Position numbers and translations under genes: made by a program. 34,108 nt of DNA, from assembly GCA_902780565.1 (NCBI GenBank), contig CACZGD010000011.1, positions 1-34,108 on the forward strand. The letters run 5' to 3'. This document shows positions 1 to 34,108 of this stretch, one piece after another. The notes under the pieces were generated by a model. The model was not told the origin of the DNA. It searched no databases and saw only the letters and a program-made list of their open reading frames with translations. The DNA is from Oscillospiraceae bacterium. Lineage in GTDB: Bacteria; Bacillota; Clostridia; Oscillospirales; Acutalibacteraceae. Each line of letters begins with the position of its first letter. Position 1 is the stretch's first letter.

Positions 1-1
1 T

Positions 2-556
2 CATATTGTACGTATTCTGCATTACAAGGTGAAAGTCCCCATCGTCGCCTCGATTATCGCAGGCCTAGCCTTCTTTGTCGCGCTGGGTACGTTCCTCATG
101 CCCCGCGTTCCCGACAGCGAACCCGTTTTCATAGGCGTTTGCCTGTTTGACCTGGCCGTCGGCATCTTCCTTTTCCAGACGCAAAAATACAAGTCCGGAG
201 TCCGCTACAAGACGCCCCTCCCCGTCTATATCAAGGCCCCGGCCATCGCGGGCGTCGTCGCCGGGCTCATGTTCATCAAGCGTCTTATGGGCGGGTTCTG
301 TACAAGTTTCCCGATGATGAACTCCATCGTAAGTTACGAGAGCCGCTATTCGCTGGGCGACCAGTGCCGTCAACTCCCGCTGTTCCTCATCGCGGGGCCG
401 TTCATGTTCGTCGAGATGCACTTTATCGAGACGCGCCTCGGGTGGAACCACTGGATTGTGCTCCTCTGCGGCTACATCTTGTTCGCCGCCATCTACTGGC
501 CGCTGAACAAGGAACTCAAACGCAGGAACGATACCAACTACAACGCCAATAAATAG
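2..556 (+). CDS. multi-pass membrane protein of unknown function, 5' end possibly outside the window
   Basis: The reading frame is open from base 2 to a TAG at 554-556. A GTG at 29 is a possible start, but no convincing ribosome site precedes it, so the gene may begin left of the window. The product has about four hydrophobic segments: one near the N-terminus (VASIIAGLAFFVALGTFLM), a second (VFIGVCLFDLAVGIFLF), a third rich in Ala/Gly/Val, and a long C-terminal one ending before a Lys/Arg-rich tail (KELKRRND). I do not recognise a family or motif. It lies on the Fibrobacter-like side of the junction, 76 bp upstream of the lipoprotein gene and on the same strand. Codon use and style match that gene rather than the Clostridia genes that follow. 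Function cannot be inferred. Confidence 0.6.
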   Translation, partial: HIVRILHYKVKVPIVASIIAGLAFFVALGTFLMPRVPDSEPVFIGVCLFDLAVGIFLFQTQKYKSGVRYKTPLPVYIKAPAIAGVVAGLMFIKRLMGGFCTSFPMMNSIVSYESRYSLGDQCRQLPLFLIAGPFMFVEMHFIETRLGWNHWIVLLCGYILFAAIYWPLNKELKRRNDTNYNANK

Positions 557-632
557 ACTTTTTTGAAATATTTACTTGTTTCGGAACGGTAAATAAATAG
601 ATTTGGAAAAAAGAACCGCTAAGGAGATTTCC

Positions 633-1173
633 ATGAAAAAGTTTTTAGGCATGACATTGACCCTGGCCGCGGCAATCGCCCTGTCGGCCTGCTCTGACGA
701 CTCGGCCTCCGCAGCTCCGGAAGAAAACGCCACCGTATCCTCCTCTGACTCCGCTGTTCCGGCTTCGTCTACTGTTCCGGCATCGTCACAAACGATCGAA
801 TCTTCCGCCACGGTTCCCGTTTCTTCTGAAGAAGCCGCCTTGCCTTCGTCCAGCAGCGTAACCCTGCCCGCCTCTTCTGACGACGACGAGCCTGCCGTTC
901 CCTGCGTAGACGGCGACCCCGTCGAAGTCGTCCCGGACACGAACGGCTTCGCCGACATTGGCAATGTATTCAAGAGCGTCCGCTGCGATGAAAAAGTCGT
1001 CTTCGTGCTGAGACATGCCGAACGTGAACCGTCCGTCGAAAAGGAAAGCCCCCTGACCGAAGAAGGCATCGAACAGGCCAAGGCCGTGGGCGCCAAGCTC
1101 GTCGGTCCCGAAAAATTCAAGTTCACGCACACGGATTTCATCCGTACCGAAAACACCTGCTTGAACATCGCCA
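633..1173 (+). CDS. truncated lipoprotein with Ser-rich linker and histidine-phosphatase domain
   Basis: The start is the ATG at 633, six bases after AAGGAG (621-626); an upstream in-frame ATG at 603 lacks such a site. The N-terminus is a lipoprotein signal peptide (MKKF, hydrophobic core, then LSAC lipobox, Cys about residue 20). A linker of some 60 residues rich in Ser, Ala, Pro and Val follows, a style common in Fibrobacter surface lipoproteins. The folded part begins with VVFVLRHAERE, which holds the RH[GA] phosphohistidine motif of the histidine phosphatase superfamily, and continues through SPLTEEGIEQAKAVG. The gene breaks off after HTDFIRTENTCLNIA at about 1173. What follows in frame to 1265 is the reverse complement of a HAD gene, so the catalytic domain is incomplete. 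The likely job, surface phosphatase or mutase-like enzyme, is inferred from the family only. Confidence 0.7.
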
Positions 1174-1177
1174 TCAT
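1166..1177. other. chimeric junction between two genomes
   Basis: To the left, the plus-strand frame reads a histidine-phosphatase domain up to TENTCLNIA. To the right, the minus-strand frame reads a HAD phosphatase down to MLDTGSMMAM. Both proteins lose family similarity at the same dozen bases (catcgccatcat), which fits either gene, so a short shared sequence may have bridged the join. Neither gene continues on the other side. Codon use, linker style and gene content differ across the point. This is what an assembly or library chimera looks like; real recombination is possible but less likely. Confidence 0.8.
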
Positions 1178-1675
1178 GGAGCCGGTATCAAGCATGAAAT
1201 CGCCCTTCAGCGGACAGTTATCGTCCGGGTGTGTGGCGATATATTCCTTGCCCGCCTTGAGATAGTGCGCGGCCTTATTGATCTTTTCATAGGTAAGCGT
1301 CGTATCGAAGCCCAGCACCACGATATCGGGGTCCTCGTCCGTCAGAGTGATCCCGGCCTTCCGAAAGTCGTTCGTCAGATTTTCGTTGCCGAGCAGATAC
1401 ACGCTTTTGCCGGGACGGCAGCGCTGCAGAAAATCGATCGTGACGTGCGACGAGATGATGACCGACATGCCGGGCTCGTCATACCCCAGCCGACGCAGCT
1501 TTTCGAGGCACTCCTCCTCCGAATGCGAGGAGTTGTTGGTGAAGAAAAAGAAATGCCTGCCCGTTTTTCTGACGGCTTCTGTAAATTCCCGCGCGCCGGG
1601 CAGCAGGCTCTCGCCGAGATAGAACGTGCCGTCCATATCGACGATAAAGCATTTGATATCCTGATAGGTTTCCAT
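1169..1675 (-). CDS. HAD superfamily IIA (NagD-like) phosphatase, C-terminus missing
   Basis: About 169 residues remain. The ATG at 1675 follows AAAGGA at good spacing. Motif I of the HAD family is VDMDGT (residues ~13-18), where the first Asp is the nucleophile and the second the acid/base. The following YLGESLLPGA and the motif II segment FFFTNNSS (Thr-Asn-Asn) are typical of subclass IIA enzymes such as NagD, AraL and PNPase. The cap domain begins with VYLLGNENL and runs to FMLDTGSMMA, then the frame passes into the antisense of the Fibrobacter-like lipoprotein. The Lys of motif III and the DD of motif IV are absent because of the break at ~1170. Substrates in this family are small phosphate esters and nucleotides; this one cannot be assigned. 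It has its own promoter and is divergent from the symporter. Confidence 0.85.
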
Positions 1676-1711
1676 GTTTTGTCCTTTGCTTTGCCATAGT
1701 TATACACATAC

Positions 1712-1740
1712 ATAATAGCGCAATCCCCGCTTAATTGCAA
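1712..1740 (-). promoter_or_regulatory. sigma-A promoter for the HAD phosphatase gene
   Basis: On the minus strand TTGCAA (1735-1740) is followed after 17 bp by TATTAT (1712-1717), which places transcription start about 30 bases before the ATG at 1675. Confidence 0.65.
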
Positions 1741-1763
1741 GCCTATTTTTGGCAGAAGGAATG

Positions 1764-1792
1764 AATTTTTCGTGATCGCAATTTTTCGTGAT
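1764..1792. repeat. 13-bp direct repeat between divergent promoters
   Basis: The sequence aatttttcgtgat occurs at 1764-1776 and exactly again at 1780-1792, so the copies start 16 bp apart. They lie between the -35 boxes of the HAD gene (1735-1740, minus) and of the symporter (1816-1821, plus). Position and exactness suggest an operator read by one regulator; that is inference. Confidence 0.5.
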
Positions 1793-1815
1793 GAAGCCGG
1801 GGGATCAAAAAAAGA

Positions 1816-1844
1816 TTGCATTTTGTCGAAGAACGGATTATAAT
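1816..1844 (+). promoter_or_regulatory. sigma-A promoter for the symporter gene
   Basis: TTGCAT (1816-1821), 17 bp, TATAAT (1839-1844). The -10 box is perfect and the -35 box is weak. Start of transcription would be about 1851, with a short leader and GGGAGG (1865-1870) before the ATG at 1878. Confidence 0.6.
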
Positions 1845-1877
1845 GAATTACATTAATTTCGATCGGGAGGCTCCGCG

Positions 1878-3419
1878 ATGGTTTTCAAGGTGATCATTCT
1901 CGTTTTGTTCTTCGGTCTAATGATCGGCATCGGACTTTACTGCCGCAGACACGCCACGGACGTGGGCGGCTTTGTGCTGGGCGGCCGCAGCGTCGGTCCC
2001 TGGCTGACTGCGTTCGCCTACGGCACCTCATATTTCAGCGCGGTGGTCTTCGTGGGCTACGCCGGGCAGTTCGGCTGGAAATACGGCATTGCGACCACGT
2101 GGGCGGGCATCGGCAACGCGCTGCTCGGCTCCCTGCTTGCCTGGGTCGTGCTGGGGCGGCGCACACGCATCATGACGCAGCACCTGAACGCCTCCACCAT
2201 GCCGCAGTTTTTCGAGACGCGCTACGGCAGTCCCGCGCTCAAGATCGCGGCGTCCGTGATCACATTCGTGTTCCTGATCCCCTACACCGCCTCGGTCTAT
2301 AACGGCCTGTCGCGTCTGTTCGGCATGGCGTTCGACATCCCCTATGAATGGTGCGTGATCGGCATGGCGGTGCTGACCGCCGTTTACGTGATCGCGGGCG
2401 GGTATATGGCAACCGCCATCAACGATTTTATTCAGGGCATCATCATGCTCATCGGCATCACCGCCGTGATCGTGGTTGTGCTGCAGAAAAACGGCGGTCT
2501 GACCGAGGCGCTGGCAGGACTTGCCCGCGTGACGGACGAGACCGTTTCAACCACACCCGGCATCTTCGCCTCGTTCTTCGGGCCGGATATCCCGAACCTG
2601 ATCGGCGTGGTGATTCTCACCTCGCTCGGCACCTGGGGCCTGCCGCAGATGGTGCAGAAATTCTACGCGATCAAGAGCGAAAAGTCCATCTCCACCGGCA
2701 CCGTGGTCTCCACCGTGTTCGCGATCGTGGTCGCGGGCGGCTGCTATTTCCTCGGCGGCTTCGGGCGGCTGTTTTCGGACAAGATCGATATCGCGGCGAA
2801 CGGCTATGACTCCGTGATCCCGACCATGCTCTCCGATCTGCCGGAAGCGCTGCTGGCGCTGGTGATCGTGCTGGTGCTTTCCGCCTCCATGAGCACGCTG
2901 TCCTCGCTTGTGCTCACCTCCAGCTCCACGCTGACGCTGGACCTGCTGAAGGGGCAGTTCGTGAAGGGGATGAAGGAAAAAACGCAGGTGCGCATCATGC
3001 GGCTGCTGATCCTTGTGTTCATCGCCGTTTCGGTTGTGATCGCGATTTTGCAGTATAAGCGGAACCTCGCCTTTATCGCGCAGCTCATGGGCGTGTCGTG
3101 GGGCGCGCTTGCGGGCGCGTTCCTGGCGCCGTTCCTGTACGGGCTTTACTGGAAGAAGACGACCAAGCTCGCCTGCTGGGTCTCCTTCCTGTTCTCCACG
3201 GTCGTGATGACCGCGAACATCTTCTGGCGCAGCGCCTTCCCGCAGCTGCTGCAGTCCCCCATCAACGCCGGGGCGTTCTGCATGCTCGCGGGGCTGGTGC
3301 TGGTGCCGGTGATCTCCCTGTTCACGCCGAAGCCAGACAGGACCGTGGTGGAGGAGGCCTTCGCCTGCTATGAGGAGAAGGTCCTTGTGCCGCAGCGCGA
3401 CGCGCTGGGCGAAGAATAA
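1878..3419 (+). CDS. sodium:solute symporter (SSS family)
   Basis: The 513-residue product is an integral membrane protein with about 13 hydrophobic helices, the usual size for the SSS family (PutP, PanF, NanT and SGLT relatives). GGRSVGPWLTAFAYGTSYFS (residues ~35-54) is the family's conserved helix-1 region, where the broken helix and the later AINDFIQGIIML segment contribute to the Na+ site. Helix-8 type SMSTLSSLVLTSSSTLTLDL carries the Ser-rich stretch also used in Na+ binding. The start is set by CGGGAGG seven bases before the ATG. The substrate (amino acid, carboxylate, sugar acid or vitamin) cannot be decided. Neighbours give little help: a divergent phosphatase and downstream pheST with its own promoter. 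No clear terminator follows before the T-box promoter. Confidence 0.9.
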   Translation: MVFKVIILVLFFGLMIGIGLYCRRHATDVGGFVLGGRSVGPWLTAFAYGTSYFSAVVFVGYAGQFGWKYGIATTWAGIGNALLGSLLAWVVLGRRTRIMTQHLNASTMPQFFETRYGSPALKIAASVITFVFLIPYTASVYNGLSRLFGMAFDIPYEWCVIGMAVLTAVYVIAGGYMATAINDFIQGIIMLIGITAVIVVVLQKNGGLTEALAGLARVTDETVSTTPGIFASFFGPDIPNLIGVVILTSLGTWGLPQMVQKFYAIKSEKSISTGTVVSTVFAIVVAGGCYFLGGFGRLFSDKIDIAANGYDSVIPTMLSDLPEALLALVIVLVLSASMSTLSSLVLTSSSTLTLDLLKGQFVKGMKEKTQVRIMRLLILVFIAVSVVIAILQYKRNLAFIAQLMGVSWGALAGAFLAPFLYGLYWKKTTKLACWVSFLFSTVVMTANIFWRSAFPQLLQSPINAGAFCMLAGLVLVPVISLFTPKPDRTVVEEAFACYEEKVLVPQRDALGEE

Positions 3420-3460
3420 ACTTGCCGCGCCCGGATCGCCGGAAATTTTGCAGAAAAGGC

Positions 3461-3489
3461 TTGATTTCCGTTCGCGGTTGTGATAGAAT
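3461..3489 (+). promoter_or_regulatory. sigma-A promoter of pheST
   Basis: TTGATT (3461-3466), 17 bp spacer, TAGAAT (3484-3489). Transcription would start near 3496, shortly before the T-box leader. Confidence 0.75.
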
Positions 3490-3494
3490 GCAAG

Positions 3495-3745
3495 GAAGAA
3501 ACGCGTTGAACAAGAGAGTACGTCAGAATGCCGCCCCGCAGAGAGGGTCGTCGCCGGCTGAAAGCGGCCCGGGCAGGCGCTGACCGAAGTTCACTTGGGA
3601 GCGGTCCCGCTGAATCCCTTCGGCGTAGGCGGGAACGGGCAGCCCCGTTACAGGCGTATTGAGCGCCCGCTTCGGCGGGAATTCGGGTGGTACCGCGGAT
3701 GATTATTCCTCCGTCCTGATCCTTGATCGGGGCGGAGTTTTTGTT
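3495..3745 (+). promoter_or_regulatory. T-box leader sensing tRNA-Phe
   Basis: The untranslated leader of pheST has the landmarks of a T-box riboswitch. AGAGAGTA at 3513-3520 is the Stem I AG-bulge element. The specifier loop reads gaag-TTC-acttgggag, with the Phe codon TTC at 3590-3592. The T-box sequence proper (ttcgggtggtaccgcgg, 3682-3698) holds the GGTGG bulge that pairs with the tRNA acceptor end. A terminator hairpin overlapping the antiterminator follows. Uncharged tRNA-Phe would stabilise the antiterminator and allow pheST transcription; charged tRNA would let it stop. All elements are visible in the sequence, and the regulation follows from the known class. Confidence 0.95.
3709..3742 (+). 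terminator. T-box intrinsic terminator
   Basis: A 13-bp stem (3709-3721 with 3725-3737, including G-U pairs), a three-base loop and a run of T (3738-3742). It is mutually exclusive with the antiterminator around 3682-3698. Confidence 0.85.
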
Positions 3746-3773
3746 ACGCGAAATACTGGAAAGGATGACAAAT

Positions 3774-4793
3774 ATGAAAGAACAACTTGAACGGCTGCGC
3801 GCCGCAGCGCTTGCCGAGATCGGGAACACCGAGGATCTGTCTGCGCTGGACGCGGTGCGCGTCCGCTTCCTCGGCAAAAAGGGCGAGATCACCGGCATTC
3901 TCAAACAGATGGGAAAGCTTTCGCCCGAAGAGCGCCCCGTGATGGGGCAGATGGCGAACGCCGTGCGCCAGGCCGTGGAGGACGCGATCGAGAACGCCTC
4001 CGACGCGCTGAAGGCCAAACAGAAGGCACTGCGGCTGGAGGCCGAAACGCTGGACGTGACCATGCCCGGCACGCCCGTGCAGAAGGGACACAGACATCCC
4101 CTGTCCATCGTGCTGGACGAGGTGAAGGAGATCTTCATCGGCATGGGCTTCTCCATCGCGGACGGCCCCGAGGTCGAATGGGACTATTATAACTTCGAAG
4201 CCCTCAACATTCCGGAGGGGCACCCCGCGCGCGACACGCAGGATACGTTTTATATCACCGAAAAGATGCTGCTCCGGACGCAGACCTCCGGCTGCCAGAT
4301 CCGGTATATGGAGAACCACAAGCCGCCGATCCGCATGATCGCGCCCGGCCGCGTCTTCCGCTCCGATCCCGTGGACGCCACGCACTCCCCGCTGTTCCAT
4401 CAGATCGAGGGGCTGGTCGTGGACAAGAACATCACGATGGCCGACCTGAAGGGCAACCTCCTGACGCTGGCGAAAAAGCTGTACGGCGAGGATACGCAGA
4501 TCCGTCTGCGCCCCCATCACTTCCCCTTCACGGAGCCCTCCTGCGAGATCGACGTTTCCTGCTTCCGCTGCCACGGCAAGGGCTGCCCGATGTGCAAGAA
4601 TGAGGGCTGGATCGAGATCCTCGGCGCGGGCATGGTGCATCCGAAGGTGCTGGAGCGCGGCGGCATCGACCCCGAGGAATATTCCGGCTTCGCCTTCGGA
4701 CTCGGCGTGGAACGGCTTGCCATGTTCCGCTTCAACGTGGACGACATGCGCCTGTTCTATGAGAACGACGCGCGGTTCCTGAAGCAGTTCTGA
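3774..4793 (+). CDS. pheS: phenylalanyl-tRNA synthetase alpha subunit
   Basis: PheS forms the (alpha-beta)2 enzyme with PheT and carries the catalytic site that joins Phe to tRNA-Phe. The 339-residue product has the usual length. The N-terminal ~90 residues form the charged coiled-coil arm that contacts tRNA. The class II synthetase core follows: motif 1 around HPLSIVLDEVKEIFIGMGF, motif 2 around RVFRSDPVDATHSPLFHQIEG, and motif 3 in GFAFGLGVERLAM near the C-terminus. A Cys cluster (CFRCHGKGCPMC) sits before motif 3. The start at 3774 is preceded by AAGGA; an earlier in-frame start at 3723 would fall inside the terminator stem and is rejected. pheT follows after 16 bp with its own AAGGAGG. 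Expression is set by the T-box upstream. Confidence 0.98.
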   Translation: MKEQLERLRAAALAEIGNTEDLSALDAVRVRFLGKKGEITGILKQMGKLSPEERPVMGQMANAVRQAVEDAIENASDALKAKQKALRLEAETLDVTMPGTPVQKGHRHPLSIVLDEVKEIFIGMGFSIADGPEVEWDYYNFEALNIPEGHPARDTQDTFYITEKMLLRTQTSGCQIRYMENHKPPIRMIAPGRVFRSDPVDATHSPLFHQIEGLVVDKNITMADLKGNLLTLAKKLYGEDTQIRLRPHHFPFTEPSCEIDVSCFRCHGKGCPMCKNEGWIEILGAGMVHPKVLERGGIDPEEYSGFAFGLGVERLAMFRFNVDDMRLFYENDARFLKQF

Positions 4794-4809
4794 GAAGGAG
4801 GAGAAGAAA

Positions 4810-7197
4810 ATGGATTTATCAAGAAGATGGCTGTCGGATTACGTTGATATTTCCGGCATTTCCGATAAAGAATTCGCGGACCGGATCACGCTTTCCGGTT
4901 CCAAGGTGGAGTCCTACGCCGAAGAAGGCGCAGGACTGAAAAACATCGTGGTCGGGCAGATTCTGACGCTCGACCGCCACCCCGATTCCGACCACATGTG
5001 GATCACGACCGTGAACGTGGGCGCCGACGCCCCGCTGCAGATCGTGACCGGCGCGCAGAATCTGCAGGTCGGCGATTACGTGCCCGTCGCGCTTGACCAC
5101 TCCACGGTCCACGGCGGCAAGGAGATCGTCGCGGGCAAGCTGCGCGGCGTGGAATCGAACGGCATGCTCTGCTCGCTGGGCGAGCTGGGCCTTACGGTGC
5201 ATGATTTCCCCTACGCGATCGAGGACGGCATTTTCGTGCTCGGCGAGGACTGCGACAGGACCCCGGGCAGGGATATCCGCGAGGCGACCGGCCTTGACGA
5301 TACCGTGACGGAATTCGAGATCACGCCGAACCGCCCCGACTGCCTTTCCATCATCGGGCTTGCGCGTGAGACCGCCGTGACCTTCGGCAAGACGCTGAAG
5401 CTGCCCAATGCGACTTACGGCACCTGCGGCGAAAACGTGCGCGATTACCTGCACGACGTGACGATCCACGACAACGAGAAGTGCTACCGCTACGCCGGCG
5501 CCGTGGTCAAAAACGTGCGTATCGCGCCCTCCCCCAAGTGGATCCGTGAGCGGCTGCGCGCCTGCGGCGTACGCCCCATCAACAACATCGTCGACATCAC
5601 GAACTTTGTGATGCTGGAATACGGTCAGCCCATGCACGCGTTCGATCTGCGCTACCTTGACGGGGGCGTGGTCAATGTGCGCACCGCGAACGAGGGTGAG
5701 CGCATCACGACGCTGGACGGCGAGGACCGTGAGCTCTCCCCCGAGATGCTGGTGATCGCCGACGCGAACAAGCCCGTTGCCGTCGCCGGGATCATGGGCG
5801 GCGAATACTCCGGGATCATGGACGACACGACCACCGTGGTGTTTGAGTCCGCCTGCTTCAACGGCGTTTCCGTCCGCAAGACCGCCAAAAAGCTCGGCAT
5901 GCGCACCGAAAGCTCCGGCCGCTATGAAAAGGGTCTGGATTCCGACGGCTGCCGCCGCAGCCTTGACCGCGCGCTCTCGCTGGTCGCGCTGCTGGACGCG
6001 GGCGACGTGGTGGACGGCGTGATCGACGTCTATCCGAATCCGAAGGCGCAGACCGTTCTGGATTTCTGCCCTGACTGGGTCAACAACTTCATCGGCATCT
6101 CCGTGGATGCGGACGAACAGAAGCAAATTCTGGAAGCGCTCGACTTTGAGGTCCGCGACGGGAAGATCTACGTGCCCTCCTTCCGCGGCGACGTGGAGCA
6201 CAAGGCGGATATCTCCGAAGAGGTCGCCCGATTCTACGGCTTCGACAAGATCGCGACGCGCGACCTTTCCGGCGCCGCCGCCGGCGGCTTCAACGAGCAG
6301 CAGAAGTTCGAGAACCTGATGACCGGCGCGTGCATCGCCCTCGGCTGTTCCGAGGTCGCGACCTATTCCTTCGTCTCCCCGAAGGTCTATGACCGGATCT
6401 GCCTGCCGAAGGATTCGCCCTATCGCAAGAATATCGTGATCTCGAATCCGCTGGGCGAGGACACCTCCGTCATGCGCACCACCGCCCTGCCCTCCATGCT
6501 GGACGTTGTTGCGCGCAACTACAACAACCGCAACCTGAAGGAAGCCTTCTTCGAGCTCGCGAAGGTCTATCATCCCCGCGGGACCGAGGAGCTGCCCTAT
6601 GAACAGCTCACACTGGTGCTGGCGGAGTATGGCGAAGGCGCGACCTACTACACCCTCAAGGGCAAGGTCGAAGCGCTGCTGGAGACCGCGGGCGTGACCG
6701 AATACGACGTGCTGCCCATGAAGACGGCGGCGTCCTATCACCCGGGGCGCACCGCCGTGATCACGGTCGACGGCAAGGAGCTTGCGATTTTGGGCGAGGT
6801 CCATCCCGACGTGCTCGAGAACTACGGCGTCGGGACCAAGGTCTACGCCGCGCAGATCGATTTCGATTATCTCTATCAGATCAAAAATACCGTGCGCGTC
6901 TATCGGCACCTGCCGCGCTTCCCCGCGCTGACCCGCGACCTTGCGTTCGTGGTAGACAGAAACGTGCCGGTGCTGACGATCGAAAAGCTGATGAAGGCCG
7001 CGATCGGCGATATTCTGGAAAAGATCGAGCTGTTTGACGTGTACGAAGGCGTGCAGGTCGGTCCGTTCAAGAAGAGCGTCGCATTCAGCCTGACGCTGCG
7101 CGGACACGACCGTACCCTCACGGACGAGGAGGCTAACGCCGCCACCAACCGCGCGGTGAACGCCGCGGCGTCCGTCGGCGCGATCCTCAGAGCCTGA
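4810..7197 (+). CDS. pheT: phenylalanyl-tRNA synthetase beta subunit
   Basis: This 795-residue product is the editing and tRNA-binding subunit of PheRS. Domains appear in the standard order: N-terminal [11 protein letters not shown] region; an EMAP/tRNA-binding OB fold at about 40-150 ([32 protein letters not shown]); the B3/B4 editing domain at about 210-390 ([48 protein letters not shown]); a B5 domain at about 400-480; the catalytic-like core; and the C-terminal FDX-ACB anticodon-binding domain from about 700 ([29 protein letters not shown]). The gene is co-transcribed with pheS under T-box control and ends in two strong terminators shared with the convergent LtaS-like gene. A long antisense open frame covers almost the whole gene and is a codon-bias shadow. 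Confidence 0.98.
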
Positions 7198-7222
7198 TCC
7201 GCACAGAAACATCTGAGACAGC

Positions 7223-7254
7223 AAAACGGGGCGTGCAAACGTCCCGTTTTTTTT
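7223..7254 (+). terminator. intrinsic terminator after pheT
   Basis: A 12-bp stem (7223-7234 with 7239-7250, one G-U pair), GCAA tetraloop, then eight T in a row from 7247 on the plus strand. Confidence 0.9.
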
Positions 7255-7262
7255 AGTAAACG

Positions 7263-7290
7263 AAAAAGCCGCTCCGCAGGGCGGCTTTTT
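7263..7290. terminator. bidirectional terminator between pheT and the LtaS-like gene
   Basis: aaaaagccgc (7263-7272) pairs with gcggcttttt (7281-7290) over an 8-base loop. There are T runs on both strands, so it serves both the plus-strand pheST transcript and the minus-strand gene ending at 7315. Confidence 0.85.
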
Positions 7291-7314
7291 ATGTGTATTG
7301 AGAGGATCGGGATA

Positions 7315-9528
7315 TCACTCGTCCAGCAGGACCCGATTATAGAAGGGGCTGCCCTTCTTGAGCTCCAGATTGACGTAATCCACACCGTACTTTTCCAGGA
7401 CGGTCTGTTCCTTGGAGAACAGGTTCGTGCCGAGGTTGAGGCGGTCGCCCTCGATCTCGCAGCCGAGCGCCGCCATGACGGTGGGCAGCATATCGAAGTT
7501 TGCCCAACTGCGGTTCACAAAGCGGGACGGGTCCTTCGTATCGACGGAGGGCGCGGGGTTCAGGATCAGGTTGAACTGCGTTCTGAGATAGTCGGACTCG
7601 AAGTTCTTGAAGTACTTCACGTCCATGCTCAGATGGTCGCCGATCAGCACAATGGTGGTGTTCTCATACCACGGCTGTTTCTGCGCCCAGCGGATGAACT
7701 CCACAATCTTATAGTCGGAATAGTAGATCACGTTCGCATACTGGCTGTCGAACGCGCCTGCGGGATTCTTGGTGGTATCGGGGTTCTTTTCAGCGATATA
7801 CTTCTTCGCGGAGGCGCCGTAATAGCCGTCCGGCATGTGGGTATCGGCGTCCTCAAACGTGAAGTTGAAGGGCTTGCCGGTGTTATACAGGCGCGTGATC
7901 TCCTCCTTTGCGAAGTCGAAGAGATTGTCGTCGTTGAAGCCCCACCAGACCTTTTTCTTCACGATATCGGGCTTGTGCTCGTGCGCGTAGTAGTAGTCGT
8001 AAACCAGGAAGTCGCCGTGCGTGCCGTAGAGGTAATTGAGGCCCCCGAAACGCGCGTCGGACCCGACCATCACGGTCTGCTCATAGCCCTGCTCCCGCAG
8101 GAAATCGCCGATGCCCTTCGCGCCCGCGATGAAGTGATCCTCCGTCGCGTAGGCGGACATGGTCTTCGGCGCCTTCATCGGGATCCCGAGATTCTGGTTG
8201 ACCATCGAGGCAAGGCTCCACGAGGTGCCGTTGATCTGGATCGGGCCGCCGAACTTCCCGGCGTTGTCGGAGAACACGTAGCCCTCCTCCGCCAGCTTTG
8301 TCAGGTTCGGCAGGAGGTTCACCGTGCTGTGGCCGCCGAGCTCCTTGGAGAGGTAGGAATTCTCCATCGATTCCAGATAGAAGAAAATGAGATTCCGCTT
8401 CTTTTCGGGGAAGGTGACTCTGACGTCGTGCGCGTCGGCGAAATTTTCCTCAATGAAATCGGACTTCACAAAATAGGTCAGGTACATCTCCTCCAGATGC
8501 AGGCGGTCGAACGCATAGGAGAAGCCCATCCAGAAGAACAGCCCCGCCAGCAGCAGGCAAACGACGGACTTGACGCCGTTTGTGAAAAACGGCAGGACCT
8601 TTTCCTTCACGCGCAGCGCGAAATGCGGACGCGGCAGAGCGAAGAAGCCCCAAAGGACCGTGAACACGAACGCGGGGATGACGCCGGTCTCGAAGCCGTT
8701 GACGTAGATACCGAGCTCCGTGCCGGTGGTGGGCGAAAAGACGTTGATGATCAGCTGCTCCGGCGGTGCGGCGGACCACTGCTTGTTGATGAAGCGCGCG
8801 CCGAAAATGCAGGCTGTGCCGAGGAAGACCAGCAGCACGGACAGGAGCTTGCCGATCAGGGCGAGGATCCGATGGTCCTTGCCCTTCTTTTTGCCCTTCA
8901 CACGCAGGAAGGTCTGCACCGTGAAGAAAAGCAGGATCAGGATGAGGCTGCCGAGCGCAAACGCGAGCCGCAGCCTGCGATAGTCCTTGTTCGGCATCAT
9001 GGAGCTGGAATACCAGGGCAAGGGATAGATCGTGAAGCAGGAAACGCCGGCAAGCAGAATGATCACAATATTTCTGAGCCAGGCGGTGACGGCGGAGACC
9101 TTTGAAGGTTTTTCCCCGCCTGCTGCGGATCCGTCCTCAGCGCCTCCGGCGGTTTCCGCCTTATCCGGCTTTGCGGCAGGGATCTTCTTTTCAGGGAAGG
9201 AGGCGCTGCCGAGCAGACGGAAAAGATAGGAAACGCAAACGATGATCACGCAGAAGCAGACGCACCAGATCGCGACGTACCGATACATTTCCGGCGTGTA
9301 GCCCTCCGCGCTCAGGTAATGTTTATAAGACGCGTCGTCGGTCATGATCGGGTAATTGATCGCCCAGACGGTCAAAAAGAAGCTCAGCGCCATATCCCGC
9401 GGGATAAAGCCGATGAGCGTCCGTTTTTTGAGCTTGCGGCCGCTGCGTTTTCCGGCAAGAATGCCGAACACAACCATATCAAGCACACCGAAGAGCAGAG
9501 AAATGCCTGCTATCATCAGTAATACCAT
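7315..9528 (-). CDS. LtaS-like phosphoglycerol transferase (sulfatase/alkaline phosphatase fold)
   Basis: The product (737 residues) has an N-terminal membrane part with about seven hydrophobic segments, broken by a charged loop near residues 90-130, and an extracellular sulfatase-fold domain from about residue 375. Metal and catalytic residues typical of lipoteichoic acid synthases and MdoB-type transferases are visible: Glu386 in FYLESMENSY, candidate nucleophile Thr435 in NGTSWSLASM, and Asp631-His632 in VLIGDHLSMD. It probably moves glycerol phosphate from phosphatidylglycerol onto a polymer or glycan outside the cell. The start at 9528 is chosen because a strong promoter (9560-9588) covers the upstream in-frame start codons; GGGGTGG precedes it. 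The protein is longer than S. aureus LtaS (about 650 residues) because of the enlarged membrane part. The exact acceptor is unknown. Confidence 0.88.
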   Translation of the reverse strand: MVLLMIAGISLLFGVLDMVVFGILAGKRSGRKLKKRTLIGFIPRDMALSFFLTVWAINYPIMTDDASYKHYLSAEGYTPEMYRYVAIWCVCFCVIIVCVSYLFRLLGSASFPEKKIPAAKPDKAETAGGAEDGSAAGGEKPSKVSAVTAWLRNIVIILLAGVSCFTIYPLPWYSSSMMPNKDYRRLRLAFALGSLILILLFFTVQTFLRVKGKKKGKDHRILALIGKLLSVLLVFLGTACIFGARFINKQWSAAPPEQLIINVFSPTTGTELGIYVNGFETGVIPAFVFTVLWGFFALPRPHFALRVKEKVLPFFTNGVKSVVCLLLAGLFFWMGFSYAFDRLHLEEMYLTYFVKSDFIEENFADAHDVRVTFPEKKRNLIFFYLESMENSYLSKELGGHSTVNLLPNLTKLAEEGYVFSDNAGKFGGPIQINGTSWSLASMVNQNLGIPMKAPKTMSAYATEDHFIAGAKGIGDFLREQGYEQTVMVGSDARFGGLNYLYGTHGDFLVYDYYYAHEHKPDIVKKKVWWGFNDDNLFDFAKEEITRLYNTGKPFNFTFEDADTHMPDGYYGASAKKYIAEKNPDTTKNPAGAFDSQYANVIYYSDYKIVEFIRWAQKQPWYENTTIVLIGDHLSMDVKYFKNFESDYLRTQFNLILNPAPSVDTKDPSRFVNRSWANFDMLPTVMAALGCEIEGDRLNLGTNLFSKEQTVLEKYGVDYVNLELKKGSPFYNRVLLDE

Positions 9529-9559
9529 GTTTTTCCACCCCACAACAATTGATGGGTCC

Positions 9560-9588
9560 ATTATACAACGACAGGGGGCAATAGTCAA
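9560..9588 (-). promoter_or_regulatory. sigma-A promoter of the LtaS-like gene
   Basis: Minus strand TTGACT (9583-9588), 17 bp, perfect TATAAT (9560-9565). It fixes the start codon at 9528, because upstream in-frame starts would not be transcribed or would lie at the very 5' end. Confidence 0.85.
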
Positions 9589-9604
9589 GACCGGCGCTCA
9601 AAAA

Positions 9605-9618
9605 TGACAGATCTGTCA
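9605..9618. promoter_or_regulatory. 14-bp perfect palindrome, candidate operator
   Basis: TGACAGATCTGTCA is an exact palindrome 16 bp upstream of the -35 box of the LtaS-like gene and 130 bp upstream of the ireB -35 box. A second, imperfect dyad (gcgacg-cgta-cgtcgc) lies at 9629-9644. Position and symmetry suit a dimeric regulator; no regulator is identified. Confidence 0.45.
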
Positions 9619-9748
9619 GACGTCAGACGCGACGCGTACGTCGCGCGCCGCGCTGCATAAAACACGCCGTCGGGACCCGGGGAAAGCGTCGACCCGCACG
9701 TTTTCTGATATTTTTCCGAAAAACCGCAAAAAAATATCATGATTTCGC

Positions 9749-9777
9749 TTGACTTTTCCGAATACGGTCTATATAAT
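9749..9777 (+). promoter_or_regulatory. sigma-A promoter of ireB
   Basis: TTGACT (9749-9754), 17 bp, TATAAT (9772-9777). Transcription would start near 9784, about 30 bases before the ATG at 9814. Confidence 0.85.
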
Positions 9778-9813
9778 AATATATTAAGTATAGGTGTTTG
9801 GGAGGTGCTTTCC

Positions 9814-10056
9814 ATGAGTGAAACGAAACAGTTCAGCCTGGGGAATCAGAACGAGCAGGAGATCCGCAACATCCTGATCACGACCTACGACGCGCTTGCG
9901 GAAAAGGGCTACGACGCGTACTCACAGATCGTGGGCTACATCCTCTCGGAAGACCCGACGTATATTACCACGCACAACAACGCCCGAAACCTGATCCGTC
10001 GGGTGGACCGCTTTGAGCTGCTGCAGATCCTGCTCAAGGAATACATCGGCAAGTGA
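9814..10056 (+). CDS. ireB: IreB-family regulatory phosphoprotein (UPF0297)
   Basis: The 80-residue product matches the IreB/YrzL family in length and in its core: a helix with ITTYDALAEKGYDAYSQIVG, the signature YILSEDPTYITTHNNARNLI, and RVDRFELLQILLKEYI at the end. In Enterococcus faecalis IreB is a dimer phosphorylated on Thr by the PASTA kinase IreK and affects cephalosporin resistance. Here the role is inferred from family only. The start is the ATG at 9814 behind GGGAGGTG; upstream in-frame codons from 9739 overlap the promoter. In many Firmicutes ireB is followed by ruvX (yqgF) and yrzB. Here it is followed by a conserved unknown gene and a terminator. Confidence 0.92.
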   Translation: MSETKQFSLGNQNEQEIRNILITTYDALAEKGYDAYSQIVGYILSEDPTYITTHNNARNLIRRVDRFELLQILLKEYIGK

Positions 10057-10074
10057 GTGTGAAAGGAGAACAGC

Positions 10075-10362
10075 ATGGCGAAAGAGAATTACCTGACCTA
10101 TAAGGGCTATCCCCTTGTGCGCAGCGGCAAAACGATCTATTACGGCAACGCCTACGATCAGTTCGTGATCATGATCCAGATCGCTACCACCCGGGAGGCT
10201 GCAGGCCAGGAGATCGCGGACAAGGTCATCGTCCAGCTCATCAATACGGACCCGGACGTGCGCCCGCGCGAAAAGATCGTCAAAAAAAGCGAGAAAAAAG
10301 GGCTTTACGCCGCCATGGATATTGCTTATATCTGGCTTTCCCGCGCAAACGCGAAACAGTGA
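10075..10362 (+). CDS. conserved protein of unknown function downstream of ireB
   Basis: The 95-residue soluble product starts at an ATG behind AAAGGAG. It reads NYLTYKGYPLVRSGKTIYYG, then a hydrophobic beta-like VIMIQIATT, the segment DKVIVQLINTDPD, a Lys-rich KIVKKSEKKG and a final helix with AAMDIAYIWLSRA. There are no Cys residues, no signal peptide and no membrane segment. I recall similar short proteins in other Clostridia but know of no assigned function. It is 18 bp behind ireB on the same transcript and ends in a terminator, so the two genes form a complete two-gene operon. A link to Ser/Thr kinase signalling or the cell envelope is possible but rests on this neighbourhood alone. Confidence 0.8.
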   Translation: MAKENYLTYKGYPLVRSGKTIYYGNAYDQFVIMIQIATTREAAGQEIADKVIVQLINTDPDVRPREKIVKKSEKKGLYAAMDIAYIWLSRANAKQ

Positions 10363-10363
10363 A

Positions 10364-10390
10364 AACCGCCGCCCGGCGGTTTTTTCTTTT
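10364..10390 (+). terminator. intrinsic terminator of the ireB operon
   Basis: Stem aaccgcc (10364-10370) with ggcggtt (10375-10381), loop gccc, followed by ttttctttt. It begins right behind the stop codon. Confidence 0.88.
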
Positions 10391-10403
10391 AGGGATCACA
10401 CTA

Positions 10404-10432
10404 TTGACTTATTCTATAATTAATGTTAAAAT
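10404..10432 (+). promoter_or_regulatory. sigma-A promoter of the isomerase-aminotransferase-dockerin genes
   Basis: TTGACT (10404-10409), 17 bp, TAAAAT (10427-10432), about 30 bases before the ATG at 10462. A second TTGACT at 10443 is too close to the gene to serve. Confidence 0.75.
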
Positions 10433-10461
10433 AAATAAAATATTGACTTGGAGGCGTTTCC

Positions 10462-11253
10462 ATGAGAAACATCGGCATCAACGTCCGACCGGACGTCACC
10501 TACGGGACCGCGCCGTTTATGGATTGCGTGGCAGCAACCGGCTTTAACAGCGTGTTTACCTACGGCAATCTGCCGGAATTCATAGATTTCGTCGCGAAGA
10601 AATGCCGGGATACCGGCGTGCGCTACGAAGCGCTGCATGCGCCGTGCGAGCGGATCAACGATCTGTGGCTGCCGGACGAGCAGGGCGATAAAGTCGTGGA
10701 TATGATGAAGGCATCTATGGACCTTGCCGAAGCGCACGGCATCCCGATCGTGATCTGTCACCTGTCGTCCAAGGAGAATGCGCCGCACGCAACGGACGTG
10801 GGGCTGCTGCGTTTCGACAGACTTGTGGAATACGCGGGCAAAAAGAACCTGAAGCTTGCGGTGGAAAATCAGCGTAAGCTCGGGAATCTGTGTACGATCC
10901 TGGAGATCTACGGCAAGGACTCCCCTGTCGGCTTCTGCTGGGACGTGGGGCATGAGGCCTGCTTCTCCTACGGGCGCGAATATCTGCCGCTGTTCCCGGA
11001 CCGCTGCATGTTCACCCACATCCATGACAACAATAAGCGCTATAACGTGGACGAGCATCTGCTGCCCTTTGACGGGCAGATCGACTTCTGGCGCGTCGCC
11101 GACCTGCTGCACAAGGCGAATTATCCCGGCACCCTGTGCCTGGAGATCGACCTGCCGCACGAAGGCAGCGAAAAATACGCCGATCTCTCTTTGGAGCAGT
11201 TCGTCTCGAAGGCGTACGCCGCGATCAACCGCCTGCGGATCATCGCGGAATAA
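10462..11253 (+). CDS. sugar phosphate isomerase/epimerase-like TIM-barrel protein
   Basis: The 263-residue product belongs to the xylose isomerase-like/AP endonuclease 2 TIM-barrel superfamily. The four metal ligands fall where expected: Glu135 in AVENQ, Asp161 in GFCWDVGHE, His186/His188 in FTHIHDNN and Glu228 in CLEIDLPHEG. HAPCERINDLW and ICHLSS follow other beta strands. Family members isomerise or epimerise sugars, inositols and hydroxy acids, usually with Mn2+ or Mg2+. Substrate cannot be told from the sequence. GGAGG precedes the ATG, and a promoter lies just upstream. The next gene, an aminotransferase, is 60 bp downstream on the same strand; I see no terminator between them, so co-transcription is likely. 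Confidence 0.85.
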   Translation: MRNIGINVRPDVTYGTAPFMDCVAATGFNSVFTYGNLPEFIDFVAKKCRDTGVRYEALHAPCERINDLWLPDEQGDKVVDMMKASMDLAEAHGIPIVICHLSSKENAPHATDVGLLRFDRLVEYAGKKNLKLAVENQRKLGNLCTILEIYGKDSPVGFCWDVGHEACFSYGREYLPLFPDRCMFTHIHDNNKRYNVDEHLLPFDGQIDFWRVADLLHKANYPGTLCLEIDLPHEGSEKYADLSLEQFVSKAYAAINRLRIIAE

Positions 11254-11313
11254 GCGGCGTTCCCCACATACTCTCGTCAATTTATTTCAAACCGGAAAGA
11301 AGGTACCATAATC

Positions 11314-12477
11314 ATGAAACCGCTCAGCACCAAAACCGCTTTTTTGACGGATTCCGTGATCCGCCGCATGACCAGACTCGCGATGGATTGCAACGCCGTG
11401 AACCTTTCGCAGGGGTTCCCGGATTTTGATCCGCCCGCGTGTGTGACCAAACGCCTTGCTGAGATCGCGGCGCCCGGCCCGCATCAGTATACCCCGACCT
11501 GGGGCGCGAAAAACTACCGGCAGGCGCTTGCCGACAAGGTGGGTAAATGCATGGGGATCGACCTGGACCCGGACCGCAACGTGCTGGCAACCGTGGGCTC
11601 CACCGAAGCTATGATGGCCACCCTGATGGCCATTACGAATCCCGGAGACAAGTTGGTTCTGTTTTCCCCTTATTTTGAGAATTATTATTCGCAGGCGATC
11701 TTCAATTCCGTCGAGCCCGTGTTCGTCCCGCTGGACCCGCCGTCCTTCACCTTTGACGGCGCAAAGCTGGAGGCCGCTTTCGCCGACCCGAAAACGAAGG
11801 CGATGCTGCTGTGCAATCCGTCCAATCCCTCCGGGCGCGTGTTCACGGAGGAAGAGCTGACTTTTATCGCCGACCTTGCGAAAAAATACGACGTGATCGT
11901 GATCACGGACGAGGTCTATGAGCATATCGTCTTCGCGCCGCACAAGCACACCTACATCGCAGCGCTGCCCGGCATGTGGGAGCGCACGATCTGCTGCTCG
12001 TCCCTGTCGAAGACCTATTCCGTCACGGGCTGGCGCCTCGGCTATATCGCCGCGAACGAGCATCTGCTCAACGAATGCAAAAAGGTCCACGATTTCCTCA
12101 CGGTCTGCGCCCCCTCCCCGCTGCAGGAGGCAATCATCCCCGGCCTGCGCCTCGGCGACGATTATTACCGTGAGTTCGGCGAGAAATATACGCAAAAACG
12201 GGATATCCTCGCGAAGGGGCTGACCGAGATCGGCATGCGCTTTACCATGCCGGAGGGCACCTATTTCATGATGGTGGATATTTCCGACTTCCAGGGGACT
12301 CTCACGGACGTGGAATTCTGCGAAAAACTGACCGAAAAGGTCGGCGTCGCCATGGTCCCCGGATCCACCTTCTTCCATGATCCGGTCGGACATCTCGCGC
12401 GTGTACATTTCTCCAAAAAGGACGAAACACTGTACGACGCGATCGAGCGGCTTGCAAAGATCCGGGAAAAAATGTAA
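11314..12477 (+). CDS. class I/II pyridoxal-phosphate aminotransferase
   Basis: The 387-residue product is a fold-type I PLP enzyme. NLSQGFPDFDPP near the N-terminus, QYTPTWGAKNYRQALA, the NPSNPSGRVFTEEEL stretch, VITDEVYEHIVF (PLP-contacting Asp and Tyr) and the PLP lysine Lys233 in SSLSKTYSVTGWRLGY are all present. A C-terminal Arg, probably the one in LARVHFS, would bind the substrate carboxylate. The N-terminal NLSQGFPDF and general layout resemble kynurenine/glutamine aminotransferase and methionine aminotransferase relatives more than classic AspC. A branched or aromatic amino acid or methionine is thus a reasonable guess at the substrate, but no more than that. It lies between the isomerase-like gene and the dockerin protein on one strand. 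Confidence 0.92.
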   Translation: MKPLSTKTAFLTDSVIRRMTRLAMDCNAVNLSQGFPDFDPPACVTKRLAEIAAPGPHQYTPTWGAKNYRQALADKVGKCMGIDLDPDRNVLATVGSTEAMMATLMAITNPGDKLVLFSPYFENYYSQAIFNSVEPVFVPLDPPSFTFDGAKLEAAFADPKTKAMLLCNPSNPSGRVFTEEELTFIADLAKKYDVIVITDEVYEHIVFAPHKHTYIAALPGMWERTICCSSLSKTYSVTGWRLGYIAANEHLLNECKKVHDFLTVCAPSPLQEAIIPGLRLGDDYYREFGEKYTQKRDILAKGLTEIGMRFTMPEGTYFMMVDISDFQGTLTDVEFCEKLTEKVGVAMVPGSTFFHDPVGHLARVHFSKKDETLYDAIERLAKIREKM

Positions 12478-12501
12478 ATATAAATGAAAGGGTTTCCTTC
12501 C

Positions 12502-14598
12502 ATGAAAAGAACGATCGCATTCCTTTTGTCCCTGCTGCTGGTTTTCGGTGCAGCGTTTTCCATGCCCTCCGTTTTCGCTGCCCCGCTGACACCGAACAAT
12601 ACCGCTTTGGTCCCCGAGAAGGAGGACGTGCTGAACGTCCAGCGCTGGCTCAACAGGACCTACGGCGGCAGAACCGGCTTCGGCAGCGCCCCGGAAACCG
12701 GAGAGGCTTACCATGCAACGTTTTACGCCCTGCTGCGCGCCATGCAGCTTGAGCTGGGCATCGTCGAACCAGCGGATAATTTCGGACCGCAGACCCGGCG
12801 TCTCTACACGGCGTCCCCCCTGCCCATCGACGGCAAAACGAACGACGCGCGCTATGCGCTGCTTTCGGCTGCCCTGATCTGCAAGGGCTATGATCCCGGC
12901 AGAAAAATCACGGTCGGCGGCGGGACCATCGAGATCGACGATACGTGGGATAAGGCGCTTGAAAACGCGGTCCTGCAGCTCAAGACAGACGCTGGACTTT
13001 CCGCGGATTCCCCTGAGATCTCTGCGGACCTGTGCGAGGCGATCTATTCCACGAAGCGCTTTACGCCGCATCCCGATTATTACGGCAAGGCGATCCTGTG
13101 CGGCATGCAGCGGTACATGAACCGACATTTCGCCTCTCACGTGGGGCTGATCCCCTGCGATGGGCTGTATGACGAGGATATGGTCCGGGCGCTGATCTAC
13201 AGCGTGCAGGCGATCGAGGGGCTACCGCCGGAGAGCAAGGCGTTCCGTTTCGGCGAGACCACCATGCGGCACTGTCCCACGGTCCCCTACGGCGCAACCG
13301 AAGGCGACCCCGCGAAGAAATACCCGGACAACGCGACAGCCTATACCGATAACGACATTGCGGATTTTACGCGCGTGATCCAGACGGCGCTGATCGGCAA
13401 CGGGTTCCAGGTCTCCGAGATCAACGGGATCTATTCCGAGGAGACGAGGAAGCAGGTCGCCGCGTTTCAGAAGCTGCACGCGCTGCCCGAGACCGGCGTA
13501 TGCGATCCGGGCACGATCTGCGCGCTGCTGCAGGCAAACGGCGATATCGCCCGTCCTGCGTCCGCCTGCGACCTGGCTTCTCCCCTGACAAGGGAAAGCG
13601 CGAGGCTTCTGGCAGATAAAGGATTCACGCTGGTAGGCAGATACCTGACCGGCACTTATAACGGCGGCGTTTCCAAGGCGCTTACGCCCGAGGAGGTTAC
13701 GATCATTCTGGACGCGGGGCTCTCCTACTTCCCGATCTATGAGGACGGCGGCACTTCGGCCGCAGCCTTTACCGCAGAAAAGGGCACGTCGGATACGGAA
13801 AAGGCGCTGCAGGCGGCGTACGCGCTCGGGGTCCCGGACGGAACGGTCCTGTACTTTACCGTGGATTACGACGCGTCGCTCAGCGAGATCGCGGACAGGA
13901 TCATCCCCTATTTCACCGCGATCAAAGAGGCCATGCGCGGGCATCCCTTCCGCATCGGCGTTTACGGCACAAGAGCCGTGTGCAAAAAGCTGCTGCAGGC
14001 GGAGCTGACCGACGCTTCGTTTGTGAGCGATATTTCTTTCCTGTACGACGGGAACGTCTCTTACGCACTGCCCGCGAACTGGAGCTTCGATCAATTTGCG
14101 GAGATCACCCTGAACGATGACACGATTACGCTTTCCGTTGACAAGGTTGCCGTTTCCGGCAGGGATACCGGCGTAAACACCGTGGTAAAGCGCGGGGAGG
14201 AGCCGCCTGCTGACGTGGAGCCCGGCGACGCGGACCTTTCTGGTTCCGTTACGGCGGCAGACGCCAGACTCGTGCTGCGCGCCGCAGTCGGGCTGGAGGA
14301 GATCCCGGTCGGCACCGAGGCGTTCCTTGCCGGAGATATCGATAAAGACGGCACGTTAACGGCTGCTGACGCGCGGTACATCCTGCGCAAAGCCGTCGGC
14401 CTGACCGATGAACTGCCGCCCTCAGAGGAGCCGCGCCCGGAGGAGCCGTCTTCTGAGGAGCCGTCCTCTGAGGAACCGTCCTCGGGAACGCAAGAGCCGA
14501 AGGAACCGGAGCCCTCAACGCCCGTTGTTCCCGAACGGCCCTCCCTGGAACCGGAGCCGACCACAGTGACGCCCGGCGACCCGGAACCGGACATATAA
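12502..14598 (+). CDS. secreted PG-binding / DUF1906 / dockerin protein
   Basis: The 698-residue product begins with a signal peptide (MKRT, hydrophobic core, cleavage near VFA-AP at about 26). Several peptidoglycan-binding-like helical modules follow; the clearest is at about 283-346 (VIQTALIGNGFQVSEINGIY, SEETRKQVAAFQKLHALPET). Residues about 358-560 resemble the DUF1906 (Rv2525c-like) glycoside-hydrolase-like TIM barrel: LVGRYLTG, LSYFPIYEDGG, VLYFTVDYDA and RIGVYGT. Residues about 575-636 are two dockerin-like repeats, GDADLSGSVTAADARLVLR and GDIDKDGTLTAADARYILR, each with the Ca2+-loop Asp/Asn pattern. The tail is rich in Pro, Glu and Ser with no further domain. The start at 12502 is chosen because signal-peptide charge and AAAGGG fit it better than the ATG at 12484. 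A wall-directed, possibly cellulosome-attached enzyme is inferred. Confidence 0.85.
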   Translation: MKRTIAFLLSLLLVFGAAFSMPSVFAAPLTPNNTALVPEKEDVLNVQRWLNRTYGGRTGFGSAPETGEAYHATFYALLRAMQLELGIVEPADNFGPQTRRLYTASPLPIDGKTNDARYALLSAALICKGYDPGRKITVGGGTIEIDDTWDKALENAVLQLKTDAGLSADSPEISADLCEAIYSTKRFTPHPDYYGKAILCGMQRYMNRHFASHVGLIPCDGLYDEDMVRALIYSVQAIEGLPPESKAFRFGETTMRHCPTVPYGATEGDPAKKYPDNATAYTDNDIADFTRVIQTALIGNGFQVSEINGIYSEETRKQVAAFQKLHALPETGVCDPGTICALLQANGDIARPASACDLASPLTRESARLLADKGFTLVGRYLTGTYNGGVSKALTPEEVTIILDAGLSYFPIYEDGGTSAAAFTAEKGTSDTEKALQAAYALGVPDGTVLYFTVDYDASLSEIADRIIPYFTAIKEAMRGHPFRIGVYGTRAVCKKLLQAELTDASFVSDISFLYDGNVSYALPANWSFDQFAEITLNDDTITLSVDKVAVSGRDTGVNTVVKRGEEPPADVEPGDADLSGSVTAADARLVLRAAVGLEEIPVGTEAFLAGDIDKDGTLTAADARYILRKAVGLTDELPPSEEPRPEEPSSEEPSSEEPSSGTQEPKEPEPSTPVVPERPSLEPEPTTVTPGDPEPDI
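14425..14484 (+). repeat. four 15-bp tandem units coding for EEP(S/R) tail
   Basis: Four units of the type gaggagccgtcctct (14425, 14440, 14455, 14470) encode the acidic Pro/Ser linker after the dockerin. The third and fourth differ at few bases, which suggests recent slippage and possible length variation between strains. Confidence 0.8.
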
Positions 14599-14615
14599 GA
14601 AGCATATAAGAAAAT

Positions 14616-14651
14616 GAAACGATCCCATGGAACTGTCCATGGGATCGTTTC
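14616..14651. terminator. 15-bp perfect hairpin between convergent genes
   Basis: gaaacgatcccatgg (14616-14630) pairs perfectly with 14637-14651 across a six-base loop. On the minus strand it is followed by attttctt, on the plus strand by no T run. It probably ends the minus-strand gene starting at 15145 and may also end the dockerin gene. Confidence 0.65.
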
Positions 14652-14713
14652 GATAAGAGGATAAAAAGAAAGGGGGAACAATCAAAGGAAGTCGTGGAAG
14701 TGGGACGTGGGGA

Positions 14714-15145
14714 TCAGGCAGCGTCATGGTCGCTTCTGCCGCCGCTGACAAGACGCAGGCGGGGGCGGCGGACGGTGCTGACGCCCGTGACCTCGGGGAC
14801 GTTCAGACGGGAAGCTGCAAGCAGCTCGCGATAGGATTCGTCCAGCGTCAGGCTCTCCCCTTCGGTCTGGGCCTTGCGTTCGCTTGCCTTGCGCGAAGCG
14901 GAACGTCTGTTTGCTTTTGGGTCCGTTTTTTCAAGGTATTCCGCGGCGCGCTGCGCTTTTGCGGGACCTTTCTTTTCGAGATACGCCTGCGCCTTGCTGC
15001 GCTTGCGGCGGACGTGACGCGCCCGAACGGCGCGGAAAATGCGGTTTTCCAAGGCGACAAACCGGTCTTCGTGATAAAACCCGACCAAAAGCAGCGCAAT
15101 CACGATCACTTCAGCGATAAGAATAAGCCCGTCGATCACTAACAT
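14714..15145 (-). CDS. small single-pass membrane protein with basic cytoplasmic tail, unknown
   Basis: The start is the ATG at 15145, six bases behind GGAAGGAG; longer in-frame starts up to 15241 overlap the promoter. The 143-residue product opens with one strong membrane helix (VIDGLILIAEVIVIALLLVG). A long, very basic tail follows, with two similar segments, AQAYLEKKGPAKAQ and AAEYLEKTDPKAN, then an Arg/Ser-rich stretch and a final part with VSTVRRPRLRLVSGG. No Cys residues are present. The helix followed by Lys/Arg-rich residues suggests an inward-facing tail that may bind nucleic acid, ribosomes or acidic lipid. I do not recognise a family. It is monocistronic, with a consensus promoter and a hairpin at its end. 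Confidence 0.7.
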   Translation of the reverse strand: MLVIDGLILIAEVIVIALLLVGFYHEDRFVALENRIFRAVRARHVRRKRSKAQAYLEKKGPAKAQRAAEYLEKTDPKANRRSASRKASERKAQTEGESLTLDESYRELLAASRLNVPEVTGVSTVRRPRLRLVSGGRSDHDAA

Positions 15146-15199
15146 AAGAATCTCCTTCCATCCACCGAGGTGGAACATCTGTTTGTTTATTACGGGTAT

Positions 15200-15228
15200 A
15201 TCATACACGATTTTTCGGAGTTTGTCAA
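15200..15228 (-). promoter_or_regulatory. consensus sigma-A promoter of the small membrane protein gene
   Basis: Minus strand TTGACA (15223-15228, perfect), 17 bp, TATGAT (15200-15205). It settles the start codon at 15145. Confidence 0.85.
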
Positions 15229-15303
15229 TCCTTTTGTTCACTATTTTTGCCGTTTGTTGTCCCTGTTTATGGACAGCAAAAACGGCGGCGCCGGTCCTTC
15301 ATA

Positions 15304-15331
15304 AAAAAACCGCCCTTTCGGACGGTTTTTT
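15304..15331 (-). terminator. terminator of the hydrogenase operon
   Basis: On the minus strand, six A, ccgtcc, GAAA tetraloop, gggcgg, six T (15304-15331). It lies 16 bases behind the hydA stop codon and is symmetrical enough to work in both directions. Confidence 0.88.
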
Positions 15332-15347
15332 ATCATAAGAACGAAGA

Positions 15348-17093
15348 TCAATACTTCTTTCTCGGGGTGTAGCCGGTATGCAGGATCTCGTGCGACTTGT
15401 GAGAGAGCGGCTCGCCGAAATACTCGGCGTAGATCGCCTTGATGTCGGGGTTCTCGTGGCTCTTTCTGACGGGCAGATTCTGATCGTCCTGATACAGCGC
15501 CTGCGCGCGGATGGCTCTGACGTCCGTAAAGTTGCGGACGTTCGCCGGAACGATAGGCTGACCGCCGCCGTTGACGCAGCCGCCGGGGCAGGCCATGATC
15601 TCGATGAAATCATAATTCCGCTTGCCGGCCTTGATGTCGTTCAGCAGCGTCTTGGCGTTCGCCGTGCCGGAGACGACGGCCACGCGGATGGTGTTGCCGG
15701 CGATCTCGTAAGTCGCTTCCTTGATGCCCGCGGTGCCGCGCACGTCGTTGAACTCCAGCTTCTTGAGCTCTTCGCCGGTCAGGACCTCGTAGGCGGTACG
15801 AAGCGCAGCCTCCATCACGCCGCCGGTCGCGCCGAAAATGGTACCGGCGCCGGAGCCGAGGCCGAAGGGGGCGTCATAGGTGCCCTCGGGCAGCTCGTTG
15901 AACAGGATGCCTGCCTTTTTGATCATGCGGGCAAGCTCACGCACGGTCAGGACCGCGTCGATATCCGGAAGTCCCTTGACGGCCGTGTGGTCCATGCGCT
16001 CCGCCTCGAACTTCTTGGCGGTGCAGGGCATGACGGACACGACGTAAACGTCCTTGGGGTCCCAGCCCATCTTTTCGGCGTAATAGGTCTTTGCGACCGC
16101 GCCGAACATGCCCTGGGGGGACTTGCAGGTGGACAGATTCGGAATGAACTCCGGGAAATAGGTCTCGCAGAACTTGATCCAGCCGGGAGAGCAGGAGGTG
16201 ATCTGCGGCAGATTCTCCTTCTTCGTATAACGGACAAGGAATTCGTTGGCCTCCTCCATGATGGTAAGGTCCGCGGAGAAGTTGGTATCGAACACGTGCT
16301 CGAAGCCGAGCGCGCGCAGCGCGGAGACCAGCTTGCCGGTGACGATGGTGCCGATCGGCAGGCCGAATTCCTCGCCGAGACCGACTCTGACGGAGGGCGC
16401 GGTCTGGACGACGACGTGCTTGGTCTCGTCGCGCAGGGCTGCCATGACCTTTTCGGTATCGTCACGCTCGGAGAGCGCGCCGGTGGGACAGGCCACGATG
16501 CACTGACCGCAGGAGATGCAGCCGACGTCGCCGAGCGGTACGTCGAACGAGCAGCCGATATGGGTATCGAAGCCTCTCGCGTTCGCGCCGATCACGCCGC
16601 AGCCCTGATTGACCGCGCAAACGGCGGAGCAGCGGCGGCACAGAATGCATTTCTCGTTATCACGATACATATGCGATGCGGAGCGGTCGATCTCATAGTG
16701 GGACTTGACGCCTTCATAAGCGTGCTCGTCCTCGATGCCGTAGTCGTGGCAGAGCTTCTGCAGCTCGCAGGAGCCGGAGCGCACGCAGGACAGGCACTCG
16801 CGCTTATGGTTGGAAAGGATGAGCTTGAGGGTGGTTTTTCTGGCTTCCACGACGCGGGGCGTGTTCGTGAAGATTTCCATGCCTTCGTTCACGGGGAACA
16901 CGCAGGCGGCGACGAGGCTTCTCGCGCCCTTGACCTCCACCATGCAGATGCGGCAGGCGCCGATCTCGTTGACGTCCTTGAGGAAGCAGAGCGTCGGGAT
17001 CTGGATCCCGGCCTTGCGGCAGGCAGTCAGAATGGTGCTGCCCGCTTCGACGGCATAATCTCTGCCGTTGATTTTGATATTGACTTCAGCCAT
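15348..17093 (-). CDS. hydA: [FeFe]-hydrogenase catalytic subunit (HydA/HndD type)
   Basis: The 581-residue product makes or uses H2 at an H-cluster. Domains in order: a plant-type [2Fe-2S] ferredoxin fold (GACRICMVEV, residues ~35-65); a His/Cys [4Fe-4S] site (HKRECLSCVRSGSCELQ); a two-cluster ferredoxin (CILCRRCSAVC and CISCGQCIVACPTG); the H-cluster domain; and the small-subunit segment ending in YTPRKKY. H-cluster motifs are L1 TSCSPGW with Cys301-Ser302, L2 MPCTAKKFE with Cys357, and L3 MACPGGCVNGGGQP with Cys502 and Cys506. The L1 Ser in place of the second Cys of the textbook TSCCPxW is unusual. Co-transcription with NuoF-like and NuoE-like subunits points to a soluble NAD(P)-linked, probably electron-bifurcating enzyme. 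It is the last gene of the operon, 13 bp behind hydB, with AAGGAGG before its ATG. Confidence 0.96.
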   Translation of the reverse strand: MAEVNIKINGRDYAVEAGSTILTACRKAGIQIPTLCFLKDVNEIGACRICMVEVKGARSLVAACVFPVNEGMEIFTNTPRVVEARKTTLKLILSNHKRECLSCVRSGSCELQKLCHDYGIEDEHAYEGVKSHYEIDRSASHMYRDNEKCILCRRCSAVCAVNQGCGVIGANARGFDTHIGCSFDVPLGDVGCISCGQCIVACPTGALSERDDTEKVMAALRDETKHVVVQTAPSVRVGLGEEFGLPIGTIVTGKLVSALRALGFEHVFDTNFSADLTIMEEANEFLVRYTKKENLPQITSCSPGWIKFCETYFPEFIPNLSTCKSPQGMFGAVAKTYYAEKMGWDPKDVYVVSVMPCTAKKFEAERMDHTAVKGLPDIDAVLTVRELARMIKKAGILFNELPEGTYDAPFGLGSGAGTIFGATGGVMEAALRTAYEVLTGEELKKLEFNDVRGTAGIKEATYEIAGNTIRVAVVSGTANAKTLLNDIKAGKRNYDFIEIMACPGGCVNGGGQPIVPANVRNFTDVRAIRAQALYQDDQNLPVRKSHENPDIKAIYAEYFGEPLSHKSHEILHTGYTPRKKY

Positions 17094-17106
17094 TTGACGG
17101 TCCTCC

Positions 17107-18906
17107 TTATTTCTTGGAAATCGCGCCGAACTTGCACTTCTCCATGCAAGCGCCGCACTTGATGCACTTGGACTGGTCGATCACATGCGGGTTCTTGACC
17201 GTGCCGGAGATGGCTCCAACGGGGCAGACTCTGGAGCAGAGCGTGCAGCCGCGGCACTTGTCGGGGTCAATGGAGATGGTGAGCAGGTTCTTGCACACGC
17301 CCGCGGGGCAGCGCTTTTCGACGACGTGGGCGATATATTCGTCCTTGAAGAAGCGATAGGTCGAAAGCACGGGGTTCGGGGCGGTCTGGCCGAGGCCGCA
17401 GAGAGAGTTATCCTTGATATATTTGCAGAGACGTTCCATCTCGTCAAGGTCTTCGAGGGTACCGTTGCCCTTGGTGATCTTGTCGAGGATCTCATACAGA
17501 CGCTTGGTGCCGATCCGGCAGGGCGTGCACTTGCCGCAGGACTCGTCCACGGTGAACTCGAGGAAGAACTTCGCGATATCCACCATGCAGGTGTCCTCGT
17601 CCATGACGATCAGACCGCCGGAGCCCATCATGGCGCCCTGCGCGATCAGGTTGTCGTAGTCGATCTCGATATCGAGCAGCGAGGCCGGGATACAGCCGCC
17701 GGAGGGGCCGCCGGACTGCGCAGCCTTGAACTTTTTGCCGTTCGGGATGCCGCCGCCGATGTCTTCCACGATCTCACGCAGCGTGGTGCCCATGGGGATC
17801 TCGACAAGGCCGGTGTGCTTGATCTTGCCGCCGAGGGCGAAGACCTTGGTGCCCTTGGACTTTTCGGTGCCCATGGAGTTGAAGAAGGACGCGCCCTTGA
17901 GGATGATCTGAGGAATGTTTGCGAAGGTCTCGACGTTATTCTCGGTGGTGGGCTTGCCGAACAGACCCTTGACCGCCGGATACGGAGGACGGGGACGCGG
18001 CTCGCCGCGGTTGCCCTCGATGGAAGTCATGAGCGCCGTTTCCTCGCCGCAGACGAACGCACCTGCGCCGAGACGGATGTGCAGATCGAAGTCAAAGCCG
18101 GAACCGAAGATATCCTTACCGAGCAGGCCGTAGCCTCTCGCGTCCTCGATCGCCTTCTGCAGTCTCGCGACCGCGATGGGATACTCCGCGCGAACGTAGA
18201 CGTAACCCTCGGTGGCGCCGGTGGCGTAGCCGCAGATGGTCATGGCCTCGATGATGCAGTGGGGGTCGCCTTCGAGGACGGAACGGTCCATGAACGCGCC
18301 GGGGTCGCCCTCGTCCGCGTTACAGACGACGTATTTCTGATCCGCCTGATTCTTGGCGGTAAAGCTCCATTTGAGACCGGTGGGGAAGCCGCCGCCGCCT
18401 CTGCCGCGGAGACCGGAATCCTTCACGACCTGAATGACCTCGTCGGGGGTCATTTCGGTCAGCGCCTTGCCGAGCGCCGCGTAGCCGTCCATCGCGATAT
18501 ATTCGTCAATGGATTCGGGATTGATCACGCCGCAGTTTCTGAGGGCGACGCGCTTCTGCTTGGAATAGAAGACGGTATCGTTCAGCGAGACGTTGCCGTG
18601 CTCCACGACGACGTCCTTCGCGACGTCGTTATAGACCAGTCTTTCGACCACTCTGCCCTTGAGCAGATGCTCGGAAACGATCTCGGCTACGTCCGACTCC
18701 TGCACCTGCGAGTAGAAGGTGCCGTCCGGATAGACGATGACGACAGGACCGAGGGCGCACAGACCGAAGCAGCCGGTACGGACGATCTTGACTTCATCCG
18801 CCAGGTTGTTTTTCTGGATCTGGGTCTCGAATTCGGTGATCAGCTTTTTACTTCCGGAAGAAGTACAGCCCGTGCCGCCGCAAATCAGTACTTGGGATCG
18901 AACCAT
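17107..18906 (-). CDS. hydB: NuoF-like flavoprotein subunit of the hydrogenase
   Basis: The 599-residue product is the diaphorase subunit of HydABC/Hnd enzymes. The N-terminus is a thioredoxin-like [2Fe-2S] domain (GGTGCTSSGSKK and TGCFGLCALGP). The NuoF core follows, with the FMN/NAD loop GLRGRGGGGFPTGLKWS, CNADEGDPGAFMDR, GAGAFVCGEETAL, an SLBB segment (IPMGTTLREIVEDIGGGIP) and the [4Fe-4S] site ESCGKCTPCRIGTKRL. The C-terminus adds a two-cluster ferredoxin (CRGCTLCSRVCPVGAI and CIKCGACMEKCKFGAI). It passes electrons between NAD(P)H and ferredoxin or HydA. The gene lies between the HndB-like gene (19 bp upstream) and hydA (13 bp downstream). Length and domain order are those of complete family members. 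Confidence 0.96.
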   Translation of the reverse strand: MVRSQVLICGGTGCTSSGSKKLITEFETQIQKNNLADEVKIVRTGCFGLCALGPVVIVYPDGTFYSQVQESDVAEIVSEHLLKGRVVERLVYNDVAKDVVVEHGNVSLNDTVFYSKQKRVALRNCGVINPESIDEYIAMDGYAALGKALTEMTPDEVIQVVKDSGLRGRGGGGFPTGLKWSFTAKNQADQKYVVCNADEGDPGAFMDRSVLEGDPHCIIEAMTICGYATGATEGYVYVRAEYPIAVARLQKAIEDARGYGLLGKDIFGSGFDFDLHIRLGAGAFVCGEETALMTSIEGNRGEPRPRPPYPAVKGLFGKPTTENNVETFANIPQIILKGASFFNSMGTEKSKGTKVFALGGKIKHTGLVEIPMGTTLREIVEDIGGGIPNGKKFKAAQSGGPSGGCIPASLLDIEIDYDNLIAQGAMMGSGGLIVMDEDTCMVDIAKFFLEFTVDESCGKCTPCRIGTKRLYEILDKITKGNGTLEDLDEMERLCKYIKDNSLCGLGQTAPNPVLSTYRFFKDEYIAHVVEKRCPAGVCKNLLTISIDPDKCRGCTLCSRVCPVGAISGTVKNPHVIDQSKCIKCGACMEKCKFGAISKK

Positions 18907-18925
18907 GTTTTTTCCTCCAATTCAC

Positions 18926-19291
18926 TCAAATGTTCTTAATTGCGTACTCCTCTAAGACTTTACCGCCCTGAAGATGTGTTTCAACGACTTCCTTGGCCTT
19001 TTCCGCCGTCATTTTGACGTAGGTGACCTTTTCCTTGCCCGCTTCGTAGACTTCCACGACGGGCTCGAACTGGCAGATGCCGATGCAGCCGGTCTGCGTG
19101 ACCGTCACCTTGTCGGAAAGCCCGGCCTTGCTGACCTCTTCCACGAAGGCGTTCAGCACGGGTCTTGCGCCGGCGGCAATGCCGCAGGTCGCCATGCCGA
19201 CCACAACGCGCAGATTGCCGCTGCCTTCACGCATCACGACTTTGTTCTGCATTTTCTCTCTGATTGCCTGAAGTTCTGCTAAAGATTTCAT
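18926..19291 (-). CDS. HndB-like thioredoxin-fold [2Fe-2S] ferredoxin subunit
   Basis: The 121-residue product has an N-terminal helix (SLAELQAIREKMQNKV), then a thioredoxin-like ferredoxin fold with VGMATCGIAAGARPV and VTQTGCIGICQFEPVVEVY. It resembles HndB of NADP-reducing hydrogenases and the N-terminal domain of NuoF-type subunits. Only three Cys are present (36, 69, 73), so one of the usual four cluster ligands is missing or replaced. The cluster may be bound atypically or be absent. AAAGGAAC precedes the ATG. It lies between the GHKL ATPase gene (44 bp upstream, the widest gap in the operon) and hydB (19 bp downstream), at the border of signalling block and catalytic genes. Confidence 0.85.
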   Translation of the reverse strand: MKSLAELQAIREKMQNKVVMREGSGNLRVVVGMATCGIAAGARPVLNAFVEEVSKAGLSDKVTVTQTGCIGICQFEPVVEVYEAGKEKVTYVKMTAEKAKEVVETHLQGGKVLEEYAIKNI

Positions 19292-19335
19292 GTGGGTTGT
19301 TCCTTTCGTTTATTATCAGGTTTAAATCTGTTTGC

Positions 19336-19884
19336 TCATTCACCCGCGTACTGCTCGCGGAGATAGTCGCCGATCCAGGAAATGACCTCCGGCGTGGAAA
19401 GCGGCACGTCCCCGAGGACGGCCTTCAGCTCCTCCGTATCGAGGGCGACCTCCTTATCCGGGAAGGTGTGCCGGAAGATCCAGCGGATCTGATCGTCCCC
19501 CTGGATCAGAACGGTCACGGAGGAGATCACGTCGCCGAGCGGGATGAAATCAAGATGCTTCTTCATAAAGCTGGCGCCGATCACGGTGCCGTGATGAACG
19601 GGATCGTCCTCCTCATGCGTGCTTTCGATGTGGAACACGCCGCCCGTCATTTCGCTTTCCATCTTGAACAGCGGGATCCCCATGCCGACCTTGCGGGTTG
19701 TGCGGGTGGTCGTGAACGGATCTGTGACAGACGCAAGAAAATCGGGCTTCATGCCGCAGCCGTTATCCCGGATCTCAATGGAGAGCGTTTCGTCGTCCTC
19801 CCGCAGCAGGATCGAGATCTCGGTCGCGCCGGCCTTGACGGAATTCTTTGCGATATCGAGAATATTCAGGGATAATTCCTTCAT
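19336..19884 (-). CDS. GHKL ATPase domain protein (second of two in the operon)
   Basis: The 182-residue product is a stand-alone histidine-kinase-type ATPase domain with a short C-terminal extension. Motifs: N box in LNILDIAKNSVKAGATEI (Asn binds Mg2+), G1 box RDNGCGM, and a lid/G2 region in TTRTTRKVGMGIPL. There is no dimerisation/phospho-acceptor domain and no sensor domain, so it is not a classical histidine kinase. Its partner for phosphorylation or binding is unknown. The ~70 residues after the ATPase fold (from FIPLGDVISS) are unlike RsbW and may bind a partner. It overlaps the PHP gene by 4 bp (ATGA), so the two are translated in tandem. It differs in length and sequence from the first ATPase at 22203-22625. 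Confidence 0.85.
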   Translation of the reverse strand: MKELSLNILDIAKNSVKAGATEISILLREDDETLSIEIRDNGCGMKPDFLASVTDPFTTTRTTRKVGMGIPLFKMESEMTGGVFHIESTHEEDDPVHHGTVIGASFMKKHLDFIPLGDVISSVTVLIQGDDQIRWIFRHTFPDKEVALDTEELKAVLGDVPLSTPEVISWIGDYLREQYAGE

Positions 19885-20621
19885 GCCTTCTCCCCTTTCA
19901 GGAACCGGATGAGCTCGGTCCGGACCAGCTCCGACGAATAGGGCTCGTCCTCCAGCGTCAGACTCTCGTTCTCCTCCCGGATGCTCCAGAGGTTATGCGC
20001 GTCGGACGAAACGAGGATCCGTCGGCTTCTGAGCGCCGGATGATCCCGGAAATAAGCTTCCTTTTTCGTGCCGTCGTAAAACTCCGCGTTCAGGAAGCCC
20101 GGAATATCCGGAAACGTGCCGAGCGTGGCGATGACGCCGTTTGCCTCCCGGTCCACGTGGGCGGGATAGGAGACGCCGCCGAAGCGGTCGATGAGCGCGG
20201 GCACGTCGTCGATCATGACGTCCGTCGCGGGCAGCAGGAAATGCGGATCGGTCCCGACGACGCGATCTTCTTCGTCCATGATGAGCTGACGCCCGAAGAT
20301 CCTTTCGTTCAGGGGGATCGGCATTCTGCGCCGCTCGATCTCGCGGTCGAAGTCCAGCGCGGCTTCAAGCGACGGCAGCAGGCAGACGACGTGGATATCC
20401 TCCGCCGTGGTCAGCTCCATGCCGGGGACCGGCACGATGCCGTAGCGCTTTGCGGCCTTGAAGAACGCAGGACAGTTTTTGCAGGTGTTATGATCCGTCA
20501 GCGCCATGATCTGCAAACCGACCAGCGCGCCGACGCCCGCGATGTTCGCGGGGGTCATATCGTCCTCCCCGCAGGGGGAGAGACAGGAATGGATGTGAAA
20601 ATCGTAACGGTACGGATTCAT
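19881..20621 (-). CDS. PHP-domain phosphoesterase
   Basis: The 246-residue product has the PHP metal-binding motifs: HIHS with His9 and His11 at the N-terminus, LTDHNTCKNC, PGMELTTAEDIHVVCL, YPAHVDREANG and SSDAHNLWSI near the C-terminus. PHP proteins hydrolyse phosphate esters with two or three metals; relatives include RNase/5'-nucleotidase YciV (RNase AM) and histidinol phosphatase. In a hydrogenase operon its substrate may be a signalling nucleotide or a phosphorylated partner, but that is inference. It overlaps both neighbours by 4 bp (DRTGG protein upstream, GHKL ATPase downstream). An extra Cys cluster (SCLSPCGEDD, CKNCP) near the active site is notable. Confidence 0.88.
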   Translation of the reverse strand: MNPYRYDFHIHSCLSPCGEDDMTPANIAGVGALVGLQIMALTDHNTCKNCPAFFKAAKRYGIVPVPGMELTTAEDIHVVCLLPSLEAALDFDREIERRRMPIPLNERIFGRQLIMDEEDRVVGTDPHFLLPATDVMIDDVPALIDRFGGVSYPAHVDREANGVIATLGTFPDIPGFLNAEFYDGTKKEAYFRDHPALRSRRILVSSDAHNLWSIREENESLTLEDEPYSSELVRTELIRFLKGEKA

Positions 20622-20944
20622 ACGTCGTCGCGCAGCAGCACGGCCGCCTCAAAGGTCGGTTTTTCCGTGGAAGCGACGTTCACGCCCTTGGCCTTCGCAG
20701 CCGCTAGGATCTCCGGCTCCGGCTGCACGTTTTCGGTCAGCAGGACGAGCGCGACGTCCGTCAGGGATGCGACCGCCACGGTATTGATGTTCGTCATGAT
20801 CGTGAGCCAGACGTTATCGCTCCCGGCCCTGCCCATGACCCAGGAGAGCAGGTCGCCGATATAGCAGCCGGAGACCTCCCGGTCGGGGTCCGGCAGAGAC
20901 AGCGCGGTAAATCCGTGCCGATCCAGCAGCTCCTTCACGGTCAT
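20618..20944 (-). CDS. stand-alone DRTGG-domain protein (second copy)
   Basis: The 108-residue product starts at the ATG at 20944, which overlaps the stop of the sensory hydrogenase gene (ATGA) and follows AGGAGG. It opens with MTVKELLDRHGFTALSL, then SGCYIGDLLSWVMGRA, VWLTIMTNINTVAVASLTDV and a final PTFEAAVLLRDD. This is the layout of DRTGG domains, better known as a regulatory part of some phosphotransacetylases and of CBS-domain proteins. No catalytic residues are evident, so it probably binds a ligand or partner. It shares the family but little exact sequence with the other DRTGG gene at 22618-22968. A longer open frame to 20986 would overlap the upstream gene further and lacks a ribosome site. 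Confidence 0.85.
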   Translation of the reverse strand: MTVKELLDRHGFTALSLPDPDREVSGCYIGDLLSWVMGRAGSDNVWLTIMTNINTVAVASLTDVALVLLTENVQPEPEILAAAKAKGVNVASTEKPTFEAAVLLRDDV

Positions 20945-22206
20945 TCTTCGGTCGCCTCCTTTTTCCGCTGCGCCAGCACCACGCACACACGGTCCCCCGC
21001 AAGGCCTCTGACGGCGTCCTCCGCAAACGCGCGGCAGGTCGGGGATCCGCAGGCGCCGCAGTCGATGCCCGGCAGCTTCTTTTTCATCGTCTGGATCTCA
21101 GCCATCATCCGCATGCTTTCGCCGATGGAATCGGCAAGCCGCGTGATGGGCTTATAATCGGGTTTTTCGTCCGTCAGGAAATCCACGGGGACCGCGATCT
21201 CCTCCGGCGACAGGTAGTTTTTAGATACGGGCAGGAACCGGCGCACGGTCTGCAGACGCGTTTTCGCGATGAACGGGTTTTCGATCGTCATCACGCCGCC
21301 GACACAGCCGCCGGGACAGGCGTTGAGCTCCACGAATTCGAGCTGCGGGATGTTGCCGTTCTCGATGGAATCCAGCACCTTGATGCAGTTCTCGATCCCG
21401 TCCGCGGAGAGATAGGAATCGTTGAGCAGCGCGGTGGCTTCCCCGCCGGACGACGCCCAGCCGATGCCGATCATGCCGGATTCGCCCGTAACGGACGGAC
21501 TGCGCCCGCGCTTCATGGCGCCGAGCAGCAGGAAATAGATATCGTTGAGTCCGACCACCACGTCCACGTGGCTTTTATAGCCGCCGTAGCCGTTGCGGAT
21601 ATAGCTGACCTTGGCGGGACAGGGCGAAATGAAGAAGGTCGCGATATCCTCGTCCGTCAGCTCAGGGTGTTTGCGCTTCGCCCGTTCCCGCGCCAGGATC
21701 GCCGCCACCTCGAGCGGGGGCAGGATCGGCAGCAGGTTATCCTTCAGATACGGGAAGCGCAGGGAGATCAGCCGCGCGATCACGGGACACGCCGAAGAGA
21801 TCACGGGCTTTTTGATATGTTCCGTTTTCAGATAAAGACGCGTATAGGCAGTGACAAGCTCCGCGGCCTTGCTGACCTCGTAAACGTCGTCAAAGCCGAT
21901 ATCGAGCAGCCCCTGCAGCACCTCGTCCACATCGTCCAGACCGTTGAACTGCCCGAACAGCGTCGGCGCGGGCAGGGCGATCTTCCACTTATGGTGGGTA
22001 TAGTGCTCAAACTTGGAGCACATCGCCTTTTTCGCGTTGTTTTCGCAGGTGCGGATGCACTCGCCGCAGTCGATGCAGCGGTCGGGATCGATATGCGCCT
22101 TACCCTCCACAATGCGGATCGCTTCGGTGGGACAGCGGCGCACGCAGGAGGTGCAGCCCGTACATTTCTCTTTATCCAGAACGACGGAATGCCTGTATTC
22201 GTTCAT
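20941..22206 (-). CDS. putative sensory [FeFe]-hydrogenase (HydS-like)
   Basis: The 421-residue product holds a two-cluster ferredoxin domain (CTGCTSCVRRC at 15-25, CIDCGECIRTC at 44-54), then a degenerate H-cluster domain. L1 reads VISSACPVIA with Ala139-Cys140, L2 is SPCPAK with Cys196, L3 is NACPGGCVGG with Cys297 and Cys301. All four H-cluster Cys ligands are kept, but the proton-relay Cys beside the L1 ligand is Ala, as described for the sensory hydrogenase of Thermotoga. The L2 Met and the GGGxP end of L3 are lost. The C-terminus (GIDCGACGSPTCRAFAED, Cys383, 386, 391, 408) is a further Fe-S domain of the CxxCx4Cx16C kind. No PAS domain is fused; the neighbouring ATPases and DRTGG proteins may carry the signal. 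It is translationally coupled on both sides. Confidence 0.93.
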   Translation of the reverse strand: MNEYRHSVVLDKEKCTGCTSCVRRCPTEAIRIVEGKAHIDPDRCIDCGECIRTCENNAKKAMCSKFEHYTHHKWKIALPAPTLFGQFNGLDDVDEVLQGLLDIGFDDVYEVSKAAELVTAYTRLYLKTEHIKKPVISSACPVIARLISLRFPYLKDNLLPILPPLEVAAILARERAKRKHPELTDEDIATFFISPCPAKVSYIRNGYGGYKSHVDVVVGLNDIYFLLLGAMKRGRSPSVTGESGMIGIGWASSGGEATALLNDSYLSADGIENCIKVLDSIENGNIPQLEFVELNACPGGCVGGVMTIENPFIAKTRLQTVRRFLPVSKNYLSPEEIAVPVDFLTDEKPDYKPITRLADSIGESMRMMAEIQTMKKKLPGIDCGACGSPTCRAFAEDAVRGLAGDRVCVVLAQRKKEATEE

Positions 22207-22625
22207 AATCTGATCGTCATCGTGATCTTCGTGCCGACGCCGACGCGGGTATCGATCTGCATGTCGTCGGTATACCGCTTCATGTTCGGCAGACCCATTC
22301 CGGCGCCGAATCCAAGGCTGCGCACCTGATCAGAAGCGGTGGAATACCCCTCCTGCATCGCAAGCGCGATATCCTTGATGCCGGGGCCCTTGTCGTCCAG
22401 CGTAATCACGATCTTATCCTCATAGACGTCCACGTCGGCGAAGCCGCCGTTCGCGTGGATGACCATATTGATCTCGCCCTCATACATGGCGATGGACACG
22501 CGGCGGATCACCTCCGGCGGGAGCCCGAGCTCGCGCAGGTTCTTTTTGACCTGCACGCTGGCCTGCCCCGCGGAAACGAAGTTTTCGCCGTCCACGTCGA
22601 AATGGAAATTCAGTTTGTCACTCAT
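22203..22625 (-). CDS. RsbT/RsbW-like ATPase, anti-sigma-factor type
   Basis: The 140-residue product is a GHKL ATPase of the serine-kinase/anti-sigma size class. Visible motifs are an N box in SIAMYEGEINMVIHANGG, a G1 box in LDDKGPGI and a G2 box in LGFGAGMGLPNMKRY. RsbW/RsbT/SpoIIAB relatives phosphorylate STAS-domain proteins or hold a sigma factor; no STAS or sigma gene is seen in this window. The start ATG at 22625 lies inside the end of the preceding DRTGG gene (8-bp overlap); upstream in-frame codons up to 22703 belong to that gene's shadow. The end overlaps the sensory hydrogenase by ATGA. Tight coupling suggests that this ATPase works with the H-cluster protein. Confidence 0.9.
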   Translation of the reverse strand: MSDKLNFHFDVDGENFVSAGQASVQVKKNLRELGLPPEVIRRVSIAMYEGEINMVIHANGGFADVDVYEDKIVITLDDKGPGIKDIALAMQEGYSTASDQVRSLGFGAGMGLPNMKRYTDDMQIDTRVGVGTKITMTIRL

Positions 22626-22968
22626 GCTTTGCACCGCCAAGTCCATGGTAGTAGAGCGTGCCGCAGGCTTCATACATCCGTTTGCCGGACGCAAGAAGCG
22701 CAATGGAGCTCTCTTCTGCCAGCTCGATCATCTCGGGCGTGGGGACCTTGGAACGAACGAATACGACGCAAACCATATCCATCATCGCAGCAGTGCGAAT
22801 GACCTGGGAATTGACAAGTCCCGTGAGCAGGACCGCCTGATCCTTGACGTACGCAAGCACGTCGCTCATCATATCGCTGCCGCAGGCGGAATGCACATCT
22901 GTTTCAAGGGCGTCCTCGCCGCAGACGACCTCAGCGTCCAGCAGCTCTTTGATTTCTCGGATCTTCAT
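22618..22968 (-). CDS. stand-alone DRTGG-domain protein (first copy)
   Basis: The 116-residue product starts at an ATG behind GGAGGAA and begins MKIREIKELLDAEVVCG, followed by ACGSDMMSDVLAYVKDQAVL, then VIRTAAMMDMVCVVFVRSK and a final helix with EESSIALLASGKRMYEACG. This is the DRTGG layout. It carries several Cys (16, 29, 67, 101), more than the second copy, including CGSD at a place that may sense redox or bind metal; that is inference. It is the first gene behind hydC (21 bp gap) and overlaps the RsbT-like ATPase by 8 bp. DRTGG and ATPase thus form a coupled pair upstream of the sensory hydrogenase. Confidence 0.88.
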   Translation of the reverse strand: MKIREIKELLDAEVVCGEDALETDVHSACGSDMMSDVLAYVKDQAVLLTGLVNSQVIRTAAMMDMVCVVFVRSKVPTPEMIELAEESSIALLASGKRMYEACGTLYYHGLGGAKHE

Positions 22969-22989
22969 CGAAAACGGTTCCTCCGCCGA

Positions 22990-23484
22990 TCAGGCGTATT
23001 TCTCAAGGATGCCCTTGATCTGGCTGGGCTCCAGCTTGCCGTAAACGTCGTCGTTGATCATCATGACGGGGGCAAGACCGCAGGCGCCGATGCAGCGGCA
23101 GGCTTCCAGGCTGAATTTGGTATCGAGCGTGCACTCGCCGGGATCGATGCCGAGCTCCTTGACAAGCTCGTCCAGCACCTGCTGGCTGCCCTTGACGTAG
23201 CACGCGGTGCCGAGGCACACGGAGACGTTATACTTTCCCTTCGGGGAGAGCGCGAACTGCGCGTAGAAGGTGGCGACGCCGTAAACCTTCTCGACCGGGA
23301 CGTCCAGACCTTCCGCAATGCGGACCTGCACCTCATAAGGCAGATAGCCGTAGATCCCCTGCGCGTCCTGCATGACCGCCATCAGACGGTTCTTGTCGCC
23401 GTTCGCGGCGGCGATGGCTTCTTCCAGCGCCTTCGCCTGCTCCGGCGTCTCGGTAAAGGGAATTTTGCTGATCTTTTTGACCAT
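22990..23484 (-). CDS. hydC: NuoE-like [2Fe-2S] subunit of the hydrogenase
   Basis: The 164-residue product is the thioredoxin-like subunit of HydABC/Hnd enzymes (NuoE family, usual length). An N-terminal helical region (ALEEAIAAANGDKNRLMAVM, then QGIYGYLPYEVQVRIAE) precedes the ferredoxin fold with Cys90 and Cys95 (VCLGTACYVKG) and Cys131 and Cys135 (RCIGACGLAPVMMIND), the four ligands of the [2Fe-2S] cluster. The start ATG at 23484 follows GGAGGAA; upstream codons in the same frame to 23733 cross the promoter. It is the first gene of the ten-gene operon, although its partners HydB and HydA are the last two, some 4-6 kb away. It would shuttle electrons between HydB and HydA or a soluble carrier. 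Confidence 0.95.
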   Translation of the reverse strand: MVKKISKIPFTETPEQAKALEEAIAAANGDKNRLMAVMQDAQGIYGYLPYEVQVRIAEGLDVPVEKVYGVATFYAQFALSPKGKYNVSVCLGTACYVKGSQQVLDELVKELGIDPGECTLDTKFSLEACRCIGACGLAPVMMINDDVYGKLEPSQIKGILEKYA

Positions 23485-23570
23485 AGCTGATTTGTTCCTC
23501 CATTCTGGTTCTCGTGGGTTTCTCGGTACGAAAGGGCATAATATCCCCCTCCCATACCTATACATTGTTA

Positions 23571-23599
23571 ATTGTATCACATTCTTTATCAATAGTCTA
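23571..23599 (-). promoter_or_regulatory. probable promoter of the hydrogenase operon
   Basis: Minus strand TAGACT (23594-23599, 4/6), 17 bp, TACAAT (23571-23576). The leader to hydC is about 80 bases and contains a second strong ribosome site (see findings). It is the only good candidate upstream of the ten genes. Confidence 0.6.
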
Positions 23600-23640
23600 T
23601 AGGAAATTTGAAGAAAAAAGGATTTTTTTGACACTGTTCC

Positions 23641-23669
23641 GAAAAAAGAAAAGCGCCTCAGAAAGGCGC
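23641..23669 (-). terminator. terminator of pduL
   Basis: On the minus strand, gcgcct (23664-23669) pairs with aggcgc (23653-23658) over five bases and is followed by ttttctttttt. It separates pduL from the hydrogenase operon. Confidence 0.75.
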
Positions 23670-23750
23670 CTTTCCGTATAGATTGCGGGCTATGCCCGAT
23701 CCTGTTGTTTTCCGACGGGTGGAATATGCGCAAACGGCGGCTTGCGGCTG

Positions 23751-24326
23751 TTATTTCACGATCTCGCCCCAGACCTCACGGCCGCCGAGGACCGCGTTGG
23801 ATTCATCCGTATCGATGTGCATGGCAAGCGCGTAGGAGTCGGAAACACGGACGACGACATCGCCGAAGATCAGGCTGCGTTCGGGAGAGTCGATCTTCAC
23901 GGAAACGATATCCTTGTCCTTGCAGCCGTATTCGGCAGCGTCCGCAGGGGTCATGTGGATGTGACGCTTCGCAATGATCACGCCCTCGGAGATCTCGATC
24001 TCGCCCTTGGGGCCGACGATCTTGCAGGCGCCGGAATCCTTGAGGTCGCCGGACTCGCGCACGGGCGCGGTCACGCCGATGGCTCTTGCGTCGGACGCGG
24101 AAATCTCCACCTGCGTCTGCTTTCTTTCGGGACCGAGAATGGAAACGGCCGGGAACTGCGACTTGGGACCGATCACGGCAACGCGCTCCTCACAGGCAAA
24201 CTGCCCGGGCTGGGAGAGATCCTTCTTCTTCGTGAGCTGATAGCCCTCACCGAACAGGACGGCAAGGTCCTCCTTTGTGACGTGAACGTGTCTCGCGCTG
24301 GTCTCGACCATGATTTTGTTGGACAT
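23751..24326 (-). CDS. pduL: PduL-type phosphotransacylase
   Basis: The 191-residue product interconverts acyl-CoA and acyl phosphate (acetyl or propionyl). It has the usual length for PduL and its His-rich zinc sites: ETSARHVHVTKEDLAVLFG at the N-terminus and GVIIAKRHIHMTPADAAEYG in the second half, plus the core ERVAVIGPKSQFPAVSILGP. No microcompartment shell gene is near and the N-terminus begins directly with the fold, without an obvious encapsulation peptide, so a cytosolic role in acetate formation is likely. GGAGGAAG precedes the ATG, and a consensus promoter lies upstream. Neighbours are the hydrogenase operon (downstream, same strand, past a terminator) and spoIVB (divergent). Confidence 0.95.
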   Translation of the reverse strand: MSNKIMVETSARHVHVTKEDLAVLFGEGYQLTKKKDLSQPGQFACEERVAVIGPKSQFPAVSILGPERKQTQVEISASDARAIGVTAPVRESGDLKDSGACKIVGPKGEIEISEGVIIAKRHIHMTPADAAEYGCKDKDIVSVKIDSPERSLIFGDVVVRVSDSYALAMHIDTDESNAVLGGREVWGEIVK

Positions 24327-24420
24327 GGGTATCTTCCTCCATAAAAAAATTTAAAATAAGCTTCATAAACACGGCGCAGGCTTTATAAACATGCGCGCCG
24401 CGTCTGATGCGCTGTAATAA

Positions 24421-24449
24421 ATTGTATCACAAAGAAAAACCGTAATCAA
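24421..24449 (-). promoter_or_regulatory. sigma-A promoter of pduL
   Basis: Minus strand TTGATT (24444-24449), 17 bp, TACAAT (24421-24426), about 90 bases before the ATG. Confidence 0.7.
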
Positions 24450-24527
24450 GTGCTTTTTCCTGTTTTGACGATTCTTGTCTCGTCTAAGAAACAAACGCCG
24501 GGGCAAAATAAATGCGGAGGTGATCAA

Positions 24528-25553
24528 TTGAAAAAAATCTGGAAATGGACCGCGCTGCTCACGACCCTGCTGTTGCTTTTCACAGGCGTCAGCGTAACGC
24601 TGACGGCGCTTGCCGTTTCGGCGGCGGCAAACAGGGAGCGCAAAAGCGTGATCGTGGGCGGAGAGCTGGTCGGGATCCGGCTGAAAACACGGGGCGTGCT
24701 GGTGGTCGGGACGGACGCGTTCGCGTCCGGCGGGCAGGACGTCTCCCCGGCGCAGGAGGCCGGTCTGCAAAAGGGGGATCTGCTGAAAACGGCGGACGGC
24801 GCGGACGTAAAGGACGGCGCATCCTTTTCCCGTCTGATCGCGGAAAGCGAAGGAAGGCCGCTGGACCTGACCTATGAACGCGGGGACGAGACCGGCAGCG
24901 TGACGCTGACGCCGCGGATCAGCGACGCGACAGGCGAATACAAAAGCGGCCTGTGGGTGCGTGATTCGGCGGCGGGGATCGGCACGCTGACCTATACCGA
25001 CCCCGAAACGGGCACGATCGCGGCGCTGGGGCACGGGATCTATGACGCGGACACGGGCGGAATCCTGACGATCTCCGACGGCGTGATCACGGACGCCTCC
25101 TTCACCTACGTGGTCAAGGGCGAGATCGGGGCGCCGGGCGAGATCGGCGGCACGATCGGCGACCTGACGCTCGGCGACGTTGATACGAACGCCGACGACG
25201 GGATCTACGGGACGACCTCCGTTTCAGAGGGCGAGCCGATCGTTTACGAGACCGCGTTCGCGGGCGAGATCCACACCGGTCCGGCGCAGATCCTGTGTAC
25301 CGTTTCAAACGACGGGAAAGCGCTGTATGACGCGCAGATCACGCGCATCTGCGACCGGAAAGGCGCAACGAAAAACATGATCGTCAAAGTGACGGACGAA
25401 GCGCTGCTTGCCGTGACCGGCGGCATTGTGCAGGGAATGTCCGGCGCGCCTGTCATTCAGGATGGCAGGCTGATCGGCGCGGTGACGCACGTGTTCGTCA
25501 ACGACCCGAAATGCGGCTACGGCATCTTTATCGAAAACATGCTGCGCCGGTAA
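24528..25553 (+). CDS. spoIVB: SpoIVB-like sporulation serine protease (S55)
   Basis: The 341-residue product has an N-terminal membrane anchor (IWKWTALLTTLLLLFTG), a PDZ domain at about 60-130 (SPAQEAGLQKGDLLKTADGA) and the S55 peptidase domain. The catalytic His is in IAALGHGIYD and the Ser in GIVQGMSGAPVIQDGRLIG, followed by AVTHVFVNDPKCGYGIF, the family's C-terminal signature. In Bacillus SpoIVB is made in the forespore and cleaves SpoIVFA to activate pro-sigma-K. The start is a TTG at 24528 behind GGAGGTGATC, an almost complete anti-Shine-Dalgarno match; upstream in-frame starts have nothing comparable. B. subtilis SpoIVB is about 80 residues longer. I see no convincing sigma-F/G promoter. 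The gene is strong evidence that the host belongs to an endospore-forming lineage. Confidence 0.92.
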   Translation: MKKIWKWTALLTTLLLLFTGVSVTLTALAVSAAANRERKSVIVGGELVGIRLKTRGVLVVGTDAFASGGQDVSPAQEAGLQKGDLLKTADGADVKDGASFSRLIAESEGRPLDLTYERGDETGSVTLTPRISDATGEYKSGLWVRDSAAGIGTLTYTDPETGTIAALGHGIYDADTGGILTISDGVITDASFTYVVKGEIGAPGEIGGTIGDLTLGDVDTNADDGIYGTTSVSEGEPIVYETAFAGEIHTGPAQILCTVSNDGKALYDAQITRICDRKGATKNMIVKVTDEALLAVTGGIVQGMSGAPVIQDGRLIGAVTHVFVNDPKCGYGIFIENMLRR

Positions 25554-25596
25554 ACAAAGCGCTCCTCCCGTTTCGTCGGGAGGAGCGCTTTGTTTT
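25554..25596 (+). terminator. intrinsic terminator of spoIVB (bidirectional)
   Basis: A 17-bp perfect stem (25554-25570 with 25577-25593), six-base loop, then tttt. It also serves the minus-strand zinc-ribbon gene ending at 25613. Confidence 0.92.
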
Positions 25597-25612
25597 GAAC
25601 ATGAAGCGGCGA

Positions 25613-26050
25613 TCAGCGGTCGCCCCAAAACACGCGCACAGAAAACTTCGTGCCGCACTTCGGGCACTTTGTTTTGTGCTTGCCGCGGATCCTTCTCAGG
25701 CGAAGGCGCGTGGAGCAATGCGGGCACTTTTTATAAAGGTACTCCCGATCAAAATGAAGACCGGCGAAATTCTTCCATTTGGGATAGATGCGGCTGCGAA
25801 GCTGCAGATACCGCTCGTTCTCCAGCGTGCGCCGCTCGATATTGCGCGAAAACATCCGATAAAACGCCAAGACGTACAGGATCGTGTTCAGCGCGGCGAA
25901 CACCAGATAGATCCGGTAAAGGGGCGTCATGCGCGTAAAGCGGAACATGCCCGCAAGGACCCAGAAAACAATGGACAGAATAAACAGGAAACGGGTCAGT
26001 TGGTCATACCCGTATCTGCCGGACATGAACCGGCGGAGCTTTTCCAGCAT
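25613..26050 (-). CDS. two-helix membrane protein with C-terminal zinc ribbon
   Basis: The 145-residue product has two hydrophobic helices (FLFILSIVFWVLAGMF and IYLVFAALNTILYVLAFY) close to the N-terminus. A charged cytoplasmic segment (RNIERRTLENERYLQL) and a zinc ribbon follow, with KKCPHCSTRLRLRRIRG and HKTKCPKCGTKFSVRVF, four Cys in two CPxC knuckles. The family resembles uncharacterised zinc-ribbon membrane proteins of Clostridia; no activity is known. It is the last gene of an operon with DUF5685 and a J-domain protein (18 bp behind dnaJ), so it may be a membrane docking site for that chaperone. That is inferred from position. Confidence 0.82.
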   Translation of the reverse strand: MLEKLRRFMSGRYGYDQLTRFLFILSIVFWVLAGMFRFTRMTPLYRIYLVFAALNTILYVLAFYRMFSRNIERRTLENERYLQLRSRIYPKWKNFAGLHFDREYLYKKCPHCSTRLRLRRIRGKHKTKCPKCGTKFSVRVFWGDR

Positions 26051-26068
26051 GGTGAGATTCTCCCCTCC

Positions 26069-26758
26069 TCAGCAATACGGACAGCCGCAGCAGAACAGAT
26101 TCAGTAAGAACGTAAGGATCGCGCTGCGCAGGCACGAAAACCCGCCGGACGACTGCCGTCCGTAATCGTAGCTTTCGCGGTGATAGGAATAACGCAGATC
26201 CTCCAAACGGTCGCGCAGGGCGGAATATTCGGCGTTACCCGGTTCCTCATCGGCAGCCTTCGACGCCGCTTCATAGGCGTCCGCCATATTTCCCGCGCCG
26301 TAATTGGCGACGGCATACAGATAATACCAATAAGCGTTGCGCTCCGGCATGGAGCTCAACACGGAGATGGCGGCGTGATACTGCCCGTTTTCGATCAGGC
26401 TACGCGCGCGGGCAAAGACCTGCGAATAGGAGCCGCCGGTCTGTCCGGTCTGCCCCGTTTGTCCGGACTGCCCGGCATAACGCCGGAACAGCTCCTCAAA
26501 GATATCGGCGTAGGTATAGGTATACTGCCCGTTCGTGTAGGAGCCGGAGGTCCCGGTCGATGTGAAGGGCGACGCGTCCGCCTTGCCGCTTTTGATCTGA
26601 TCGTAGGCGGCGTTGATCTCGCTCATTTTTTTCGCTGCCTGCTCGTCCCCGGGGTTCAGATCCGGGTGATACTTTTTCGCAAGCTTGCGGTATGCTTTGG
26701 TGACCTCTTCCTCGCTCGCGCCGCGCTCGACGCCGAGGATCTGATAAGGATCGTTCAC
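26069..26758 (-). CDS. J-domain protein with TPR-like part and Cys-rich hydrophobic tail
   Basis: The 229-residue product starts with a J domain (residues 3-60): [20 protein letters not shown], the HPD motif in [11 protein letters not shown], and [17 protein letters not shown] Gly/Ser/Gln/Thr-rich linker with repeated GQT follows. Residues about 115-190 look like TPR helices ([40 protein letters not shown]). The C-terminus is hydrophobic and Cys-rich ([17 protein letters not shown]), a possible membrane tail or metal site. It is not DnaJ itself, since the zinc-finger and substrate-binding domains are missing. The start is a GTG at 26758 overlapping the DUF5685 stop (GTGA). J domains stimulate Hsp70 ATPase; the client is unknown, and the tail points to the membrane. 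Confidence 0.9.
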
Positions 26759-27609
26759 GTTTGCCGTCTCCCTTCCTTTTCCTGCCGCTTCCCTGCCGTT
26801 TTGCGGTCATACGCCGTCCAGATCCCGGAGAGCAGGACGTTTTCGACGATCTCCCGGTCTGTTTGCGGCTCCAGCGCGCGATACGCCTGCAGGCACTGCG
26901 CCAGCACAAGCTCAAGCAGGCGCGTCCGGTGGTCAGGTGAACTTCTGATAAACGGATTATACGAGCCTTTCCTTAAGTCTGCCTGAATATCCGCCGCGGC
27001 GTCCATCAGATAGATCGCCTTGCCGAGCAAAAAACCGAAAGCATAGAGCTTTTTGTGCGTTTCTTCCGACGGAGCCGCCTCCCCTGCCGGTTCCTGCACA
27101 AAAACGGCGCCGAGCAGGGCGCCGAAGGCGTTCGCGGGAACCTCGGGATCGGTCTCGTCCCGCTTTTCCGCCGCCGTGATCGCTGCCAGGCACTGCTCCA
27201 TATGCGCGGCAAGCTGCAGATAACGCTTTTTCAGTTTTTCTGAATCGCGCCGGAACAGACGGCTGAGGATCGACGAGGAAAGCGTGCCGTCGTCCGCCAG
27301 ATCGTCCAGAAAATGATAGTAGGACAGGAGGATATTCATTTCGGCGGCATAGCGCACCGCACGCCCGGTGAGGACCGGTCTGCGGCGGAATGGATGCCGC
27401 TCACAGCGAACCCGGCGCGTTTGCAGGGACTCCCCCGCAACGTCCGCCTTGACGAGCGCCAGCAGCACAAGATCGTTTGAAAGCGCGATCCGCTCGAGCC
27501 GCCGCCCGACTTTTCCGATCTCGCGGCAGATCCCGCAATAGACCTGACGGTAGCGATCCCGCTGCGCCTGGGTCAGGCGCGAAGCGTCGATCACGGCAAA
27601 GCCGAACAC
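26755..27609 (-). CDS. DUF5685-family protein
   Basis: The 284-residue product starts with GTG at 27609 behind AAGGAGGGGG and begins [20 protein letters not shown], then [20 protein letters not shown], the N-terminal signature I associate with DUF5685. Most of the protein is helical, with [18 protein letters not shown] (an acidic DDLADD cluster) and [16 protein letters not shown], and a late [20 protein letters not shown], a second Asp-rich helix. The paired Asp-rich motifs recall metal-binding helices of isoprenoid or terpene enzymes, but nothing more supports this. An alternative start at 27663 lies inside the leader hairpin and is rejected. It overlaps the J-domain gene by 4 bp, so the two proteins are made together. 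Confidence 0.8.
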
Positions 27610-27640
27610 GGGCGGTCCCCCTCCTTTTCTTCGTCCTTTG

Positions 27641-27673
27641 AAAACGCCGTATGTGTAGTGCATACGGCGTTTT
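27641..27673. promoter_or_regulatory. 13-bp perfect hairpin in the 5' leader of the DUF5685 operon
   Basis: aaaacgccgtatg (27641-27653) pairs exactly with 27661-27673 over a seven-base loop. By the promoter at 27688-27716 it sits within the first ~40 bases of the minus-strand transcript and ends about 31 bases before the start codon. Only four T follow, so it is a weak terminator at best; a 5' stabilising or protein-binding hairpin is more likely. Confidence 0.65.
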
Positions 27674-27687
27674 GCTGATTTGCTTTC

Positions 27688-27716
27688 ATTAAATCAAAAA
27701 TCCGGTCGTTTGTCAA
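27688..27716 (-). promoter_or_regulatory. sigma-A promoter of the DUF5685-dnaJ-zinc-ribbon operon
   Basis: Minus strand TTGACA (27711-27716, perfect), 17 bp, TTTAAT (27688-27693). Confidence 0.8.
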
Positions 27717-27774
27717 GTCTTTTTCACGGCGACTGTTTTTTTGCCGCGTTCCCGGCGCTTTTTGGAAATAACGG

Positions 27775-27802
27775 TTGATTTTTTGATAAAATTCATTATA
27801 AT
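27775..27802 (+). promoter_or_regulatory. sigma-A promoter of fba
   Basis: TTGATT (27775-27780), 16 bp, perfect TATAAT (27797-27802). The leader is about 25 bases with TGGAGGAA before the ATG at 27834. Confidence 0.8.
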
Positions 27803-27833
27803 AGAAATGTAATTTTAATATGGAGGAAATACT

Positions 27834-28700
27834 ATGTTAGTTTCTGCAAAAGAAATGCTTCAGAAGGCCAAGTCCGGGAAATACGCGGTCGGCCAGTTCA
27901 ACATCAACAATCTTGAGTGGACCAAAGCTGTCCTGCTGACCGCCGAGGAGCTCAGAAGCCCCGTGATTCTCGGCGTGAGCGAAGGCGCGGGGAAATATAT
28001 GTGCGGCTTCAATACCGTCGCCGATATGGTGAAGGCCATGATGAAGACCCTGAACATCACCGTTCCCGTCGCCCTGCATCTGGACCACGGCACCTATGAA
28101 GGCGCCTACAAGGCCATGGACGCGGGCTTCAGCTCCGTGATGTTCGACGGAAGCCACTACGGCATTGAGGAAAACGTGGAGAAGACCACCGACGTGATCC
28201 GCGAGGCGCATTCCCGCGGTATCAGCGTGGAGGCGGAGGTCGGCGCGATCGGCGGCGAAGAGGACGGCGTGATCGGCGGCGGCGAGGTCGCGGACCCCGA
28301 CGAGTGCAAGCGCATTGCGGACCTCGGCGTCGATATGCTGGCGGCCGGGATCGGCAACATCCACGGCAAATATCCCGCGAACTGGGCGGGCCTGCGCTTC
28401 GACGTGCTGGACGCCATTCAGCAGAAGACCGGCGAAATGCCCCTCGTTCTGCACGGCGGCACGGGCATCCCGGCGGATATGATCCGCAAGGCCATCTCCC
28501 TCGGCGTTTCCAAGATCAACGTCAACACCGAGTGCCAGCTTGCCTTCCAGGAGGCCACCAGAAAGTATATCGAAGAGGGCAAGGACCTGATCGGCAAGGG
28601 CTTCGACCCCAGAAAGCTTCTCGCTCCCGGCGTGGAAGCCATCAAGGCGACCGTGAAGGAAAAGATGGAGCTGTTCGGCTCCGTCGGCAAGGCGGAATAA
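27834..28700 (+). CDS. fba: class II fructose-1,6-bisphosphate aldolase
   Basis: The 288-residue product splits fructose 1,6-bisphosphate into glyceraldehyde 3-phosphate and dihydroxyacetone phosphate in glycolysis. Class II (zinc) features are clear: AVGQFNINNLEWTKAVL near the N-terminus, the metal and catalytic segment VALHLDHGTYEGAYKAMDAG, SVMFDGSHYGIEENVEKT, EAEVGAIGGEEDGV, the zinc-binding GIGNIHGKYP, the phosphate loop LVLHGGTGIPADMIRKA and ISLGVSKINVNTECQLAF. The length is that of FbaA of Firmicutes. Tagatose-bisphosphate aldolases are close relatives, but the chromosomal context (own promoter, no tagatose or galactitol genes) favours the glycolytic enzyme. Confidence 0.96.
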   Translation: MLVSAKEMLQKAKSGKYAVGQFNINNLEWTKAVLLTAEELRSPVILGVSEGAGKYMCGFNTVADMVKAMMKTLNITVPVALHLDHGTYEGAYKAMDAGFSSVMFDGSHYGIEENVEKTTDVIREAHSRGISVEAEVGAIGGEEDGVIGGGEVADPDECKRIADLGVDMLAAGIGNIHGKYPANWAGLRFDVLDAIQQKTGEMPLVLHGGTGIPADMIRKAISLGVSKINVNTECQLAFQEATRKYIEEGKDLIGKGFDPRKLLAPGVEAIKATVKEKMELFGSVGKAE

Positions 28701-28738
28701 GCCCTTCGCGGCGATATGCCGCAGCGACGTATAAACAA

Positions 28739-28771
28739 AAACGGGATCGTCCAGGCGGTCCCGTTCTTTTT
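28739..28771 (+). terminator. intrinsic terminator of fba
   Basis: aacggga (28740-28746) pairs with tcccgtt (28759-28765), followed by ctttttat. Confidence 0.8.
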
Positions 28772-28776
28772 ATAAA

Positions 28777-28807
28777 TATACGGCTCTCCGAAACGGAGAG
28801 CCGTATA
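28777..28807. terminator. 14-bp perfect hairpin between convergent genes
   Basis: 28777-28790 pairs exactly with 28794-28807 around an AAA loop. The minus strand continues atttataaaaag, so it probably terminates the zinc-ribbon gene ending at 28825. Confidence 0.75.
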
Positions 28808-28824
28808 CGATTTGCGTTGCGGCG

Positions 28825-29706
28825 TTACTGAACCGTCGTGAAGCTCTGCATCACGCTGCGGTTGCCGGACTCGGTGCCGCCCATGGTAATGATCATGATC
28901 GCGTGACCGTTCTGCTTTCTGACGGCGATCGAGATAGACATGCTGACGAAGCCGAAAGACACGCTGACGCTCTTCGTCTTATAATCCCTCCCTGCGATCT
29001 TCAGAGTTGTGACCGCGCTCTCCTCAGTCTGCCCAAGGAAATCCACCTCGCCGAAGCTCTCCGAAATGCCTTTCATGTAGGCGTCAAGAATTTCGTTTTC
29101 GGACATACCGGAAATACTCGCGCCGTCCGTAAACAGGATCGCGACACGATCCATCAGACCTTTCTCCGCGCTGAAGCCGCAGACGATATTCTCCTCGTTG
29201 GAGAACTCACTTCCGCTGTCGCGCGTCCATTCGGTGCCGAGTCTGAACTGCAGGTCCGCCCATTCATTGGTATAAACGCCGTCTTTGACCTCGCCGACCG
29301 TAAAGCTCTTTCCGCCGCCGGCAAGAAGAACGACCGCAACGATAACGCCGATCAGGATCACGGCGACGGGGATCGCGATCAGAAGCGCGGTCTTGCTCTT
29401 TTTCGGGGCGGGAGCGGGTTGACCGTTCATGGCGGGAGCCGCGCCGTAATAGCCGGGATTCTGATACGCGCCGTTCGGATCGGGTGAAACGGGCGTCTGG
29501 TAAGCGTTATCCATGACAGGCGCCTGCGCGTAATAATTTGAGGGCGGCACATCCCCCGCAGGAGACGTATATGCCTGATTGTCCGAAGGCTGCGCAGGAT
29601 TATAAACCGGCGCGGCAGGCACGTCCTTCAGGTCAACGGAACCGCAAACGGGGCAAAGCGCGGAGCCGTCAGGAACGGTCTGTCCGCAAGTAGCACAATA
29701 TTTCAT
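28825..29706 (-). CDS. zinc-ribbon protein with one membrane helix and an extracellular domain
   Basis: The 293-residue product begins with a zinc ribbon, MKYCATCGQTVPDGSALCPV followed by CG (four Cys in two CxxC pairs). A ~75-residue flexible segment rich in Pro, Tyr, Asn, Ala and Gln follows, with PNGAYQNPGYYG, then KKSK and one membrane helix (ALLIAIPVAVILIGVIVAVV, residues ~107-126). The rest is a ~165-residue domain with FTVGEVKDGVYTNEWADLQF, a late FVSMSISIAVRKQNGHAIMI and a final beta-rich end. This is a common Clostridia layout with the ribbon inside and the domain outside. No enzyme motif is visible. AAAGGAG precedes the ATG; it has its own promoter and a hairpin at its end, so it is monocistronic. 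Confidence 0.82.
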   Translation of the reverse strand: MKYCATCGQTVPDGSALCPVCGSVDLKDVPAAPVYNPAQPSDNQAYTSPAGDVPPSNYYAQAPVMDNAYQTPVSPDPNGAYQNPGYYGAAPAMNGQPAPAPKKSKTALLIAIPVAVILIGVIVAVVLLAGGGKSFTVGEVKDGVYTNEWADLQFRLGTEWTRDSGSEFSNEENIVCGFSAEKGLMDRVAILFTDGASISGMSENEILDAYMKGISESFGEVDFLGQTEESAVTTLKIAGRDYKTKSVSVSFGFVSMSISIAVRKQNGHAIMIITMGGTESGNRSVMQSFTTVQ

Positions 29707-29733
29707 TGTTTCTTCTCCTTTGCTTTTTATTTT

Positions 29734-29762
29734 ATTTTATCATGGCTTGACGGGAAAGTCCA
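29734..29762 (-). promoter_or_regulatory. probable promoter of the zinc-ribbon membrane protein gene
   Basis: Minus strand TGGACT (29757-29762, 4/6), 17 bp, TAAAAT (29734-29739). Confidence 0.55.
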
Positions 29763-29792
29763 GTTTTTTACAAAAAAATATCTTTTCACGCA

Positions 29793-29822
29793 TAAAAACC
29801 AGGACCGCAGACGCGGTCCCGG
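29793..29822 (-). terminator. intrinsic terminator of the large surface protein gene
   Basis: On the minus strand, a 10-bp stem (29813-29822 with 29799-29808, one mismatch) with a four-base loop, followed by tttttat. Confidence 0.8.
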
Positions 29823-29829
29823 GATAAAA

Positions 29830-32800
29830 TCAGCGATGCACGGGATAGGCTTCGGTCTGAATGCCGAAGATGCGCATCAGGACGTAAAGAATATTGTGGA
29901 ACATCTTCACGATATCGCCGAGGAAGCCGGTGTGGATCTTGCCGCAGAGCAGGCATTCCTTGACGACAGGCAGCTCGCCGGTGACGCTGTTCGTGTAGGT
30001 CTTGCCTGCAAAGGTCACGGTCGCGGTGTAGGTCGCGGAACCGGCGGAAACCGTGGTCGGCTCCACGTCGACCGTTTTCACGACCGCCGCCCCGTCGGCA
30101 TAGATATTCACGACCTCGCCGCAGGCGGCGCAGGTGAAGATCGCGACGGCGCTCGCGGTGCCGTTCCAGCCCCAGACGGGTTCGCCGAAGGTATGGCCGA
30201 GGGCGGCGATCGGCTCGGTGCGGGTGGTCTTATAAGCCTGCCCCTCCAGCTCGACGACGGCGGTGTAAAGCGTTTCCCCGTCGACAGCGCAGGTAGGCTC
30301 ACGCGTGACGACGCTGCCGATATCGGCGGTCAGGGCGACCGTTTCGCCGCAGGTCTCACAGGTGAAGGAAGCCGTGGCGACGGCAAGGTCCTCCCAGGTC
30401 CACACGGGCGCGTTCCGGGTGTGACCGAACGCGGGCAGGATCTCCTCCACCACGTCGCCGCAGATCCGGCAGACGCTGCGCACAAGACCGTCCTCGGTGC
30501 AGGTGGGCTCGGTGCGGGAGACCTCATAGTCATGACCGAAGCGCGCGCAGTATTCCGCGGGCGTGAGGACCGTGACGGTCAGCTCGTAAGTCTTGACGTT
30601 ATACTTATCGGTGTTTTCGGGCGTGTAGATCGCCGTAAAGGTCTGCTCGCCGGCGTCGGAGAGGACGGTTTCACCGTTCTCCCAGCTGAAGCCCTCCGGC
30701 AGCTCCACGTCGGACAGGGTCTTGCCCTGCAGCACGACAAGCTCGCCGGGCAGCTCGACGACGGGATCGACCTTATCGACGTCGATCGTCTTTTCAAGGA
30801 AGTCGCCGAGATCCACGGTCCCTTTCACGGCCTTATTGCCGGTGAACGCGGCGGGCGAAATCAGCGCGGCTGCAACGAAGGCGTCCGGATCCTCCGCGGC
30901 AGCATAAGCAGCGCCGAGGACGGACGGCAGACGCTCCGCCTTCAGACGAAGAGCGTTCGAGTAATCCGCAATGGTATAGACCATTTCCAGCTTCTGCGTG
31001 TAATCCGTTCCGTAGAATGCCATCGCCAGACCGTTGATCAGCTCGCAGTCCTCACGGATGTGATCGACGTTGCGGTCAATGTTCTGCGTAAGCCCGATCA
31101 GCGAGGTCTTGTTTTCCAGCATCCACTTCAGCTTTTCGGCGTCCGTGGTGTTGCGCTTGTAATCGGCGACCATATCGCCGACCTTTTCCACAAGCCCCTT
31201 CTCGCCGTTCTTGCCGACCAGAATGTCAAGCGCGTCACGGATGCGCTGCAGGACGGAAGTCAGATAGGAGTTGCCGAGGAACTGATCGGATTCCCGGTAG
31301 AATTTCTCCATGATCTGATCCTTCTTCTCGTTCCACTGATGGAGCATATTGGAGAATTCGACCTCGATCACATCGTCCATCGCCGCGATCTCCGCCGTCA
31401 CGGTCGTGCAGAGCGTATCGTCCAGATCACAGATCTGCGCGGCAAGCGCTTCTGAGAGCGCGACCTGCAGGACGTAAGTGACCTTCAGGGCGTGCGTGCC
31501 GGGCAGGAAATCCGGGACGACGGCTTCACCGGCTGCGATCGGATACGTTTTGCCGTCCGCGATCAGCGCGGCGGGGACGTACGCAAACGACGTGCCATCC
31601 GGCAGCACTAACGCTTCGGGCTGCGCGGCGGTCACGGTGAGAGAATCCGCGTCCGGATCGTAAGCGTAAGTAAAGTCATCGGCGTTAAAGACGGGCGCTG
31701 CGACGAGCAGCCGTTCGGCTGCCGCGGCAGCCGCCGCTTCATCCGGGATCAGCTCGGGAAGCGCGACCGACACGGTATTCTCCGCGGTAACGCGGTAGGT
31801 ATCCGCAAACGGCGCGATGACGCCGAGCAGGACGGAATCGGTATAGGTGATAACCGGCTGCGTGGGCGCGCTGTCGCCCATCACGTTATTCACGGCATAA
31901 AGGCCGGACAGAACGCTGCGGACGATGTTCAGCTCACCGGAATCGATGCGCACGGCGCTGGATACGGTATAGGGCTCGCCCCAGTCGTTTTCGTTCGCCG
32001 CGCTCTGGATCTGACAGTCCTCCAGCGTGACCTTGGATTTTTCAGTGATCAGCAACGAGCAGTTCTCGTCCGCCGTTTCCGTATCGTCGGACGGGACGAT
32101 CACGGCGTTGCGGATCGTGACCTTCGCCCCATTCTTCACAAGGATGGCAGCAAGATCGTCGATATTTGTCAGCGTAACGCCGCCGAAGTCCACCGTGCAG
32201 TCGCGGTCGATGATCAGGCGGATGTGATTGCTTGCGGCGTTATTCCAATGATAGACGCCGTCCTCATACAGGAAGTCGTCCAGCGTAATATACCCGTACT
32301 GCGCCGTCAGCACGATATCGCGGTCCGGCATCAGGCCGAACGCAAACGGCACGTCGTCGCGGGTCTCATACCAGTATTTGAGCGTCATGCCCTCCGGCGC
32401 GTTGAGCTGAGCCGTTGCGCGGGTCTGCTCGCCGTAGTTGAATGTTAGGGTCTCCACGGTTTCGCCGCGGGAAATAAAGGTGATCGTGTGCGTATTCACG
32501 GTCCACTTCGCGTAAAGGGTCACGTCGCCGGTGAAGCCCTCTGTCGTCGTGACGAGGCTTTCGGGCGCGAGGTCCGGCGTCAGGAACCAACCGTCGAACC
32601 GATAGCCGGTCTTCACGGGCGCAGCCAGCGCGACGGGCAGGGCGGTCTGATACCCGGTCGGGTTCGATTCGTCGTTGACGCCGCCGTCAAGAACATATTC
32701 GATCAGACCGTCGTAGGTGGTCTCGGCGTAGCAGGAAGCAAGCGTGCCGGTGTTGAAGACGCCGTCGGGCAGCGCCGTCCCGTCAAAATACGTGGAGAGC

Positions 32801-34108
32801 AGCGCCGTCGTATTGGCAAGGTCCTTGTAATTGAGCAGCGGCAGGATCACACCCGCGTCATGGAACGCGTTCGCAATCAGGGCTTCGCCCGTTGTGAGCT
32901 TCGCGTCCGCGTCCACGACGGCGCCGATCCGCTCGATCATGACGGAAAGGTTATCCGTTCTGTTATACAGCGTCGAGGAGGGGAAATTCTTCGCGATAAG
33001 GACCCGGACCAGCGGATCCGTGAGCTTGGCGGAATAGCCGGAAACGGAAACGTTCGGGTCATGCAGGCTGTCGCCGTACGCCTTAATCTGCCTGACGAGC
33101 GTATCAAAGGAGCCGGACAGCCACGTCAGCATGCCCGCCAGCTTTTCGCGGTCGTTCGCGCCGACGGCGGAGGCCGCAAAGTCCGCGAGGAACGCGCGCA
33201 TTTCATCCAGCGCGCCGGTCTCGTAGCCGTAATGCCCCATGCGGTAGTTTTCGTCGAGGCTGTTGAACACGTTCCCGGGCAGGACCTCGGGCAGCGCTGC
33301 CATGATCTCGCTCACCTTTGCGTCGCCGAGTTCCCTGGCGATCATGCCGAGGACAGAGAGATTCTCGCCGCTGCCGACGACCTCAAAGATCTTGTTCTGA
33401 TCGAAATAAGCCGTCCAGGTCGGGTAGTCCGCCGTGTTGGTGCAGATGATATCCGGGTATTCGTCATACCAGGGATACTGCGCGACATCACGGGGCCGCA
33501 GCGGACAGTCGTAATGCCGCTCGTCGCGATGGACAAGCCCCGCGCGCAGATCATAGGCGAAGTAGTTCGCAAGCGCGATGAGCGCCTCCTCCATCTCATC
33601 CAGCTTCAACTGATCGGAAATAAGCTCGGGCATAGCGGTCAGCAACGCGGCGGTCTCCTCTTCGCTGACGGTGAAGTGATCCGCCGTGGAAGCGCCGAGG
33701 AGCTGCAGCTCGAAGTCGACCTTCACGGTATAAACCGCAGACGGATCCTCCACAGTGAAGCTCTCGTCGATCTCGTCCGTCACGTCCGCCGAAACGGGTT
33801 TCGTTTCGATCACGGTCTCCGTCACGGTCCCGTCGCCGTTTGCCGTCTGCCGCACAAGGCTGATCGCCTTGGGCGCCCAGCGATAGGAGCCGTCCGTCTC
33901 GTTCGGCAGCAGAGCGTTTACGGAAACGGTGTTGCCGGAGATCTGCATCTTCGCCTGCACCGTCTGCGCCTTCGCGGTCAGGATATCCGTCGTGGACGCA
34001 TTCTCTGTCAGTTCAAGATACAGATCAAGATCCAGCCTGCTCTCAAAGAACAGAATATCATAGATCTCGATATCGCCGTAATGGATCCGGAGATCCGGAT
34101 TCGCGGAA
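29830..34108 (-). CDS. very large surface protein with InlB-type repeats, beta-helix and CxxC modules; 5' end outside the window
   Basis: The frame is open from the right edge to the stop at 29830 (about 1425 residues visible); the ATG at 33960 is internal, since upstream codons read on (LRIHYGDIEIYDILFF). Visible order: an Ig-like N-part; a long helical region with NYFAYDLRAGLVHRDERHYD; a Listeria-Bacteroides repeat (GYRFDGWFLTPD and LYAKWTVNTHTITF, near 32480-32610); a beta-helix-like stretch (~31850-32280) with SKVTLEDCQI; an Ala-rich joint; coiled-coil helices (~30950-31420); an MBG/Ig-like domain; and three GH...W...CxxCGE repeats (CRICGD, CETCGE, CAACGE). The end is CLLCGKIHTGFLGD followed by the amphipathic KMFHNILYVLMRIFG. 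No LPxTG motif is present. Adhesion or surface display is likely; the ligand is unknown. Confidence 0.85.
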   Translation of the reverse strand, partial: SANPDLRIHYGDIEIYDILFFESRLDLDLYLELTENASTTDILTAKAQTVQAKMQISGNTVSVNALLPNETDGSYRWAPKAISLVRQTANGDGTVTETVIETKPVSADVTDEIDESFTVEDPSAVYTVKVDFELQLLGASTADHFTVSEEETAALLTAMPELISDQLKLDEMEEALIALANYFAYDLRAGLVHRDERHYDCPLRPRDVAQYPWYDEYPDIICTNTADYPTWTAYFDQNKIFEVVGSGENLSVLGMIARELGDAKVSEIMAALPEVLPGNVFNSLDENYRMGHYGYETGALDEMRAFLADFAASAVGANDREKLAGMLTWLSGSFDTLVRQIKAYGDSLHDPNVSVSGYSAKLTDPLVRVLIAKNFPSSTLYNRTDNLSVMIERIGAVVDADAKLTTGEALIANAFHDAGVILPLLNYKDLANTTALLSTYFDGTALPDGVFNTGTLASCYAETTYDGLIEYVLDGGVNDESNPTGYQTALPVALAAPVKTGYRFDGWFLTPDLAPESLVTTTEGFTGDVTLYAKWTVNTHTITFISRGETVETLTFNYGEQTRATAQLNAPEGMTLKYWYETRDDVPFAFGLMPDRDIVLTAQYGYITLDDFLYEDGVYHWNNAASNHIRLIIDRDCTVDFGGVTLTNIDDLAAILVKNGAKVTIRNAVIVPSDDTETADENCSLLITEKSKVTLEDCQIQSAANENDWGEPYTVSSAVRIDSGELNIVRSVLSGLYAVNNVMGDSAPTQPVITYTDSVLLGVIAPFADTYRVTAENTVSVALPELIPDEAAAAAAAERLLVAAPVFNADDFTYAYDPDADSLTVTAAQPEALVLPDGTSFAYVPAALIADGKTYPIAAGEAVVPDFLPGTHALKVTYVLQVALSEALAAQICDLDDTLCTTVTAEIAAMDDVIEVEFSNMLHQWNEKKDQIMEKFYRESDQFLGNSYLTSVLQRIRDALDILVGKNGEKGLVEKVGDMVADYKRNTTDAEKLKWMLENKTSLIGLTQNIDRNVDHIREDCELINGLAMAFYGTDYTQKLEMVYTIADYSNALRLKAERLPSVLGAAYAAAEDPDAFVAAALISPAAFTGNKAVKGTVDLGDFLEKTIDVDKVDPVVELPGELVVLQGKTLSDVELPEGFSWENGETVLSDAGEQTFTAIYTPENTDKYNVKTYELTVTVLTPAEYCARFGHDYEVSRTEPTCTEDGLVRSVCRICGDVVEEILPAFGHTRNAPVWTWEDLAVATASFTCETCGETVALTADIGSVVTREPTCAVDGETLYTAVVELEGQAYKTTRTEPIAALGHTFGEPVWGWNGTASAVAIFTCAACGEVVNIYADGAAVVKTVDVEPTTVSAGSATYTATVTFAGKTYTNSVTGELPVVKECLLCGKIHTGFLGDIVKMFHNILYVLMRIFGIQTEAYPVHR

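Follow-up and report, generated by a model that had tools for sequence, protein, structure and literature searches.

A conserved five-gene cassette around a putative sensory [FeFe]-hydrogenase of the group D type

The genes that surround a putative sensory [FeFe]-hydrogenase (HydS) in the 34,108-nucleotide stretch of Oscillospiraceae DNA analysed here (the window) belong to a conserved five-gene cassette, DR1-AT1-HydS-DR2-PHP (Table 1). Of 130 testable non-redundant loci, 114 have HydS flanked by the full set of partners in the same order (102 of 135 under a stricter overlap rule), the profiles for the locus counts having been made from these very loci. Taken singly, AT1 is on the same strand as HydS and near it in 142 of 146 non-redundant loci, DR1 in 134 of 143, DR2 in 136 of 147 and PHP in 126 of 137; the adjacency count scores L039 as lacking AT1, although the locus map shows the gene there, and the Spirochaete and Syntrophorhabdales records are represented by three loci only (L112, L137 and L145). 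Among 291 genomes, 134 carry both HydS and PHP, four HydS alone, one PHP alone and 152 neither, that is, PHP is found in 134/138 genomes with HydS versus 1/153 without it (Fisher P=2.5e-77, a value that ignores shared ancestry). The two genes are jointly present or jointly absent even within single genera: in genus g36, G025 and G059 have both and G136, G201 and G242 neither, and in genus g27, G152 has both and G016, G051, G106, G197, G239 and G275 neither. A chance cluster of unrelated genes, the reading to which the earlier note would have turned had the genes rarely occurred together, is ruled out by this co-occurrence and by the shared gene order, and we give it practically no credence; the same counts bear out the note's proposal of a conserved set of signalling genes surrounding a HydS-type protein.

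Table 1. Genes of the ten-gene operon in the window
Gene	Product	Coordinates	Strand	Profile match or remark
hydC	NuoE-like 2Fe-2S subunit	22990..23484	-	PF01257, 171.7 bits; first gene of operon
DR1 (DRTGG1)	Stand-alone DRTGG protein	22618..22968	-	PF07085, 29.5 bits; cassette gene 1
AT1 (ATPase1)	SpoIIAB/RsbW-like GHKL ATPase	22203..22625	-	PF13581 (HATPase_c_2), 42 bits; cassette gene 2
HydS	H-cluster protein, putative sensory	20941..22206	-	PF02906 (Fe_hyd_lg_C) and PF04060; cassette gene 3
DR2 (DRTGG2)	DR1 paralogue	20618..20944	-	PF07085, 29.4 bits; cassette gene 4
PHP	PHP-family metallophosphoesterase	19881..20621	-	PF02811, 33 bits; cassette gene 5
AT2 (ATPase2)	GHKL ATPase	19336..19884	-	PF02518 (HATPase_c), 48.2 bits
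2Fe-2S gene	Thioredoxin-like 2Fe-2S ferredoxin	18926..19291	-	PF01257, 27.1 bits (cut-off 24.8)
hydB	NuoF-like, FMN/NADH subunit	17107..18906	-	PF01512, PF10589
hydA	Catalytic [FeFe]-hydrogenase, group A6	15348..17093	-	NF040763, 890.5 bits (cut-off 765)

A minority of loci depart from this arrangement. In L112, L125, L128 and L149, AT1 is the sole partner still beside HydS, and in L128 the gene next to AT1-HydS encodes a chemotaxis (MCP) signalling domain joined to an H-domain with an FeS motif, which speaks for a sensing role. The other four genes lie together without HydS, before rnf-like genes, in L174 and L175, and the respective genomes carry HydS elsewhere, near Rnf/Nqr-type genes (L073 and L069). 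One lone HydS (L147) comes from an assembly that also has a cassette (L153) lacking, in the first map, only a clear DR2.

In the window, all six minus-strand genes that the earlier note had described between positions 19336 and 22968 are present, as are the short overlaps followed by a wider gap: from DR1 to AT2 successive genes overlap by 8, 4, 4, 4 and 4 bp, and 44 bp separate AT2 from the 2Fe-2S gene on its 3' side. Their position between hydC and hydB-hydA was also given correctly, except that the 2Fe-2S gene between AT2 and hydB had been overlooked. The start of hydC was taken, by inspection, as the methionine of MVKK. The HATPase_c_2, Fe_hyd_lg_C, PHP and HATPase_c matches are all above the Pfam cut-offs, as are both DRTGG matches (cut-off 25.2). 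The hydA product, identified by the NCBIfam model 'NADH-dependent [FeFe] hydrogenase, group A6' (NF040763), and HydS are the sole Fe_hyd_lg_C matches in the source genome.

The sixth gene, AT2, does not look like half of a second DRTGG-ATPase pair and is linked mostly to the enzyme genes. The conserved unit comprises five of the six genes, and the symmetrical layout of two DRTGG-ATPase pairs, one on each side of the H-cluster protein, is unsupported. The usual company of AT2 is hydC-2Fe2S-hydB-hydA, and where the cassette is inverted (L039, L040 and L078) AT2 remains with hydC and the enzyme genes. HydS is absent from 14 of the 148 genomes with AT2; in the eight of these 14 that were viewed (L176, L180-L183 and L186-L188) AT2 lies among hydC, 2Fe-2S and hydB genes, with a stray DRTGG-like gene near hydC in L181 and L186. 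Exceptions are L072 and L092, where AT2 follows PHP and hydB is not adjacent.

Insertion of the cassette between hydrogenase subunit genes, likewise read from the window, holds here but is not general. In many loci (e.g. L036, L038 and L045) the cassette lies 5' of hydC; it can also precede rnf genes (L060, L201 and L216, by Pfam) or hydCB together with molybdopterin genes of formate-dehydrogenase type (L197, L205 and L206), and some cassettes adjoin genes of Rnf or formate-dehydrogenase type where hydA is not a neighbour. Because the same module accompanies these other enzymes too, its target looks like the NADH/ferredoxin hub rather than hydrogenase alone. Such settings, and the 114 of 246 genomes with A6-type HydA that lack HydS, argue against the idea that the genes serve to assemble or repair HydABC and have no signalling role; although the operon position would suit such a function, and the ATPases and phosphoesterase could conceivably serve in assembly, we consider it very improbable.

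The sequence of the H-cluster protein shows the hallmarks of group D (M2e), a class of putative sensory [FeFe]-hydrogenases that includes TamHydS from Thermoanaerobacter mathranii (PMC8163306, PMC13104023). Two N-terminal [4Fe-4S] motifs (C15-C25 and C44-C54) precede the H-domain in 60/61 HydS proteins, the one exception (L075) being cut at a contig end, and the four H-cluster cysteines are kept in 61/61, as is each cysteine of the C-terminal Cx2Cx4Cx16C motif (C383, C386, C391 and C408 in the window protein). At the position of the proton-transfer Cys299 the window protein has A139 (A or S in 54/61), and at that of Met353 it has S194 (S or T in 60/61). Pfam found no PAS domain in the 421-residue window HydS, a feature that separates group D from group C. 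Agreement in numbering with 17 published residues is best in L051 and L090, at 13, and stands at 10 in the window protein, where the register is shifted.

Of the 138 HydS genomes, 32 gave no HydG match, a surprising gap, if genuine, for a sensor of H2. The genomes without it include single-contig ones with strong H-domain matches (G063 and G518). However, 81 of 246 genomes with A6-type HydA likewise yielded no HydG, so that the lack is not peculiar to HydS and could have a technical cause; we draw no conclusion on H2 sensing from the presence of maturases. An alternative is that HydS senses ferredoxin/NADH redox state, not H2, its H-cluster site being a redox-tuned iron-sulfur site. Favouring this are the replacement of the proton-transfer cysteine in most HydS, the cassettes beside Rnf or formate-dehydrogenase-type genes without an adjoining hydA, and genome G140 (97% complete), which has no Fe_hyd_lg_C match other than HydS, yielded no HydG and has no HydF match above the cut-off. 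However, the four H-cluster cysteines are kept in 69/69 HydS irrespective of HydG status, with the K358 equivalent present in 49/55 HydS proteins from genomes with HydG and 10/14 from those without, and two genomes with a formate-dehydrogenase-type setting (G518 and G341) encode further Fe_hyd_lg_C proteins elsewhere. Moreover, TamHydS binds and turns over H2 (PMC8163306). We consider this alternative unlikely.

The predicted partners of HydS are ATPase, DRTGG and phosphoesterase proteins. Among solved structures the AT1 profile is closest to SpoIIAB (1til, E 7.8e-13), followed by RsbW (E 5.9e-5), and AT1 aligns to SpoIIAB across the ATP-binding motifs, including SEAVTN. Its Bergerat ATP-binding boxes, in which we take the Glu to be catalytic and the Asn to bind Mg, are intact, E49, N53, D78, G80, G82 and G105-G111 (numbered from the ATG at 22625) being kept in 58/58 sequences. 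The AF2 model of DR1 (pLDDT 89) matches the DRTGG structure 2ioj (TM 0.82 by query length), a CBS-DRTGG pyrophosphatase (3l31, 0.74) and the HPr kinase N-domain (1ko7, 0.68). A hidden STAS fold was considered for DR1 and rejected, all seven Foldseek matches below E 0.001 being DRTGG or HprK structures. DR1 keeps S35 in 58/58 and T49, T59 and K74 in 57/58 sequences; DR2, which matches it by hhalign (99.6%, E 4e-24), keeps D31, S34, T48 and N54 (numbered from the ATG at 20944) in 59/59. In PHP, ten residues that are presumably metal ligands, as in the PHP family (D7, H9, H11, D43, H44, E69, H77, H155, D207 and H209), are invariant in 57/57, and the ATPase and phosphoesterase identities in the earlier note stand. 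The nearest solved folds to the AF2 model of PHP (pLDDT 96) are nucleotide or nucleic acid phosphoesterases, the nearest folds and profiles being 3o0f, EndoQ, RNase AM and 2yb1. A CpsB-type tyrosine phosphatase was rejected, there being none among the 50 matches listed and histidinol phosphatase appearing at E 0.03 only.

Our current working hypothesis, which we regard as about evenly balanced between right and wrong, is that the cassette is a sensory switch in which HydS would act on AT1 and AT1 on DR1, with DR2 and PHP opposing and the output tuning the hub enzyme. HydS would be a slow hydrogenase of group D, its clusters registering H2 and the poise of ferredoxin; a change of shape on reduction has been shown by others for TamHydS. 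We infer everything downstream of HydS. AT1 may respond to the shape change, acting either as an ATP-dependent switch or as a serine/threonine kinase similar to SpoIIAB/RsbW, with DR1 as its likely client in the place that STAS proteins hold in partner switching, and DR2 and PHP may form a reset arm that removes a phosphate or nucleotide signal. The output would tune the adjoining enzyme, be it HydABC, hydCB with a formate-dehydrogenase-type protein, or Rnf, perhaps via AT2 and perhaps via transcription; none of the ten genes in the operon has a Pfam match to a DNA-binding, STAS, sigma or PP2C protein, which leaves the nature of this output to guesswork. Four candidate partners for HydS are named, AT1 ranked first. 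Residual distance correlations over 93 loci, with HydB distance removed, are weak, the strongest being DR2-PHP (0.37) and DR1-AT1 (0.31); that of AT1-HydS (0.21) falls below DR1-AT2 (0.28) and DR2-AT2 (0.27), and so lends no support to AT1 as the partner of HydS or to AT2 as an outsider. Mean distances over the same loci (AT1 0.48, DR1 0.50, HydS 0.52) make AT1 and DR1 slightly better conserved; mean column identities, from differing sequence sets, are 71% for AT1, 65% for DR1, 51% for PHP, 50% for HydS and 47% for DR2. Conservation ranking was dropped as an argument, the spread of AT1, DR1 and HydS over the common loci being small.

Alternatively, AT1 could work by classical partner switching, as an anti-sigma factor or kinase for STAS and sigma proteins encoded elsewhere, acting via hydABC transcription. 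Its closeness to SpoIIAB and RsbW would fit, and STAS genes, which the earlier note had thought worth seeking elsewhere in the genome, are present in 34 of the 35 genomes with a cassette that were checked. Yet the operon itself holds no such genes, in most loci DRTGG and PHP genes occupy the positions next to AT1 and HydS, DR1 folds as DRTGG and not as STAS, and one genome with HydS and PHP (G075, 97% completeness) has no PF01740 protein, the family by which STAS was searched. We therefore think partner switching improbable. A wider form of the sensory switch can be put forward tentatively, as a rather doubtful proposal: the cassette may be a general sensor of NADH/ferredoxin/H2 poise that gates the adjoining hub enzyme by an ATP-driven switch, AT1 acting on DRTGG, PHP erasing the signal and AT2 serving as enzyme-side receiver; in lineages that lack genes for H-cluster maturation, HydS may sense redox state simply as an iron-sulfur protein. 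If the sensory switch is real, it would represent a novel sort of kinase-type switch that uses DRTGG proteins as clients instead of STAS and governs H2/electron balance in anaerobic fermenters.

As the cassette nearly always accompanies HydS, it points to the missing partners of the group D sensor. In the TamHydS papers the sensory role of group D HydS is termed putative (PMC8163306, PMC13104023), its signalling is stated as an open question, and the 2026 study closes with a call to identify interaction partners (PMC13104023). Linkage of HydS to a hydrogenase operon has already been published (PMC8163306, PMC3561251, PMC3608648), with HydS Cthe_0335 and hyd genes Cthe_0340-0342 given for Clostridium thermocellum in PMC3561251; we found no description of the five-gene cassette in the literature searched, key subscription papers lying outside it, and the TamHydS descriptions, in the text available, name no DRTGG or PHP partner or conserved cassette (PMC8163306, PMC13104023, PMC3608648). 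TamHydS resembles the window HydS in domain layout, Cx2Cx4Cx16C motif, altered L1 and L2 residues and lack of PAS, and is likewise encoded 5' of a trimeric bifurcating hydrogenase. PMC3608648 places Tmath_0862, group D-like in its text, in an 'Fd-linked' column and also gives Tmath_0865-0869; the two intervening genes match the cassette spacing. Tmath_0862 is presumably TamHydS, and the T. mathranii 'AraC' gene probably DR2. Group C HydS proteins (those of T. maritima and R. albus, and HfsB of T. saccharolyticum) also have a slow sensory H-domain beside another hydrogenase, and kinase or phosphatase neighbours have been proposed for them (PMC5707799, PMC10055695, PMC11837493); in these a PAS domain is fused to the sensor, whereas the window HydS has no PAS and is accompanied by separate GHKL, DRTGG and PHP proteins. 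The DR1 model resembles the regulatory DRTGG domains of 3l31 and 1ko7, but the cassette DRTGG proteins stand alone, as two paralogues with no catalytic domain. Finally, the SpoIIAB/RsbW kinases are of the same GHKL ATPase family as AT1, yet their partners are STAS, sigma and PP2C proteins, and in those places the cassette has DRTGG proteins and a PHP enzyme.

The DRTGG proteins DR1 and DR2, the GHKL ATPases AT1 and AT2, the H-cluster protein HydS and the PHP-family phosphoesterase (PHP) are encoded in the window within a single tight operon of ten genes. The six genes that the earlier note placed between hydC and hydB-hydA were correctly identified, with overlaps of 8, 4, 4, 4 and 4 bp; a seventh intervening gene, encoding a thioredoxin-like 2Fe-2S protein, had been overlooked. 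HydA scores above the threshold set for NCBIfam's 'NADH-dependent [FeFe] hydrogenase, group A6' model, and an H-domain family search of the window's genome returned only HydA and HydS; HydF and HydG are encoded on a different contig. The L1 motif of HydA reads TSCSPGW in 81 of 84 loci and TSCCPGW in three, the Ser replacing the second Cys of the prototypical enzyme's motif.

Coordinates of features in the window and in compared loci (L)
Feature	Location	Positions	Strand	Remarks
Operon	window	23484-15348	minus	hydC, DR1, AT1, HydS, DR2, PHP, AT2, 2Fe-2S gene, hydB, hydA
Thioredoxin-like 2Fe-2S gene	window	19291-18926	minus	
hydA	window	15348-17093	minus	
MCP fusion gene	L128	11401-13311		
In-frame TGA	L197	1548-1550		formate-dehydrogenase-type gene
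In-frame TGA	L205	1615-1617		formate-dehydrogenase-type gene
In-frame TGA	L206	13963-13965		formate-dehydrogenase-type gene

Homologues of HydS scoring above 264 bits are present in 138 of the 291 genomes of a class sample, the next matches following only at 142 bits, and in 90/249 genomes of a phylum sample (E 1e-70 or better). A scan of named genomes gave at least 568 relatives, of which the best 80, by closeness to L051, were retained; by their labels most of these 80 are Clostridia or other Bacillota, while two are Spirochaete records and one is from Syntrophorhabdales. Together with 60 and 20 hand-picked loci they formed a set of 160, reduced to 153 by removal of HydS sequences at least 90% identical. 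Among those with flanks long enough to judge, from which the profiles themselves were built, AT1 adjoins HydS in 142/146, and DR1, DR2 and PHP lie near it in 134/143, 136/147 and 126/137, respectively. All four partners accompany HydS in 114 of 130 testable non-redundant loci, most commonly in the order DR1-AT1-HydS-DR2-PHP (the cassette). PHP is found in 134 of the 138 HydS genomes vs 1 of the 153 others, a co-occurrence for which the Fisher value ignores ancestry. Within genera g36 and g27 HydS and PHP are also jointly present or jointly absent, and this covariation argues for a functional link beyond shared descent.

HydS combines two [4Fe-4S] motifs at the N-terminus with an H-domain and, at the C-terminus, a Cx2Cx4Cx16C motif; a domain search found no PAS domain. 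Across 61 sequences (the window and 60 loci hand-picked from the 138 genomes for family spread) all four H-cluster cysteines are conserved without exception; at the Cys299 position 47 sequences have Ala and seven have Ser, and at the Met353 position 60 have Ser or Thr. The two [4Fe-4S] motifs, the C-terminal motif, the lack of PAS and the altered Cys299 and Met353 positions are given as group D (M2e) traits in the papers on TamHydS (PMC8163306, PMC13104023), and the HydS of the window, a putative group D enzyme, has these features. TamHydS, the group D protein of Thermoanaerobacter mathranii, handles H2 slowly and shifts its secondary structure upon reduction, whilst H2 fails to reduce its C-terminal cluster (PMC8163306, PMC13104023).

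AT1 is closest to SpoIIAB (E 7.8e-13), its ATP-binding motif residues are intact in 58/58 sequences, and in L112, L125, L128 and L149 it is the only one of the four partners still adjoining HydS. DR1 and DR2 are paralogues. A STAS fold for DR1 was rejected, the structure model (pLDDT 89) matching DRTGG structures instead. An invariant Ser (DR1 S35, 58/58; DR2 S34, 59/59) and a conserved Thr (DR1 T49, 57/58; DR2 T48, 59/59) may be phosphate acceptors or ligand contacts. PHP, which resembles nucleotide and nucleic acid phosphoesterases, keeps every presumed metal ligand in 57/57. After removal of HydB distance (93 loci), protein-distance correlations, though low, were highest for DR2-PHP (0.37) and DR1-AT1 (0.31), with 0.21 for AT1-HydS. 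From these partner features, the retention of AT1 and the residual correlations we infer a forward arm, in which HydS would act on AT1 and AT1 on DR1, and a reset arm of DR2 and PHP; all signalling steps downstream of HydS are of this inferred kind. Ordinary partner switching is a possible alternative, because STAS proteins, which the earlier note suggested seeking away from the cassette, are encoded at other sites in 34 of the 35 cassette genomes that were checked for them; in the remaining genome, G075, none was found. In L128, AT1-HydS and a two-component system are followed immediately by a gene in which an H-cluster domain with FeS motif is fused to a chemotaxis signalling domain of the MCP type.

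The proposed layout of two DRTGG-ATPase pairs is not supported. AT2 is present in 148/291 genomes, 14 of them without HydS and all 14 with A6-type HydA; in eight of these inspected it sits among the hydC, 2Fe-2S and hydB genes, followed by hydA in six (exceptions L176 and L187). Where the cassette is inverted (L039, L040, L078), AT2 is still grouped with hydC and the enzyme genes. In L060, L174 and L175 its place is between PHP and rnfC or an rnfC-like gene; it is missing from L201, where the cassette precedes rnfC. Our reading of the window remains one sensory cassette with an additional ATPase on the enzyme side, despite L072 and L092, where AT2 follows PHP and hydB does not adjoin, and despite AT2 residual correlations (DR1 0.28, DR2 0.27) no lower than those within the cassette. 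In L181 and L186, which have no HydS or PHP match, a single DRTGG-like gene beside hydC is possibly a remnant or simpler form of the system.

Candidate targets were called by Pfam for selected genes and by size and first residues for the rest. The cassette precedes rnf genes in L060 and L201. L216 (G140:C3) reads AT1-HydS-DR2-PHP-hydC-AT2-2Fe2S-hydB; a single gene of 160 residues separates this run from an rnf operon, and hydA is absent from the stretch, so that the part from hydC to hydB resembles an NADH module linked to Rnf. In L197, L205 and L206 the genes after hydCB code for molybdopterin oxidoreductases of formate dehydrogenase type, interrupted in all three loci by an in-frame TGA that would fit a selenocysteine codon. 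The gene after hydB in L196 has the domain architecture of Rex, with a DNA-binding region at the N-terminus and a domain that binds CoA. In G211 and G269 the four cassette genes other than HydS stand in front of rnf-like genes, and HydS lies near separate Rnf/Nqr-type genes. The common thread of the neighbours (hydABC, rnf, formate dehydrogenase type) is NADH and ferredoxin exchange. In L047 and L176 hydCB sets lie close to rnfC-like genes (weak profile match only). L069 and L073 carry a lone HydS-like gene near RnfD-, RnfG-, RnfE-, RnfA- and NqrF-like genes, between which no RnfC-like frame was found; in their genomes the other cassette genes stand before a separate rnf-like operon.

Searches for HydG gave no match in 32 of the 138 HydS genomes; because 81 of 246 genomes with A6-type HydA (sample of 291) also lack a HydG match (E 1e-90 or better), we treat its absence as unexplained. 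HydF fell under the cut-off in 10 of 24 genomes picked partly for missing HydG. G140, whose HydS cysteines are intact, has no H-domain match besides HydS, and no HydF or HydG was found above cut-off. Among the 81 genomes with A6-type HydA and no HydG match, the single-contig G063 and G518 have strong H-domain matches (333-338 bits) and no HydF match over the cut-off either. The maturases missing from these 81 may reflect either maturation by another route or gaps in search or data.

Among the papers listed by full-text literature searches, none describes the DRTGG-ATPase-HydS-DRTGG-PHP set, and the one paper that mentions both hydrogenase and DRTGG is unrelated; an earlier mention in the subscription literature, Calusinska 2010 above all, is possible. 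PMC3561251 (Table 6 and text), PMC3608648 and PMC8163306 already place group D HydS upstream of trimeric hydrogenases, in many cases separated from them by a kinase-like gene. What is new is that the cassette tracks an NADH/ferredoxin hub and not hydrogenase alone, and candidate partners are now ranked for a sensor that the literature describes as having no known ones.
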